NCBI GenBank assembly: GCA_023101485.1 | Contig: LVZB01000001.1 | Coordinates: 248,001-312,000, forward strand | Reading direction: 5' to 3' | Source of the DNA: Pasteurellaceae bacterium Macca | GTDB lineage: Bacteria; Pseudomonadota; Gammaproteobacteria; Enterobacterales; Pasteurellaceae | Length of the DNA: 64,000 nt | Part shown: positions 1-64,000 of the stretch, in pieces | Layout of the letters: each line of letters begins with the position of its first letter | Numbering within the stretch: position 1 is the stretch's first letter | The notes under the pieces: model-generated | Seen by the model: the letters and a program-made list of their open reading frames with translations, nothing else | Databases searched by the model: none | Told to the model about the DNA's origin: nothing | Translations under genes and position numbers: made by a program

Positions 1-123
1 CAAAGGCAATGGAGATTTAATTTTTTTAATGAATTAAATTAGAAAAAGTTATCTTAAAGCAAAGTTTTGCAATATGAAGCCCCTAACGAGCTATTTGAAA
101 GACTACCCTTCCCCCTGCTTGCG

Positions 124-224
124 GGGGAAGTCCCCGAAGGGGGATGGGGGGAAACAAATTGTCCAAAAAATTTGACCGCTTGTTTTCGTTGGCTAGCAAG
201 CCCCCCTCAGTCGCTCCGCGACAG
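124..224. repeat. Direct repeat, unit 1 of 2 (101 bp)
   Basis: This 101-bp block is repeated 117 bp downstream at 241-341 with only about four base differences. It contains G-rich and C-rich runs, an uptake-signal core (GACCGCTTGT) and a short palindrome around TCGCTCCGCGA. Short reading frames through it (for example 67-309) have a low-complexity composition fixed by the repeat and are not believed to be genes. Confidence 0.85.
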
Positions 225-240
225 CTCCCCCCGCGAGCAG

Positions 241-341
241 GGGGAAGTCCCCGAAGGGGGATGGGGGGAAACAAATTGTCCAAAAAATTTGACCGCTTGT
301 TTTCGTTAGATAGCAAGCCCCCCTCAGTCGCTTCGCGACAG
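241..341. repeat. Direct repeat, unit 2 of 2 (101 bp)
   Basis: Second copy of the 124-224 unit. The differences fall near the TCGTTGGCTAG / TCGTTAGATAG junction and in the small palindrome. Its end overlaps the start of the dispersed repeat at 317-442. Confidence 0.85.
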
Positions 342-442
342 GTTACAAATAAGCTCTCGTTGTTCGCTTATTTGCCCTACGGGTCGTTGGCATAGCCAAC
401 GCTCAAAGCCTTTCAGGCTTTGTCCCCCGCAAGCAAGGGGAG
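317..442 (+). repeat. Dispersed intergenic repeat, copy A
   Basis: A ~126-bp element built from several short inverted repeats, for example AGCCTTTCAGGCT, CGTTGGCATAGCCAACG and an AATAAGC/GCTTATT pair. The same sequence occurs in reverse orientation at 6939-7063 with about four mismatches. The multi-hairpin structure and intergenic location fit a REP/BIME-like or non-autonomous mobile repeat; no transposase is attached. The rest of 1-458 outside the repeats holds no recognisable gene. Confidence 0.85.
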
Positions 443-458
443 CGAGATTACAAGCGGT

Positions 459-1406
459 CTAAAAAAGATGACGATTTGCGATAAGCTGTTCTTTCGTTAG
501 GCTAAATACGCCTAAACCGCCATTTTTAAATTCCAACCAATTAAATGGGACGCTTGGGAACTGTTCAATTAAATGCACCATACTGTTCCCTACTTCGCAT
601 ACCAAAACGCCGTTATCATTGAGGTAATCCCCTGCTTGCGACAAAATGCGTTTTGTGATCGCCAAGCCATCACGTCCTGAACCTAATGCCATTTCGGGTT
701 CGTGGTGGAACTCTTCGGGCATATCGGCGAGGTCTTCTTCATCCACATAAGGTGGGTTGGTGACAATTAAATCGTAGTGATCAGGGGGAAGATGATCAAA
801 AAGATCAGATTGCAGTGGGAATACACGGTGGGCGAGATTGTGCCGTTCAATGTTAATTTCTGCCACATTTAACGCATCAAAGGAGAGATCAACACCATCC
901 ACTTCCGCCTGTGGGAAACGTTCGGCACAGGCAATGCCGATACAACCGCTTCCTGTGCATAAGTCTAAAATACGCTTAGGTTCAGCGCGTAAAATTCCCG
1001 TGAAGCCTTGGGAAATCAGCTCTCCAATCGGCGAACGAGGCACAATCACTCGTTCATCAACATAAAATTCTAAGCCACAAAACCACGCGGAATTGGTGAG
1101 ATACGCCACCGGTTTTCGCCAGCCTAAACGCTGTTCCACTAAGGTCACAATGCGTTCTTTTTCCACACGGCTTAAACGTGAAGCATAAAGGCTTTCTGGC
1201 ACATCCATTGGTAGGGCGAGGGCGGTTAAGACAAGTTGATTCGCTTCATCCCAAGCGTTGTCATGACCGTGGCCGTAGTAGAGATCCGAGGCGTTAAAGT
1301 AGCTATACGTCCAACGCATCATATCTAAAATAGTCGCGAGATCGTCCGCCACTGGGTGGGCGGCAATTTCATCGAGGAGTTCAAGGTTAAATTGCGCATC
1401 AAGCAT
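459..1406 (-). CDS. prmB: 50S ribosomal protein L3 glutamine methyltransferase PrmB
   Basis: N5-glutamine methyltransferase that modifies a glutamine of ribosomal protein uL3 using S-adenosylmethionine. The 315-residue protein has the two-part layout of the PrmB/PrmC (HemK) family: a helical N-terminal domain to about residue 95, then a Rossmann methyltransferase. The SAM-binding motif [12 protein letters not shown] is at 148-159 and the catalytic NPPY signature at 217-220. PrmB is preferred over PrmC because of the longer N-terminus and the genomic pairing with divergent smrB, which is usual in gamma-proteobacteria. The start is ATG. It is transcribed away from smrB with a short shared upstream region. 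Confidence 0.93.
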
Positions 1407-1503
1407 AAGTGTTCTCGTTGAGGAAATAAGGAAAAAGTGCCGTGTTTATACCACATTTCGATCTATGATAGAATGCACAAAATCAAATTTAAGAGGAAGT
1501 AAT

Positions 1504-2034
1504 ATGTTAGGCGATGACGATTTTGCCCTATTTAAAGACGCCGTCAAAGGAGTGAAAAAAATCAAACAGGACACCTTTGTAGCCAAAAATGAACCACGGC
1601 GAAAAGTCAGTGAAATCCGAGAATTGAAAGAACAAGCCGACACACTTTTTTACTTTTCCGATGAATATGAGCCTATGCTTACTGAGGAGAATGAGAAAGT
1701 ACGCTATCGCCGTGAAGACGTTGATCCTTATATCCTCAAACAACTTCGGCGGGGCAATTTTCACCCCGAACTTTTTTTAGATCTCCACGGGCTAAGCCGT
1801 GAAAATGCCAAAAAAGAGTTAGCCAGCCTGATCCTCGCCTGTGAGCGTGAGGGAATTTACTGTGCAAGCATTATGACAGGCTACGGCACAGGGGCATTAA
1901 AATACCAAATTCCACGCTGGTTAGTCCAACACCCAAAAGTGATTGCCCTGCACCAAGCCCCCCGTGAATGGGGAGGCGATGCCGCCATTCTGATTTTGGT
2001 TGAACAGCCTGAAAAAGCGGACTATAAACGCTAA
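1504..2034 (+). CDS. smrB: Ribosome-rescue endonuclease SmrB
   Basis: Smr-domain endonuclease which, in E. coli, cleaves mRNA at collided ribosomes. The ATG at 1504 is chosen because AAGAGGAAGT lies just upstream and the protein then begins MLGDDDFALF as in relatives; an upstream in-frame start at 1465 has no such support. The 176-residue protein has a charged N-terminal half and a C-terminal Smr domain with the LDLHG motif at about 92-96. Where E. coli SmrB reads HGHGKH, this protein reads TGYGTG (about 125-130), the T-G-x-G variant also found in the wider Smr family. Divergent from prmB. Confidence 0.92.
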   Translation: MLGDDDFALFKDAVKGVKKIKQDTFVAKNEPRRKVSEIRELKEQADTLFYFSDEYEPMLTEENEKVRYRREDVDPYILKQLRRGNFHPELFLDLHGLSRENAKKELASLILACEREGIYCASIMTGYGTGALKYQIPRWLVQHPKVIALHQAPREWGGDAAILILVEQPEKADYKR

Positions 2035-2134
2035 CAAGCGGTCGTTTTTTTAGCACAATTTGCACCGGCTGATTCGACCTGTTTTTACCGTTAATCCATT
2101 ACAATAACGCCGATTCAAACCAAAAGGAGAACCC

Positions 2135-2998
2135 ATGTTAGAACTTATCTTAGCCATTTTGTGTAGCGTGTCCGTTGGCGTGCTGATTAAAATCGCTCGC
2201 CAAAAAGGGGTGGCGATTGCACAAAGTATCGCCATGAATTATGTTGTCGCCACTGCTCTATGCTACTTTCTCTTAAAACCTGATTTTAAAGAGCAAACCT
2301 TAGTGGAGATTGTCGCCAACAACCCTTCTTCTTACCTCTTTATCGCCCTTGGGATTTTGTTACCCACCGTCTTTTTAATTCAAGCCAAAGCCCTTGAATT
2401 TGCAGGCATTATCCGCACCGACGCGGCTCAACGCCTCTCCCTCTTCCTCCCTATTTTAGCCGCCTTTACCCTCTTCGGCGAAGCCGTGACCACGCCGAAA
2501 TTAGTGGCGTTATTACTTGCCTTTACGGCACTGGCTTGCTTACTGTGGAAAAGCCATCAAGGTATGGTAAAAGGTGGCGCAACGGCAATCATCAGCCTTG
2601 CGTTAGTGTGGGTCGGCTTTGGTGTGATTGATATTCTCTTTAAACAGATGGCGAAATCCGGTTCTGCATTTCCACTCACGTTGCTCATCTCTTTTATCTT
2701 TGCCGGCTGTGTGATGTTTATTTACTTGCTCTTAAAACGCACTCAATGGAATGTGGCAAGTGTCGCCGTAGGCTTGTTACTTGGAGCGTTGAACTTTGGG
2801 AATATTCTGTTTTATATCAAAGCCCACCAAGCGATGAAAGACGATCCAACCTTAGTTTTCACAGGCATGAACTTAGGGGTAATTTGCTTAGGCACACTCA
2901 TCGGCGCGTTCTTGTTCAAAGAGAAAATTCATAAAGCCAACTATTTCGGCGTCGCCATTGCCATTGTGGCGATTATTTGCCTCTTTTACTGGCGTTAA
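2135..2998 (+). CDS. DMT (EamA-like) family inner-membrane transporter
   Basis: A 287-residue, highly hydrophobic protein with about ten predicted membrane-spanning stretches and the internal two-fold pattern of the drug/metabolite transporter superfamily. The start ATG is preceded by AAAAGGAGA. The substrate cannot be read from the sequence; DMT proteins carry amino acids, nucleotide sugars or drugs. It is a single-gene unit ending at a strong terminator at 3014-3046 and is convergent with thrB. Position next to thrAB could hint at an amino-acid role, but this is inference only. Confidence 0.7.
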   Translation: MLELILAILCSVSVGVLIKIARQKGVAIAQSIAMNYVVATALCYFLLKPDFKEQTLVEIVANNPSSYLFIALGILLPTVFLIQAKALEFAGIIRTDAAQRLSLFLPILAAFTLFGEAVTTPKLVALLLAFTALACLLWKSHQGMVKGGATAIISLALVWVGFGVIDILFKQMAKSGSAFPLTLLISFIFAGCVMFIYLLLKRTQWNVASVAVGLLLGALNFGNILFYIKAHQAMKDDPTLVFTGMNLGVICLGTLIGAFLFKEKIHKANYFGVAIAIVAIICLFYWR

Positions 2999-3013
2999 AT
3001 CACTTTAACTCAC

Positions 3014-3046
3014 AAAAAAACAGCCCCTCTGTTGAGGGGCTGTTTA
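3014..3046. terminator. Bidirectional terminator between DMT gene and thrB
   Basis: The stem ACAGCCCCTC / GAGGGGCTGT has a 4-base loop and is flanked by A-rich sequence on one side and TTTATT on the other. It can stop transcription from both convergent genes. Confidence 0.85.
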
Positions 3047-3106
3047 TTACTTCGTCCTTGGCAAATTTCCCTCAAAAAACGACCGCTTGTTGAAGGATTT
3101 TCTGCT

Positions 3107-4057
3107 CTATTTCAATGCCCTTGCACCGAAATTATCCACTTTACAGATATGAATAAAGCCTTCGTTGTTTTGCAAATAGTGCTTTTCAAGGTAGCTCGAT
3201 AATTTTTGTGCGTGTTCTAAATCTGGCGCAATGGCAAACATCGTTGGGCCTGAACCTGAAATTCCAACGGATAATGCCCCAAGATCTTTACACCCTTGGC
3301 GAACTTCGGGGAAGTTCGGCAGGAGAGATTCACGGTAAGGCTCGGCAATAAGATCTTTCATCATCACCGCCGCTAAGCCGTCTTGGTGGGTATGGCAAGC
3401 ATGCACAAAGCTACCAAGGAAACGTGCTTGGCTAATCACCTCTTGGCGTGTGTAGCTTTTTGGCAAAATAGCACGGGCTTCGGCGGTGGAAACTTCAATC
3501 CCGGGGTAAGCCAACACCCAATACCAATGGTCAAAGAAAGGCAGTGGTTGGCAAATGTTGCCAAGAGATTGGGTCATTAACTGCAACCCCCCTAAATAGC
3601 AAGGGGCAACGTTATCATAATGCACAGAGCCTGAAATCCGCCCTTCTAGCTCGCCCATCATTTCGAGTAATTCCATTTTCGAAAAGGGTTCGTCGTGGAA
3701 CTGGTTTAACGCCACTAAAGCGGCAACAATGGAGCAAGCGCTCGACCCTAACCCCGAGCCAATCGGCATATTTTTTTCTAAGGTCAGGCGTAGCTGTTTT
3801 ACCTCGCCACCGCGTAATTTCAGCCGTTCGGCAAATAACGCATAGGCTTGATAAACGATATTTTTTTGCACTTCTTTCGGCAATTTACGCACAAAATAGC
3901 CCACGCTTTCTAACTCAAAGGGCTGATCGCAGGGCTCAATTTGCACCACATCGCCTAATAGAGAGCCATCAATAGGGGAAATCGCTGCCCCAAGGGAGTC
4001 AAACCCCACACTTAAATTCGCACTCGATGCCGGTGCATAGATACGCAATGTTGTCAT
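3107..4057 (-). CDS. thrB: Homoserine kinase
   Basis: ATP-dependent phosphorylation of L-homoserine, the fourth step from aspartate to threonine. The 316-residue GHMP-kinase protein starts [20 protein letters not shown] and has the ATP loop [12 protein letters not shown] at about 96-107, plus the C-terminal [13 protein letters not shown] segment. Its start codon overlaps the thrA stop by one base (TAATG), which implies translational coupling. thrC, the next gene in the classical thrABC operon, is not downstream; the convergent DMT gene and its terminator are there instead. Confidence 0.96.
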
Positions 4058-6513
4058 TAATTTACGCCCCCCTGTAATGTACGCAGAATATCGGCAAAAA
4101 TCCCCGCAGCGGTGACGCTATTTCCTGCCCCATAGCCACGCAATAACAGTGGAATTGGGTTGTAATAACGGGTGTAGAAAGCCAGTGCATTTTCGCCATT
4201 TTTCACTTTATAGAGTGGATCATCGCCCCCGACTTCTTTAATCGCCACACGGCATTTGCCATTTTCAATCACGCCGACATAGCGAAGCACCTTATTACAA
4301 GCGGTCGCTTTTTCTACTTTTTTTGCAAAGTCGCTATCGAGGCTTGGTAGCTCGGCTAAAAAGTCGGCGGTACTTTTGCCATCACAAAAACCTTGGGGAA
4401 GCACACCTTCAACTTCAATATCCTTTAACTCCAAGGCGTAGCCACATTCACGGGCGAGGATCAGTAATTTTCGTGCCACATCTTGACCCGATAAATCATC
4501 CCGGGGATCAGGCTCGGTAAAACCTTTCTCTTTTGCCATTAAGGTGGCTTGCGAAAGGCTTAATCCCTCTTCAAGTTTGCCGAAAATAAAAGAGAGCGAG
4601 CCAGATAAAATACCCTCAAACGTTTCTACTTCATCGCCTGCTGCCAAGAGATTTTGCAAGTTTTCAATCACCGGTAAGCCTGCCCCAACATTGGTTTCAT
4701 AGAGGAATTTATGCTGACTTTGGCGGGCATTTTCACGCATTTCTTGGTAATAGCCGTAGCTTGATGTGTTGGCTTTTTTATTTGGCGTCACGACATGGAA
4801 GCCCTCTTTTAACGCACGGGCGTAGAGATTCGCTACGGATTGTGCCGTGGTGCAATCCACAAAGACGGGATTTACCACATGGTTGAGCTTAATAAAAGAG
4901 AGCAACACATCAAAATCAGAAGGTTGGGTCGCATTTTCGAGATCTGATTTCCAGTTATCAAGGTTTAATCCGTCTGCGTTGAGAAGCATTTTATTGGAAT
5001 TTGCTAAGGCGCAAACACGGATTTCAATGTCCTTTTTTTCGAGGTACGCCTGTTGCTGTTTGATCTGCTCGATCAATTCCCCCCCGACACCACCAACGCC
5101 CACGAGAAAAACATCCACCACTTTCTTATTATTAAATAGGGCTTGATGCGTGGCTTTGACCGCTTCAATGGCTTTATTCAACGCCACTACGGCAGAAATA
5201 GAACGCTCTGACGAACCTTGGGCAATGGCGGTAATGCTGATATTCGCCTGTGCAAGTGCGGAGAAGAAACGTGCCGCAACACCTTTGGCAGTACGCATAC
5301 CATCCCCCACTACAGACACAATGGAGAGATCTTTATTTACTTCAATCGGATCAAGGCGTCCTTCTTTTAACTCTTGTGCAAATTCGTTGTTTAAGGCGAG
5401 GAGCGCTTTATCGGCAGATTTCACCGGCACGCAGAAACTAATGCTGTATTCCGAAGAGGATTGGGTAATCAAAATCACAGAAATATTTGCCTGGGACATC
5501 GTTGAGAAAACCCGCGATGCCATTCCCACCATACCTTGCATACCTGAACCCGATACGTTGAACATCGCCACGTTATCGAGGTTAGTAATCCCTTTTACTT
5601 TTAAGCCATCGGTCGCCACTTCGCTATTGATGATGGTGCCTTTGCCCTCTGGATTCCCCGTATTTTTGATTAAGCAAGGGATATTTAACGGCACTAATGG
5701 CCCAATGGTACGAGGGTGAATGACCTTCGCCCCGAAATAAGAAAGCTCCATCGCTTCTTGATAGCTCATTGATTCTAAACAGATCGCATCAGGCACAAGG
5801 CGAGGATCGCAAGTATAAACCCCATCCACATCCGTCCAGATCTCACAAATATCCGCTTTTAAGCAAGCCGCTAAACAAGCCGCGGAATAATCTGAACCAT
5901 TACGCCCGAGAAGGACTAACTCTCCCTTCTCATTGCCAGCGGTAAAGCCTGCCATTAACACAATATTTTTCTTAGCAATGGCTTCAGTTTCAATGCGTTT
6001 GGTGGATTCGGCAATATCCACCGAAGATTCTAAATAGCTCCCTTTGGCGAGTAATTTTTTCACCGGATCAATGCGGGTAACCTCATAACCTTTGGCCTCA
6101 AACCACGCTTTCATCATCGCAATGGAAAGTTTTTCCCCACGGCTATGCACCGTCGCACTCACGTTATCAGGGCAAAATTTATTTTTTGCAGCTTCTGTGG
6201 CAATGGCGCAAATATCTTCTAATTCTGCGGTAATAAAGGCTTTTAACCCTTCACGATCAAATTGCGGATTAATCACGTGTAACCCTTGGATAATATTATC
6301 GAAAATCGCCGTCGCCTCGGTAAGATGCACTTGGTAGGCTTCGCCAGCTTGGGCTTTATCTACAATGGCAACAAGGTGATTGGTGATTTTAGCCGGTGCG
6401 GATAATACCCCCGCGGCTTGGTCACTGAGGTGTGCCTTTTCAATAATCTCCGCCGCCTGTAAAAAACGTTCTGCATTGGCGAGGGATGTTCCTCCAAATT
6501 TGAGTACTCGCAT
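4057..6513 (-). CDS. thrA: Bifunctional aspartokinase I / homoserine dehydrogenase I
   Basis: Catalyses the first and third steps of threonine synthesis: aspartate to aspartyl-phosphate, and aspartate semialdehyde to homoserine. The 818-residue length matches the fused enzyme. The kinase motif KFGGTS is at 5-10, two ACT regulatory repeats lie at about 310-460, and the homoserine dehydrogenase domain begins near 465 with a dinucleotide-binding [13 protein letters not shown]. An uptake word sits inside the gene at 4297-4306 and encodes T-A-C in ATACNK. Expression is probably set by the leader peptide and attenuator at 6561-6679, responding to Thr/Ile tRNA charging. Confidence 0.97.
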
Positions 6514-6560
6514 AGTTTCTCCTGAAAAAGATTGTTGTTAGTTTTGCAAAAAAAGTCACA

Positions 6561-6587
6561 AAAAAACCCGCCTGTGAAGCGGGTTTT
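6561..6587 (-). terminator. thr attenuator terminator
   Basis: On the minus strand the sequence forms AAAACCCGC-ttcacag-GCGGGTTTTTT, a Rho-independent hairpin lying between the thr leader peptide and thrA. This is the terminating structure expected of a classical amino-acid attenuator. Confidence 0.88.
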
Positions 6588-6601
6588 ATGTTATTTCGTT
6601 T

Positions 6602-6679
6602 CTATTTTCCACGAATACCCGCACTATGGTAAAACATAATGGTGATAATCGTGGTAATCATCATTGTCAAACAGCGCAT
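6602..6679 (-). CDS. thrL: thr operon leader peptide
   Basis: A 25-codon reading frame upstream of the attenuator hairpin, with a core MITTIITI: codons ATT ACC ACG ATT ATC ACC ATT. This dense Thr/Ile run is the hallmark of threonine-operon leaders. Ribosome stalling at these codons when Thr or Ile tRNA is uncharged would favour read-through into thrA. The ATG at 6679 has only a weak A-rich ribosome-binding region, so an internal ATG (two in-frame ATGs follow) could be the true start. Confidence 0.85.
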   Translation of the reverse strand: MRCLTMMITTIITIMFYHSAGIRGK

Positions 6680-6712
6680 AGGAGGTCTTTTTTTTGAAAT
6701 AGAATGGGCGAG

Positions 6713-6741
6713 AGAATGGGCGAAAAGTGGCACATTGTCAA
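6713..6741 (-). promoter_or_regulatory. Probable thr operon promoter
   Basis: On the minus strand TTGACA (6736-6741) is followed after 17 bases by CATTCT (6713-6718), about 35 bases ahead of the thrL start. The -35 is perfect and the -10 is weak. Confidence 0.55.
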
Positions 6742-6807
6742 CCAAATTTTAGGGAATTAAGGGAAATTTTTTGCTAAGCAAAATGTTGCACAAAATAGAC
6801 CGCTTGT

Positions 6808-6860
6808 TCTCCCCCCTTCCCCTTCGGGACTTCCCCCCGCAAGCAGGGGGAAGAGAGGGG
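6808..6860. repeat. C/G-rich partial repeat, inverted relative to 104-150
   Basis: The reverse complement resembles 104-150 (for example CTTCCCCCTGCTTGCGGGG and CTTCCCC blocks). It lies next to an uptake word at about 6799 and forms part of the inverted repeat cluster flanking the prmB-thrA block. Confidence 0.6.
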
Positions 6861-6938
6861 TATTTTTGATAATTTATCCTAACCATTTACGAGAAACATT
6901 CACAACGCAACTAAAACCTTCCACAAACAAACCTCCGC

Positions 6939-7063
6939 TCCCCCTGCTTGCGAGGGACAAAGCCTGAAAGGCTTTGAGCGTTGGCTATGCCAACGACCCG
7001 TAGGGCAAATAAGCGAACAATGAGAGCTTATTTGTAACCTGTCGCAAAGCGACTGAGGGGGGC
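6939..7063 (-). repeat. Dispersed intergenic repeat, copy B (inverted)
   Basis: Nearly perfect reverse-complement copy of 317-442. It carries the same set of small palindromes (AGCCTGAAAGGCT, CGTTGGCTATGCCAACG). The stretch between thrL and sodA (6742-7232) contains this element, the partial repeat above and two uptake words, but no gene. Confidence 0.85.
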
Positions 7064-7232
7064 GATTTACCACAATACAAAACATTGCACAAAATCGACC
7101 GCTTGTTTTGACATATTCCCGAGTTCAGATGGTTTGTCTTAGATCAAAAAAAAGTGTATTCCTTATGGGAACTTTGCTACTATATGTGCCGAGTTTTTAC
7201 TCGAATAACCAAATATTTTTGAGGAATTAACA

Positions 7233-7874
7233 ATGGCTTACACATTACCCGAATTAGGCTATGCCTACGATGCGTTAGAACCGCATTTCGATAAAGCAAC
7301 CATGGAAATCCACCATTCCAAACACCACCAAGCGTATATCAACAACGCAAATGCTGCCTTAGAAGCACACCCTGAATTATTAGCCCAATGCCCAGGTAAA
7401 TTGATCGCAAACCTTGAACAAGTGCCAGCGGAAAAACGTGTTGCGGTGCGTAACAATGTGGGCGGACACGTTAACCACACCCTTTTCTGGAAAGGTTTAA
7501 AAACCGGTACAACATTAAGCGGTGCATTAAAAACAGCGATTGAGCGTGATTTCGGTTCTGTTGAAGCATTCCAAGCCGAATTTGAAAAAGCCGCAACAAC
7601 ACGTTTCGGTTCAGGTTGGGCGTGGTTAGTGTTAGAAGAGGGCAAATTAGCCGTTGTTTCTACTGCAAACCAAGACTCTCCGTTAATGGGTAAAGAAGTC
7701 GCAGGCGTATCAGGCTATCCAATTTTAGGTTTAGATGTGTGGGAACACGCTTACTACCTCAACTACCAAAACCGCCGTCCAGACTACATTAAATCTTTCT
7801 GGAATGTGGTAAATTGGGACGAAGCAGCTCGCCGTTTTGAAGATAAAGTATCAACTTGCGGTTGTGCAAAATAG
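7233..7874 (+). CDS. sodA: Superoxide dismutase [Mn]
   Basis: Dismutes superoxide in the cytoplasm. The 213-residue protein has the four metal ligands at His27, His82, Asp168 and His172 (in [16 protein letters not shown] and DVWEHAYYL). The manganese type is favoured by Gly in GGHVNH and by Gln in ANQDSPL. The C-terminus ends with an unusual Cys-Gly-Cys. The start ATG follows a GAGGAATTAACA ribosome-binding region. A strong terminator follows at 7891-7922. Confidence 0.96.
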
Positions 7875-7890
7875 TTTTATCATAAGATGA

Positions 7891-7922
7891 AAAAAGGGGC
7901 TGATAGTTATCAGCCCTTTTTT
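7891..7922 (+). terminator. sodA terminator
   Basis: AAAAAAGGGGCTGATA-gtta-TATCAGCCCTTTTTT: long stem with a perfect T-run immediately after the sodA stop. Confidence 0.9.
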
Positions 7923-7984
7923 ATTCGCCCTTTTCTCGCCATAAAATCCGAGGCGTTAAGGGAATGACATCGCCAATAAAAAAC

Positions 7985-8016
7985 GGTCGGATGCAAAATC
8001 TTTCACAAATCCGACC
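7985..8016 (-). terminator. nqr operon terminator, uptake-word associated
   Basis: On the minus strand GGTCGGAT and ATCCGACC form a stem with a ~16-base loop followed by GTTTTTTATT. The outer arm is embedded in an uptake word (GACCGCTTGT). It lies just beyond the nqrF stop. Confidence 0.75.
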
Positions 8017-8035
8017 GCTTGTTTATGACACTGAA

Positions 8036-9268
8036 TTAGCCACCGAAATCATCGAGGAGGATATTTTCGTCCTCAACACCAAGATCTTTTAACATCTTAA
8101 TCACGGAAGCATTCATAATTGGTGGTCCACACATATAGTATTCACAATCTTCTGGGGCTTCATGATCTTTTAAGTAGTTTTCATAAAGCACATTGTGGAT
8201 AAAACCTGTGTAGCCGTCCCAGTTATCGCCCGGTTGTGGATCAGAAAGCGCAACATGCCAAACGAAGTTATCGTTTTCGGCTTGTAAGCCGTCAAAATCT
8301 TCCACATAGAACATTTCACGCTTAGAACGCGCACCATACCAGAAGCTCATTTTACGTTTTGATTTTAAACGTTTGAGCTGATCGAAAATGTGAGAACGCA
8401 TTGGCGCCATACCTGCACCACCACCGATGAAGACCATTTCGGCGTCCGTGTCTTTGGCGAAGAATTCACCAAATGGACCTGAAATCGTCACTTTATCACC
8501 TGGTTTTAATGACCAAATGTAAGAAGACATTTGACCCGGTGGCACATCTGGATTATTTGGCGGTGGCGTAGCAATACGCACATTCAACATAATGATGCCT
8601 TTCTCTTCTGGGTAAGAAGCCATTGAGTAAGCACGGATAATTGGCTCATCCACTTTTGACACATAACGCCATAAGTTAAATTTGTTCCAATCTTCGTGGT
8701 ACTCTTCATCGATTAACGCTTTGTAATCTTCATATTTTACGGTGTGAGCAGGCGCTTCGATCTGAATATAGCCCCCCGCACGGAATGGCACTTCTTCCCC
8801 TTCTGGAATTTGCAATTTAAGCTCTTTGATGAAAGTGGCTTTGTTATCGTTAGAGATAACAGTACATTCCCATTTTTTCACACCAAAGATCTCTTCTGGC
8901 AATTCGACATCCATTGAAGATTTCACATTCACTTGGCAAGCTAAACGATAACCCTCTTTGGCTTCACGTTTGGTGATATGAGAAAGTTCTGTCGGAAGAA
9001 TTTCACCACCGCCCGATTTCACTTTAACGATACATTGACCGCAAGAGCCACCACCACCGCAAGCGGAAGAAACGAAAATACCTTTGCTGGCTAATGCGCC
9101 GAGTAATTTCCCCCCCGCAGGTAAGGTAATGGCTTTGCTTGCATCATCATTGATAGAGATAGTAATGTCGCCTGAATCAACGAGTTTTGATTTAGCGATA
9201 AGGATAATCACAGCAAGTACAAGTACGATTGCGGTGAAAACCATAATCCCGAAAATAAAATTATCCAT
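8036..9268 (-). CDS. nqrF: Na+-translocating NADH:quinone reductase subunit F
   Basis: NADH-oxidising entry subunit of Na+-NQR, which pumps sodium out of the cell while reducing ubiquinone. The 410-residue protein has an N-terminal membrane anchor (about 5-25) and a 2Fe-2S ferredoxin domain with Cys70, Cys76, Cys79 and Cys111. A flavodoxin-reductase-like part follows, with the FAD motif RAYSMAS at 212-218 and the NADH-binding GGGAGMAP near 282-289. It is the last gene of nqrABCDEF and is followed by a terminator. Confidence 0.97.
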
Positions 9269-9277
9269 AATTGCTCC

Positions 9278-9874
9278 TTATAACTGAATGCCTGAGAAAG
9301 ACATAAAGCCTAACGCCATTAAGCCTGCGGTAATAAAGGTAATCCCTAAACCGCGTAAGCCTGCTGGAACATCAGAATATTTCATTTTCTCGGTAAGACC
9401 GGCAAGGGCAACAATCGCTAACATCCAACCTGTTCCTGCACCAATGCCATAAACAAAAGATTCAGGTAAGTTGTATTCACGTTGCACCATGAAAGATACC
9501 GCACCAAAGATCGCACAGTTTACGGTGATAAGTGGTAAGAAGATACCTAATGCACCGTAAAGCGCTGGGAAATATTTATCCAAAATCATTTCAAGAATCT
9601 GGACTAAACCTGCGATCACACCGATAAAGGTGATGAAGTTTAAGAATGATAAATCCACACCTTCAAATAAAGCACTGTCTTTTAGAACGTGGGTATAAAC
9701 GATTTGGTTAGCCGGTACTGCAATCGCTAATACCACAATAACCGCAATCCCTAAACCAAACGCCGTAGACACTTTCTTTGACACTGCAAGGAAAGTACAC
9801 ATTCCTAAGAAGAAGGAAAGTGCCATATTTTCAATAAATACGGACTTAACAAATAGACTTAAATAGTGTTCCAT
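9278..9874 (-). CDS. nqrE: Na+-NQR subunit E
   Basis: Integral membrane subunit of 198 residues with six hydrophobic segments, starting [20 protein letters not shown] as in the family. NqrD and NqrE are homologous, inverted-topology subunits that hold a membrane-buried iron centre between them. It is separated from nqrF by nine bases and from nqrD by one base, so translation is almost certainly coupled. Confidence 0.97.
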
Positions 9875-9875
9875 T

Positions 9876-10499
9876 TTATTTCTCCACTTGTGCAGGTTTC
9901 CACGTTCTGAGACCCCAGATTAAGAAACCGATGATGAAGAACGCACTTGGTGCAAGCAGGAATAGACCATTTGCTTGATACCAACCACCATCTTGGATTG
10001 TTTGGAAAATGGTAATACCAAAGAGCTTACCTGAACCAATTAACTCGCGTAAGAAGGCAACGATAACAAGAATTGCACCATAGCCTAAGCCATTACCGAT
10101 ACCATCAACAAAGCTTTCTAACGGCTGTGATTTCATCGCAAAAGCTTCAGCACGACCCATTACGATACAGTTTGTGATAATCAAACCCACGAATACCGAT
10201 AACTGTTTTGAAAGATCGTAAGCATAAGCGCGTAGAATTTGGTCAACGAGAATTACCAATGAGGCAATGATCGCCATTTGTACAATAATACGCACGCTAT
10301 TTGGAATATAGTTGCGGATCATTGAGATAAACATACTCGAAAATGCTGTTACAAAGGATACCGCAATCGCCATCACAACCGCTGTTTGTAACTGAGTCGT
10401 TACCGCAAGGGCAGAACAGATACCTAAGATCTGTAAAGCAATTGGGTTGTTATCCGCCACTGGCGATAACAATAACTTTTTAAGATTGCTGCTTGCCAT
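9876..10499 (-). CDS. nqrD: Na+-NQR subunit D
   Basis: Integral membrane subunit of 207 residues with about six membrane segments and the conserved [10 protein letters not shown] and [13 protein letters not shown] stretches, whose cysteines belong to the membrane iron site shared with NqrE. Its start overlaps the end of nqrC by one base. Confidence 0.97.
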
Positions 10500-11269
10500 T
10501 AGTTCGCTCCTGCTGCTTTAAATTTTGCAAGATAAGGCCCAAAACCATTTTGGCTGAACCAATATTTGAACGAGCCGTCCACCCCTTTTGAGGTTAACGT
10601 TGCACCAGATAAAGCATCCACACCGTGTTCTTTATCATTCATACCGCCTTTGCTGACGTGTATTGCAACATCCCCTTTTTCGTTAAATAATTTTTTACCA
10701 ACGAAATGGGCTTGCCAACGTGGATTTGCAATTTCCCCCCCAAGACCTGCGGTTTCCGCTTGATCATAGTAGGTTAAACCATTGATCGTGTTACCATCCG
10801 GTTGTACTGCAACGAAGGCATAAATGGTGGACCATAAACCGTTACCGTGCATAGGTAAAACGACTTGTGCAACTTTGTCAGCTTCATCTTTTACAAGATA
10901 AACTTCCGCATATTTAGCACGAACTTTGATATTCGCTTTATCATCTTCTGGCGCAATCGCTACATTTTGTGCGGGATCTTTCGCTGCTTGGCGAGCATCA
11001 AAGTTGCTCATACCTTCAACGTAATCACCCGTCGCTAAATCGACGATGCGTGGCTCAATAAATTTACCGTAAACGTCTTGAACGTTGATATTTTCTTTCA
11101 TTAAACCTGCTGCTTGTAAGATGTTTTTCTGTTTATCAAGCTGTTTTTGAATATCCTGTGTAGGTTTGAGCAACACTGCCGCCCCTGCCACGAATAAGGA
11201 ACAGATTAAACTTAATAACACGACAACCGTTAATGTGCCGCCTGTGCTGTCTTTGTTAAACTTAGCCAT
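10499..11269 (-). CDS. nqrC: Na+-NQR subunit C
   Basis: FMN-carrying subunit with a single N-terminal membrane anchor (about 12-34) and a large periplasmic domain. The motif SGATLT at 221-226 supplies the threonine (224) that bears covalent FMN. The start at 11269 ([11 protein letters not shown]) is preferred to an in-frame start 24 codons upstream because GGAGAG lies seven bases ahead. That start overlaps the nqrB stop region by eight bases. Length is then 256 residues, normal for the family. Confidence 0.96.
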
Positions 11270-12500
11270 TGCGTGCTCTCCGACGTTTAATGTTAGCTTG
11301 AACAACAATGTAGTCGAAAATTGGTGCAAATAAGTTAGCAAATAAGATCGCTAACATCATACCTTCTGGGTATGCTGGGTTTACTACACGAATAATCACT
11401 GCCATTGTCCCAATTAATGCACCGTACCACCATTTACCTTTGTTAGTAAATGCCGCAGAGACTGGGTCTGTTGCCATAAAGAACATACCTAATGCAAAAC
11501 CACCTAATACAAAGTGCCAATGCCAAGGCATTGAAAAAAGCGGATTTGTTTCAGAACCAATAAGGTTAAAGAGAGTTGCCGTTACCACCATACCAATCAT
11601 CACACCGGCAATAATCCGCCAAGACGCAATACGAGCAAAAACGATAATCGCTGCGCCAATGATTAAAGCAAGGGTAGAAACTTCACCCACCGAACCTGGG
11701 ATATTACCTAAGAAAGCATCCATCCAAGTAATTGGTTGTTGAGTTGCAGTATGAATTAACGCACTTTGACCGCCTGCTGCCCATTGAGAAAGTGCTGTTG
11801 CACCTGAGAAGCCATCTGCAGCAGTCCAAACCATATCCCCCGAAATTTGACCCGGGTAGGCAAAGAATAGGAAAGCACGCCCCGCTAACGCAGGGTTCAT
11901 AAAGTTTTTCCCTACGCCACCGAAAACTTCTTTCGCTACAACCACACCAAAGGTTGCTGCTAATGCCGCTTGCCAAAGGGGTAATGTTGGCGGAACAATT
12001 AACGCTAAGAGAATCGAAGTGACAAAGAAACCTTCATTAATTTCATGCTTACGCACCATCGCAAAAAGCACTTCCCAGAAACCACCCACTAAGAAAATCG
12101 TGAGATAAATTGGTAGGAAGAAAATTGCCCCAAGCACCATTTTGCTTAATACGCCAGCTTCTGGCGAAACCAAGCCAAGAGCATTCGCTAAAGCGAAATG
12201 CCAATCATTGGCAACGTTATTCGCTAAATTTTGTGCAAAATCGCCCATACCTAAAGCAAGAATAGATTGTGCACCCACGTTATACATACCGTAGAACATT
12301 GCTGGGAATAACGCTAGCCAAACAATGATCATCATACGTTTTGAATCAATCGCATCACGAACGTGTGAATCTTTACGAGTCACCGTACCCGGTGTATAGA
12401 AAAGGGTGTAAGTTGCTTCAAACAACGCATACCACTTCTCAAACTTACCGCCTTTATGGAAAGCCGGTTCCATTTTCTGAAAAAGATCTTTTAAAGCCAT
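11262..12500 (-). CDS. nqrB: Na+-NQR subunit B
   Basis: Main membrane subunit (412 residues, about ten membrane helices) that forms the sodium channel and binds riboflavin and covalent FMN. The flavinylation motif SGATAL is at 232-237, with the modified threonine at 235. It is separated from nqrA by three bases and overlaps nqrC. Confidence 0.97.
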
Positions 12501-12503
12501 TTT

Positions 12504-13850
12504 TTAACCTTCCTTCTCGATCTTATCTAATGCTTGACGCAGAAGCGGCGCATACTCATTTTTGCCTGGGCAGACAAAAGTACAGAGCGCTAAATCTTCT
12601 TCATCTAATTCTAAGCAACCTAATGCCTGAGCAGAATCGGTATCGCCAGCACATAAATCACGCAACAACAATGTTGGGATAATATCTAACGGCATTACAC
12701 GCTCATAAGCACCAATTGGCACCATTGCACGCTCACCACCGTTTACTGCTGAGGTAAAGTTGAATAATTTTTTGCCAAAATGACCTAATACAGTACGCGT
12801 AATCGAGAATTTATTTGCACCTGGGGCAATCCAACCAAAGAACTCTTGATCACGACCTTCACGAATTACAGAGACTTGCAAGGCGTAACGACCTAAATAA
12901 TCGTGCGCACCGCTTGCTGTTGCACCGCTTAATACCGAACCTGAAATCACACGGTTTTCTCCCTCATTTAATTCATTAGCGGTTAATTGAGAAAGGTTTG
13001 CGCCTAATTGGGTACGCACTAAACGTGGATTTTTCACCTGTGGGCCGGCAAGCGCTACTACACGGTCGGTAAATAATTCACCTGTGGTAAATAATTTACC
13101 GATAGCGATCACATCTTGGTAATTCAAATACCAAACTTGCTTAGTAATGCTGACAGGATCAAGGAAATGAATATGCGTACCAGAAAGCCCAGCGGGGTGT
13201 GGGCCTGAGAAAGCAGTCACTTTCACATTAGCGACTTCAGCACTTGGTGTTGTGCTATCTGGTGCACGGCATAAATGAATCGTTTTTTCGCCATTGAATA
13301 GACGGTTTAACACGGTTAAGCCATCAACGAAATCTTGTTTTTGTTCATTTAACACAATTTCAGGATCAGCGGCGAGGGGATTGGTATCCATCGCATTGAC
13401 GAAAATCGAAGATGGATTTGCATCTAAAGCCGGCACTTTACTGAATGGGCGAGTACGAAATGCCGTCCATAAACCCGATTCAACTAAGTTTTGTTTCACT
13501 TGTTCAGAGCTAAGGCTGTTTAATGAAGCAGAATCATAACGGTTAAAGGTAACCTGCTCATCACCCGAAACAGAAATCACCACGGATTGAAGCACACGTT
13601 TCTCACCACGATGAATCGCTGTTACAGTACCACTCGCAGGGGCAGTGAATACCACACCAGAATTCTTTTTGTCTTCAAAAAGTACCTGACCTTTTTTCAC
13701 CACATCACCCTCACGCACCTTCATTGAAGGGCGCATTCCCACATACTCTTCACCAAGCACAGCAACTTCGCTAACGGGATTCCCGTTATGGATTACTTGC
13801 TCAGGTTTTCCCGAAATAGGGAGATCTAAGCCTTGTTTGATTGTAATCAT
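12504..13850 (-). CDS. nqrA: Na+-NQR subunit A
   Basis: Peripheral cytoplasmic subunit of 448 residues, implicated in quinone binding. It begins [18 protein letters not shown], typical of the family, and includes the [17 protein letters not shown] region. It is the first gene of the operon. No strong ribosome-binding sequence is seen ahead of the ATG; a perfect hairpin at 13886-13905 lies in the likely 5' untranslated region. Confidence 0.97.
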
Positions 13851-14272
13851 ATTGTTTGCACTACTTTTGTTGGGTTAAAAATAATGGTTGTAGCAACCTA
13901 CAACCGCTGTATTGAGCCGCCGCCATTATTTAAAGTTAAAGGCGACATTAAGTTCTCAAATCGGATTTTATCTCATATTGTTTTGTTACAAAAAAGCAAC
14001 AGATAAAAATAAGCGGTTTATTCTAGCCAAAACGCCCACACTTTTCTACTTTTACCGTCTTTTTTCCCCTTTTTCGCCTTGAAAATTTGAACTAAATCAA
14101 CTTTCTTCGCCTCTTTAAAAGAAAATCGCGCCTCAAAAAGCAAAAAATCCCGCCAACAAGCGGTCAAATTTAGTAACAATTTTGCAAACTCTTTTACAAA
14201 AAATTTGATGCTAGTCAAATCTGACTGATAGGGATAAAATAACTACATTATTTTGAACTGATGGAATTACTT
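13851..14272. other. Divergent nqrA / nfuA intergenic region
   Basis: Contains a perfect inverted repeat GGTTGTAG-CAAC-CTACAACC at 13886-13905, 36 bases ahead of nqrA. It also holds one extended uptake word near 14157 and a -10-like TAAAAT about 35 bases before nfuA. A 66-codon frame on the minus strand (14018-14218) is Lys/Phe-rich and runs across the uptake word, so it is probably not a gene. Confidence 0.6.
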
Positions 14273-14854
14273 ATGAATATTACTATCTCTGATGCAGCAC
14301 AAAGCCACTTCCGCAAACTCCTTGACCAACAAGAAGAAGGTACAAACATCCGTATTTTTGTGGTTAATCCTGGCACACCAAGTGCAGAGTGTGGTGTCTC
14401 CTACTGCCCTGCCAACGCCGTTGAAGCAAGCGATACTGAAATCAAATTTAAGCAATTCTCTGCTTTTATTGATGACATCAGCCTGCCATTTTTAGAAGAT
14501 GCCGAAATTGATTACGTCACCGACCCAATGGGCTCACAACTCACACTAAAAGCACCAAATGCCAAAATGCGTAAAGTCGCCGATGATGCGCCTTTTATTG
14601 ATCGCCTAGATTATGTCATTCAAACCCAAGTGAATCCTCAATTAGCCAGCCACGGTGGGCGTGTTACCCTTGTGGAACTCACTGACGATGGCTATGCTAT
14701 TTTACAATTTGGTGGTGGTTGTAACGGCTGTTCAATGGTGGATGTCACCCTCAAAGAAGGTATCGAAAAACAGCTCCTCGCCCAATTCCCGAATGAATTA
14801 AAAGGCGTGAAAGATGCCACCGAGCACCAACACGGCGAACATTCTTACTACTAA
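14273..14854 (+). CDS. nfuA: Fe-S cluster biogenesis protein NfuA
   Basis: Carrier that assembles a 4Fe-4S cluster and passes it to client enzymes, especially under oxidative stress or iron limitation. The 193-residue protein has a degenerate A-type N-terminal domain (Cys40 and Cys45 retained) and a C-terminal Nfu domain with the cluster-binding CNGC at Cys150 and Cys153. The start at 14273 ([10 protein letters not shown]) is preferred to one four codons earlier because family members begin at this point and GGAAT lies upstream. A hairpin with T-run follows at 14874-14903. Confidence 0.96.
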
Positions 14855-14873
14855 TCACCCCATTTTCGCCCTT

Positions 14874-14903
14874 ATTCCCCCCTTTTTACAGGGGGAATCG
14901 TTT
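14874..14903 (+). terminator. nfuA terminator
   Basis: ATTCCCCC-cttttttaca-GGGGGAAT followed by CGTTTTT, just upstream of an extended uptake word. Confidence 0.75.
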
Positions 14904-14976
14904 TTACAAGCGGTCAAATTTAATGAACAATTTGCACCACAGAATCTCCTTTACTTAGCCAGAGAAAACTTACACC

Positions 14977-15969
14977 ATGCAAAACGCTCACTTCTACCGC
15001 GGTCGCTTTTCCGTTGCGCCCATGTTGGATTGGACAACTCGCCACTGTCGCTATTTCCACCGCCAATTTAGCCAAGAAACGTTACTCTATACCGAAATGA
15101 TCACCGCACCGGCGATCCTCCACGCTAAGTACGATCTTCTTGCCTACGATCCCCAAGAAAACCCCGTTGCACTACAACTTGGCGGCAGCGATCCACAGCA
15201 ACTTGCCCAGTGTGCCAAACGGGTTGCACAACGTGGCTATGCGGAGATCAACCTCAATGTCGGTTGCCCTTCGGATCGGGTACAAAATGGGATGTTCGGG
15301 GCGTGCTTAATGGCAAAAGCCGATCTCGTGGCGAAATGTGTGGAAGAGATGAAAAATGCCGTGGAGATTCCCGTAACCGTTAAACACCGTATTGGGATTG
15401 ACGATCTTGACAGCTATGAATTTCTCTGTGATTTTATTGAAAAAGTGAAGCCCTACTGTGATGATTTTATCGTCCATGCGCGTAAAGCCTGGCTAACGGG
15501 GCTCAGCCCCAAAGAAAACCGTGAAATTCCCCCCCTTGATTATGAACGTGTGTATCAGCTCAAACGGGATTTTCCGCAGTTAAAGATCAGCATTAACGGG
15601 GGCGTTAAAACGATTGATGAAATCAAGCACCATTTGCAGTTTGTCGATGGCGTTATGGTGGGGCGAGAAGCCTACCAAAATCCGTCTTTATTAGGTCAAA
15701 TTGACCAAGCCTTATTCGATGCAAACGCTCCAATCATTACCGCCAGACAAGCGGTGGAAAATATGTTCCCTTATATTGAACAGCAATTAAGCGAAGGGGT
15801 TTATCTCAACCATATCGTCCGCCATATGCTCGGTGCATTCCAACATTGCAAAGGTGCGCGCCAATGGCGAAGACATTTAAGCGAAAATGCCACCAAGCAA
15901 GGAGCTGGGGTTGAAGTGGTGGAACAGGCGTTGGCTTTTGTGGAGGAAAATCCGCTTACAGAAAATTAA
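14977..15969 (+). CDS. dusA: tRNA-dihydrouridine synthase A
   Basis: FMN/NADPH enzyme reducing uridines 20/20a in the tRNA D-loop. The 330-residue protein begins [10 protein letters not shown] and contains the active-site [20 protein letters not shown] segment with the catalytic cysteine. It also has [20 protein letters not shown], which is close to E. coli DusA and distinguishes it from DusB and DusC. No further gene follows on this strand before the next convergent unit. Confidence 0.96.
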
Positions 15970-16043
15970 TTTTTGCCGGTATTTAAAATATAAAGGGGAG
16001 TTAATGCTCCCCTACACCTCAATGCTATTTAGGAATGGCTAAG

Positions 16044-17123
16044 TTAAGCAAACATCGATTCGGCAATAAATAGCCGTTTTTGCATTAAATCAATTTCTGC
16101 TTCGACTCCGTAGGGAAACATCGTGCGTGGATAAGCATGCCCAAAATTCACATTATAGAAAATCGGTAAATCGGGGTTAGCAATCACGTCACAAAAAACA
16201 TGTTTATACTCTTTATAGAAGGCATTATCTTGGGGTTTGCCAACGATTATCCCCTTCACCACATCAAAAATCCCTTGTGCTTTGAGGGCTTTTAGCATTG
16301 TGCGTAGCTTATCTGGTGTTGCTTTGCCTTCGGAACTTTCTAAGAAAATAAGTTTATCTTGCCATTCTGCTTGGCTTGGAAAAAGCTGATATTTTTGGGT
16401 AATTTCCACCGCTTGGGCATCACGATTGCCTGAAAGTAGCGCATATAAACTTTCAATACAGCCCCCCAATAATCGCCCCCGAACAACGCCCTGATTTGCC
16501 CCTTGTAAAACTTCATAACCGTGCATTTCTTTATGTGCTAAACGTGAAATGCCCCGTTGAGCTTCGGAGTGATCTTTTCGCTCTTCATACCAAATTGGGC
16601 TTGATAAAATTTCGGTGCGTTCTGCCGTGCCAAAAAACTGCTTTAAGGCTAAATGGGTGTAGGGTAATAAGTCATTATCCCATTCCGCCAGATCGCATAA
16701 AAAGCAATGCCCGTAGAAAGAACTTAGCCCTAATTTATAAAGCATTAAATGATTAACGGTAGTATCAGAAAAGCCGGTAAAAACTTTCGGGTGAGTTTTG
16801 ACGTAATTGCAAAAATGGGCGTCATCAAAGAGATAAGGGGCAAGGCGGAAAGTATCGACGCCACCAATGGCACACATAATGCCTTTAATTTCATCATCAT
16901 AAAAAGCGGTTTTGAGATCGTCCGCCCGTGCCTACGGGTTTTCGGCTAAAAATGTCAAGCCTTTTAAGGCATTCGGCATAAAAACCGGTTCAAGCCCTAA
17001 ATCTTTTAGGCGTTGTATGCCAAGCTCTCGTTGGGCTTGGCAAAATTGTTCCCCTAATAGACCGCTTGAAAGGCTGACAATGGCGACTTTATCGCCTTTT
17101 TGTAATGGCTTGGGTTTACGCAT
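16044..17123 (-). pseudogene. S66-family (LD-carboxypeptidase / MccF-like) peptidase gene interrupted by an amber codon
   Basis: Two reading frames lie in the same phase and are separated only by one TAG at 16932-16934. Reading through gives about 359 residues, normal for the S66 family, and the sequence across the stop (LAENP-stop-ARADDLKTAFYDD) fits family members without any gap. The start at 17123 has AGGAGG five to six bases upstream. The downstream part keeps the serine nucleophile in GFSDTTVN, the glutamate in LESSEGKATP and the histidine in NFGHAYPRT. This is a nonsense mutation, a sequencing error or, less likely, programmed read-through. Intact members hydrolyse muropeptide L,D-bonds or detoxify microcin C-type compounds; which applies here is unknown. 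Confidence 0.8.
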
Positions 17124-17202
17124 TTTTCCTCCTATTTGATAGATTGATCTTTTTATTTTTCTTTGCAACTTATCAAACAATGCGTAAAAAATGAATGATT
17201 TT

Positions 17203-19217
<2,015 letters not shown>

Positions 19218-19350
19218 TCATTTAAAAATGTCTAGTCAAGCGGTCAAATTTAACAAAAATTTTGCAAAATTGTGTATAGGGGCTTTCTACTTTTAGCCAG
19301 AAAGGTATAATCGCCCTCTTTTTCAAATAGCATTTTTATGAGCAAACCCT

Positions 19351-19611
19351 ATGGCACTACTGATTACCCACAAATGCACCAACTGTGATATGTGCGAACC
19401 TGAATGCCCAAATCAGGCTATTTCGATGGGGGAGGAAATCTATGTCATTGATCCTGCACTTTGTACGGAATGTGTCGGCCATTATGAAGTTCCCACTTGC
19501 CAAAAAGTTTGCCCAATTAACAGTTGCATCATCACCGACCCTGACAATATTGAAAGCAATGAACAGCTTTGGGAACGCTTTGTGCTGATTCACCACGCCG
19601 ATAAACTCTAA
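19351..19611 (+). CDS. yfhL: YfhL-family 2[4Fe-4S] ferredoxin
   Basis: Small electron carrier of 86 residues with two cluster motifs. The first is CTNCDMCEPEC and the second is C-x2-C-x8-C-x3-C (CTEC...CQKVCP), the insertion typical of Allochromatium/YfhL-type ferredoxins. The ATG at 19351 gives the family N-terminus MALLITHKCTNC. Monocistronic, with a terminator at 19638-19672. Confidence 0.93.
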   Translation: MALLITHKCTNCDMCEPECPNQAISMGEEIYVIDPALCTECVGHYEVPTCQKVCPINSCIITDPDNIESNEQLWERFVLIHHADKL

Positions 19612-19637
19612 TCATTTTCCGATAAAAAGGCATAAAA

Positions 19638-19672
19638 AAAAGACCCCTTGCTAAAACAAGCGGTCTTTTTTT
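19638..19672. terminator. Terminator between yfhL and deoD, containing an uptake word
   Basis: AAAAAGACC-cc-TTG and CAAG-c-GGTCTTTTT form a stem with A-run and T-run on opposite sides, so it can serve both convergent units. The right arm is an ACAAGCGGTC uptake word. Confidence 0.8.
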
Positions 19673-19695
19673 TCTACTTTTTTGCTTTTTGCAAA

Positions 19696-20412
19696 TTATG
19701 CTTTATCAGCAATTAACACCGTTTCAAGGGCAATTTCAATCATTTCATTTAGGGTTAATTGACGATCTGCGGCATCAATTTGCGCCCCTGTACGAATATG
19801 ATCAGAAACGGTACAGATAGTTAAAGCTTTCGCGCCAAACTCTGCGGCAACACCGTAGATCCCAGCTGCTTCCATTTCTACCCCTAAGATGCCATGTTTT
19901 TCCATACGGTCGAACATTTCCACATCCGGTGTGTAGAAAAGATCCGTTGAGAACATATTACCAACACGCACAGCCACGTTTTTCTCTTTTGCTGCTTGCA
20001 CCGCTGCTTGGGTTAAATCAAAGTCAGCAATAGCGGCAAAATCATTGTCTTTAAAGCGGATACGATTCACCTTAGAATCGGTACAAGCACCTAAGCCAAT
20101 AATCACATCACGCACATTGACATCAGCGCGCACCGCACCGCAAGTCCCGATACGAATGATTTTTTTCACACCATATTCGGTGATTAGCTCTTTGGTATAG
20201 ATAGAGCAAGATGGAATCCCCATACCGTGTCCCATGACGGAAATACGGCGACCTTTGTAAGTCCCTGTGTAACCAAACATATTGCGTACATCAGTGACAA
20301 GCTCAGGATTTTCAAGGAAGTTTTCGGCAATATATTTTGCACGAAGTGGATCGCCCGGCATTAAAACTACGTCAGCGAAAGCTCCTGCGGGAGCGTTAAT
20401 ATGTGGAGTCAT
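19696..20412 (-). CDS. deoD: Purine nucleoside phosphorylase, DeoD type
   Basis: Phosphorolysis of purine (deoxy)nucleosides to free base and (deoxy)ribose-1-phosphate. The 238-residue protein has the phosphate-binding [11 protein letters not shown] (about 21-31) and the hexameric-PNP signature [14 protein letters not shown], plus the substrate-site EMEAAGIY and TVSDH. It is last in a nupC-deoC-deoD series on the same strand. Confidence 0.97.
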
Positions 20413-20494
20413 GGTTTGTCCTCTTGATTTAAACTCACAAAAAGGGAGCGATTATAGCGGAATTTCTTTAATTTGGGGCAAAATTGACCGCTTG

Positions 20495-21274
20495 TTAGTA
20501 ACCTGAAACCTGACTATTTGCCTGTTTATCATTCAAGGTGGCTAACAAATTCGCTAATAAACTTGATGCACCAAAGCGGAAATGAGCTTGATTGACCCAA
20601 TTTTCCCCTAAAATGCGTTGCGCTAAATGGAGATACTGCTGTGCTTCTTCACTGGTTTTCACGCCCCCTGCGGCTTTAAAGCCCACACGATCAGCCACGC
20701 CAAGATCGGAAATAGTGTTCAACATAATCTCTGCGGAAGTTAATGTGGCATTAACCGCTACTTTTCCTGTGGAGGTTTTAATAAAATCGGCACCAGCTTG
20801 AATCGCAATTTCGGAAGCTTTACGGATCGCCCGCTCTGTTTTAAGCTCTCCGGTTTCAATAATGACTTTAAGTAATACATTGGCAGAGTGGCACACCGCT
20901 TTACACTGTTTCACCAATTCAAAGCCCACTTCCTCATTACCAGCCAACAAAGCACGGTAAGGGAATACCACATCGACTTCATCTGCCCCGTAGGCAATCG
21001 CCGCTTGGGTTTCTCGCACCGCAATTTCAATATCATCGTTTCCGTGAGGGAAGTTGGTGACAGTGGCAATTTTGACTTGCTCGATACCTAGTGATTTCAA
21101 GGTTTTACGAGCAATCGGCACAAAACGGGGATAAACACACAAGGCGGCTGGTGTGCCGAATGCGGTTTTCGCTTGTTGACAAAGCGCAATGACTTTTTCA
21201 TCGGTATCATTATCGTTAAGGGTAGTGAGATCCATTAAGGATAATGCTTGTTGAGCAATTTGTTTTAAAGACAT
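20495..21274 (-). CDS. deoC: Deoxyribose-phosphate aldolase
   Basis: Class I aldolase splitting 2-deoxyribose-5-phosphate into glyceraldehyde-3-phosphate and acetaldehyde. The 259-residue protein has the Schiff-base lysine in FIKTSTGK and a second catalytic lysine in [10 protein letters not shown]. It lies between nupC (106-base gap) and deoD (82-base gap), consistent with a deoxynucleoside-use operon. deoA and deoB are not in the window. Confidence 0.97.
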
Positions 21275-21347
21275 AGAAATTCCTTATTAACATGAATGCA
21301 AAAAATAGGACGGATTTGACCGCTTGTTATAAGAAAAAGAAGAAAGG

Positions 21348-21371
21348 CACACCACTGTTACCAGTGGTGTG
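21348..21371 (-). terminator. Hairpin between nupC and deoC
   Basis: CACACCACTG-gtaa-CAGTGGTGTG on the minus strand, followed by a U-rich but interrupted tract (CCTTTCTTCTTTTTC). Probably a leaky terminator or mRNA-processing hairpin that tunes deoCD relative to nupC. Confidence 0.55.
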
Positions 21372-21380
21372 TGAAAAGAA

Positions 21381-22649
21381 TTAGAGGACTGCGCCACCAA
21401 TACCAATGAATAGACCAGCAATCGCTGCACTCATAAAGTTAGAAAGTGTCCCTGCAGCAACGGCTTTTAAGCCCATTTTTGCAACATCGCTACGACGATT
21501 TGGTGCCATACCACCAATACCACCGATTAAGATCGCAATAGAACTGAAGTTTGCGAAACCACAAAGGGCGAAAGTAATGATCGCAATCGTTTTTTCACTT
21601 AATACAACGGCTGTTTCTGGTTTTAAGTAGTTAGCAAAATCCGCATAAGCGACAAATTCATTCAGTACTAATTTTTGACCGATCAATGAACCTGCTACTT
21701 GAGCTTCTTGACCCCATGGCACACCAATTAACCAAGCAAGTGGTTGGAAGACATAACCTAATAACGATTGAAGGGTCACATTTTCATATCCGATTAAAGC
21801 TGCACCCCAACCAATAAAACCGTTAAGCATTGCAATTAAAGCGATGAAAGCAAGTAACATTGCTCCTACGTTCATGGCTAACTGCATACCGCCAAAAGCA
21901 CCCACAGCTGCGGCTTCAATGACATTTGACGGTTTTTCCTCAGCATCTTCTGCTTTTAATTCATCTTTGAAAGATTCTGTTTGTGGATGGATAATTTTTG
22001 CAAAGAGTAAACCACCCGGTGCTGCCATAAATGAGGCGGCGATTAAGTAAGGAAGAGGAACACCCATTCCTGCATAACCGATCATCACCGCACCAGCAAC
22101 AGAAGCCACACCACCACACATCACGGCAAATAACTCTGAATTTGTCATGCCTTTAATATACGGTTTAATCAATAAAGGCGCTTCGGTTTGACCAACGAAA
22201 ATGTTTGCCGCTGCAGACATAGATTCCGCTTTTGATGTACCTAATACGGCTTGTAATGCACCACCAAGAATACGGATGATCACTTGCATAATACCGAGGT
22301 AATAAAGTACTGAAATTAATGCGGAGAAGAAAATAATTGGAGGGAGAACACGAAGAGCGAAGACGAAACCACCGCCACCAAACACTTCGAACATTTTGTC
22401 ACTAACTAAGCCACCAAATAGAAAACTGATACCATCATTACCGTAGTTCATCAAAGCACTCACACCTTGTGCCGCTTTTAATAAACCTTCACGCCCCCAA
22501 GGCACATAAAGCACTAACGCACCAATGGCAATTTGGAAAATCAACGCACCAACAACTGTACGGACGTTAATCGCTTTTTTGTTATTAGATAATAAAAATG
22601 CAATGACAAGCAGTGCAAAAATACCTAATAGGCTATTTAATATACTCAT
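21381..22649 (-). CDS. nupC: Concentrative nucleoside transporter NupC
   Basis: Proton- or sodium-coupled nucleoside importer of the CNT family in the inner membrane. The start at 22649 (MSILNSLLGIFALL) is chosen because GAGG lies six bases upstream and the preceding 16 codons are not family-like. The 422-residue protein has about ten membrane segments and family motifs such as GQTEAPLLIKPY and ALCGFANFSSIAI. It heads nupC-deoC-deoD. A LacI-type palindrome at 22768-22783 and a CRP-like site at 22802-22817 lie upstream, between it and nanE. Confidence 0.95.
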   Translation of the reverse strand: MSILNSLLGIFALLVIAFLLSNNKKAINVRTVVGALIFQIAIGALVLYVPWGREGLLKAAQGVSALMNYGNDGISFLFGGLVSDKMFEVFGGGGFVFALRVLPPIIFFSALISVLYYLGIMQVIIRILGGALQAVLGTSKAESMSAAANIFVGQTEAPLLIKPYIKGMTNSELFAVMCGGVASVAGAVMIGYAGMGVPLPYLIAASFMAAPGGLLFAKIIHPQTESFKDELKAEDAEEKPSNVIEAAAVGAFGGMQLAMNVGAMLLAFIALIAMLNGFIGWGAALIGYENVTLQSLLGYVFQPLAWLIGVPWGQEAQVAGSLIGQKLVLNEFVAYADFANYLKPETAVVLSEKTIAIITFALCGFANFSSIAILIGGIGGMAPNRRSDVAKMGLKAVAAGTLSNFMSAAIAGLFIGIGGAVL

Positions 22650-22767
22650 TTGAAACCTCAAAAGAACGAGTGAGAAAGGAACTATTTTTGTCGCCAAAAA
22701 TAGGGTAAGAAAAAAGTTCCGCCACTATACCAATTTTTTTTGTCAAAATCTTAAAATTTTTTCAATA

Positions 22768-22783
22768 TGCAAACGATTGCTCG
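22768..22783. promoter_or_regulatory. PurR/LacI-family-like operator between nupC and nanE
   Basis: ATGCAAACGATTGCTC carries GCAAACGATTGC, one base from the perfect PurR core GCAAACGTTTGC that is present at purD in this same window. It could repress nupC or, if bound by another LacI-family protein, nanE. Confidence 0.45.
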
Positions 22784-22801
22784 CTAGGCTTTATTCAAAA
22801 A

Positions 22802-22817
22802 TTTGATCTACTTCTCA
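22802..22817. promoter_or_regulatory. Possible CRP site between nupC and nanE
   Basis: TTTGA-TCTACT-TCTCA matches eight of ten defined positions of TGTGA-N6-TCACA, with the correct 6-base spacer. Carbon-source control would suit both flanking genes. Confidence 0.4.
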
Positions 22818-22906
22818 CTTTTGCGTGGCATAGATTGCAATTCCCACAAGCTAGGATTATGCTTTGGAGCATTTCTTCTTTCTTTAAGAATTTTAGTGGA
22901 GTTTTT

Positions 22907-23599
22907 ATGTCAAGACTAAGTAAAGAGCAGATTCTTTCCCAGATTCAACACGGGCTAATCGCCTCCTGTCAGCCCGTTGATAACGGTCCGATGGATAGCC
23001 CTGAAATCGTTGCCGCAATGGCAAAAGCCTCAGTAATTGGCGGTGCAAAAGGGTTACGCATTGAAGGAATTGAGAACTTAAAAGCGGTGCGTAAAGTGGT
23101 CGATGTACCGATCGTCGGTATCGTAAAACGTGATCTCAACGATAGCCCTGTGCGAATTACACCATTTTTACAAGATATTGACGATCTTTACCACGCCGGT
23201 GCCGATATTATCGCCTTTGACGGCACAGATCGCCCTCGCCCTGTTGCCATTGCCGAATGTGTTAAACGCATTCAAGAATTAGGTGCAATGTCAATGGCGG
23301 ACTGCTCAAATCTCGCCGAAGGGCTTTATTGCCAAGAATTAGGCGTGGATTTAATTGGTAGCACCATGTCGGGCTACACCGGAGGCGAAATTCCCGCAGA
23401 ACCTGATGTGCAATTAGTGCGTGATCTGGTGGCAAAAGGTTGCAAAGTAATGGCAGAAGGCCGTTACAACACCCCTGAATTATCTGCCCTTGCCATTGAA
23501 AATGGTGCTTTTGCCGTGACGGTGGGGTCTGCCCTAACGCGTTTAGAACATATCGTGAGTTGGTTTGCGACCGCTATTGAGCAACGTGGGCAAAAATAG
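22907..23599 (+). CDS. nanE: N-acetylmannosamine-6-phosphate 2-epimerase
   Basis: Converts ManNAc-6-phosphate to GlcNAc-6-phosphate in sialic acid breakdown. The ATG at 22907 (MSRLSKEQIL) has GGAG upstream; an earlier in-frame start would add 24 non-conserved residues. The 230-residue TIM-barrel protein has GIVKRDLNDSPVRITP and the phosphate-binding EGRYNTPE segment. nanK follows after eight bases. nanA and the siaPT transporter are not adjacent. Confidence 0.95.
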   Translation: MSRLSKEQILSQIQHGLIASCQPVDNGPMDSPEIVAAMAKASVIGGAKGLRIEGIENLKAVRKVVDVPIVGIVKRDLNDSPVRITPFLQDIDDLYHAGADIIAFDGTDRPRPVAIAECVKRIQELGAMSMADCSNLAEGLYCQELGVDLIGSTMSGYTGGEIPAEPDVQLVRDLVAKGCKVMAEGRYNTPELSALAIENGAFAVTVGSALTRLEHIVSWFATAIEQRGQK

Positions 23600-23607
23600 G
23601 GGGAGCT

Positions 23608-24483
23608 ATGAGCTGTTTAGCCATTGATGTGGGCGGTACGAAAATTGCCGCCGCCTTAGTTGATTTAACCGCAGATAATGCGACTTTGCGTGATCGCAAG
23701 CAAATTCACACCCCACAAAACCCAAGTGCCGATGCCCTTGCGGAAGCCCTTTCGGAAATCCTAAACCATTTTGCAGGGCAATTTGAATGTGTTTCTGTCG
23801 CTTCTACGGGGATTATTCAAAACGGCGTGCTTACCGCATTAAACCCGAAAAATTTAGGCAATCTCGCCTTTTTTCCCTTAGAAGAGAGCATTCGCCAACA
23901 CACTCATAAGCCGATTACACTCCTCAATGACGCCCAAGCCGCCGCCTGTGCGGAATATTTACGGCACAGTGATGTTGATAATTTTGCCTTCATCACTGTT
24001 TCGACAGGTGTCGGCGGCGGTATTATTCTTAACCGCAAACTCTTTACGGGGAAAAATGGTGTGGCAGGGCATATCGGTCATAGCCTTGCAGACCCCAACG
24101 GCGAAGTGTGTGGCTGTGGGCGAATTGGTTGCGTGGAAGCCGTTGCCTCAGGGCGAGCGATTGCTCGTGTTGCTCATCAATGGCAATCCCCTTGCGAACC
24201 GCCCGAAGTCTTTGAGCGTTTTCGCCAAGGCGATGCCCAAGCAGCAGAATTGGTGGATAAATCTGCCCGAGCCATTGCCAATTTAGTTGCCGATCTCGCT
24301 ATCAGTTTGGATATTCAACGCATCGCCTTAGGTGGAAGCGTGGGGCTTGCGAGTGGCTATCTGCCACGGGTGGAATATTTCCTCCAACAAATGCCTGCCA
24401 TCTACCGCCCACAAATTGTCCCAGCCTATTATGCACAAGATGCTGGGCTGATTGGGGCGGCGTGGTGTGCAGAGAATGAGTAA
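23608..24483 (+). CDS. nanK: N-acetylmannosamine kinase (ROK family)
   Basis: Phosphorylates ManNAc for NanE. The 291-residue protein has the ATP-binding AIDVGGTKIAAAL at the N-terminus and the ROK zinc signature around CGCGRIGCVEAVASG with a preceding conserved GHIGH. The ribosome-binding sequence GGGGGAG is strong. It ends the two-gene nan unit; an inverted pair of uptake words makes the terminator at 24597-24624. Confidence 0.93.
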   Translation: MSCLAIDVGGTKIAAALVDLTADNATLRDRKQIHTPQNPSADALAEALSEILNHFAGQFECVSVASTGIIQNGVLTALNPKNLGNLAFFPLEESIRQHTHKPITLLNDAQAAACAEYLRHSDVDNFAFITVSTGVGGGIILNRKLFTGKNGVAGHIGHSLADPNGEVCGCGRIGCVEAVASGRAIARVAHQWQSPCEPPEVFERFRQGDAQAAELVDKSARAIANLVADLAISLDIQRIALGGSVGLASGYLPRVEYFLQQMPAIYRPQIVPAYYAQDAGLIGAAWCAENE

Positions 24484-24596
24484 AGAGAGCCTTTCATTTA
24501 AGGATTTTTCCTCACCAATTCCTTTCTCTGTTTTCGCCATTAGGTAATGGCGGATGTGTTAGAGATTATCAACAAAACAAAATCACGATAAAAAAC

Positions 24597-24632
24597 GACC
24601 GCTTGTTCCCTTCGACAAGCGGTCTTTTTTTT
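24597..24632. terminator. Terminator formed by two inverted uptake words
   Basis: GACCGCTTGT (24597-24606) and ACAAGCGGTC (24615-24624) are perfect inverse copies around an 8-base loop, followed by TTTTTTTT. It terminates nanK and, with the A-run on the other side, probably yccS. Confidence 0.9.
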
Positions 24633-24649
24633 CAACCATTTTGCTCAGG

Positions 24650-26869
24650 CTAAGCGTGAGCTGTTTTTACTTGAGGGGATAGTTCAAGGCGGAATTCTTG
24701 TAACGGCGACAACAGTTGGGCAATTAAATGCAGTTGTTGCAACAAGATAAGATCCTGTGGCGGGGCTTTGCCTTGATACTGCTGTTCGACGCCTTGGAGT
24801 TGCTGATCTAAACGACTAATTTTCTCCCTCAAATCTTCCCTTGCCTTTTCGCTCTCCTCGCCTTCCCCTTTACCTGCCAAGGCTTGTAAAAGCTGAACGA
24901 GGTGCTTACTTTGCTGGAAGAATTGCGCCGCTAAATCAACATTTTTATTCAACCGTTGGGAATGAATACGATGTGCGCCAAGGGTAGAAATATAGCTCAA
25001 TAGCGTATAGCTTAGCCCCAATAATTGCGGCGCTGAATGTAAAATTTGCTGATACTTTTTCGGTTCATCCACAATATTCGATACCACCGTACTGAAGTTT
25101 GCCACGGCATTTTGGGCTTCACGGCGCGCAATGCGGTAAGAGAGTTGATCCCGATAGCCAAATTGGAGCTGTGCAATAATGTGTTGCAGGTAATTGGCAA
25201 AGCTATTTAGCATCGTATTCACACTGCCGTTTAAGTTGAGGTATTTCCAATCCGGCCAAAGATAAGACACTGCCAACCACGCAATGCCTGCACCGATAAA
25301 AGTATCGAAAATACGGGGCAACATCGCCCCACTCATGTCGTACCCCACCACATCAAAACTCACTAACACTTGCAGGGTGATGAAGAACGTCGAAAAGCCA
25401 TAATTATTCGTGCGGAAGAAGAAAAACAGACTGCTTGATGCCACAATTAAGCCCAGTTGCGCTTCTAACGTGGGGGATAAATAACGCAGAGAAAGCCCGA
25501 CAATCACCCCCAACACCGTGCCTGCCACACGCTGAATCAAACGTTTTTTGGTGGCAGAATAGTTCGGCTGACACACTAATAAAGCGGTTAATAAAATCCA
25601 ATGCCCTTGTTCAATATGGGAAAATTCCGCAATCAAACTGCATACAAACACCACGATGGAGAGCCGAACGCCGTGGCGAAACAGGGGCGAACCGAAATGG
25701 CATTGGTTGCGGATCGCCCGTAGCATATTGCCAAATCCGGATACATTTTCCGCCAACAAGCGGGCTGTTTTTGGAGATTTTTTGCTCAGCAGTTCCCCCT
25801 CCCGCGCTTGGGCAAATTGAGCAAGGAGGTTCTCTACATTTTGCAAATTCTCGGCAATCGACTGCACCCGATGTAACTCCCCAATACCGCTCTCACCCAA
25901 ATGTGATTGATGATACTGCAAGGATTGAAATAAGCCAGTTAACACTTTTTCGCCCCGTGGGCTATGTTGATACTCTTCATTATGGCGTAAGCATTGGGCA
26001 ATTTGCTGGCAAGCCATACCTTGTAATTCGAGTAGCCGTTGCAAACGGAAAATAATATCCACATGGTGAAGCTGTTGGAAAAGCGATTGATATTGAGAAT
26101 GGCTAGAGCTGACCTTTTCCCAAATCTCTTGACCAGCAAAATAGTAACGGAGCATTTTTTGCGTCCGCAAATGACGGTGCTGACCTCGCAAGCGGTAAAA
26201 GAGAGAAACGCGGGCTTTATCCACACTTTGCATCACTGCCATATTCGCCTTTGCCAACGCAACTTGCTTAGCAGGTAAGCATTCGGTGTCATCGGGGTCA
26301 AAGAAATCGGCTTTGACAAATAGATAATGGCTTAACGCTTCAAAATAGCTTGCCATATTCTCTTGCACGGCTCGATTCGGAAAACAGAGATAAACCACCA
26401 CAGCCACAATGCCATAAATCAAAGCACCAAAAAGAATCAGTAAGGTACTGCTATACCACGCATTATCAGGGTTGTAGCTTAATGTGGTATACACCGCCAC
26501 CAGTAGCGTACTAAATGCAATGGTGCTATATCGCTGTCCAATCGTCCCGAGCATAATCACCACAAAGGTAATCGCCGTAATCAGCGGAATAAACAACCAA
26601 CCGTGGCTTAATGCTAATTGTGAGCTGAGTGCTGAAATGGCAAAGGCGATGAGCGTGAAAAACAGGTTTTTCAAACGCCCTGTTAAACGGTTATCTAAAT
26701 CGGCTAATCCGCCGGCGATAATGCCAAGAATAAAGGGCATTGCATGGGCAGAAATGTCTAACGCCCAAATCGTTACCGCCCCTAAATTCATCGCAAAAAA
26801 GATAGGTAATGCACCGATAATGTGGATATTCAGCCATTTCTGGCTCAATTTTTTCAGAAAAGCGTTCAT
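24650..26869 (-). CDS. yccS: YccS-type FUSC-family inner-membrane protein
   Basis: A 739-residue membrane protein with two clusters of membrane helices (about 15-160 and 395-530), each followed by a long cytoplasmic helical region: the duplicated layout of the YccS/YhfK branch of the FUSC superfamily. Relatives are suspected aromatic-acid or efflux-type transporters but function is not settled. The C-terminal part (about 640-739) is rich in Gln and Glu and probably coiled. Single gene; the gap to srmB (26870-27006) holds one uptake word and a small hairpin. Confidence 0.85.
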   Translation of the reverse strand: MNAFLKKLSQKWLNIHIIGALPIFFAMNLGAVTIWALDISAHAMPFILGIIAGGLADLDNRLTGRLKNLFFTLIAFAISALSSQLALSHGWLFIPLITAITFVVIMLGTIGQRYSTIAFSTLLVAVYTTLSYNPDNAWYSSTLLILFGALIYGIVAVVVYLCFPNRAVQENMASYFEALSHYLFVKADFFDPDDTECLPAKQVALAKANMAVMQSVDKARVSLFYRLRGQHRHLRTQKMLRYYFAGQEIWEKVSSSHSQYQSLFQQLHHVDIIFRLQRLLELQGMACQQIAQCLRHNEEYQHSPRGEKVLTGLFQSLQYHQSHLGESGIGELHRVQSIAENLQNVENLLAQFAQAREGELLSKKSPKTARLLAENVSGFGNMLRAIRNQCHFGSPLFRHGVRLSIVVFVCSLIAEFSHIEQGHWILLTALLVCQPNYSATKKRLIQRVAGTVLGVIVGLSLRYLSPTLEAQLGLIVASSSLFFFFRTNNYGFSTFFITLQVLVSFDVVGYDMSGAMLPRIFDTFIGAGIAWLAVSYLWPDWKYLNLNGSVNTMLNSFANYLQHIIAQLQFGYRDQLSYRIARREAQNAVANFSTVVSNIVDEPKKYQQILHSAPQLLGLSYTLLSYISTLGAHRIHSQRLNKNVDLAAQFFQQSKHLVQLLQALAGKGEGEESEKAREDLREKISRLDQQLQGVEQQYQGKAPPQDLILLQQLHLIAQLLSPLQEFRLELSPQVKTAHA

Positions 26870-27006
26870 AACAAGCGGTCAGATTTTTTAGGTTTTTTGT
26901 CATTTGCCCATTCAGGGCTTTTTGAAGAGAAGGCGTTGCCGTTAATTTGCTCCCCTTTATTAAGAGGAGCTTTGGCTAAACAGATTGTAAGAGATACTCT
27001 AAGGCG

Positions 27007-28335
27007 TCACACCACCGTTGCCCCTTCACCACTTGGCTTACGGCGCTTACCAATATTTTTGGTCTCTTTATGGCGAACTTTGGCTTTTTTCTTCGTGGCT
27101 TCTTTCTTCGCCTCTTTCTTTTTCTTAATACGCGCTTTCTCTTTTTTCGAGGTTGTGACGGCTTCCCCGTCCTTCGGTGCTTTCGTGCGAGGGAGTAAGC
27201 CTTCAATCACACGGGCTTTGATGACCTCTTCGGTATAACGCTTAATTTTCCCGAGGAGCTTATAATCGTGGGCTTCCACTAACGAAACCGCCGAACCCTT
27301 TTTCCCAGCCCGAGCCGTGCGCCCAATACGGTGGAGATAGGTATCCGCACTGTATGGCAAATCGTAGTTAATCACAAAATCCACGTCATCAATGTCGATC
27401 CCACGGGCTGCCACATCCGTTGCCACTAACACACTCACCACGCCCGCTTTTAAGCGTTCAATGGCTTGATTGCGTTGCGTTTGTGCCATTTCTCCCTCTA
27501 AATGGGTCGAACGTATTCCTCTTTTACGCAAGGTTTCACTCAACTCTCGAACATCTTCACGCCGACGCACAAATACAATGCCCCGTTGAATCTCAAATTC
27601 GCTGATTAAACGTGCCAATAGCTTGGTTTTATGTTCCACATTATCGGCGTGATAGAACCACTGTTGGATTTTCTTACGTTCCCGACGGCTTGGCTCGGCA
27701 TCAATTTCCAAAGGATCGTTGAGAATACGTTGTGCAAAATCGACAAGTAACTCCCCCTCCAACGTGGCAGAGAAGAGCCAAGTCGCTTGACGCCAACGGG
27801 TTTCGGCGGCGATCTTCTCCGCATCTTGCCCAAAGCCCATTTGGAGCATTCGGTCGGCTTCATCAAAAATCAGAATTTCCACCGAACGGCAATCAAAATT
27901 CTCTTCATTGATGTATTGCAACAAACGTCCCGGCGTGGCGACAACTAAATCTTGGTTACTATTAAACACCTCGCCGTGGTTTTGATACGCCACACCGCCG
28001 GTAATGGTGGTAATGTTTAAATGGGTAAATTGCGCCAGCTCTTGGGCTTGTTCTGCCACTTGCATCGCCAGCTCCCGTGTTGGGGTCAGCACTAAAATGC
28101 GTGGTGGGCCGGGTTTTCGCCGTGGATTATCCAAAAGATGTTGCAAGGCGGGGAGCAAAAACGCTGCCGTTTTGCCAGTTCCCGTTGGGGCAGATCCAAG
28201 CACATCACGCCCTTCCATCGCAGAAGGAATAGTTTCTAACTGAATGGCAGTGGGGCGTTTATAGCCTTTTTTTGCTAATGCATTCAGCAATTCGGTGCTT
28301 AAATCAAGCGCTTCAAAAGTGGTAATTGGGTTCAT
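27007..28335 (-). CDS. srmB: ATP-dependent RNA helicase SrmB
   Basis: DEAD-box helicase acting early in 50S subunit assembly. The start at 28335 (MNPITTFEAL) uses ATG; an upstream TTG would add four residues. The 442-residue protein has the Q motif, Walker A APTGTGKT, PTRELAMQV, DEAD, SAT and HRIGRTARAG motifs. The C-terminal tail is an extreme Lys/Arg-rich stretch ending NIGKRRKPSGEG, matching E. coli SrmB. Monocistronic. Confidence 0.95.
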   Translation of the reverse strand: MNPITTFEALDLSTELLNALAKKGYKRPTAIQLETIPSAMEGRDVLGSAPTGTGKTAAFLLPALQHLLDNPRRKPGPPRILVLTPTRELAMQVAEQAQELAQFTHLNITTITGGVAYQNHGEVFNSNQDLVVATPGRLLQYINEENFDCRSVEILIFDEADRMLQMGFGQDAEKIAAETRWRQATWLFSATLEGELLVDFAQRILNDPLEIDAEPSRRERKKIQQWFYHADNVEHKTKLLARLISEFEIQRGIVFVRRREDVRELSETLRKRGIRSTHLEGEMAQTQRNQAIERLKAGVVSVLVATDVAARGIDIDDVDFVINYDLPYSADTYLHRIGRTARAGKKGSAVSLVEAHDYKLLGKIKRYTEEVIKARVIEGLLPRTKAPKDGEAVTTSKKEKARIKKKKEAKKEATKKKAKVRHKETKNIGKRRKPSGEGATVV

Positions 28336-28368
28336 TAAATTTCTCAATATAGATTTAAAATCAATAAG

Positions 28369-28806
28369 TTATAAGTAAAGTGCCATCACGACAGCATTTT
28401 CCCTGCCCCCGTCTGTGGTGGGGTAATAATTTTTCCGTTGGGTCACTTCGTTAAAACCAAGGGAAAGGTAGAGCCGTTGGGCGGTGTGATTAGATTCTCG
28501 TACTTCAAGCCAGAGGGTTTGTACGCCTTGTGTTTTTAGCTGTTCGATTAACGCCTTTAACAATCGTTTTCCGTAGCCTTTGCCCTGAAAAGCCGGGGCA
28601 ACGGCGATATTAAAAAGGGTGGCTTCATCTAATACCGATTGGCAAATCGCAAAAGCGACAATCTGCCCCGGCTGGCTGAGTTTCAGGTTAAGATAACGTT
28701 CACCTTGGTTGTTTAAGAGCGTGCCTTTTGACCATGGCACAAGATGAGCTTGCTGTTCAATCTCAAATAAGCGGTCAAAATCATTCGCTAAAACGGGTTC
28801 AATCAC
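28369..28806 (-). CDS. rimI: Ribosomal protein bS18 N-alpha-acetyltransferase RimI
   Basis: GNAT-fold acetyltransferase modifying the N-terminus of bS18 (its substrate gene rpsR is at 63579 in this window). The 145-residue protein has the acetyl-CoA loop QGKGYGKRLL and the C-terminal RLYLSLGFNEV and NYYPT motifs. The start is GTG at 28806, overlapping the holD stop in a GTGA arrangement, which supports coupling. Confidence 0.95.
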   Translation of the reverse strand: MIEPVLANDFDRLFEIEQQAHLVPWSKGTLLNNQGERYLNLKLSQPGQIVAFAICQSVLDEATLFNIAVAPAFQGKGYGKRLLKALIEQLKTQGVQTLWLEVRESNHTAQRLYLSLGFNEVTQRKNYYPTTDGGRENAVVMALYL

Positions 28807-29222
28807 GCATTGTCCTCAAAATGTTGGCAAAAGGGTTGCATTTGCTGCCAAAGTTGGCGTTTTTGGGCAGATTTCTGTAATTCTGCCCAATTTTCATTAT
28901 ACCAAGCGGTCTGATTTTTCCACTTTTTGGTAAATTGTTGGCGATTTTCACTGCCCTGAATAAGCCAAAAAATTGGGCTATGGGTAAAAGCAAGGCGGAG
29001 GCTTTGTTCCAACGTAAACCATTGAAATTCATCGGAACGTAAGGCAAGGGTGCAAATAATGTCTTGAAATAGACCGCTTGTTTGGCGATTTTCCTCACTC
29101 ACGATCACAAGCTTTACCCTTTCAGCAAGGCGAATTTGCCCATCGCCTTTCAATACTTGGGGTTTGCTTAACACCCATTGGGGGATATTCATCTCGTGGA
29201 GTAGTAAATCGTAGCGATTCAT
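28803..29222 (-). CDS. holD: DNA polymerase III psi subunit
   Basis: Clamp-loader accessory subunit linking the gamma complex to chi and single-strand-binding protein. The start at 29222 (MNRYDLLLHEM) is favoured because AGGAAAACC precedes it; another ATG four codons upstream has no such site. The 139-residue protein has the HolD core (MNIPQW, LKG, VKLVIVSEE) and an acidic C-terminus. The holD-rimI pair overlapping by four bases is a conserved gamma-proteobacterial arrangement. Confidence 0.9.
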   Translation of the reverse strand: MNRYDLLLHEMNIPQWVLSKPQVLKGDGQIRLAERVKLVIVSEENRQTSGLFQDIICTLALRSDEFQWFTLEQSLRLAFTHSPIFWLIQGSENRQQFTKKWKNQTAWYNENWAELQKSAQKRQLWQQMQPFCQHFEDNA

Positions 29223-29303
29223 GGTTTTCCTCATAAAAAGTTGGGGAATGGTAGCAAAAATCGGTAGAATGCAGAAATTATTTTAGATGAAAAGAGGAAA
29301 TTT

Positions 29304-30293
29304 ATGCTCTCCCTTGAAAGTGACGTGCTTAAACGGCACTTACCACGCTTTAAAGACCGCTCCATTTTGCTATTTGGGCATCTGCGTGATGATTTCGCCA
29401 AAACGCTTCAACCCTTAGCCAAAAATGTTGCCCTTGCAAGTTATTACTATGATTTTGCAAGAAAAAATGGCGATGTTGATTCTACCTTAACCCACCAAAC
29501 GCCCGCGGAATTAGCGGTGTTTTATTGGGTGAAGAATAAACAAGAGTGCCAATTTCAACTCTTACAATGGCTCTCTCATCAAGCCGTTGGGCAAGAGGTG
29601 CTGATTATCGGTGAGAATCGCAGTGGTGTTCGCTCGGTAGAAAAACTCCTCCAACCCTATGGGGAAATAGGGAAAATCGACTCCGCACGCCGTTGCGGGC
29701 TTTACCACTTCTGCTTACAACAAGTGCCCAGTTTCAATGCCCAAACCTATTGGAAATCTTACCCCTTCCAAGATCTCACCGTTTTTTCCCTCCCGGGGGT
29801 ATTTAGTGCGACAGAATTGGATAACGGCACCCAACTGCTCCTCTCTACCTTCCATAAAGCAGATGGTTTAAAAGGCAAGGTCTTAGATCTTGGCTGTGGC
29901 GCCGGCGTGATTGGGGCAAGCCTTAAACAACGATTCCCCAAAATTAAACTGACGATGTCAGATATTCACACGATGGCGTTAGCCTCCAGTGAGCGTACTC
30001 TGGCTGAAAATCAGCTTGAAGGGCAAGTGCTGGCAAGTGATGTTTTCTCTGATGTGGCTGAACGCTTTGATTTAATCATCTCCAATCCGCCTTTTCACGA
30101 TGGGATCGACACCGCCTACACCGCCGTCGAAACGTTAATTCAGCAAGCCAAAATGCACTTAAACCGCGGTGGTGAGTTGCGTATTGTTGCCAATGCCTTT
30201 CTCCCTTACCCAGATTTATTGGATAAGGCGTTCGGCACGCATGACGTGTTGGCGAAATCGACTAAATTTAAAGTCTATCGCGTTCGGGCATAA
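29304..30293 (+). CDS. rsmC: 16S rRNA m2G1207 methyltransferase RsmC
   Basis: SAM-dependent methyltransferase of the small ribosomal subunit. The 329-residue protein has the tandem-domain form: a degenerate N-terminal half and a catalytic C-terminal half with DLGCGAGVIGASL (about 196-208) and the base-flipping SNPPFHDG (about 261-268). The start ATG follows AAGAGGAAA. Divergent from holD. Confidence 0.95.
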   Translation: MLSLESDVLKRHLPRFKDRSILLFGHLRDDFAKTLQPLAKNVALASYYYDFARKNGDVDSTLTHQTPAELAVFYWVKNKQECQFQLLQWLSHQAVGQEVLIIGENRSGVRSVEKLLQPYGEIGKIDSARRCGLYHFCLQQVPSFNAQTYWKSYPFQDLTVFSLPGVFSATELDNGTQLLLSTFHKADGLKGKVLDLGCGAGVIGASLKQRFPKIKLTMSDIHTMALASSERTLAENQLEGQVLASDVFSDVAERFDLIISNPPFHDGIDTAYTAVETLIQQAKMHLNRGGELRIVANAFLPYPDLLDKAFGTHDVLAKSTKFKVYRVRA

Positions 30294-30405
30294 CAAGCGG
30301 TCAAATTTTTTACCTTTTTTGCAAAATGTGCTTTCACCTTGTTAATTGGGTGCATTTTGCCTACAATACCGCCTTTTTGTTGCAGGAAGAGGGAAGAGAA
30401 ATCCT

Positions 30406-30993
30406 ATGTCACAAATCAAACTGATTGTCGGGCTTGCCAACCCCGGGGCGAAGTATGAAGAAACTCGCCACAATGCCGGTGAATGGCTGATTCAAGAAAT
30501 CGCACGCCAATATCGCGTTAGCCTCAAAGAGGAAGCAAAATATTTCGGCAAGGTGGCAAAAATCAGCACGCCCAATGGCGAAGTGCGGTTACTTGTTCCC
30601 ACCACCTTTATGAATTTAAGTGGTAAAGCCGTCGGGGCTTTGGCGAATTTTTATCGCATCAAACCCGAAGAGATTTTAGTGGCACACGATGAACTTGACC
30701 TCCCTTGTGGCGTTGCCAAAATCAAACAAGGTGGCGGACATGGCGGTCATAACGGCTTAAAAGATATTATCGCCGCCCTCGGTAATAGTAATAACTTCTA
30801 CCGTGTTCGTATCGGCATTGCCCACCCGGGGCATAAAGATTTAGTGGCAAGTTATGTGCTTGGCAAACCCTCGCCAACGGATAAACCCCTCATCGAGGCT
30901 GCCATTGATGAAGCCGGTCGCTGTATGGATATTTTATTTAAAGAAGGCATAACCAAAGCCACTAATCGCTTAAATGCGTTCAAGGCATCTTAA
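30406..30993 (+). CDS. pth: Peptidyl-tRNA hydrolase
   Basis: Recycles peptidyl-tRNA dropped from ribosomes. The ATG at 30406 ([14 protein letters not shown]) fits the family start. The 195-residue protein has catalytic His22 in TRHNAGEWL, Asn in [11 protein letters not shown] and Asp in VAHDELDLP. It is followed about 100 bases later by ychF, the conserved neighbour of pth. Confidence 0.97.
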
Positions 30994-31094
30994 ACACCGA
31001 AGCTAAGCTTTGGTGCAAATTTCTTTCAAAATCTGACCGCTTGCGGTCTTCGTGGGTATTCCCACGGCATACTTAACTTATAGGAAACAAACAA

Positions 31095-32186
31095 ATGGGA
31101 TTTAAATGTGGCATTGTTGGCTTACCCAATGTAGGTAAATCAACCCTTTTTAACGCACTCACCAAAGCAGGTATCGAAGCGGCAAACTATCCGTTTTGTA
31201 CCATTGAACCCAACACAGGCGTAGTACCGATGCCTGATCCACGCCTTGATGCCTTAGCAGAGATTGTGACGCCTGAGCGTGTTTTACCCACCACCATGGA
31301 ATTTGTTGATATTGCCGGCTTAGTGGCGGGTGCCAGTAAAGGTGAAGGCTTAGGCAATAAATTCTTAGCCAATATTCGTGAAACAGACGCCATTGGGCAT
31401 GTTGTTCGCTGTTTTGAAAATGATGATATTGTGCATGTTGCGGGCAAAATTGATCCGCTTGATGATATTGAAACTATCAATACTGAACTGGCTTTGGCAG
31501 ATTTAGACAGCTGTGAACGTGCGATTCAACGTTTACAAAAACGAGCCAAAGGGGGCGATAAAGAGGCGAAATTTGAACTTTCCATTATGGAAAAAATTCT
31601 CCCTGTGTTAGAAAACGCGGGAATGATTCGCTCGGTGGCGTTAGACAAAGACGAACTGCACGCCATTAAAGGCTACAATTTCTTAACCTTAAAGCCGACA
31701 ATGTATATCGCCAACGTCAATGAAGACGGCTTTGAAAATAACCCTTACTTAGATAAAGTCCGGGAATTTGCAGAAAAAGAAGGCTCTGTGGTGGTGCCAG
31801 TGTGTGCGGCAATTGAAGCTGAAATTGCCGAACTTGATGATGACGAAAAAACCGAATTCTTACAAGATCTCGGTATTGAAGAACCGGGCTTAAACCGTGT
31901 GATTCGTGCAGGCTATGCATTATTAAATCTACAAACTTACTTTACCGCTGGTGTCAAAGAAGTGCGTGCGTGGACAGTTTCTGTGGGTGCAACCGCACCA
32001 AAAGCGGCAGCGGTAATTCACACTGATTTTGAGAAAGGCTTTATCCGTGCCGAAGTGATTGCCTATGATGATTTTATCCAGTTCAAAGGCGAAAATGGAG
32101 CAAAAGAAGCGGGTAAATGGCGTTTAGAAGGAAAAGAATATATCGTGCAGGATGGCGATGTCATGCACTTCCGCTTTAACGTATAA
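31095..32186 (+). CDS. ychF: Ribosome-binding ATPase YchF
   Basis: Obg-family P-loop protein that hydrolyses ATP rather than GTP. The 363-residue protein has [14 protein letters not shown] at 8-21, DIAGLV near 72, the N-x-x-E motif NVNE in place of NKxD (the basis of the altered specificity), and a C-terminal TGS domain. A strong terminator (32192-32220) ends the unit and overlaps the stop of the convergent macA-like gene. Confidence 0.97.
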
Positions 32187-32191
32187 ACCAA

Positions 32192-32220
32192 TAGCCCTAG
32201 CAAATGCTAGGGCTTTTTTT
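32192..32220 (+). terminator. ychF terminator
   Basis: AGCCCTAGCA and TGCTAGGGCT form a perfect stem followed by seven T. The end overlaps the stop codon of the convergent gene at 32219. Confidence 0.9.
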
Positions 32221-33370
32221 AAAAGCGAATACGGCTACTGCCTACTTTTTCCCCTTCGGCTCGTTGCGCTGTAATCACCTTCTCCCCTTCTTTCAGCCCT
32301 TCGGTGATTTCGGTAAATTGATTATCCCCAAGCCCCGTTTTGACGGCTTTTTCCTGCACCACGTCATTTTCTAACACCTCGACAAACACTGCCTTTCCAC
32401 GTTTTTTCAACGCGGTATTTGGCACAATCAGCACGTTCTGTTTCTCGGCGATAATGACTTTTCCTTCCGTTGTCATCCCAATACGCAACTTCTGGTGGGG
32501 ATTATCCACCACCACATTGGCGTAGTAATAAACGGCATTACTATTGCCCGATATTTCGGAATAGTTATTATCCGTAAGGGCAGTTAAAGCGGGATCGACG
32601 GATTGAATCTTCCCTTCGTAGCGGTGGCTTGGATCAGAAAGTGTGGTAAAAGTGACCGCTTGTTGAGCTTTGACTTGGTCAATATCCCCTTCGGCAATTT
32701 CAAGTTTAATCAATGCCTTAGAGAGATCCGCAATTTGCACTAAGGTAGGCGAGGTTTGGTTGGAATTGACCGTCTGCCCTTCGGAAACCGGTACAGAAAC
32801 CACCACGCCTGCCATTGGAGCAACAATTTTGCTATAACTTAGATGAGTTCTTGCGGTATTTACCGCAATTTCTGCCACTTGAATTTGGGCTTTGGTATCT
32901 TCTAAATTCGCCCGTGCGAGTGCTAAATTATTTTTGGAGGTATCCAGATCCATTTGGGAGGTACTTTTTTGCGTATAAAGTCGGCTCAACCGTTGATAAT
33001 TTGCCTCAGCAACGCTTAATGCCACTTGGCGAGCATTGAGTTGCGTTTTCTGCGCCGCTAATTGTGCTTGGGCGGTGCTCAAATTATTCTGTTGCGTTTC
33101 GGCATCAATTTCCGCAATAAGATCCCCTCGCTGAACCGCTTGCCCCAAAGAAACGTGCAATTTCAAAATTTTCCCCGAAACCTGCGCCCCCACTTCGGTA
33201 CGTTGGTAAGCCCGAACCGAGCCTGTGGCAAGGACGCTTTTCTCCAAATTCCCCCTTTTTACGCTTTCGGTGATGTAATGTACCTTAGGGGTGGTTTCCC
33301 AATGGAAAAAATAGACATAGCCGGCAATGCCCAGTAAGGCGATAACAAGAAGGAAAAAAAGACGTTTCAT
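32219..33370 (-). CDS. MacA-like periplasmic adaptor (membrane fusion protein)
   Basis: Adaptor subunit of a tripartite efflux or secretion pump. The 383-residue protein has one N-terminal membrane anchor (about 4-22) and a biotinyl-lipoyl-like domain (VGAQVSGKILKLHV). A long coiled-coil hairpin at about 95-170 (repeated Leu/Ala/Gln) is followed by beta-barrel and membrane-proximal domains. It most resembles MacA, but no macB-type ABC permease gene lies beside it: the gene runs into the ychF terminator and is preceded by an unrelated phosphatase gene. An uptake word within the gene (about 32654) overlaps AVTFTTL codons. Confidence 0.82.
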   Translation of the reverse strand: MKRLFFLLVIALLGIAGYVYFFHWETTPKVHYITESVKRGNLEKSVLATGSVRAYQRTEVGAQVSGKILKLHVSLGQAVQRGDLIAEIDAETQQNNLSTAQAQLAAQKTQLNARQVALSVAEANYQRLSRLYTQKSTSQMDLDTSKNNLALARANLEDTKAQIQVAEIAVNTARTHLSYSKIVAPMAGVVVSVPVSEGQTVNSNQTSPTLVQIADLSKALIKLEIAEGDIDQVKAQQAVTFTTLSDPSHRYEGKIQSVDPALTALTDNNYSEISGNSNAVYYYANVVVDNPHQKLRIGMTTEGKVIIAEKQNVLIVPNTALKKRGKAVFVEVLENDVVQEKAVKTGLGDNQFTEITEGLKEGEKVITAQRAEGEKVGSSRIRF

Positions 33371-33434
33371 GATTATTCAAGGTAAAAAAGAGTCTGGCTT
33401 ACAGACCAAGAAAAGGGTGAAATGTTCGGAAAAA

Positions 33435-33469
33435 GGGGCAGTTTGCAAGATATTGTCTAAAAATGCCCC
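33435..33469 (-). terminator. Probable terminator of the YigL-type phosphatase gene
   Basis: GGGGCA and TGCCCC with a ~23-base loop on the minus strand, followed by TTTTTCC. The long loop makes this moderate evidence. Confidence 0.5.
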
Positions 33470-33489
33470 GTTATTGAGTGAGATATAAA

Positions 33490-34305
33490 CTAAAGCCCAA
33501 ATAATGTCACAAGATAATGCGCAACAGCTTGATCTTTATGATTCCCAATCACTTCACACTTTGGCAACGCTGATTTTAAGCGAGGATCGGCATTTTCCAT
33601 GACACAGCCCTTACCGACCGAGGCGAGCATTTCTACGTCATTCATGCCATCTCCAAAGGCGATACAATAAGCCAACGTGTAGCCCCGTTGCTTCACTAAT
33701 TCCGCCAACGTGTTAGCTTTACATACCCCTTTGCTCATCATTTCTAAACATTGTGGCGTGGAGTAAGTCAGTTGCAGTTGATCGCCATATTTTTCTCGTA
33801 AAAAGGTTTCTACCGGGAGCAAATCTGCCGGCGTTTTGCCGATGTAGAAGATCTTTTCCGTTCCACGTCCGTGGTGGTGAGCAAAATCCACCACTTGATA
33901 CATAAAGCCTGAATCTTGATGATATTGACGCAGTTGTTCAATATCCACATTGATAAACCATTCCTCCCCCTGATAGCTATTTAAGCAAACCTTCGTTGGG
34001 TCAAAGGGGGTTGTTTGCATAATCTCTAACGCAAGTGCTTCGGGAATGATGTGGTGTGCAAGTAACTCCCCCGCCAAATTATTGCCCCGCGCGCCGTTTG
34101 AGGTGACTAAGGTGGCATCCTCAATCCCAATTTTGGCAATAATATGTCGCACATCGGGCAGACTACGCCCCGTTGCGAGGAAAATATCCACCCCTTGTTT
34201 TGCTAAGGCTTGAAGGGTCTGAATGGTGAAATCAGCAATACGATGCTCCCCGTTCAGCAATGTGCCATCAAGGTCGGAAATAATGGCTTTAAATGGATGT
34301 GACAT
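33490..34305 (-). CDS. HAD-IIB (Cof-type) sugar/PLP phosphatase, YigL-like
   Basis: Cytoplasmic HAD hydrolase of 271 residues with the nucleophile motif SDLDGTL (Asp11, Asp13), TGR near 43, a C2 cap and the C-terminal AFGDGMNDVEMLA metal motif. Segments such as TSNGAR, CLEMMSKGVCKANTL and GKGCVMENADPRLK resemble E. coli YigL, which dephosphorylates pyridoxal phosphate and hexose phosphates. Substrate is inferred from family only. Monocistronic. Confidence 0.85.
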   Translation of the reverse strand: MSHPFKAIISDLDGTLLNGEHRIADFTIQTLQALAKQGVDIFLATGRSLPDVRHIIAKIGIEDATLVTSNGARGNNLAGELLAHHIIPEALALEIMQTTPFDPTKVCLNSYQGEEWFINVDIEQLRQYHQDSGFMYQVVDFAHHHGRGTEKIFYIGKTPADLLPVETFLREKYGDQLQLTYSTPQCLEMMSKGVCKANTLAELVKQRGYTLAYCIAFGDGMNDVEMLASVGKGCVMENADPRLKSALPKCEVIGNHKDQAVAHYLVTLFGL

Positions 34306-34570
34306 AACAGTCTCCTAAATCATCAAAAAGTGGGAAAAAGGTAACAAATTTCCCCCCTTTCAGCAAATTTCAGGCAAGAAAAGTATTTTTTAGCTTAAAC
34401 ATTAGCTAACTTAGATCAAAATTCAATCAAACAGTTCAAAAAAAGAAAACGCTATATTTCGCCAGAACAGTTCATTTTTGTTTGGCAAAAAAAGCAAAAT
34501 AATAAAACTTTTTACTTTATTTTGTTATTTACTCAACACTAAATGCTGTTTTTTGTTAAAAAATCGCAAA
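34306..34570. other. A/T-rich intergenic region upstream of the leu leader
   Basis: No reading frame with gene-like features and no recognised RNA element was seen here. It is strongly A/T rich and ends at the operator-like palindrome at 34572-34583. Confidence 0.5.
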
Positions 34571-34571
34571 A

Positions 34572-34583
34572 GCAAACGTTTGC
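34572..34583. promoter_or_regulatory. Perfect PurR-type core palindrome upstream of the leuA promoter
   Basis: GCAAACGTTTGC is a perfect 12-base palindrome, identical to the core of the PurR box. It lies 17 bases ahead of the -35 of the leucine leader promoter. The purD operator at 57439-57454 has the same core. Regulator identity is inferred. Confidence 0.55.
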
Positions 34584-34600
34584 CAAAGTGAAATATTCCA

Positions 34601-34628
34601 TTGACTTCACTTCCTTTAAAGCTATGAT
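34601..34628 (+). promoter_or_regulatory. leu leader promoter
   Basis: TTGACT (34601-34606), 16-base spacer, TATGAT (34623-34628); the leader ATG follows about 43 bases after the -10. Confidence 0.75.
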
Positions 34629-34670
34629 AACGCCACTTCTGAATAACAATGCAAACATAAACACACAACA

Positions 34671-34727
34671 ATGATAAGACTCTTTTCTCTCCGGCTTCTG
34701 ACTCTCACGCATTCGGTGCGAGGGTAA
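34671..34727 (+). CDS. leuL: leu leader peptide
   Basis: An 18-residue peptide with five leucine codons (CTC, CTC, CTT, CTG, CTC), including an adjacent pair in RLLTLTHS. It sits between a good promoter and an attenuator hairpin ahead of leuA. The 5' part of its own coding sequence (CTTTTCTCTCC) can pair imperfectly with GGAGAGAGAAAAG at 34733-34745. GTGCGAGGG near the stop can pair with CCCGCAC of the terminator, giving the mutually exclusive structures of a classical attenuator. Confidence 0.88.
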   Translation: MIRLFSLRLLTLTHSVRG

Positions 34728-34763
34728 ATCTTGGAGAGAGAAAAGTTCACTATCCACACTTTT

Positions 34764-34790
34764 AGCCCGCACGTCCCTGCGGGCTTTTTT
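34764..34790 (+). terminator. leu attenuator terminator
   Basis: AGCCCGCA-cgtccc-TGCGGGCT followed by TTTTT, between the leu leader and leuA. It controls read-through into leuA according to leucyl-tRNA supply. Confidence 0.88.
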
Positions 34791-34844
34791 ATTGGCAAAG
34801 CCGTGGATAATCCCCTAATCAACGCCAACTAATGGAGATGTTCT

Positions 34845-36386
34845 ATGAGTAACAACATTATTATTTTCGATACCACGTTACGGGACGGCGAACAGTCCCT
34901 TAAAGCTAGCCTAACCGTCAAAGAGAAATTACAAATCGCCCTCGCCCTAGAACGCTTAGGGGTAGATGTGATGGAAGTTGGCTTTCCGGTCTCTTCATCG
35001 GGGGATTTTGAATCCGTCCAAACCATTGCGCGACACATTAAACATAGTCGAGTCTGTGCATTATCCCGCGCCGTGGATAAAGATATTGATGTCGCCGCCG
35101 AAGCATTAAAAGTTGCCGAAGCCTTCCGTATTCATACCTTTATTGCCACCTCTGCCCTCCACGTTGAACATAAACTCAAACGATCTTTTGATGATGTGGT
35201 TGAAATGGCAATTAATGCGGTAAAACGCGCAAGACGTTATACCGACGATGTCGAATTTTCCTGCGAAGATGCAGGGCGAACAGGCATCGATAATATCTGC
35301 CGAGTGGTGGAAGCGGCGATCAATGCTGGAGCGACTACCGTCAATATTCCTGATACCGTCGGCTTCTGCTTACCATCGGAATATGGCAATATCATCGCAA
35401 ACGTGATGAACCGTGTGCCAAACGTAGATAAAGCGGTCATTTCAGTGCATTGCCATAATGATTTAGGTATGGCAACCGCCAACTCATTAACGGCGATTCA
35501 AAATGGTGCTCGCCAAATTGAATGTACCATTAACGGTATCGGTGAGCGTGCCGGTAATACCGCCTTAGAAGAGGTGGTCATGGCGATTAAAACCCGCCAA
35601 GCGTTATTTGGTGCAGATACCCGCATCAACACCCAAGAAATTCATCGTGTCAGCCAAATGGTCAGCCAGCTCTGTAATATGCCGATTCAACCGAATAAAG
35701 CTATCGTAGGTTCAAACGCCTTTGCCCACTCCTCAGGTATTCACCAAGATGGTATGGTAAAAAATAAAAACACCTATGAAATTATGTCCTCTGAAACCAT
35801 TGGGCTGAAAAAAGAGAAGCTCAATTTAACTGCCCGTTCTGGTCGTGCGGCGGTCAAAAATCATATGAGTGAAATGGGCTATCAGGAGAGTGATTACGAT
35901 CTCGATAAACTCTACAATGCATTCTTACAGCTGGCTGATAAAAAAGGTCAGGTATTTGATTACGATTTAGAAGCCCTCGCCTTTATTGATATGCAACAAG
36001 GCGATGAAGATCGTTTAAAACTTGATGTAATTACCTCCCAAGTCATCAGCCATTTACCCGCCTCGGCATTTGTGCAGGTTGAGCTAGACGGCGAGAAACG
36101 CAGTGAAGTATCAAGTGGCGGAAATGGACCTGTTGATGCGGTATTTAATGCGATTTTAAAAATTACAGGTCTCGATCTGCAAATGTTGCATTACAACCTC
36201 GCCGCCAAAGGCGAAGGGGCTGAAGCCTTAGGGCAAGTGGATATTGTGGTGGAATATCAAGGTCGCCGTTTCCACGGTGTCGGTCTTGCCACGGATATTG
36301 TGGAATCCTCCGCCCGTGCGTTAATTCACGCCATCAATGCCATTTATCGTTCGCAAAAAGTTGCCGATATTAAAGCCAAAAAATAG
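34845..36386 (+). CDS. leuA: 2-isopropylmalate synthase
   Basis: First committed step of leucine synthesis: acetyl-CoA plus 2-oxoisovalerate. The 513-residue protein has [11 protein letters not shown] at 8-18 and the metal-binding HCHNDLGMA in the TIM barrel. The C-terminal (about 390 onward) allosteric domain senses leucine. Preceded by leader peptide and attenuator; start supported by TGGAGA. leuB, leuC and leuD do not follow: a terminator and the convergent ycaO do. Confidence 0.97.
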
Positions 36387-36406
36387 CAACAAATGGCGCA
36401 AAAAAA

Positions 36407-36443
36407 ACCACCCCTTGTGTAAATACAAGCGGTGGTTTTTTAT
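36407..36443. terminator. Terminator between leuA and ycaO containing an uptake word
   Basis: AACCACC-c-CTTGT and ACAAG-c-GGTGGTT with a short loop, A-run and T-run on opposite sides. The right arm contains ACAAGCGGT. Confidence 0.85.
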
Positions 36444-36480
36444 TGACTTTTTGCACCGGCTAAAAACGCCGTCAATCGCT

Positions 36481-38244
36481 TTAGTTCATATCGCTTTGGC
36501 GTTTGGCTTTTTGCAATTTCTCATAGGCGTTGAGCAATTTCTGATGGGCTGCCATATTTTCAAGGCGCTCATCACTCCCCTCTAAACCATTAAATGGATT
36601 GCCCCCTTGAATGGCTGACCAAGCCAACGCTACCGCTTCTTTGCTATACATTTTCTCAAAAACAGCACGATACTGTGTAGGCTGACGGCTTTCATCGAGG
36701 AACAGTTCCAAGGAACTAATTAAACAACGGTAGTAATTATTTCGCTCTGCACTAAATACGCTGGCATTCATATTTGCCGTCCAGTTTGCCCAATCTAAGG
36801 CTTCTTCAAGGTTGCCTAGGGCAAGATGAAGCATGGATTTCAACTCTCCGACACGGAGCGTTTGCCACGCTGACCCTTTATCCGCCACGATACCTAAAAA
36901 CTCCCGAAGACGGGTCATATCATCGATACTTTGGTCATCTAATTCGTCTAACAGCTCTTGATAGGTTTCTGCATCGTGATGGAAATAAGGTAAATCCAAC
37001 AGAATTTCACGCCACTCCATCCCCATATTATTATTGGCATAGATTAAATCATCCGGCGGATAAATATTTGACATACTCGGGGCTAAGATTCGGCAAGCAT
37101 ACACGCCGAGGTGTTCATAATCCATAATATAAACTTCCTGCCCAAGGTTATTGAAAATAGCCATCATTTTGGCAAACTCTTTCTCCGTTGTGCCGGAGAA
37201 ATCCCAATGGACGAAAGGATAATCTGCTTCCTCTTTGAAAAGATCCCACGAAATCAGACCGCTTGAATCAATAAAATGCGTTTCAAGGTTAGCGTGATCG
37301 GCAACATCTTCATTGTTGAAAGAAGGCGGGGCAAAAACATCGAGATCTTTTAAGCTACGCCCTTGTAAAAGCTCCGTTACCGTGCGTTCAAAAGCCACTT
37401 GGAAATGGGGGTGTGCGCCGAAAGAGGCAAAGCAAGTGCCATTATTCGGGTTAAGTAAAATCACGCAAATTACTGGGAATTTGCCACCGAGGGAAGCGTC
37501 ATAGCATAAAATCGGGAAGCCTTCTTGTTCCAATTTTTCAATGGAGGCTTGAATACTTGGATAACCGGCAATCACACTTTGGGGAATTTCAGGCAGGCTA
37601 ATGGCTTCGGTGATAATGCGATTTTTGACAAAACGCTCAAAAATTTCCGATAGGGCTTGAACACGGGCTTCATTCGCTGTATTGCCGGCAGACATGCCGT
37701 TTGACACAAACAGATTCGCCACGATGCTTTGGGGAATATAGACCGTTTTACCGTCAGATTGGCGGGTATAAGGTAAGGCGACAATCCCTCTCTCTGGATT
37801 GCCAGATTGCAGATCCACTAATAAATCCGGCGTGAGATCGCCATTAGGGTCAAAATAGCGTCGTAAGAAGTCATCTAAAATACCCTCTGGTAAGCATTCT
37901 TCATCTTCAATGGCAAACCATTTTTCATTCGGGTAATGGACAAAATCCCCCGTTGAAAGGGGATTTCCAAGATAAAAATCCGCCCAGAAATAGTTTGTCG
38001 ATAAACGCTCAAAATACTCCCCTAATGCCGAAGCAAGAGCGGCTTTTTGTGTTGCCCCTTTACCGTTGGTAAAACATTGGGGGCAATCTTTATCCCGAAT
38101 ATGCACCGACCAGACGTTCGGCACAGGGTTCAGCCAAGAGGCCTCTTCAATATTAAAACCTAACTGTTGTAATTGCGTTTGGAAACGTTCGATACTCTCT
38201 TCAAGGGCGGCATCTTTACCCGTAATAAACGTTTGGGTGGTCAT
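36481..38244 (-). CDS. ycaO: YcaO protein (ribosomal protein S12 methylthiolation accessory factor family)
   Basis: A 587-residue protein close to E. coli YcaO, starting MTTQTFITGKDAALEESIER. It has a YcaO ATP-grasp-like cyclodehydratase core (NGKGATQKAALASALGEYFER, SNGMSAGNTANEA, ALSEIFERFVK) and a C-terminal TPR-like helical region. In E. coli it aids RimO in beta-methylthiolation of S12. The start at 38244 follows the homologous N-terminus; an earlier start would add four residues. No peptide-natural-product genes surround it, so a housekeeping role is most likely. Confidence 0.9.
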   Translation of the reverse strand: MTTQTFITGKDAALEESIERFQTQLQQLGFNIEEASWLNPVPNVWSVHIRDKDCPQCFTNGKGATQKAALASALGEYFERLSTNYFWADFYLGNPLSTGDFVHYPNEKWFAIEDEECLPEGILDDFLRRYFDPNGDLTPDLLVDLQSGNPERGIVALPYTRQSDGKTVYIPQSIVANLFVSNGMSAGNTANEARVQALSEIFERFVKNRIITEAISLPEIPQSVIAGYPSIQASIEKLEQEGFPILCYDASLGGKFPVICVILLNPNNGTCFASFGAHPHFQVAFERTVTELLQGRSLKDLDVFAPPSFNNEDVADHANLETHFIDSSGLISWDLFKEEADYPFVHWDFSGTTEKEFAKMMAIFNNLGQEVYIMDYEHLGVYACRILAPSMSNIYPPDDLIYANNNMGMEWREILLDLPYFHHDAETYQELLDELDDQSIDDMTRLREFLGIVADKGSAWQTLRVGELKSMLHLALGNLEEALDWANWTANMNASVFSAERNNYYRCLISSLELFLDESRQPTQYRAVFEKMYSKEAVALAWSAIQGGNPFNGLEGSDERLENMAAHQKLLNAYEKLQKAKRQSDMN

Positions 38245-38265
38245 AGCTATTCTCATTAAAAAAAT

Positions 38266-38291
38266 GGCGAGAAGACTACCAAATTCTCGCC
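38266..38291 (-). terminator. dpp operon terminator
   Basis: On the minus strand GGCGAGAA-tttggtagtc-TTCTCGCC followed by ATTTTTTT, downstream of dppF and in the ycaO upstream region. Confidence 0.85.
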
Positions 38292-38350
38292 AAAAATCAA
38301 CGCAAATTACGTTAAAGGGGGGATTTCCAAACGACTTCGCCTAAGATGAC

Positions 38351-39331
38351 TTATTCCACCATAAAACAGGCAATTTTCGTGCCGTCAGGGTAGCTTTTTA
38401 ACGTTGGGCGTTCTTGGCTACAACGTTCTGTCGCTTTATGGCAACGTGCATGGAAAGCACAGCCCTTTGGTGGGTTAAGCGGGCTTGGAAGCTCGCCGGT
38501 CAGTTTAATTCGCTCACGGCGTTGCGTACTGTTTAAGCGTGGTGTTGCCGAAAGCAGTGCTTGGGTGTAAGGGTGCTGTGGATTATTGAAGATCTGCTTC
38601 GTTTCGCCTTGCTCCACACAACGCCCGAGATACATCACCATCACTTCATCGGCAATATGCTCCACAACGGAGAGATCGTGGGAGATAAAGACATAAGACA
38701 AGCCAAAATCTTGCTGTAAGTCCATCATCAAGTTCAATACTTGCGCACGCACGGAAACATCCAGTGCAGAAACCGGTTCGTCCGCTACCACGATATCAGG
38801 ATCAAGCATTAAGCCCCTTGCAATAGCGATCCGCTGGCGTTGCCCACCGGAAAACATATGGGGATAGCGGTCATAAAATTCAGGTTTTAGCCCGACTTTA
38901 CCCATCATTTCAAGGACTTTCGCTTTCCGCTGTGAAGCGGTGAGATCAGTATTGATGAGTAACGGCTCTTCTAAAATCGACCCGACTTTTTTACGCGGAT
39001 TTAACGAGGCATAAGGGTTTTGAAAGACGATCTGGATTTTCTTACGGCGTAATTTTTCCGTTTCGCTATCATTTACTAAGAAATTTTGCCCGTTGTAGAA
39101 TAGCTCCCCTTCTGTTGGGCGTTCGATCATCGTGAGCATTCGCCCAAGGGTCGATTTACCACACCCAGACTCCCCCACAATCGCCAAGGTTTTCCCTCGC
39201 TCAAGGGTGAAAGAAACGCCATCCACGGCTTTCACTTCCTTCGGTTTGCTAAACATTCCCTGCTTCACGGGATAATATTTTTTAAGATCAACCGCATTAA
39301 GAAGCGGTGCATTTTGTTGAGAATTTTGCAT
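38351..39331 (-). CDS. dppF: Dipeptide ABC transporter ATP-binding protein DppF
   Basis: Cytoplasmic ATPase subunit of a peptide importer. The 326-residue protein has Walker A GESGCGKS, the signature [14 protein letters not shown] and Walker B IVVADEP. The C-terminal oligopeptide/dipeptide extension has the Cys cluster CAFHARC, as in OppF/DppF, where four cysteines bind an Fe-S cluster. It is last in the dpp operon and follows dppD by 13 bases. Confidence 0.95.
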
Positions 39332-39344
39332 AGTTGCTCCTTAA

Positions 39345-40328
39345 TTACAGTGCGGTAGGCTCGCCTAAGGCATTCAGTGGGGTATGGCATTTGACCTGAC
39401 GCCCATCAAATTGATGCAATGCAGGCTCTTTTTCTCGGCAGAGATCCGTTGCATAAGGGCAACGTGGGTTTAATAGACAGCCTTTCGGGCGGTCATATTT
39501 CCCCGGCACAACACCCGGTAGCGATTGTAAACGAGATTTTCCTTCGGCAAATTCCGGCAAGGCTTTGAGCAATGCTTGGGTATAAGGGTGAAGTGGCGAC
39601 TGGAAGATCTGCTCCGCCCGCCCTTCTTCAACAACCTGACCGGCATACATCACGATAATGCGGTGTGCAGATTCGGCAATCAGGGCAAGATCGTGGGTAA
39701 TCAGAATCAACGCCATATTCTCTTTGCGTTGTAATTCCAGCAATAAATCAATAATTTGCGCTTGAATCGTTACGTCTAAGGCGGTAGTTGGCTCATCGGC
39801 AATCAGCAATTTAGGATTACACGCAATCGCCATCGCAATCATGACACGTTGGCTCATTCCCCCCGAAAGCTGATGGGGATAAACCTCTAAACGAGAAACA
39901 GGGTCAGGAATTCCTACCATTGTTAATAGTTCAATGGTACGCTCTTTCCGCCACGCTTTTGTTCCACCTTGGTGGATTTTCAGCGCTTCCATAATCTGAT
40001 AACCCACAGTATAACTTGGGTTAAGGCTTGTCATCGCATCTTGGAAAATCATTGACACATCTGCCCCAACGATTTTTTGCTTCTCTTTCGGGCTAAGGGA
40101 AAGTAAATCCGTACCGTTAAATTGCAAACGGTCTGCCATTACTCGCCCCGGGTAATCAATTAGCCCCATAATCGCAAGGGAGCTAACAGATTTACCTGAA
40201 CCCGACTCCCCGACAATGCCAAGCACTTCGCCTTCATTGACGGTATAGCTAATACGATCAACCGCTTTAAATGGCGATTTCTGATCGCCAAAATGGACGG
40301 AAAGTTCATTTACGTCTAATAATGCCAT
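39345..40328 (-). CDS. dppD: Dipeptide ABC transporter ATP-binding protein DppD
   Basis: Second ATPase subunit, 327 residues, with Walker A GESGSGKS, the signature [13 protein letters not shown] and Walker [15 protein letters not shown]. The C-terminal Cys-containing peptide-transporter extension reads [15 protein letters not shown]. It lies ten bases after dppC. Confidence 0.95.
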
Positions 40329-40338
40329 TCCTTCCTCC

Positions 40339-41229
40339 TTATTGTTTTAATTTTGGATCAAGGGCATCACGCAAACCGTCACCCATGAGGTTGAAGGCAA
40401 GCACAAGGGATAAAATCGTTAAACCCGGAATGGTCACCAACCAGTTTGCTGACTGCATAAAGCCACGGGATTCCGCCAACATGGTGCCAAGCTCTGGCGT
40501 TGGTGGCTGTGCGCCAATCCCTAAGAAACCCAGTGCGGCTAACTCTAAGATCGCATTCGAAATACCCATTGTCATTTGTACGATTAACGGGGCTAAGCAG
40601 TTCGGTAGAATCACGATAAACATTAAACGCAACACACCTGCACCCGCCACACGGGAAGCAGTCACATAATCACGATTTTTTTCACTTAATACTGAAGCCC
40701 TGGTTAAACGAACATAACTTGGAATCGACACCACGGCAATCGCAAAGGCCGCGTTAATTAAGGAAGGTCCAAGAATCGTTACCACACCAATAGTTAATAA
40801 CAAACTTGGAATAGCAAGCATAATATCCACAAATCGCATAATGATAATATCGGTTACGCCACCATAATAACCCGCCAATAAACCGAGAATTACCCCTAGC
40901 ACACAGGACATCACCACAATCAGTAAACCAATAGAAACGGATAATCTTGCCCCGTAAATAATACGAGATAAAATATCACGCCCAATATCATCTGTGCCGA
41001 AAAAATATGCCGACTGACCACCTTCAAACCAAGCAGGTGGAAGCAATAAGGCTGAGCGATTTTGTTCAATCGGATCAAAAGGGGCAACAAGCGGGGCAAA
41101 AATACAGATTAATCCCACAATCACAATAAAAGTTAAGCCAATAACGGCACCACGATTTTGGCGAAAATAGTGCCAAAATTCTTGCAAAGGGCTTGAAGGA
41201 ACTGGTGCAGTTTCTACAATATCTGACAT
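40339..41229 (-). CDS. dppC: Dipeptide ABC transporter permease DppC
   Basis: Inner-membrane permease of 296 residues with an N-terminal helix and a five- to six-helix BPD_transp_1 domain. It carries the EAA-type loop ([23 protein letters not shown]) that contacts the ATPases. Lies 18 bases after dppB. Confidence 0.95.
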
Positions 41230-41247
41230 CTCTCACTCCAATTTCAA

Positions 41248-42252
41248 TTAATGATGGCGAATACGCGGATTTACCACGCCATAAAGCAGATCGACTGCCA
41301 AATTGACTAAAATAATAATGGTGGCAATAATCAACACCGAGCCTTGTAACACAGGGTAATCACGCGAATTGATGGCATCAATAATCCATTTACCAATTCC
41401 CGGCCACGAGAAAATATTTTCTGTTAATACTGCACCCGAAAGGAGCTGTCCCACAATGAGCCCCACTACAGTCACCACCGGAATTAACGCATTACGCAAG
41501 GCGTGAATAATAACAATACGTGTGGTATTTAAGCCTTTTGCTTTGGCAGTACGAATATAATCTTCTCCTAACACTTCTAACATAGAAGAGCGGGTCATTC
41601 GAGTAATGATAGCCAATGGAATCGTGCCAAGCACCACTGCAGGTAAAATTAACGATTTAATGGCAGCTAAAAATGCCCCAGGTTCATCCGAGTTCCACGT
41701 GTCAATTAACATAAACCCAGTTTGGGTATCGATCCAATACTCCGCCGGTAATCGCCCAGAAGCGGGTAATCCTAGCGAGGTTGAAACATACAAAATAAGA
41801 ATTAAGCCCCACCAGAAAATCGGCATTGAATAACCCGCTAAGGAAAGTGAACTCACGGTATGAGAAATCCACGAGTCTTTTTTTACTGCGGCAATCACAC
41901 CTAAAATAACGCCTCCAATGAGCGACCACAATAATGCAAAAAAAGCAAGCTCAACGGTGGCAGGAAATAACGTAAAAAATTCCTTTAACACAGGTTCATT
42001 ATTACGGAAAGAGTTGCCTAAATCACCGTGAAAAATGCCTTTAATGTAATTGAAATACTGCTCAGGTAACGGCAAATCCAAACCAAGTTGGTGCATCATT
42101 TGAGCATGGACTTCAGGGCTTAATCCCCGTTCGCCCATTCGAATCTCAATCGGATCACCTGGGATTAAATGCACTAAGGCAAAGGTAATTAAAGTAATGG
42201 CTAAAAAGGTTGGAATAACCATTAAGATACGTTTAAGAATAAATTGAAACAT
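41248..42252 (-). CDS. dppB: Dipeptide ABC transporter permease DppB
   Basis: Inner-membrane permease of 334 residues, starting MFQFILKRILMVIPTFLAIT. It has six membrane segments and the EAA-type loop RTAKAKGLNTTRIVIIHALR. The gap of 145 bases between dppA and dppB holds an uptake word and a hairpin (42324-42343) likely to lower expression of the membrane parts relative to the binding protein. Confidence 0.95.
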   Translation of the reverse strand: MFQFILKRILMVIPTFLAITLITFALVHLIPGDPIEIRMGERGLSPEVHAQMMHQLGLDLPLPEQYFNYIKGIFHGDLGNSFRNNEPVLKEFFTLFPATVELAFFALLWSLIGGVILGVIAAVKKDSWISHTVSSLSLAGYSMPIFWWGLILILYVSTSLGLPASGRLPAEYWIDTQTGFMLIDTWNSDEPGAFLAAIKSLILPAVVLGTIPLAIITRMTRSSMLEVLGEDYIRTAKAKGLNTTRIVIIHALRNALIPVVTVVGLIVGQLLSGAVLTENIFSWPGIGKWIIDAINSRDYPVLQGSVLIIATIIILVNLAVDLLYGVVNPRIRHH

Positions 42253-42323
42253 AATCTATCTCGTTTTAGGGGTAGCAAGCGGTCATTTTTTTACAACATT
42301 TTGCCCGCTTGTACGAAAAATAG

Positions 42324-42343
42324 TGGCACGAAACCTCGTGCCA
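42324..42343 (-). terminator. Intercistronic hairpin between dppA and dppB
   Basis: TGGCACGA-ggtt-TCGTGCCA, a perfect stem followed by CTATTTTT on the minus strand. Because the downstream permease genes have no obvious promoter of their own, partial termination or mRNA-end protection is more likely than full termination. Confidence 0.6.
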
Positions 42344-42397
42344 TTGCGTTTCTATAAATACCTTTCTTAGTTAGAAAGGTCAAGTATGAAGGGCATG

Positions 42398-43996
42398 TTA
42401 TTTGCTCTCTAAGCTCACACCGTAGAAATCACGGAGTGAGAATGGGCTTAACACATAGCCTTTCACTTCCTTACGCACCGGGAAATAAGCTGTCGAGTGC
42501 GCAATGGTGATCCAAGGTGCTTGCTCTTTAAAAATGACCTGTGCTTGTTTATAAAGCTCGGTACGTTTTGCTTGATCGGGTTCTTGAGATGCTTTTACGA
42601 TAATTTCATCAAAAGGTTTATAGCAAAATTTTGCATAATTTGAACCTTGCTCCACAGAGGCACAGCTTAATAAAGTATTTAAGAAGTTATCAGGATCACC
42701 ATTATCACCATTCCAGCCCATCATGCCTGTTGGGGCTTCGCCAGCACGCATACGTTTGAGATATTCACCCCATTCGTAGCTGACAATCTTGGCATTTACG
42801 CCCACTTTTTTCCAATCTTCTTGGATAAGCTCTGCCATACGGCGGGCATTCGGGTTATAGGGGCGAGAAACCGGCATTGCCCAAATTTCTGTTTCAAAGC
42901 CGTTTTCAAATCCCGCTTCTTTTAATAAGGCTTTGGCTTTTTCAGGATCATAGGCGTAATCTTTTACCTCATCGTTATAGCTCCACATTGTTGGTGGAAT
43001 TGGGTTTTTCGCCACTTGACCAGAACCTTGATAGACCGCAGAAACAATGGCTTCTTTATTTACGGCATAATTTAAGGCTTGGCGTACTTTCACATTATCA
43101 AGAGGTGCTTTTTGTGTATTTAAGCCAATATAACCAATATTTAATCCTGCTCTACTAAGAAGATTAATGTCAGGATCATGTTTAAGTTTCTCAATATCGG
43201 CAGGATTTGGATAAGGTGCTGCATGACATTCACCTTTTTTCAATTTGGCATAGCGAACAGAGGCATCCGGCGTGATGGAAAAGACTAAACGATCAATTTG
43301 TGCTTTACCTTGCCAATACTGCTCAAAAGCCTTGAAGCGAATTTGTGAATCTTTTTGGTAATCGACAAATTGGAATGGACCTGTACCAATCGGGTTGCTA
43401 TCAATTTTCTCTGGTGTCCCTGCTTTTAACATTTTATCGGCATATTCAGCGGAATAAATGGAAGCAAAATCCATCGCAAGATTCGCTAAAAATGGCGCAT
43501 TTGGCACTTTTAAGCTGATTTTAACGGTGTAATCATCCACTTTTTCCACTTTATCAATAATGTTTTGCATATCCATCCCGATAAAATATTCATAATTGCC
43601 AGCGGATACTTTATGGTAAGGATGATTTGGGTCAAGCTGACGATTAAAAGAGAAAACCACATCATCAGCATTGAAATCACGGCTTGGTTTAAAATCTTTT
43701 GCTGTATGGAATTTCACACCTTTACGTAGGTGAAAAAGATATTCTTTACCATCAGCAGAAATTTCCCATTTTTCTGCCAAAGCAGGAATAACATTGGTTG
43801 TGCCTTTTTCAAAGGTAGTTAAACGATTAAAAATAGGACGAGAAGAAGCATCAAGAGTTGCACCATCTGTGCCTAGTGCAGGGCTAAAAAAAGAAGGGGA
43901 AGCCTCGGAACAGTACACAAAGGTTTTCGGGGCAGCCATTGCACTGCCAGAAGCAACAGCCAGTGCAATTAAAGAGAGTTGTGTTAATTTTTTCAT
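42398..43996 (-). CDS. dppA: Periplasmic dipeptide-binding protein DppA (copy 1)
   Basis: SBP_bac_5 solute-binding protein of 532 residues with a Sec signal peptide (cut near VASGSAMA-A, about residue 22). The mature start is VYCSEASPSF, as in E. coli DppA (VYCSEGSP). Conserved DppA segments include MPVSRPYNPNARRMAELIQ and MGWNGDNGDPDNFL. It probably delivers di/tripeptides, and possibly haem as known for Pasteurellaceae DppA/HbpA relatives. A paralogue lies directly upstream at 44102-45697. Confidence 0.93.
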   Translation of the reverse strand: MKKLTQLSLIALAVASGSAMAAPKTFVYCSEASPSFFSPALGTDGATLDASSRPIFNRLTTFEKGTTNVIPALAEKWEISADGKEYLFHLRKGVKFHTAKDFKPSRDFNADDVVFSFNRQLDPNHPYHKVSAGNYEYFIGMDMQNIIDKVEKVDDYTVKISLKVPNAPFLANLAMDFASIYSAEYADKMLKAGTPEKIDSNPIGTGPFQFVDYQKDSQIRFKAFEQYWQGKAQIDRLVFSITPDASVRYAKLKKGECHAAPYPNPADIEKLKHDPDINLLSRAGLNIGYIGLNTQKAPLDNVKVRQALNYAVNKEAIVSAVYQGSGQVAKNPIPPTMWSYNDEVKDYAYDPEKAKALLKEAGFENGFETEIWAMPVSRPYNPNARRMAELIQEDWKKVGVNAKIVSYEWGEYLKRMRAGEAPTGMMGWNGDNGDPDNFLNTLLSCASVEQGSNYAKFCYKPFDEIIVKASQEPDQAKRTELYKQAQVIFKEQAPWITIAHSTAYFPVRKEVKGYVLSPFSLRDFYGVSLESK

Positions 43997-44101
43997 TGTT
44001 CACTCCATTTTGTTGTGTTTATTAAAAGAAAGACTCGAATATACAAGTTTTTTGCCTAATTGCAAGGGGTTAATTTTCATTAATTTACACAGCAATCTTT
44101 T

Positions 44102-45697
44102 TTAAGGTAAAACGAATTCTACACTGTAAAAATTATGCGCTAAGAACGGGCTTGCCACATAGCCTTTTACATTTTTACGCAACGGGAAATACACCGTTGA
44201 GTGTGCAATCGGCAACCAAACCGCTTCTTCATTGGCGATCTGCTGAGCCTGCTGATAACGCTGAGCACGCTCTGCTTTATCGCTAATCTGCGCGGCACTG
44301 GTCACGAGTTTGTCAAACTCGGGGTGGCAAAATCCTGCATAGTTCGAGCCTTGTTGTACGGCATTACAGCTTAATAAAGTATTCAAGAAGTTGTCTGGGT
44401 CGCCGTTATCGCCTGTCCATCCCATCATGCCTGTGGCGTGTTCGCCTTCCCCCATACGTTTTAAGTATTCTCCCCATTCAAAACTGACAATTTTGGCATT
44501 CACCCCAATAGCTTTCCAATCCGCTTGGATCATCTCTGCCATACGGCGCGCATTCGGGTTATAAGGACGAGAAACTGGCATTGCCCACAGCTCTGTGTCA
44601 AAGCCTTTCTCTAGCCCTGCTTCTTTGAGTAAGGCTTTGGCTTTTTCAGGGTTATAGTCATAACCGCTGATCTCATTGTTGTATCCCCAAATTGTCGGAG
44701 GAAGTGGATTTTTCGCCTCAATACCAGCGCCTTGATAAACGGACTGCAAAATTGCCTTCTTATTCACCGCATAATTTAAAGCTTGGCGGACTTTTTTATT
44801 ATCCAACGGCGCTTTACGTTGATTAAGCGTGATATAACCGATATTCATTCCCGAGGTTTCGATCAGTTGTAAATTATTATCCGCTTTAATGGTAGGAATA
44901 TCCGCAGGGTTAGGGTAAGGCATCGCTTGGCACTCATTTTTTTGCAACTTCGCTAATCGTACCGATGCTTCTGGCGTGACACTAAAGATCAAGCGGTCTA
45001 ATTTTGCACGCCCTTGCCAGTACGCATCAAAAGCGACAAAGCGAACATTGGCATCTTTTTGGTAGGAATAAAACCGAAACGGTCCTGTACCAATAGGCGC
45101 AGTATCGACTTTTTCTGGTGTTCCTGCTTTTAACATTTTTTCGCCATACTCGGCAGATAATATCGCCGCAAAGTCCATCGCTAAATTCGCAAGGAATGGG
45201 GCATTCGGTACTTTTAATTGAATATTGACGGTGTAATCATCTTTCTTCTCCACTTTTTCAATGATATTTGCCATATCCATACCGAAGAAAAATTCATACT
45301 GCCCCCCCGACACTTTGTGATAAGGATTATTTGGATCAAGTTGGCGATTTAATGAAAAAAGCACATCATCGGCATTAAAATCACGACTCGGTGTAAATGC
45401 ACTGTTACTGTGGAATTTCACACCCCGACGTAAAGTAAAGGTATAACTTTTGCCATCTTCACTAATTACCCAACTTTCTGCCAAAGAAGGAATAATATTC
45501 GTTGTACCTCGTTCAAAATCCACCAAACGGTTATACACCGCTTGACCAACATCCAACGTCGCACCATCCGTACCAATTTGCGGGTTAAGATAAGCTGGGG
45601 AAGACTCAATACAATAGGTAAACGTTTTCAGCTCATTAGCATTTGCCATACCAAAACAAGCGGTCATAATTAATGAGAATTTTGCAAATGATTTCAT
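44102..45697 (-). CDS. Periplasmic peptide-binding protein, DppA paralogue (copy 2)
   Basis: A 531-residue SBP_bac_5 protein closely similar to its downstream neighbour, sharing long blocks such as DFNADDV, NAPFLANLAMDFA and WGEYLKRM. The signal peptide (about 1-20, ANA-NE cut) contains an uptake word (45656-45665) encoding T-A-C; this cysteine might instead be lipid-modified, but the preceding Met makes a poor lipobox. It is the first gene after the histidine leader/attenuator. Likely ligands are peptides (His-containing by inference), or haem/glutathione as for HbpA/GbpA-type relatives. Confidence 0.88.
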   Translation of the reverse strand: MKSFAKFSLIMTACFGMANANELKTFTYCIESSPAYLNPQIGTDGATLDVGQAVYNRLVDFERGTTNIIPSLAESWVISEDGKSYTFTLRRGVKFHSNSAFTPSRDFNADDVLFSLNRQLDPNNPYHKVSGGQYEFFFGMDMANIIEKVEKKDDYTVNIQLKVPNAPFLANLAMDFAAILSAEYGEKMLKAGTPEKVDTAPIGTGPFRFYSYQKDANVRFVAFDAYWQGRAKLDRLIFSVTPEASVRLAKLQKNECQAMPYPNPADIPTIKADNNLQLIETSGMNIGYITLNQRKAPLDNKKVRQALNYAVNKKAILQSVYQGAGIEAKNPLPPTIWGYNNEISGYDYNPEKAKALLKEAGLEKGFDTELWAMPVSRPYNPNARRMAEMIQADWKAIGVNAKIVSFEWGEYLKRMGEGEHATGMMGWTGDNGDPDNFLNTLLSCNAVQQGSNYAGFCHPEFDKLVTSAAQISDKAERAQRYQQAQQIANEEAVWLPIAHSTVYFPLRKNVKGYVASPFLAHNFYSVEFVLP

Positions 45698-45730
45698 TGT
45701 GTCTCCTTGATTTAAAAGTGAAATAGAGAA

Positions 45731-45765
45731 AAAAGAAAACCCCTTGGAATTGCTCCCAAGGGGTT
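45731..45765 (-). terminator. his-type attenuator terminator ahead of the dpp operon
   Basis: AACCCCTTGG-gagcaatt-CCAAGGGGTT on the minus strand, then TTTCTTTT. Its 5' arm region CTTGGGAG (45753-45760) can instead pair fully, with wobbles, with CTTCCGAG (45820-45827). CTTCCGAG is itself part of an upstream CGGAAG/CTTCCG hairpin. Alternative pairing of this kind is the switch of his attenuators. Confidence 0.9.
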
Positions 45766-45859
45766 GTTGTACTTTTCGTTTGTTTATCGCTTAATGCTTA
45801 ACTTACGCTACATTGACCGCTCGGAAGTTTTCTTCCGAACACACCAAATGCCCGAAAGA

Positions 45860-45907
45860 TTATTCAGGAAAATGGTGATGATGATGTAACGCAATAATAA
45901 AATTCAT
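45860..45907 (-). CDS. Histidine leader peptide (hisL-like)
   Basis: A 15-residue peptide, MNFIIALHHHHHFPE, with five consecutive histidine codons, preceded by GGAG six bases before the ATG. E. coli HisL (MTRVQFKHHHHHHHPD) has the same plan: a short lead-in, a His run and a Pro-acid end. CACCA in the His codons can pair with TGGTG at about 45842-45847, the first stem of the attenuator. It lies ahead of peptide-transport genes, not of hisG. Confidence 0.92.
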   Translation of the reverse strand: MNFIIALHHHHHFPE

Positions 45908-45933
45908 ATAAGCTCCAAAAAATGATGGGTCGA

Positions 45934-45962
45934 AATATATCTCAGCAAAAATAAAAATGCAA
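45934..45962 (-). promoter_or_regulatory. Promoter of the His leader / dpp operon
   Basis: TTGCAT (45957-45962), 17-base spacer, TATATT (45934-45939), about 27 bases ahead of the leader ATG and just after the ccmF stop region. Confidence 0.75.
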
Positions 45963-45970
45963 AGACTTTT

Positions 45971-47908
45971 TTAGCTCACTTTCAAACGGTAACGGCGGTC
46001 TAAAATACAGAGCAATCCGCCCAAAGCCATAAAGAGCCCGCCAAACCAGATCCAGCGAATAAAAGGCTTGTAATAAAGACGTAATCCCCAAGAACCGTCT
46101 TCTAATCGTTCGCCAAGTGCCGCATAAAGATCACGGGTAAAGCCCCAATCAATGGCCGCTTCGGTCATGCCCATTTTACTGACATTATAAAAACGCTTTT
46201 GGGCTTCTAAGGTTGCTTCATATTGACCATTTCGCTGGATTTCAATTTCCGCTGTGCCACCAATATAGTTTTTCCCATTGCTATCTTTAATACCTTTAAA
46301 AGTAAATTGATAGTCAAGGATTTGAGCTTTATCCCCTATATTCATCCGCACATTTTTTTCAATGCTGAAATTTTGGCTAAACGCAATACCAAAGACGGTC
46401 ATCGCTACCCCAACGTGAGCAAGGACCATGCCCCAATGGGAACGAGAAAGTTTAAATATGCCAGCAAAAAAGCCATTGCGATGCGTTGCTCTTTGATACA
46501 GTTCATAAAGGCTTAAAACCACAATAATCACCGCCATCATCGTCCCAAGGACACTTCCCACCGTAATTTGATTACTAATAAAATACGGCAAACCAACCCC
46601 AAGGGCGATCATCAATCCTAATGCAATGAGTACTGGTCGGCGAATCGCAGAAACTTGATCTCTCCGCCATTTCACCAAAGGCCCAATGCCCAGTAAAAAA
46701 GCAAAGGGGATCATCAAGAGAGTAAACATCTGATCAAAGAAAGGTGCGCCAATGGAAATCGAGCCTAAGCCGATCTGTTTATGAATCAGAGGCAGTAATG
46801 TGCCAAGAAAAACAACGGATAAAAACGCCATTAAGAGAATATTATTGAGCAATAATACGCTCTCACGGGAATAACGTTCCGCATTATTTAAACTTTTAAT
46901 TTTGCTTCCTTGATAAGCGTACAACAAGAGTGAGCCACCAATTACCACCACTAAATAGGCGAGAATAAAAAGCCCACGGGTTGGGTCAGAAGCAAAGGCG
47001 TGTACCGAAACCAATACCCCAGAACGCACCAAGAATGTGCCGAGTAAGCAAAGGGAAAACGCAAGAATCGCAAGGAGCACCGTCCATGCTTTAAAACTAC
47101 TGCGTTTTTCGGTCACTGCAAGGGAGTGAATTAATGCCGTTCCCGCTAACCAAGGCATTAGGGACGCATTTTCCACCGGGTCCCAGAACCACCAGCCGCC
47201 CCAACCGAGTTCGTAATATGCCCACCACGAACCAAGTACAATCCCTAAGGTTAAAAAGACCCAAGCCGCCATTGTCCAAGGGCGTGACCATCTCGCCCAA
47301 GCTGTGTCTAAACGCCCTGTCATTAAAGAGGCAATGGCAAAAGCAAAAGCGACAGAAAAACCCACATAACCCATATACAATAACGGTGGGTGGAAAATAA
47401 GCCCCACATCTTGCAACATCGGGTTTAATTCACGCCCATCCACGGGCACATTAGGGAAAGTACGGTCAAACGGATTTGAGGTAAAAAGCATAAACAGTAC
47501 AAAGCCGATACTCACTAACCCCATCACACCTAACACCCGGGCAACAGCTTCTTCGGGCATTCGGCGACTAAATGTTGCCACCGCCACAGACCAAAGCGAT
47601 AACAGCCAGACCCAAAGGAGTAACGACCCTTCGTGGGAACCCCACACTGCTGATAAGCGATATTCAATCGGCAAAGTGCTGTTGGAGTTATTTGCGACAT
47701 ACTGAACGCTAAAATCATTAACCGCAAAGAGATAAAACAGCGCACCAAAAGAAACCGTTAAGGATAAAAATAATCCCCACGTCATCGGACGAGCCAATGC
47801 AATGAGCGTTGGATTCTCTTTTTCAGCCCCCCAAAGAGTTAACACACCAAGTAAAAGCGAGAGAGCAAGGCTTAACGCCAGTGCATAGTTCCCGAGTTCT
47901 GCAATCAT
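45971..47908 (-). CDS. ccmF: Cytochrome c haem-lyase subunit CcmF
   Basis: Large inner-membrane protein (645 residues, about 15 helices) that, with CcmH, attaches haem delivered by CcmE to apocytochromes c. The WWD-type segment [18 protein letters not shown] carries the haem-handling motif. The C-terminal periplasmic domain contains [10 protein letters not shown]. It overlaps ccmE by four bases. ccmG/dsbE and ccmH, which commonly follow, are absent here. Confidence 0.96.
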
Positions 47909-48423
47909 TTCCCCTGCCCCTGTGTCCGATCTCGTTCTGATTCACCTTTGAGATCACTTTCAGAAATACCCATTGGCTTATGTTGTTTTTTCATCTGTTC
48001 ATTGAGATCCGGTGGCATATAATTTTCATCATGCTTCGCTAATACTTCCGTGGCTTTCAGTGTCGTTGGCTCAATCAAAACGCCTTGTGCCACAATCCCC
48101 TGCCCTTCGCGGAAGAGATCCGGCAAAATGCCCTCATACTCCACCGAAATCGCCGGCCCAATATCGTTTAAATCAAAAATCACTTTTAGGCTTTTTTCAT
48201 CCCGTTTTACCGAGCCATTTACCACCATTCCCCCAACACGGATACGTTGCCCCACTTCGGGTTTGGTTTTCGGGTCATCATTCTTCCCATAAATAATTTC
48301 TGAAGGGGTATAGAAAAGGTCAATATTTTTGCTTAAAGCAAACAGCATTAAGCCAATGGCAACACCCACACCACCAAGTACGGCAAGGACTACTTTTAAA
48401 CGCGATTTACGTCTAGGATTCAT
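47905..48423 (-). CDS. ccmE: Haem chaperone CcmE
   Basis: Periplasmic haem carrier with one N-terminal membrane anchor (about 11-29) and an OB-fold domain. The covalent haem-binding histidine lies in [11 protein letters not shown]. The start at 48423 ([10 protein letters not shown]) matches relatives; an ATG two codons earlier or a GTG before that is possible and sits closer to GAGAG. Length 172 residues. The ccmABCD genes are not upstream; a divergent glycosyltransferase gene is. Confidence 0.94.
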
Positions 48424-48698
48424 CGTCATCACTCTCTCATCAAAAATTTAACGCCAGCCACCATTCAGCCAGCCATAAAAAAACGCTATCCTACCAAAAA
48501 AGTCAAAAAAAGGCTCACCTATTTCTGCCTTTATTTTACGCTCTTTTGATCTTTGTCGAATGTCGCCAAATCCCCCTAAAAACAAGCGGTCTTTTTTTGC
48601 TAAGAATTTGCAAAATCCCTACCAAATTTTTCCCCTTTCATTTTGTTTCCTAACAGAAAATGGTAAAGTAGCCTTTTATTCCCCCTTATTTTTATCCC

Positions 48699-49487
48699 AT
48701 GACACAACAAATTAAATACGAAAAAGCAATTATCATCACTAACGGATTAAGCCGTCTATTAGGAAATATTGTGAAAATGGTTAGCTATGCCGTTCATGGG
48801 CTGTTTCCCCATAAACGTTTTACTATTCCTGAATTTAGCCCTGCCAAAATACACACCACACGCCAAGATAAAATTACGCGTACCATTTGGCAAACCAATT
48901 ACAGCAACAAAGTGACCTTTCCGGTTTATTGTAACTATCTGTTTAACCGCTTACTTTCTTTAGATTATGACTATCGCTACATCAGCACCGAAGAGCGCGC
49001 CCGTTATATCCAAGCCCATAGCGATGCCCGCACCTTTGAAGCCTACAGCAAACTGACAGACGGCGCTGCCCAAGCGGATTTTTGGCGAATTTTCACCCTC
49101 TACCACGAAGGAGGGATCTATATGGATATTGACGGTCATTTAGTGTGGAATCTCTCCTCCATTATTCGCCCCGAAGATAGTGAAGTGCTCATCATTCGTC
49201 GCCAACGCTACACCAACTTTTTCCTTGCCAGTGAAAAAGGCAACCCGTTTTTGCAAGATACGCTGGATATTATTATTGATAACATTGAACAACGCCGTAT
49301 TGATGGCGGTGTTTTTGCATTAACTGGCCCTGAAACCCTGAATTTAGCTTTAGAAGGGAAAGTGGTGAATACTCGCCGAGATAAAATTACCGCTGCCCAA
49401 GGCACTTTTACTAACGAGCATTTCCAATATATGGATAAAAAAATGGGCAAATGGAATCACGCTAAAAACGAAGATTTATTGAAATAA
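48699..49487 (+). CDS. GT32-like glycosyltransferase (DXD sugar-binding family)
   Basis: A 262-residue cytoplasmic protein with the features of the OCH1/GT32 family: IWQTNYSNK near 65, the R-Y/F acceptor region, and [21 protein letters not shown] carrying the DxD nucleotide-sugar motif near 148. It probably adds a sugar to lipooligosaccharide, capsule or another surface glycan. It stands alone, between divergent ccmE and convergent thiI, and ends at a terminator. Confidence 0.82.
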
Positions 49488-49500
49488 GCCGAAAAAATAA

Positions 49501-49536
49501 GGGGCATTTTGCCAAGTTTTGCAAAACGCCCCTTTA
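49501..49536 (+). terminator. Glycosyltransferase gene terminator
   Basis: GGGGC-a-TTTTGC and GCAAAA-c-GCCCC form a stem with an ~8-base loop followed by TTTATT. Confidence 0.75.
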
Positions 49537-49569
49537 TTCTTTATTCTTTATTCTTGTTAAATGACTCGC

Positions 49570-51024
49570 CTATTTTCCTTGACGAAACACCTTCACATTC
49601 CCAAAGCCATTCTCTTTTAAATAAAGCGCTTGGAGTTTGCTCATCACACCACGCTGGCAGTAGAGAAGATACGTTTTAGATTGGTCGAGGGTCGCAAATT
49701 GGCTCGATAACTTGTAAAACGGTAGTGTTTGAACTTCAACGCCCTCAACAGTAAAGGGGCTTTCATCCACTTCTTCTGGGCTACGAATATCTAAAATCAC
49801 GTCATTTTCAGCCAGCTGTGAGGTGGTTTCAACGGCAACGACTTCCTGCTCCGTTTGTTGAGCGATCTCACGAATATCTAAAAATTGCGCATTTTGCACC
49901 GCTTGTTCTAGCACGTTGAAATCAAAATTACCCTCTTCTTCAACAATTCGGCTTTCAATGGCTTTAACGGTTGGATTTTTAGAAATAACCCCACAAAATT
50001 CTGGCATTGATTTAGCTATATCATCTGTGCCAATCGCTTTTGCCATGGCAATAATTTGCTCTTTGTCATGAGTGATCAGAGGGCGAAGCACGAGAGTGTC
50101 AGAAGCCTTATCAATTAAGCGTAGGTTCGTTAAGGTTTGGCTCGATACTTGCCCAAGCGCTTCCCCTGTGACAATGGCTTGAATATCAAAACGTTCTGCA
50201 ATTTTGCTTGCTGCTCGCACCATCATGCGTTTTAACACCACGCCCATTTGCCCGTTATCAACTTTTTCTAAAATCTCCCCCACCACATTTTCAAAGTTAA
50301 TCGCCACAAAGCGAACTTTATGGGAAGTGCTATAACGTGACCAAATATGGTATGCCATCTGCTTCACGCCGATCTCGTGGGCTGCCCCACCCAGATTGAA
50401 AAAGCAGTAATGCACCCGAGAACCACGGCGAATCAGCATATAACTTGACACGCCAGAGTCAAAGCCCCCAGAAATAAGGGATAACACATCTTCCTGTGTG
50501 CCAATCGGGTAGCCCCCTAGCCCTTCGTGGCGCGCTTTAATCAGTAACATTTTGTCGTGGTCAATATCAATTCGCACCGTCACATCGGGGTTGGTCAATT
50601 TCACTTTGGCACTTTCAATCTGCTGATTTAAGCCACCTCCGACATAACGCTCCACATCGAGGGAGCGGAAATCGTGCTTACCTTTACGGCGAACACGCAC
50701 GGAGAAGGTTTTACCTTCTAACTCCTCTTTGACCGCTGCCAAGGTTTGTTCAAAAATATCGTGCATGGTTGAGAAAGGTGTTTCTTCCACTTGCAAGATA
50801 TGATGAATGCCGGGGGTACGTTTTAATAAATCGAGCACCATTGGCGCTTCCTCAATAACTTTAGCACGCACTTCAATAAAATCCCAATGACGAATCACGG
50901 CAAAATTTTCCGTTTCTCGGGTCAAGACGTTACGAATGTTAGAGGTTAAAATTTTGATAAAACGCTTACGAACCGAATCACTTTTAATCATGATTTCGGG
51001 GAATAATTTGATAATAAATTTCAT
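49570..51024 (-). CDS. thiI: tRNA 4-thiouridine sulfurtransferase ThiI
   Basis: Makes 4-thiouridine at tRNA position 8 and contributes sulfur for the thiazole of thiamine. In 484 residues: ferredoxin-like and THUMP domains to about 165, a PP-loop pyrophosphatase with SGGFDSG near 190, and a C-terminal rhodanese domain (from about 400). The rhodanese active-site cysteine is in [11 protein letters not shown]. The presence of the rhodanese domain gives the full enterobacterial-type enzyme. Confidence 0.97.
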
Positions 51025-51048
51025 AATGTAAAAAAAGAAAAGAAAAAC

Positions 51049-51092
51049 GGTCGGAGTTTAGCATATTTGCAAAAAATACCCAAAATCCGACC
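51049..51092 (-). terminator. Probable terminator of the outer-membrane efflux gene
   Basis: GGTCGGA and TCCGACC with a ~30-base loop on the minus strand, followed by GTTTTTCTTTTC; one arm is part of an uptake word. Confidence 0.5.
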
Positions 51093-51107
51093 GCTTGTTA
51101 GCAATAA

Positions 51108-52505
51108 TTAACGGCTATATTTCCCTGCCATGGCTTGATAAACCGCATTTTCGTTACGCAAAATGGTGTATTTCGTTTCTAATAAACTCAGTTCAGAACT
51201 GTGTGCGGTATTTAGAGAGCTTATCCATTCACGGAATTCTGAGGCCCCTTGCTCATAACGATTTTTGTAGTAAGTGCTGATTTTTTTATCGTACTCATAA
51301 CGCTTTTGTAAATTCGCATAACTACTGCGAGAAAGCTGATAAGTCGAATAGTAAGTATCAATTTCGTTTAATGCTTTGGTGAGCGTTTGTTCATAATTTA
51401 ATAACGCTAATTTATAACTCTCTTCAGAAATCTTGATATTATTCTCCACTCGATTCCAATCTAAGAACGGCAAGTTAAAGGAGATCACGCCCCCAGCAAC
51501 AGGATTTTCAATGACACTCGCCACTTTTCGGCCACTACTACTTAAACTCCCTCCAAGCGTTACCGTTGGGAACCAGCTATTTTCCATCGCCGTTAAAGAT
51601 TTAAACGCACTTTGCAAGCGTTGTAAGTTGGCAATCACATCCGGGCGATTCGCAATCGCAGAGACTGGCACATTGGTATTCACACCCTGTAACTTCACCT
51701 TGGCAAGACTTGGAATGCGACTTGCAAGAGGCTCATTAGGTTTTAAATTCAGTAAATTACGCAAGGTTTGTTCCGCCGTTGCGCGTGCTGATTGTAATGC
51801 CAATAAGGTATTTTTTGCCGCGAGAATCGCTTGGGTCGATTGATCCACACTTAATCCATCAATCGCCCCCACTTTGAGCTTATTATTCAGAATGCGGTTG
51901 ATTTCTTGGTAATTCTTAATGGTTTTTTGTGTCACACCAATCGCATCTTGGTAGTAAGCTAGGTTGTAGTAACTACTGATCACACCATTAATCAGGGATA
52001 AACGTGCCGCTTGGAGATCCTTTTGGGTGGCTTTATGCTCCCACTCCGCCGCACTGGCACTGTCTTTTAAACGCCCCCACAGATCAAGGGTATAACTTAA
52101 ATTAAAGCCAAGTTGATGGGCGGTACTGGAAACGCCTGTGGAGATCGCATTATGTGTTGGTCCCACTCCTTTTGATGCAGAAGAGCTACCTTTAGCACTA
52201 AATGATGGCACTAAATCTGCCCCGACTAAATTAGCCTGATAAAGGGTGCGATTGACGTTAATCGCTGCTTTCGCTAGGTCAATATTATTCGCCAATGCTT
52301 GTTCAATTAAGCGATTTAGTTGCGGATCTTGGTAGCCTAACCACCATTGATCGTTAATGTGATATTGACGGGTAATCTCTTCATATTGTTGATAGGTTTC
52401 TTGCGCCTGTTCCACTGAACCCTCTTGGCTCATTTTAGGCGGTAACGTACAAGCAGAAAGCACAAGGGCTGTGCCTGCTGTAAAAGCGAATTGGCGTAAT
52501 TTCAT
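51108..52505 (-). CDS. Outer-membrane efflux lipoprotein (NodT/TolC-like family)
   Basis: Outer-membrane channel subunit of a tripartite pump. The start at 52505 (MKLRQFAFTAGT) follows AAGGAACGCT; an earlier in-frame start has no site. Lipobox VLSAC puts the lipidated cysteine at 19. The 465-residue protein has two outer-membrane-factor repeats (NNIDLAKAAINVNRTLYQAN region; LLNYEQTLTKALNEIDTYY region). No adaptor or pump gene is adjacent. The MacA-like adaptor at 32219-33370 is a candidate partner, by inference only. Confidence 0.88.
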   Translation of the reverse strand: MKLRQFAFTAGTALVLSACTLPPKMSQEGSVEQAQETYQQYEEITRQYHINDQWWLGYQDPQLNRLIEQALANNIDLAKAAINVNRTLYQANLVGADLVPSFSAKGSSSASKGVGPTHNAISTGVSSTAHQLGFNLSYTLDLWGRLKDSASAAEWEHKATQKDLQAARLSLINGVISSYYNLAYYQDAIGVTQKTIKNYQEINRILNNKLKVGAIDGLSVDQSTQAILAAKNTLLALQSARATAEQTLRNLLNLKPNEPLASRIPSLAKVKLQGVNTNVPVSAIANRPDVIANLQRLQSAFKSLTAMENSWFPTVTLGGSLSSSGRKVASVIENPVAGGVISFNLPFLDWNRVENNIKISEESYKLALLNYEQTLTKALNEIDTYYSTYQLSRSSYANLQKRYEYDKKISTYYKNRYEQGASEFREWISSLNTAHSSELSLLETKYTILRNENAVYQAMAGKYSR

Positions 52506-52616
52506 AGCGTTCCTTAAATTTTTTGGCATAAAAGCAAGGGCGTATTCTAAATAAAACGCCCCTTTTAGACTAGCACAACCTGAATGGTCATTCAGTTTTT
52601 TGCAAAAGTTTACAGT

Positions 52617-53246
52617 TTAAGCCATTTCAGCCAAAAGATCGGCAATCAGCCCTTGATGTCGCACGGCTTGGCTGGCTTGCTTTAAACGCTCGGCGGTAAG
52701 AATACTTTTTAGCTCGGAAAGTGCCACTTGGAAATCATCATTTACAATCACATAATCAAATTCAGCATAATGGCTCATCTCTGAAACCGCTTCTTCCATC
52801 CGTTTTGCAATGATTTCCGCACTATCTTGCCCACGCCCAATTAAACGCTTTTCCAACTCGGCTTTGGAAGGCGGAAGAATAAAAATGGTTTTGACATTCG
52901 GCACTTTTTGGCGAATTTGGCGAGCCCCTTGCCAATCAATATCTAAAAACACATCAATGCCTTGGGCAAGGCTACGTTCAATCATCGGTAAAGAGGTACC
53001 GTAATAATTGCCAAACACTTCTGCCCATTCTAAGAAATGTTCCTTTTCGATCAACGACTTAAATTCTTCTTTGGTGGTAAAGTAGTAATGCACGCCGTCA
53101 GCTTCCCCTGGGCGAGGAGAACGGGTGGTGTGCGAGATAGAAAGTTGCACTTCACTTGCCGGCAGATCTTGTAATAAAGCGTTAATTAAAGAGGATTTAC
53201 CTGCCCCACTTGGCGCAGAAATAATATAAAGATGACCTAAACTCAT
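52617..53246 (-). CDS. gmk: Guanylate kinase
   Basis: ATP-dependent GMP to GDP conversion. The start at 53246 ([18 protein letters not shown]) matches the family; a non-ATG frame extension adds 17 unrelated residues. The 209-residue protein has P-loop SAPSGAGKS at 10-18, the GMP-binding [11 protein letters not shown] and the [11 protein letters not shown] segment. gpt lies just upstream on the same strand, so guanine salvage and GMP phosphorylation genes are neighbours. Confidence 0.97.
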
Positions 53247-53304
53247 AATTGACCGTCTATTTTTACTATCAAAAAAGGACGCGCATTGCGTCCTCAACTC
53301 TATG

Positions 53305-53784
53305 TTACTGTTTTGCTAACGGTGGAACGAAAGTTAAACCTAAATCCCAAGGTTGCTCAATCCACGTTTCCTGTGGAATATCAACGATATAATCATCCAC
53401 CAATTCCGCACCCTGTGGTTTCGCAAAAACGGTCACAAAGCGGGCATTCGGGTACATTTTACGAATTTCACGGGCGGTGTTCCCCGTATCAACCAAATCA
53501 TCAACAATGATAAAACCTTCACCGCCATTGGCTAATTGTGCTGCGTGCAACACTTTTAATTCCCCTTGGCTATCATGATCGTAGCTGGCGATACAAACCG
53601 TCTCAACATGACGAATATTTAACTCTCGGGCTAATACGGCAGCAGGAAAGAGACCACCACGGCTCACGGCGATTAAACCTTTCCATTGGCTTACGGGCAA
53701 TAGACGTTCCGCCAATTTACGGGCGTGCATTTGGAACATATCCCAAGTGACCACATACTTTTCGTTTGTATATTTTTCGCTCAT
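53305..53784 (-). CDS. gpt: Xanthine-guanine phosphoribosyltransferase
   Basis: Salvages guanine and xanthine to GMP and XMP using PRPP. The 159-residue protein has [15 protein letters not shown], the PRPP motif [13 protein letters not shown] and the C-terminal [11 protein letters not shown] loop. It is 58 bases upstream of gmk on the same strand and divergent from pepD. Confidence 0.96.
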
Positions 53785-53991
53785 AACAAAGTTACCTAAA
53801 AAAAGAGTGGCATAGCCACTGAATAAAAAAATCGGCTAAGGATAACCCGAAAAAGGGTTTCGTGCTATCATTTGGGACAATTTTTTACACGAAAAAACAA
53901 CCACCGTCGGTTTTTTGCAAATTTTTGCCAAATTCCGACCGCTTGTTGTCACACTTGTCGCAATTTAGCAACAGAACAAAAGGAGTGCTTT

Positions 53992-55446
53992 ATGTCTGAA
54001 ATTCAAACCCTACAACCTCAACTACTGTGGCAATGGTTCGATAAAATTTGTGCCATTCCTCACCCTTCTTACCACGAAGAAGCCCTCGCCACCTTTATTA
54101 TTGATTGGGCAAAAGATCGGGGCTTTTTTGTTGAACGTGATGATGCTGGCAATATTTTAATTCGCAAACCCGCAACCCAAGGTATGGAAAATCGCCCCAC
54201 TATTGCACTCCAAGCTCACCTCGATATGGTTCCCCAAGCCAATGAAGGCACGGTACATGATTTCCAACGTGACCCAATCCAACCTTACATTGACGGCGAA
54301 TGGGTAAAAGCCCGTGGCACAACCCTTGGGGCAGATAACGGCATCGGCTTAGCCTCTTGTTTAGCGGTGTTAGACAGTGACGATCTCATTCATCCTGAAA
54401 TCGAAGCCCTACTCACAATGACAGAAGAAGCCGGTATGGAAGGCGCACTGGGCTTAAAAGCCAACTGGCTGAAAGCGGAATTGATGATCAACACCGACAC
54501 CGAAGAAAATGGCGAAATTTATATCGGCTGTGCCGGGGGGGAAGATGCCAATATCGAAGTGCCACTCCACCGAGAAGCCACCACTTTTGACGCTGCCTTT
54601 ACTCTTCGACTAAAAGGGCTACACGGCGGTCATTCCGGCTGTGATATTCACACCACCCGTGCCAATGCAATTAAACTCTTTGCGCGCTTATTAGCGGAAT
54701 TAAACACAAAGATCCCTTTCCGCTTAGCCCACATTCAAGGGGGGTCAGTCCGCAATGCCATTCCACGGGAAGCCGCGGCGACGCTTTGCATCGATGCAAA
54801 AAATCAAGAAAATTTGACCGCTTGTCTTCGCAAATTTGAGCAAGCCTTAAAAGCGGAACTCGCTCTTGCGGAGCCAAATCTCCACTTCATTCTCGACACC
54901 ACAACCCTTCCCCCACAACAATTTAGCCAAAGCACCCACGATACGGTGATTCGCTTCCTCAACGTGCTACCAAATGGCGTCATTCGCCACAGTGATGTGG
55001 TGGAAAATGTGGTCGAAACGTCCCTGAGTATCGGTATTCTCGAAAGCCAAGAGAGCCATTTAAGAGCGAATATCTTAGTCCGCTCATTGATTGAAAATGG
55101 CAAAGCCGATGTGCGTAGCCGATTAACTTCCCTCGCTGAACTCGTGGGTGCAAAAGTGGCCTTCTCCGGCAGTTACCCCGGCTGGCAACCAGACCCGAAC
55201 TCCGCCATCACACCACTGACGAAACAGATTTACGATGAAATCTTAGGTTACGCCTCGGAGATTAAAGTGATCCATGCAGGGCTTGAATGTGGCTTAATTA
55301 AACAGGTTTATCCTCATATTGATGTGGTTTCCATTGGGCCAACCATTCTCAACGCCCACTCGCCGGATGAAAAAGTCCATATTCCTGCGGTGACAACCTA
55401 TTGGCAACTCCTCACGCGTATTTTAGCCAGCATCCCAGCGAAATAA
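53992..55446 (+). CDS. pepD: Aminoacyl-histidine dipeptidase (peptidase D)
   Basis: Zinc M20-family dipeptidase able to split Xaa-His dipeptides such as carnosine, releasing histidine. The ATG at 53992 follows AAAGGAGTGC; an upstream in-frame start adds 40 non-homologous residues. The 484-residue enzyme has metal-binding [19 protein letters not shown] and [12 protein letters not shown] motifs. An uptake word at 54816-54825 encodes T-A-C in NLTACLRKF, apparently inserted in or adapted to the coding sequence. It is functionally linked, by inference, to the His-controlled peptide transporter at 38-46 kb. Confidence 0.96.
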
Positions 55447-55460
55447 CCTTTATGTAACAA

Positions 55461-55496
55461 ATCCCCAACAAGCGGTCGTTTTTTGGGGATTTTTTG
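55461..55496 (+). terminator. pepD terminator with uptake word in the loop
   Basis: ATCCCCAA and TTGGGGAT form the stem, the loop contains ACAAGCGGTCG, and TTTTTT follows. Confidence 0.85.
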
Positions 55497-55626
55497 CATT
55501 AAAGTACAATTTTTTGTAATAAAACAGCGTTATCCATAGACTAACCCTTCGATTGCCAATAATGGCAACCATCTCGGCTTAAATGCCATTTCATATTCAA
55601 ATTTGATTCAAATAGAGGAACTCGTT

Positions 55627-55959
55627 ATGAAAAAAGTACTTTTTACTGCATTATTATCTAGCTTCGCCCTTGTTGCTTGCACTAACGCCATGGAAAAATC
55701 TGGTGAGATGATGAAAGACTCTCACAATATGATGAAAGAATGCGACAAAGCAATGAAAGATTGTCATGATATGATGAAGAAATCAGACAACATGATGAAA
55801 GATTCTCACGATATGATGAAGAAATCAGACAACATGATGAAAGATTCTCACGATATGATGAAGAAATCAGACAACATGATGAAAGATTCTCACGATATGA
55901 TGAAGAAATCAGACAACATGATGAAAGATGCTCATAACATGATGAAAAAAGCGGGTTAA
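55627..55959 (+). CDS. Met/Lys/Asp/His-rich repeat lipoprotein
   Basis: A 110-residue secreted lipoprotein starting MKKVLFTALL; lipobox ALVAC places the modified cysteine at 18. Almost the whole mature part is a 7-residue periodic sequence alternating MMKDSHD and MMKKSDN-type heptads, with two Met at a fixed heptad position. It is probably a long amphipathic helix or coiled coil, and Met/His content could bind copper or other soft metals. It resembles in style the short MxKDx-repeat proteins. The coding sequence has 42-bp tandem repeats (55759-55926). Function is unknown. The start at 55627 is chosen because the signal peptide begins there; an earlier start adds eight residues. Confidence 0.8.
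   Translation: MKKVLFTALLSSFALVACTNAMEKSGEMMKDSHNMMKECDKAMKDCHDMMKKSDNMMKDSHDMMKKSDNMMKDSHDMMKKSDNMMKDSHDMMKKSDNMMKDAHNMMKKAG
55759..55926 (+). repeat. 42-bp in-frame tandem repeat in the lipoprotein gene
   Basis: Three perfect 42-bp units begin at 55801, 55843 and 55885. A fourth, partly diverged unit begins at 55759, and the run 55768-55926 is identical at the repeat period. A diverged unit continues after 55927. Each unit encodes 14 residues, so copy-number change keeps the frame. Confidence 0.95.
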
Positions 55960-56038
55960 TATACTCTGCAAATAATCTTTATTTAATAGTTTAATTATGG
56001 CTTACTTTCTAAAGCACAAATTTTAGTCATAGTAAACA

Positions 56039-56077
56039 AAAAGTTGGCCAATCATGATTTGATTGACCAACTTTTCT
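56039..56077. terminator. Bidirectional terminator between the repeat lipoprotein gene and purD
   Basis: AAAAGTTGG and CCAACTTTT outer arms plus AATCA/TGATT inner arms around a short loop, with A/T runs on both sides. Confidence 0.85.
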
Positions 56078-56090
56078 TTTATTAAAAAAT

Positions 56091-57377
56091 CTATTTATTT
56101 TGCTCTCGGGCAACCGCACGGTAACCAATATCACGGCGGAAGAATTTGCCCTGCCATTGGATTTGATTCGCTAAAGCGAGGGCTTTTTGTTGCGCTTCAT
56201 AAACCGAATTACCTAATGCTGTCGCACATAACACTCGCCCACCGTTAGTGAGTAATTTCCCGTCTTTCTGTTCAACGCCTGCTAAGAAGACTTTTTGCCC
56301 CGCTTGGCTTGTTTCAATGCCGGTAATTTCATCGCCTTTACGGTAATCACCCGGGTAACCTTCTGCGGCAAGTACGATGCCTAGGGCGGCTTGCTCACAC
56401 CATTGGGATTGCACTTCATCTAATTTGCCGTCACAGGCTTTTAAACAGAGTTCAACTAAATCCGATTCTAAACGCATCATAATTGGTTGCGTTTCTGGAT
56501 CGCCAAAACGGCAGTTAAATTCAATCACTTTCGGCTGACCGTCTGGCATAATCATTAAGCCTGCGTATAAAAAGCCTGTGTAAGGGTTATTTTCGCTTGC
56601 CATCCCTCGCACCGTTGGGTAGATCACTTCGTCCATTACACGCTGATGAATCGCTTTCGTCACCACAGGTGCTGGGGAATAAGCCCCCATTCCACCGGTA
56701 TTTAACCCCTGATCGCCTTCTCCAACACGTTTGTGATCTTGACTTGTTGCCATCGGTTCAACATTTTTGCCATCCACCATGACGATAAAGCTTGCCTCTT
56801 CGCCATCTAAAAATTCTTCAACCACAACACGGCTACCCGCCTCACCAAAGGCATTGCCGGATAACATATCGCGCACTGCCTCTTCCGCCTCGGATAAAGT
56901 CATTGCCACAATCACGCCTTTACCTGCGGCTAAGCCATCCGCTTTAATCACAATTGGCGCACCTTTTTCTTGTAGATAGGCTAAAGCAGGTTCAATTTCG
57001 GTAAAGTTGCGGTATTCCGCGGTGGGAATGTGGTGACGGGCTAAGAAATCTTTGGTAAAGGCTTTTGACCCCTCTAATTGTGCCGCAGATTGAGTTGGAC
57101 CAAAAATGGTTAAACCGGCTTGTCGAAATGCATCGACAACCCCAATCACAAGGGGAGCTTCGGGGCCAACAATCGTTAAACCAATGGCATTATCTTGAGC
57201 AAATTTAACAAGGGCTGGCACATCGGTCGCTGAAATTGCCACATTTTCAATACCCTCTTCTAAGGCTGTTCCTGCATTACCCGGGGCAACAAAGACGTTG
57301 GTAGCAAGGGGAGATTGACGTACTTTCCACGCTAAGGCGTGCTCACGCCCACCGTTTCCAATAATAAGAATATTCAT
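56091..57377 (-). CDS. purD: Phosphoribosylamine-glycine ligase (GARS)
   Basis: ATP-grasp enzyme of purine synthesis joining glycine to phosphoribosylamine. The 428-residue protein begins MNILIIGNGGREHALAWK and contains the ATP-grasp segments KADGLAAGKGV and EFNCRFGDPETQ. A PurR operator sits about 60 bases upstream. purH, often adjacent, is not in the window. Confidence 0.97.
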   Translation of the reverse strand: MNILIIGNGGREHALAWKVRQSPLATNVFVAPGNAGTALEEGIENVAISATDVPALVKFAQDNAIGLTIVGPEAPLVIGVVDAFRQAGLTIFGPTQSAAQLEGSKAFTKDFLARHHIPTAEYRNFTEIEPALAYLQEKGAPIVIKADGLAAGKGVIVAMTLSEAEEAVRDMLSGNAFGEAGSRVVVEEFLDGEEASFIVMVDGKNVEPMATSQDHKRVGEGDQGLNTGGMGAYSPAPVVTKAIHQRVMDEVIYPTVRGMASENNPYTGFLYAGLMIMPDGQPKVIEFNCRFGDPETQPIMMRLESDLVELCLKACDGKLDEVQSQWCEQAALGIVLAAEGYPGDYRKGDEITGIETSQAGQKVFLAGVEQKDGKLLTNGGRVLCATALGNSVYEAQQKALALANQIQWQGKFFRRDIGYRAVAREQNK

Positions 57378-57438
57378 TTTATTTCCTTAAATGACAAAAA
57401 AGAGTAAAATTTTGACCGCTTGTATTCCCTTTACAGAC

Positions 57439-57454
57439 AAGCAAACGTTTGCGT
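57439..57454. promoter_or_regulatory. PurR operator of purD
   Basis: AAGCAAACGTTTGCGT matches the PurR consensus ACGCAAACGTTTGCGT at 15 of 16 positions and lies 62 bases before the purD start. Confidence 0.88.
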
Positions 57455-57537
57455 ATTTTAGTCCATTTAACGGGAGATGAAAAGCAAGAGGCGAGGAAAA
57501 GGAGAACGTTATGCCCATTTAAAAGGCGATGAAAAAA

Positions 57538-57570
57538 CTCACTTTCGACACAGATAACACCGAAAGTGAG
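57538..57570 (-). terminator. art operon terminator
   Basis: On the minus strand CTCACTTTCG-gtgttatctgtgt-CGAAAGTGAG followed by TTTTTT, downstream of artM. Confidence 0.85.
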
Positions 57571-57582
57571 TCTTAAAATGGT

Positions 57583-58266
57583 TTAAGCTTGCTCGCTCTC
57601 TAAACGTTCAAAGGCAAGCACTTTTCGTTCAACTTGGCGAAGAATCAAGGTCATTATCCCCGTAATCACTAGGTAAATCGCCCCTGCCATACCATAAATG
57701 CCGAGGGCGTCGTATTCCGTACCATAGAGCTGGCGTGCATAGCCCATAATATCCATAATCGTAATTGTGGAAGCAAGGGACGTACCTTTAAACACTAAGA
57801 TAATTTCATTACTGTATGACGGTAATGCCCGTTTTAACGCATAAGGCACGAGGATTTTTAACGTCTGCAAACGGCTCAATCCTAAGGCGTAACAAGTTTC
57901 CCATTGCCCTTTTGGAATAGCTTTGACTGCCCCGTGGAAAAGCTGGGTCGTATAAGCCGCACTATTTAAAGCAAGGGCTAACATTGCACAAAACCACGCA
58001 TTTGATAGCCAATACCACAGTGGGCTTTGGACAATCCATTCAAATTGCCCCGGGCCGTAGTAAATGAGGAAAAACTGCACCAATAACGGCGTGCCGGTAA
58101 AAAGAGTGAGAAATAAATTCACCGCCCCTTTGGCGATCACATTCTCTAACGAAAGAATAAAAGTCATCCCCAAAGCGAGGAAAAACGCCACCACAAGAGC
58201 AACTGCCGTGAGCACAAGGCTTGTTGGCACACCTTGCAAAATCACACTCAGATAATCTTGCCACAT
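57583..58266 (-). CDS. artM: Arginine ABC transporter permease ArtM
   Basis: Polar-amino-acid permease of 227 residues with five hydrophobic segments and the EAA loop (GLSRLQTLKILVPYALKRALP). It is the last gene of artPIQM. The start overlaps the artQ stop by one base, as in tightly coupled permease pairs. Confidence 0.93.
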   Translation of the reverse strand: MWQDYLSVILQGVPTSLVLTAVALVVAFFLALGMTFILSLENVIAKGAVNLFLTLFTGTPLLVQFFLIYYGPGQFEWIVQSPLWYWLSNAWFCAMLALALNSAAYTTQLFHGAVKAIPKGQWETCYALGLSRLQTLKILVPYALKRALPSYSNEIILVFKGTSLASTITIMDIMGYARQLYGTEYDALGIYGMAGAIYLVITGIMTLILRQVERKVLAFERLESEQA

Positions 58267-58937
58267 TATTTGCCCCCTCTTTCAAAACGGGTGAAACGTA
58301 ATTCTAATTTGCGGATCATCACTTGGCTGATTAAGGTCACCGCAAGGTAAATCAACGCGGCTAAACCGTACCAAGTAAAAGGTTCGTGGGTGCGCGTGTT
58401 AATGATTTCCGTTTGACGCATTAAATCATACACCCCAATCAGTGAAACCAACGCCGTATCTTTTAATAAGACTAGCCATTGATTACTGAGCCCCGGCAAT
58501 GCATGTCGCCAAACTTGTGGCATCACAATATGCACAAAGGTATAGCCTCGGCTTAAGCCTAAAGCTGAGCCCGATTCCCACTGCCCAACAGGAATCGCTT
58601 GAATCGCCCCTCGCAGGGATTGTGAAGCATAGGCTGCAAAGATTAAGGATAACGCCACCACACCACAGCCAAAGGGCGAGAGTTCAACATACTGCCCTGT
58701 GATCCATTCCAAGACTTCTGGCGTACCAAAATAGATAAGAAACACCACCAAGATTTCAGGCAAACCACGCAACAAAGCAACCAACACCGCTGTAGGCTGG
58801 CGAATCACACGCCATTTATGCGTTTCAAGCACCACAAAACCGACAGAAAGCAAAAGCCCTAACAGTAAGGCGCAGACCGCTAACCCTAAGGTCATTAGGG
58901 TTGCGGTATAAATAAGGGGAAGATAATCCGTCAGCAT
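58266..58937 (-). CDS. artQ: Arginine ABC transporter permease ArtQ
   Basis: Permease partner of ArtM, with EAA loop [23 protein letters not shown] and a C-terminus ([11 protein letters not shown]) typical of Pasteurellaceae ArtQ. The start at 58937 ([11 protein letters not shown], 223 residues) is chosen because family members begin at this point and it lies five bases after the artI stop. An ATG at 58958 would overlap artI by 16 bases. Neither has a strong ribosome-binding site. Confidence 0.92.
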
Positions 58938-58942
58938 AGGAA

Positions 58943-59665
58943 TTATTTTGTCATCCATTTATCGTAGATTTTTTGGTATTCGCCATTCGCTTTAATGGCT
59001 GAAATCCCTTTATTTAGGCTTTCAATAAGCGCTTTTTTCGATTTATTGGTTGCAATCCCAAAACCATTATTAAAATAACGTTTATCCGTCACTTTCTCGC
59101 CCACAAAGGTTAAATCGGGATTTTTCTCAAACATCTCTCTTAACACGTCTGTATCACCGAAAATGAGGTCAATACGCCCATTTTTTAGATCTAAGATTGC
59201 ATCTTGTATGCTAGCATAAGGCTTAACGTTATACTGTTTTGCTTCATTCGTGGCGTATTGCTGATAAGTCGTACCATTTTGAACGCCAACAGATTTGGCA
59301 CTCGCTAAGTCCGATTTACCTTTTACGGCGATAAAACTCGCAGAACTTTCATAATAAGCATCGCTAAAAGCGACTTGTTTGGCACGGGCTTCGGTAATAT
59401 CAATAGCAGAAATCGCTGCATCAAAACCACCACGGCCTTTAATTAAACTTGGAATCAAGGCATCAAAAGATTGGCTTTTAAAATGGCAAGTTGCTTGGAT
59501 TTCCTTACAAACTGCTTGAGCAATATCAACATCAAAACCGATAATTTCTCCTTTTTCGTTAATTGTTTCAAAAGGTGGGTAGCTTGGCTCCATTGCAAAA
59601 GTGATCTCTTGGGCAGAAGCAACGGTGCTAACCGCTAAAAGTGATGCTAAAAGAAGTTTTTTCAT
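58943..59665 (-). CDS. artI: Arginine-binding periplasmic protein ArtI
   Basis: SBP_bac_3 binding protein of 240 residues. The signal peptide [18 protein letters not shown] is cut before [15 protein letters not shown]. Conserved ligand-binding segments are [35 protein letters not shown] and GIATNKSKK. Second gene of artPIQM, 17 bases after artP. Confidence 0.93.
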
Positions 59666-59682
59666 TGTGTTTACCTCGTTTT

Positions 59683-60417
59683 TTAATGTGAATGGGAAAG
59701 ATACTGGGCGAATTGTTCGGTTTTTGGCTGTTCAAAACAGCTGGCATCACCAAATTCAATAATTTTTCCTTTTTCCATATAAACCACTTTCGTGGCAGTT
59801 TTCCGTGCCACAGACACTTCATGAGTGACAATCACCTGAGTAATGCCTGTGCGTTGTAATTCTTTGATAATATCCACCACTTGAGCGGTAATTTCTGGGT
59901 CAAGCGCAGCCGTTGGTTCATCAAATAATAATACTTCAGGTTGCATCATCAACGCCCTCGCAATAGCGACACGCTGTTGCTGACCGCCCGAAAGTTGTAA
60001 TGGGAAACGATCACCAAATTCAGCTAGTTGCAAACGGTTAAGCAAACCTTTTGCTCGTTCAATGGCTTGATTTTTGCCCAATCCCAGTACTTTCTGTGGC
60101 GCTTGGATTAAATTTTCCATCACCGTCAAATGGGGCCAGAGATGATATTGCTGAAAGACCATGCCGACTTCCCGACGCAATAAACTCACTTGTTTGCTAT
60201 CGGCTTTGGCACTGAGATCAAATTGATGATTTGCAATGGATAATCTGCCTGATTGCGGCACTTCCATTAAATTTAAGGTACGAATGAGTGTGCTTTTACC
60301 CGCACCACTCGGGCCTAATAACACCACCGTATCGCCCTTTTCAATCTGTAAATTGATGTCAAAAAGGGCTTGATTTTTGCCGTAGAAAAAATTGACATCG
60401 CTAATTTGAATTGCCAT
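59683..60417 (-). CDS. artP: Arginine ABC transporter ATP-binding protein ArtP
   Basis: ATPase of the arginine importer. The start at 60417 ([16 protein letters not shown]) follows AAGGAA and matches the family; an earlier frame start adds 22 residues. The 244-residue protein has Walker [10 protein letters not shown], signature [15 protein letters not shown] and Walker [15 protein letters not shown]. It is first in the operon, and its upstream region has two ARG boxes at 60448-60482, implying arginine/ArgR repression. Confidence 0.95.
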
Positions 60418-60447
60418 GGGGAATATTCCTTCCTTACACCGTAAATT

Positions 60448-60482
60448 TGAATAAATATTAAATTTTATTGCATATGTATGCA
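60448..60482. promoter_or_regulatory. Tandem ARG boxes (ArgR operator) of artPIQM
   Basis: TGAATAAATATTAA (60448-60461) and TGCATATGTATGCA (60469-60482) resemble TGAAT-N4-ATTCA with one and two mismatches in the ten defined bases. The box starts are 21 bases apart, the spacing of paired 18-bp ARG boxes with a 3-bp gap. Confidence 0.7.
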
Positions 60483-60572
60483 AGTGATTTTTTGTAATTT
60501 TGAAACATTTTTTGCAAAAAAAGTATCTCTTGTTATTATAGTGTTTACTTTCATTAACATTTTTTCTTTACT

Positions 60573-62315
60573 ATGCGTCAAATCTTCCTCGTTTTTACTA
60601 GTATTTTGAGCTTACTCAATAGCTCTGCCATGGCTGGGTTATTTAGTTCACAGCCAAAATTTCTCACTAGCCAAGAGGCTTTTGTTTTCCATTCTGAACA
60701 AAAAGATCAGCAAGTAGCTTTGCAATGGCAAATTGCTGATGGTTACTATCTCTATAAAAAAGAGATCAAAGTGCGATCTCAACAAAATGAACTCAAACTG
60801 GATTTTCCTCAAAGTGAAAAACATCAGGACGAATTTTTCGGCGAAGTCGATATTTTCCGCCATCAACTTGATTTAAACGTACCACTCACGGGGCAAACAC
60901 AGCTTGAAGTGCAGTATCAAGGTTGTACCAAAGGATTTTGTTACCCACCAGAAAGTTTCATCATTGATCTTGCGGGCTCTGCAAATTCTTCAAGCAATCA
61001 AGCCGATACTGCAAACCAAGCCCAAACGATAGAAAAAAGTACGCCAGCAAAAAACCCACAAAAAACGACCGCTCGCAGTGAGCAAGATCAACTTGCAGAG
61101 CAACTTTCTACGAATCGTTTCTCCATTTTCTGGTTCTTTGTATTAGGTGTTGGGCTCGCTTTCACGCCTTGCGTATTGCCGATGTTACCGCTACTTTCTG
61201 CGATTGTGATTGGCAATCAACAACGCCCGAATAACCTTCGTGCCTTTCTTCTTAGCCTCACTTATGTACAAGGTATGGCACTGACTTACACGCTACTGGG
61301 CTTAGTGGTTGCAGCGATTGGTTTGCCTTTCCAAGTGGCACTCCAAAGCCCGCCTGTGCTGATTGGTTTGGCGGTGCTATTTACTGTCCTGGCATTGTCG
61401 ATGTTCGGCTTATTCACCCTTCAACTGCCAAATAGCTGGCAACAGAAGCTGAATAATTTAAGCCAACAGCAACAAGGTGGCTCTTATGTGAGCGTCTTTT
61501 TTATGGGCGTGATTGCTGGGCTTGTCGCCTCGCCTTGTACTTCTGCTCCACTTTCGGGCGCATTACTCTATGTAGCACAAAGTGGCGATCTCATCACTGG
61601 TGGGCTTGCGCTTTATCTTCTCGCCTTAGGCATGGGGATTCCACTCGTGTTAGTCACACTCTTTGGCAATAAAATTCTCCCAAAATCCGGCGATTGGCTG
61701 CTTAAAGTAAAAACGCTCTTTGGCTTTGTGATGTTGGCTCTGCCGGTGTTTCTCCTCTCCCGCGTACTGCCAAGTGAGTTTGAACCCTTAATGTGGTCTG
61801 CCCTCGCCATTGCCTTCTTAATTTGGCTGGTTGATGCCCTTTCTAGCTCGAAATGGTCGGTCAAAGTGTTGCGTATTTTGGCACTATTGCTCCTTGCCGT
61901 TAGTGCAAAACCTTGGACAGATCTGATCTTTAACACCACAGAATCAGCAAAAACACACGCAAGTGTGAAATTTGAACGTTTCCAAAATTTGACTGAATTA
62001 CAGCAAAAACTGAGCCAAGCGAAGGGTAAAAAAGTGATGGTTGATCTCTTTGCCGAGTGGTGTGTGGCATGTAAAGAGTTCGAAAAATATACCTTTAGCG
62101 ATCCAAGCGTAAAAAGCGTCTTAGAGGGTATGGTATTATTGCAAGTCGATATGACCAAAAATTCCCCCGAAAATGCAGAATTGATGAAAGCCTATAAAGT
62201 GTTGGGCTTACCATCGATTCTCTTTTTCGATGAAAACGGCAATGAACTGCCAGAGGCGAGAGTCACGGGCTTTATGCCTGCAAATCAATTCTTAGCATGG
62301 TTAAAACAACTTTAA
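60573..62315 (+). CDS. dsbD: Thiol:disulfide interchange protein DsbD
   Basis: Moves electrons from cytoplasmic thioredoxin to periplasmic DsbC/DsbG/CcmG. In 580 residues: a signal peptide (to about 21), an N-terminal immunoglobulin-like domain with the cysteine pair in GCTKGFCYPP, and an eight-helix membrane domain with redox cysteines in TPCVLPMLP and SPCTSAPL. A C-terminal thioredoxin-like domain follows with CVAC at 497-500. Divergent from artP. Complements the cytochrome c maturation genes elsewhere in the window. Confidence 0.97.
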   Translation: MRQIFLVFTSILSLLNSSAMAGLFSSQPKFLTSQEAFVFHSEQKDQQVALQWQIADGYYLYKKEIKVRSQQNELKLDFPQSEKHQDEFFGEVDIFRHQLDLNVPLTGQTQLEVQYQGCTKGFCYPPESFIIDLAGSANSSSNQADTANQAQTIEKSTPAKNPQKTTARSEQDQLAEQLSTNRFSIFWFFVLGVGLAFTPCVLPMLPLLSAIVIGNQQRPNNLRAFLLSLTYVQGMALTYTLLGLVVAAIGLPFQVALQSPPVLIGLAVLFTVLALSMFGLFTLQLPNSWQQKLNNLSQQQQGGSYVSVFFMGVIAGLVASPCTSAPLSGALLYVAQSGDLITGGLALYLLALGMGIPLVLVTLFGNKILPKSGDWLLKVKTLFGFVMLALPVFLLSRVLPSEFEPLMWSALAIAFLIWLVDALSSSKWSVKVLRILALLLLAVSAKPWTDLIFNTTESAKTHASVKFERFQNLTELQQKLSQAKGKKVMVDLFAEWCVACKEFEKYTFSDPSVKSVLEGMVLLQVDMTKNSPENAELMKAYKVLGLPSILFFDENGNELPEARVTGFMPANQFLAWLKQL

Positions 62316-62368
62316 TGACGGCATACAAGCGGTCAAATTTTTTCCCTTTTTTGCATTAAGGAATATCA

Positions 62369-62662
62369 ATGAAAAAATTATTTTTACTTCTTCCCTTTAC
62401 TTTAATTGGCTGTAGCACACCGCCCCAACAAAGCACCGTTCCGCTAGATATGAAAGCCGTAGAAGCCTATCAACAACGTGTGATGTCGGGCAACACGGTC
62501 AATCCGCAGGATAAACACATCGAGGAAGAACTCAATGCCAGTGACAAACGCACCAAGGTTATTATTCAACGCAGTTATCCTCGAATTTATCCTTCAATTT
62601 ACTATGGCTCAGGTTATTATGGCTCAGGCTATCGCTACGGCGTGGGTCTGGGGTATTGGTAA
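62369..62662 (+). CDS. Small lipoprotein with Tyr/Gly-rich tail
   Basis: A 97-residue protein with lipobox TLIGC (Cys15), a middle region of polar residues and a C-terminus with repeated Tyr/Gly/Ser (YYGSGYYGSGYRYGVG). The start ATG follows AAGGAATATCA. Family not recognised. It lies 53 bases after dsbD, with an extended uptake word between, and could be in the same transcript. Probably outer-membrane anchored, function unknown. Confidence 0.7.
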   Translation: MKKLFLLLPFTLIGCSTPPQQSTVPLDMKAVEAYQQRVMSGNTVNPQDKHIEEELNASDKRTKVIIQRSYPRIYPSIYYGSGYYGSGYRYGVGLGYW

Positions 62663-62755
62663 GGGCGAATAAGTGGTCAAAAAGCATTTTTTGGTAAGGT
62701 TATCCACCCTTAGCAAAATTTTGTAAAAATTTGACCGCTTGTGATGCAAAATCGC

Positions 62756-62783
62756 TTGTATAACGTGCTTTTTTGCGTATAAT
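62756..62783 (+). promoter_or_regulatory. rpsF operon promoter
   Basis: TTGTAT (62756-62761), 16-base spacer, perfect TATAAT (62778-62783). Confidence 0.8.
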
Positions 62784-62790
62784 CCGCCAC

Positions 62791-62838
62791 CCAGTCGCAT
62801 CCGTTTTTTAATCCTTGCTTCCAACTGCTGGCGACTGG
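62791..62838 (+). ncRNA. Likely S6:S18-binding leader of the rpsF operon
   Basis: CCAGTCGC (62791-62798) and GCGACTGG (62831-62838) form a perfect 8-bp long-range stem in the 5' leader, with a CCG just inside the 5' arm (62801-62803). Bacterial rpsF leaders often carry a structure bound by the bS6:bS18 complex for autoregulation, with a conserved CCG. Identity is inferred from position and shape. Confidence 0.6.
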
Positions 62839-62877
62839 CAATTCCCTTGGAGGCTGTTTAACCCGTAAGGATACTCA

Positions 62878-63241
62878 ATGCGTCACTACGAAATCGTTTT
62901 TATGGTTCATCCGGACCAAAGCGAACAAGTACCTGGTATGATCGAGCGTTATACCGCTTCTGTTAAAGAAGCAGGCGGTCAAGTACACCGCTTAGAAGAC
63001 TGGGGTCGCCGTCAATTAGCGTACCCAATCAACAAACTTCACAAAGCACACTATGTGTTAATGAATGTAGAAGCACCTCAAAGCGTAATCGATGAGTTAG
63101 AAACTAACTTCCGTTACAACGATGCTGTTCTTCGTAACTTAATCGTTCACACTAAATCTGCGGTCACTGAAGCATCGCCAATGGCAAAAGCCAGAGAAGA
63201 GCGTAAAAGTGCTGATGTCGTTGCAGAAGCAGTAGAAGAAG

Positions 63242-63255
<14 letters not shown>
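62878..63255 (+). CDS. rpsF: 30S ribosomal protein bS6
   Basis: Platform protein of the small subunit, pairing with bS18. The 125-residue protein begins [21 protein letters not shown] and includes [14 protein letters not shown]; the C-terminal tail is acidic and alanine/valine rich. It heads rpsF-priB-rpsR-rplI and is preceded by a strong promoter and structured leader. Confidence 0.98.
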
Positions 63256-63806
<551 letters not shown>

Positions 63807-63820
63807 TTAAGGAGAGTACA

Positions 63821-64000
63821 ATGCAAGTTATTTTATTAGACAAAGTTGCTCACTTAGGTTCTGTGGGCGATCAAGTAACTGTTAAATCAGGTTATGCGCG
63901 TAACTTCTTAATCCCACAAGGTAAAGCAGTTATGGCGACTGCTGCAAACGTTGCTCACTTTGAAGCGCGTCGTGCTGAATTAGAAGCAAAAGCGGCTGAA
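63821..64000 (+). CDS. rplI: 50S ribosomal protein bL9 (partial, cut by window end)
   Basis: Begins [19 protein letters not shown] after AAGGAGAG; 60 codons are visible, covering the N-terminal domain with [15 protein letters not shown]. The frame is open at the window edge. Confidence 0.97.

Follow-up and report, generated by a model that had tools for sequence, protein, structure and literature searches.

It is likely that a histidine-type attenuator stands before dppA1, a gene for an extra DppA-like binding protein of a peptide ABC importer, in Pasteurellaceae bacterium Macca, and that this gene is transcribed mainly when charged His-tRNA is short. The observed base of this explanation is formed by the anatomy of the leader sequence, its conservation, covariation in its terminator, gene order and a tree of the binding proteins. 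If it is true, a textbook histidine attenuator has been extended from the synthesis of an amino acid to its scavenging as peptides, with control exerted on one binding protein more than on the whole transporter. The window referred to throughout is the entire 64,000-nt stretch analysed. The elements of the leader, in the direction of transcription, are as follows.

45934..45962, minus strand: sigma-70-like leader promoter, TTGCAT-17-TATATT, directly after ccmF (-35 TTGCAT at 45962-45957, 17-nt spacer, -10 TATATT at 45939-45934; from the sequence and a promoter scan)
45913..45916, minus strand: GGAG ribosome-binding site for the leader peptide (from the sequence; the relatives' peptides also have an SD)
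45860..45907, minus strand: leader peptide ORF, MNFIIALHHHHHFPE plus stop (from the sequence)
45842..45877, minus strand: helix 1, CACCA (45873-45877) with TGGTG (45842-45846), overlapping the His codons (from the sequence and the model alignment)
45818..45841, minus strand: hairpin 2 (pause-type), TGTTCGGAAG-AAAA-CTTCCGAGCG, retained by all 15 related leaders
45753..45827, minus strand: antiterminator pairing of CTTCCGAG (45820-45827) with CTTGGGAG (45753-45760), 8 bp, two of them G-U
45738..45765, minus strand: intrinsic terminator, AACCCCTTGGGA-GCAA-TTCCAAGGGGTT, with a T-rich tail at 45729-45737

Every element named in the original prediction, from the promoter and GGAG site through the His-run peptide and hairpins to the terminator, was thus located on the minus strand. 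Its description of the whole as a his attenuator architecture is borne out by a covariance match to the Rfam His_leader family (RF00514) at window positions 45732-45884 (minus strand), which scores 62 bits against a cut-off of 49 and covers model positions 1-126, the whole model (E = 2.2e-7 when the whole window is searched against every family, 1.5e-9 in a local search). The leader ORF carries five consecutive His codons (45886-45872, minus strand), and hairpin 2, with a CGGAAG/CTTCCG core, reaches 10 bp with its flanks. The 8-bp antiterminator overlaps the 12-bp terminator, so that the two are mutually exclusive. Folding of the leader, proposed together with the Rfam search as a check, gave -19.9 kcal/mol for the terminator hairpin (z -5.1), a value equalled or bettered in none of 200 shuffles. 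The 40 nt from the terminator to the dppA1 start codon contain the dppA1 ribosome-binding site, and the promoter scan listed no promoter-like site on the dppA1 strand in this interval. Taken alone, the hexamers of the leader promoter are not above chance (18 promoter-like sites in the region versus 18.1 expected); their support comes from relatives, where all 15 leaders have a similar pair at roughly that distance, as judged by a loose pattern with no shuffle control. A chance or mis-drawn structure is ruled out by the covariance score together with the compensatory changes described below, and a leader for a hidden his gene is likewise ruled out, the downstream ORFs being dpp genes. The usual hisG setting of RF00514, which is not part of the model, is not found here: dppA1 comes next.

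Downstream of the leader, the two dppA paralogues and dppBCDF that had been expected next on this strand follow in that order from 45697 down to 38351.

44102..45697, minus strand: dppA1, second DppA-like binding protein, 531 aa (family and structure matches, tree)
44038..44065, minus strand: promoter-like site of dppA2, TTGCAA-16-TATATT (scan and recurrence in relatives)
42398..43996, minus strand: dppA2, DppA-like binding protein, 532 aa (family and structure matches)
41248..42252, minus strand: dppB permease (best family match, below the curated cut-off)
40339..41229, minus strand: dppC permease (best family match, just below the curated cut-off)
39345..40328, minus strand: dppD ATPase (family cut-off passed)
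38351..39331, minus strand: dppF ATPase (matches DppF best, with 629.6 of 660 bits; passes the cut-off of the dipeptide ATPase subfamily)

NCBIfam NF043070 (DppA, equivalog cut-off 1005 bits) is the best family for both binding proteins, with 780.1 bits for DppA1 and 879.9 for DppA2; as neither passes the cut-off, both are named DppA-like. Each passes the SBP_bac_5 (PF00496) gathering score of 32.4, with 371.8 and 386 bits respectively. Dipeptide-binding proteins are the best solved-structure matches of both, and it is by sequence match to these structures that DppA1 is assigned its fold class. Between dppA2 and dppB lies a terminator-like hairpin (42324-42343, minus strand), which may keep the binding protein above the permease.

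The claim that the attenuator controls a peptide ABC transporter operon is best supported for dppA1 and is too wide for the operon as a whole, since dppA2BCDF has a promoter-like site of its own. This pattern, which was written after the sequences had been seen, occurs upstream of dppA2 in 16 of 25 loci versus 438 of 5000 simple shuffles; by locus type, it is present in 11 of 13 leader-dpp or leader-yuiF-dpp loci and in five of 12 others. Given this recurrence, the importer itself, dppA2BCDF, is likely to be produced independently of the leader. Furthermore, three genomes (G090, G093 and G095) carry dppA1 behind the leader with no dppBCDF within the fetched 12 kb, although in G093 dppA1 is broken into two frames, the one such case among nine dppA1 genes. 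The separate promoter-like site and these three genomes together make dppA1 the sure target, and it is the extra binding protein DppA1 that the attenuator is most surely predicted to govern. The scan lists no terminator-like site in the dppA1-dppA2 interval, so transcription may also read through into dppA2BCDF. That the attenuator rules the entire dppA1-A2-BCDF unit in this way, with histidine shortage raising the whole importer as first proposed, we consider rather unlikely. The two dppA genes do lie on the same strand only 105 nt apart, and leader, dppA1, dppA2 and dppBCDF are contiguous also in G055 and G032, as well as in G085, where the first dppA is more distant. However, the dppA2 promoter-like site recurs with or without an upstream leader, other genes separate dppA1 from dppA2 in G049 and G050, and dppBCDF is not beside dppA1 in the three genomes above.

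The distribution of such leaders was surveyed by searching RF00514 in 140 Pasteurellaceae genomes, with a repeat search under laxer filters in the 38 that had unlisted, weak or no matches. In total, 183 sites in 130 genomes were classified, two of them below the cut-off; one contig-end site (G086) and weak repeat-search matches from E 3e-4 upward were left out. The next gene is hisG at 103 sites, a yuiF-like gene at 57, a hisC-type gene at 10 (in some cases as much as about 1 kb away from the leader), hisD at one and dppA at nine; two sites have no next gene and one meets a contig end. The two leaders before no recognisable gene (L290, G095 C1:1048855; L291, G001 C1:1514451) are likely relicts after gene loss. 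A His leader additional to the one before hisG was also observed in front of a separate hisC-type gene (L287, L288, L289, L292, L293; G051-G054; G092), and these cases are read as split his operons with an attenuator each.

The nine genomes with a leader before dppA (G000, the genome of the window itself, G032, G049, G050, G055, G085, G090, G093 and G095) span six genera by database labels, and their leader peptides hold three to five His codons in a row. As the G093 leader equals that of G090, eight dppA leaders were aligned, together with seven leaders from loci of the order leader-yuiF-dppA (n = 15). Hairpin 2 (8-12 bp), the antiterminator (7-10 bp), the terminator (11-14 bp) and a His-rich peptide are present in all 15. 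In the alignment, in which two yuiF rows are shifted by one, 96.0% of cells are paired for the terminator plus hairpin 2 and 94.2% for the antiterminator. Two-sided changes number 13 cells for the terminator plus hairpin 2 versus 4.7 in shuffles, with none of 500 shuffles as high, and five cells for the antiterminator versus 2.3, with 12 of 500 as high. By count of covarying pairs, neither structure exceeds its shuffles (4 versus 2.8, 121 of 500, for the terminator plus hairpin 2; 1 versus 1.0 for the antiterminator). Conservation in relatives, on which the original prediction depended, is therefore found, with the His run, hairpins and promoter-like site kept in nine of 140 genomes. dppA genes do not generally carry the leader: no His_leader match at E up to 0.05 was obtained for 16 other dppA loci of Pasteurellaceae, one of which (L263) has almost no upstream sequence. 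Among 11 further named Pasteurellaceae dppA loci, 10 have no match at the RF00514 cut-off, the sole match being Glaesserella australis, and 11 dppA loci outside the Pasteurellaceae gave no His_leader match. As to whether the dpp leader descends from a hisG leader or a yuiF leader, pairwise scores favoured neither.

Gene order links the dpp leader to yuiF. In seven genomes (G103, G104, G047, G048, G135, G136 and G137) the leader is followed by yuiF and then dppA, with dppBCDF next in six, G104 ending at a contig end, and with an adk-like gene upstream in four. The order in Glaesserella australis (G055) is adk, leader, dppA1, dppA2, dppBCDF, such that dppA1 fills the slot after adk held by yuiF in those four. 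The yuiF-like co-target proteins match Pfam PF03553 and PF13726 and have no NCBIfam match; the name YuiF for this permease, a predicted histidine carrier, is our assumption, supported by the 57 sites at which such a gene follows a His leader. The 61 DppA-like proteins placed in a maximum-likelihood tree include 16 DppA1, which form a single clade (100/99). This clade splits into seven leader-bearing rows (97/96) and nine leaderless ones, which come from A. minor and Actinobacillus sensu stricto. Genome searches found no RF00514 match near dppA1 in eight of the nine sister-group genomes; in the ninth, A. minor, the contig begins at dppA1 and the upstream region is cut. The comparison with the Apl branch suggested at the outset is accordingly mixed: dppA1 is present in Actinobacillus sensu stricto and in the A. 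minor group, and no leader was found there. The nine leaderless sister-clade proteins indicate that DppA1 is able to serve without a leader. Two leaderless dppA1 loci sit downstream of an rRNA operon, which would fit loss of the leader by relocation in those two. The dppA of G085 is a long branch outside the DppA1 clade and may represent a second, independent case of dppA behind a His leader.

A further explanation would make the leader a leftover, once belonging to yuiF, behind which dppA1 moved in with no benefit from histidine control. The slot after adk, occupied in four genomes by leader-yuiF and in G. australis by leader-dppA1, is what this explanation would lead one to expect, as are the two leaders elsewhere that precede no gene and the retention of dppA1 with no detected leader in Actinobacillus in the strict sense. 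Nevertheless, none of the eight distinct dppA leaders, which come from six genera, has lost the peptide, the exclusive hairpins or the promoter-like site, the terminator shows two-sided changes, and the predicted auxotrophs G055 and G085 keep the leader before dppA, all of which make a mere leftover very improbable in our estimation.

Attenuation of an import gene may be set beside the capacity of these genomes for histidine synthesis. The genome of the window has two His_leaders, one before dppA1 and one before hisG, the latter gene being followed by hisD, C, B, H, A and F; the plus-strand ORFs of 120 aa or more, read over 10 kb of the his locus, did not include a recognised hisIE. Judged by this operon, the genome is probably capable of histidine synthesis, in which case the dppA1 leader is an addition and import is not the only route. 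The operon also contains two extra ORFs (L286:5330-5944 and L286:7073-7528), the second IS200-transposase-like by eye. A yuiF-like gene of the same genome (L269/L270; G000 C13:40901-42282) follows a ttcA-like sequence and has no His_leader match; its frame is interrupted at a G run, which may be a sequencing error. Across the survey, hisD is present in 103 of 140 genomes; of the 37 without it, which include G055 and G085, 20 are listed as such and 17 follow by elimination within that table. Where these genomes have a classified leader, as 27 do, it always precedes a yuiF-like gene or dppA, the latter in two of them, and never a his gene; no leader was classified in the other 10, some of which have weak matches and one of which is G086, whose site lies at a contig end. 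In G085 the sole His_leader is on dppA, with a yuiF-like gene elsewhere in the genome. The sensor thus outlives the pathway, hisD-less genomes such as that of G. australis having classified His leaders on import genes only, which is to be expected if those genes import histidine in some form.

Control by a histidine attenuator also offers a lead on the ligand of DppA1. Four positions that we take to be the backbone contacts of DppA to its dipeptide (R355, Y357, W405 and D408 in E. coli numbering) are kept in 16 of 16 distinct DppA1 proteins. Six positions distinguish DppA1 from DppA2 at the thresholds used, one DppA1 row being counted twice. No histidine-shaped pocket was seen in DppA1, whose residues at the four contact positions are those of DppA2; the kept contacts support peptide binding by DppA1 without showing a histidine preference. 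A different ligand linked with histidine (for example haem, histidine in complex with a metal, or free histidine) would be in keeping with the wider family, whose nickel- and haem-binding members DppA1 also matches, at lower scores, and with the missed NCBIfam DppA cut-off (780 of 1005 bits). Against this, the dipeptide-binding proteins among solved structures are the best matches and the contact positions are kept in all 16 proteins, and such a ligand in place of dipeptides seems improbable. As for the release of histidine, PepD is encoded in the same window at 53992-55446 (plus strand), outside the dpp operon, and passes the NCBIfam beta-Ala-His dipeptidase cut-off (602.7 versus 343.75); this match makes the suggestion that PepD frees histidine a reasonable one.

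With dppA1 as the regulated gene, the leader is presumed to act as follows. When histidine is sufficient, the ribosome would translate through all five His codons; hairpin 2 would then fold, and RNA polymerase would be halted at the terminator, 40 nt ahead of dppA1. When histidine is short, the ribosome would stall at the His codons, leaving the 3' arm of hairpin 2 free for the 5' arm of the terminator, and with the antiterminator paired transcription would continue into dppA1. Since a separate promoter-like site precedes dppA2BCDF, the effect is likely to be a changed composition of a standing importer, in which extra DppA1 would bring in more, or different, histidine-containing peptides to be cut by peptidases such as PepD. 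A bolder extension, which we advance only tentatively, is that the attenuator serves as a specificity switch for an ABC importer. When histidine is short, a Dpp permease that is present at all times would gain a dedicated binder of histidine dipeptides (e.g. carnosine derived from animal tissue), PepD would free the histidine, and host-adapted species without histidine synthesis would keep the switch on import alone.

The leader shares with the his operon attenuator of gamma-proteobacteria (RF00514) a His-rich leader peptide, mutually exclusive hairpins and an intrinsic terminator; there, however, the target is a histidine biosynthesis gene, whereas here it is a gene for a peptide-binding protein. 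His attenuators before the YuiF histidine permease are said to have been predicted by Vitreschak in 2004. These also act on an import gene, and 57 such sites were found here, seven of them directly before dppA, but YuiF would carry histidine itself, while the present target is part of a peptide ABC importer. The E. coli importer DppABCDF has the same gene content and provides the best family matches, yet it differs from this locus, where two binding proteins are encoded and a His attenuator precedes the first of them. We know of no His leader before E. coli dppA; the E. coli control genome does match RF00514, a match tallied without positions. LAO/HisJ and MppA/OppA are extra binding proteins that share one permease, and by this likeness the second binding protein may retune a shared permease; to our knowledge, neither system is subject to ribosome-mediated attenuation by the amino acid concerned.

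Within the published literature, PMC9413887, in its main text, deals mainly with Firmicutes, names YuiF as a histidine permease and describes His-specific T-box or attenuator control of histidine transporters, also in auxotrophs. The systems covered there likewise place a histidine-sensing RNA on import genes, but they belong to other RNA classes or lineages and their transporters carry free histidine; the terms dipeptide, oligopeptide and dpp are absent from that main text. Passages of PMC4809551 and PMC4986893 report a His leader of A. pleuropneumoniae before hisG only. The main text of PMC3766115 gives 49 His leaders and a histidine transporter class and does not contain 'dpp', and PMC2965389 mentions, for some Enterobacteria, another kind of candidate attenuator upstream of dppB. 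Searches of the main text of papers turned up no report of dpp genes behind a His attenuator, and an earlier mention is possible.

The window holds several further features. AaHKsRNA22 (RF02902), an Aggregatibacter sRNA family, occurs in two copies, at 332-432 (minus strand) and 6948-7048 (plus strand). An nqrA-II motif (RF04310; 13847-13994, minus strand) and an Arrc14 sRNA (RF02860; 34637-34797, plus strand) both score over their cut-offs. An ORF at 55603-55959 (plus strand) encodes a small, low-complexity, Met/Lys/Asp-rich protein with KKSDNMMKDSHDMM repeats.
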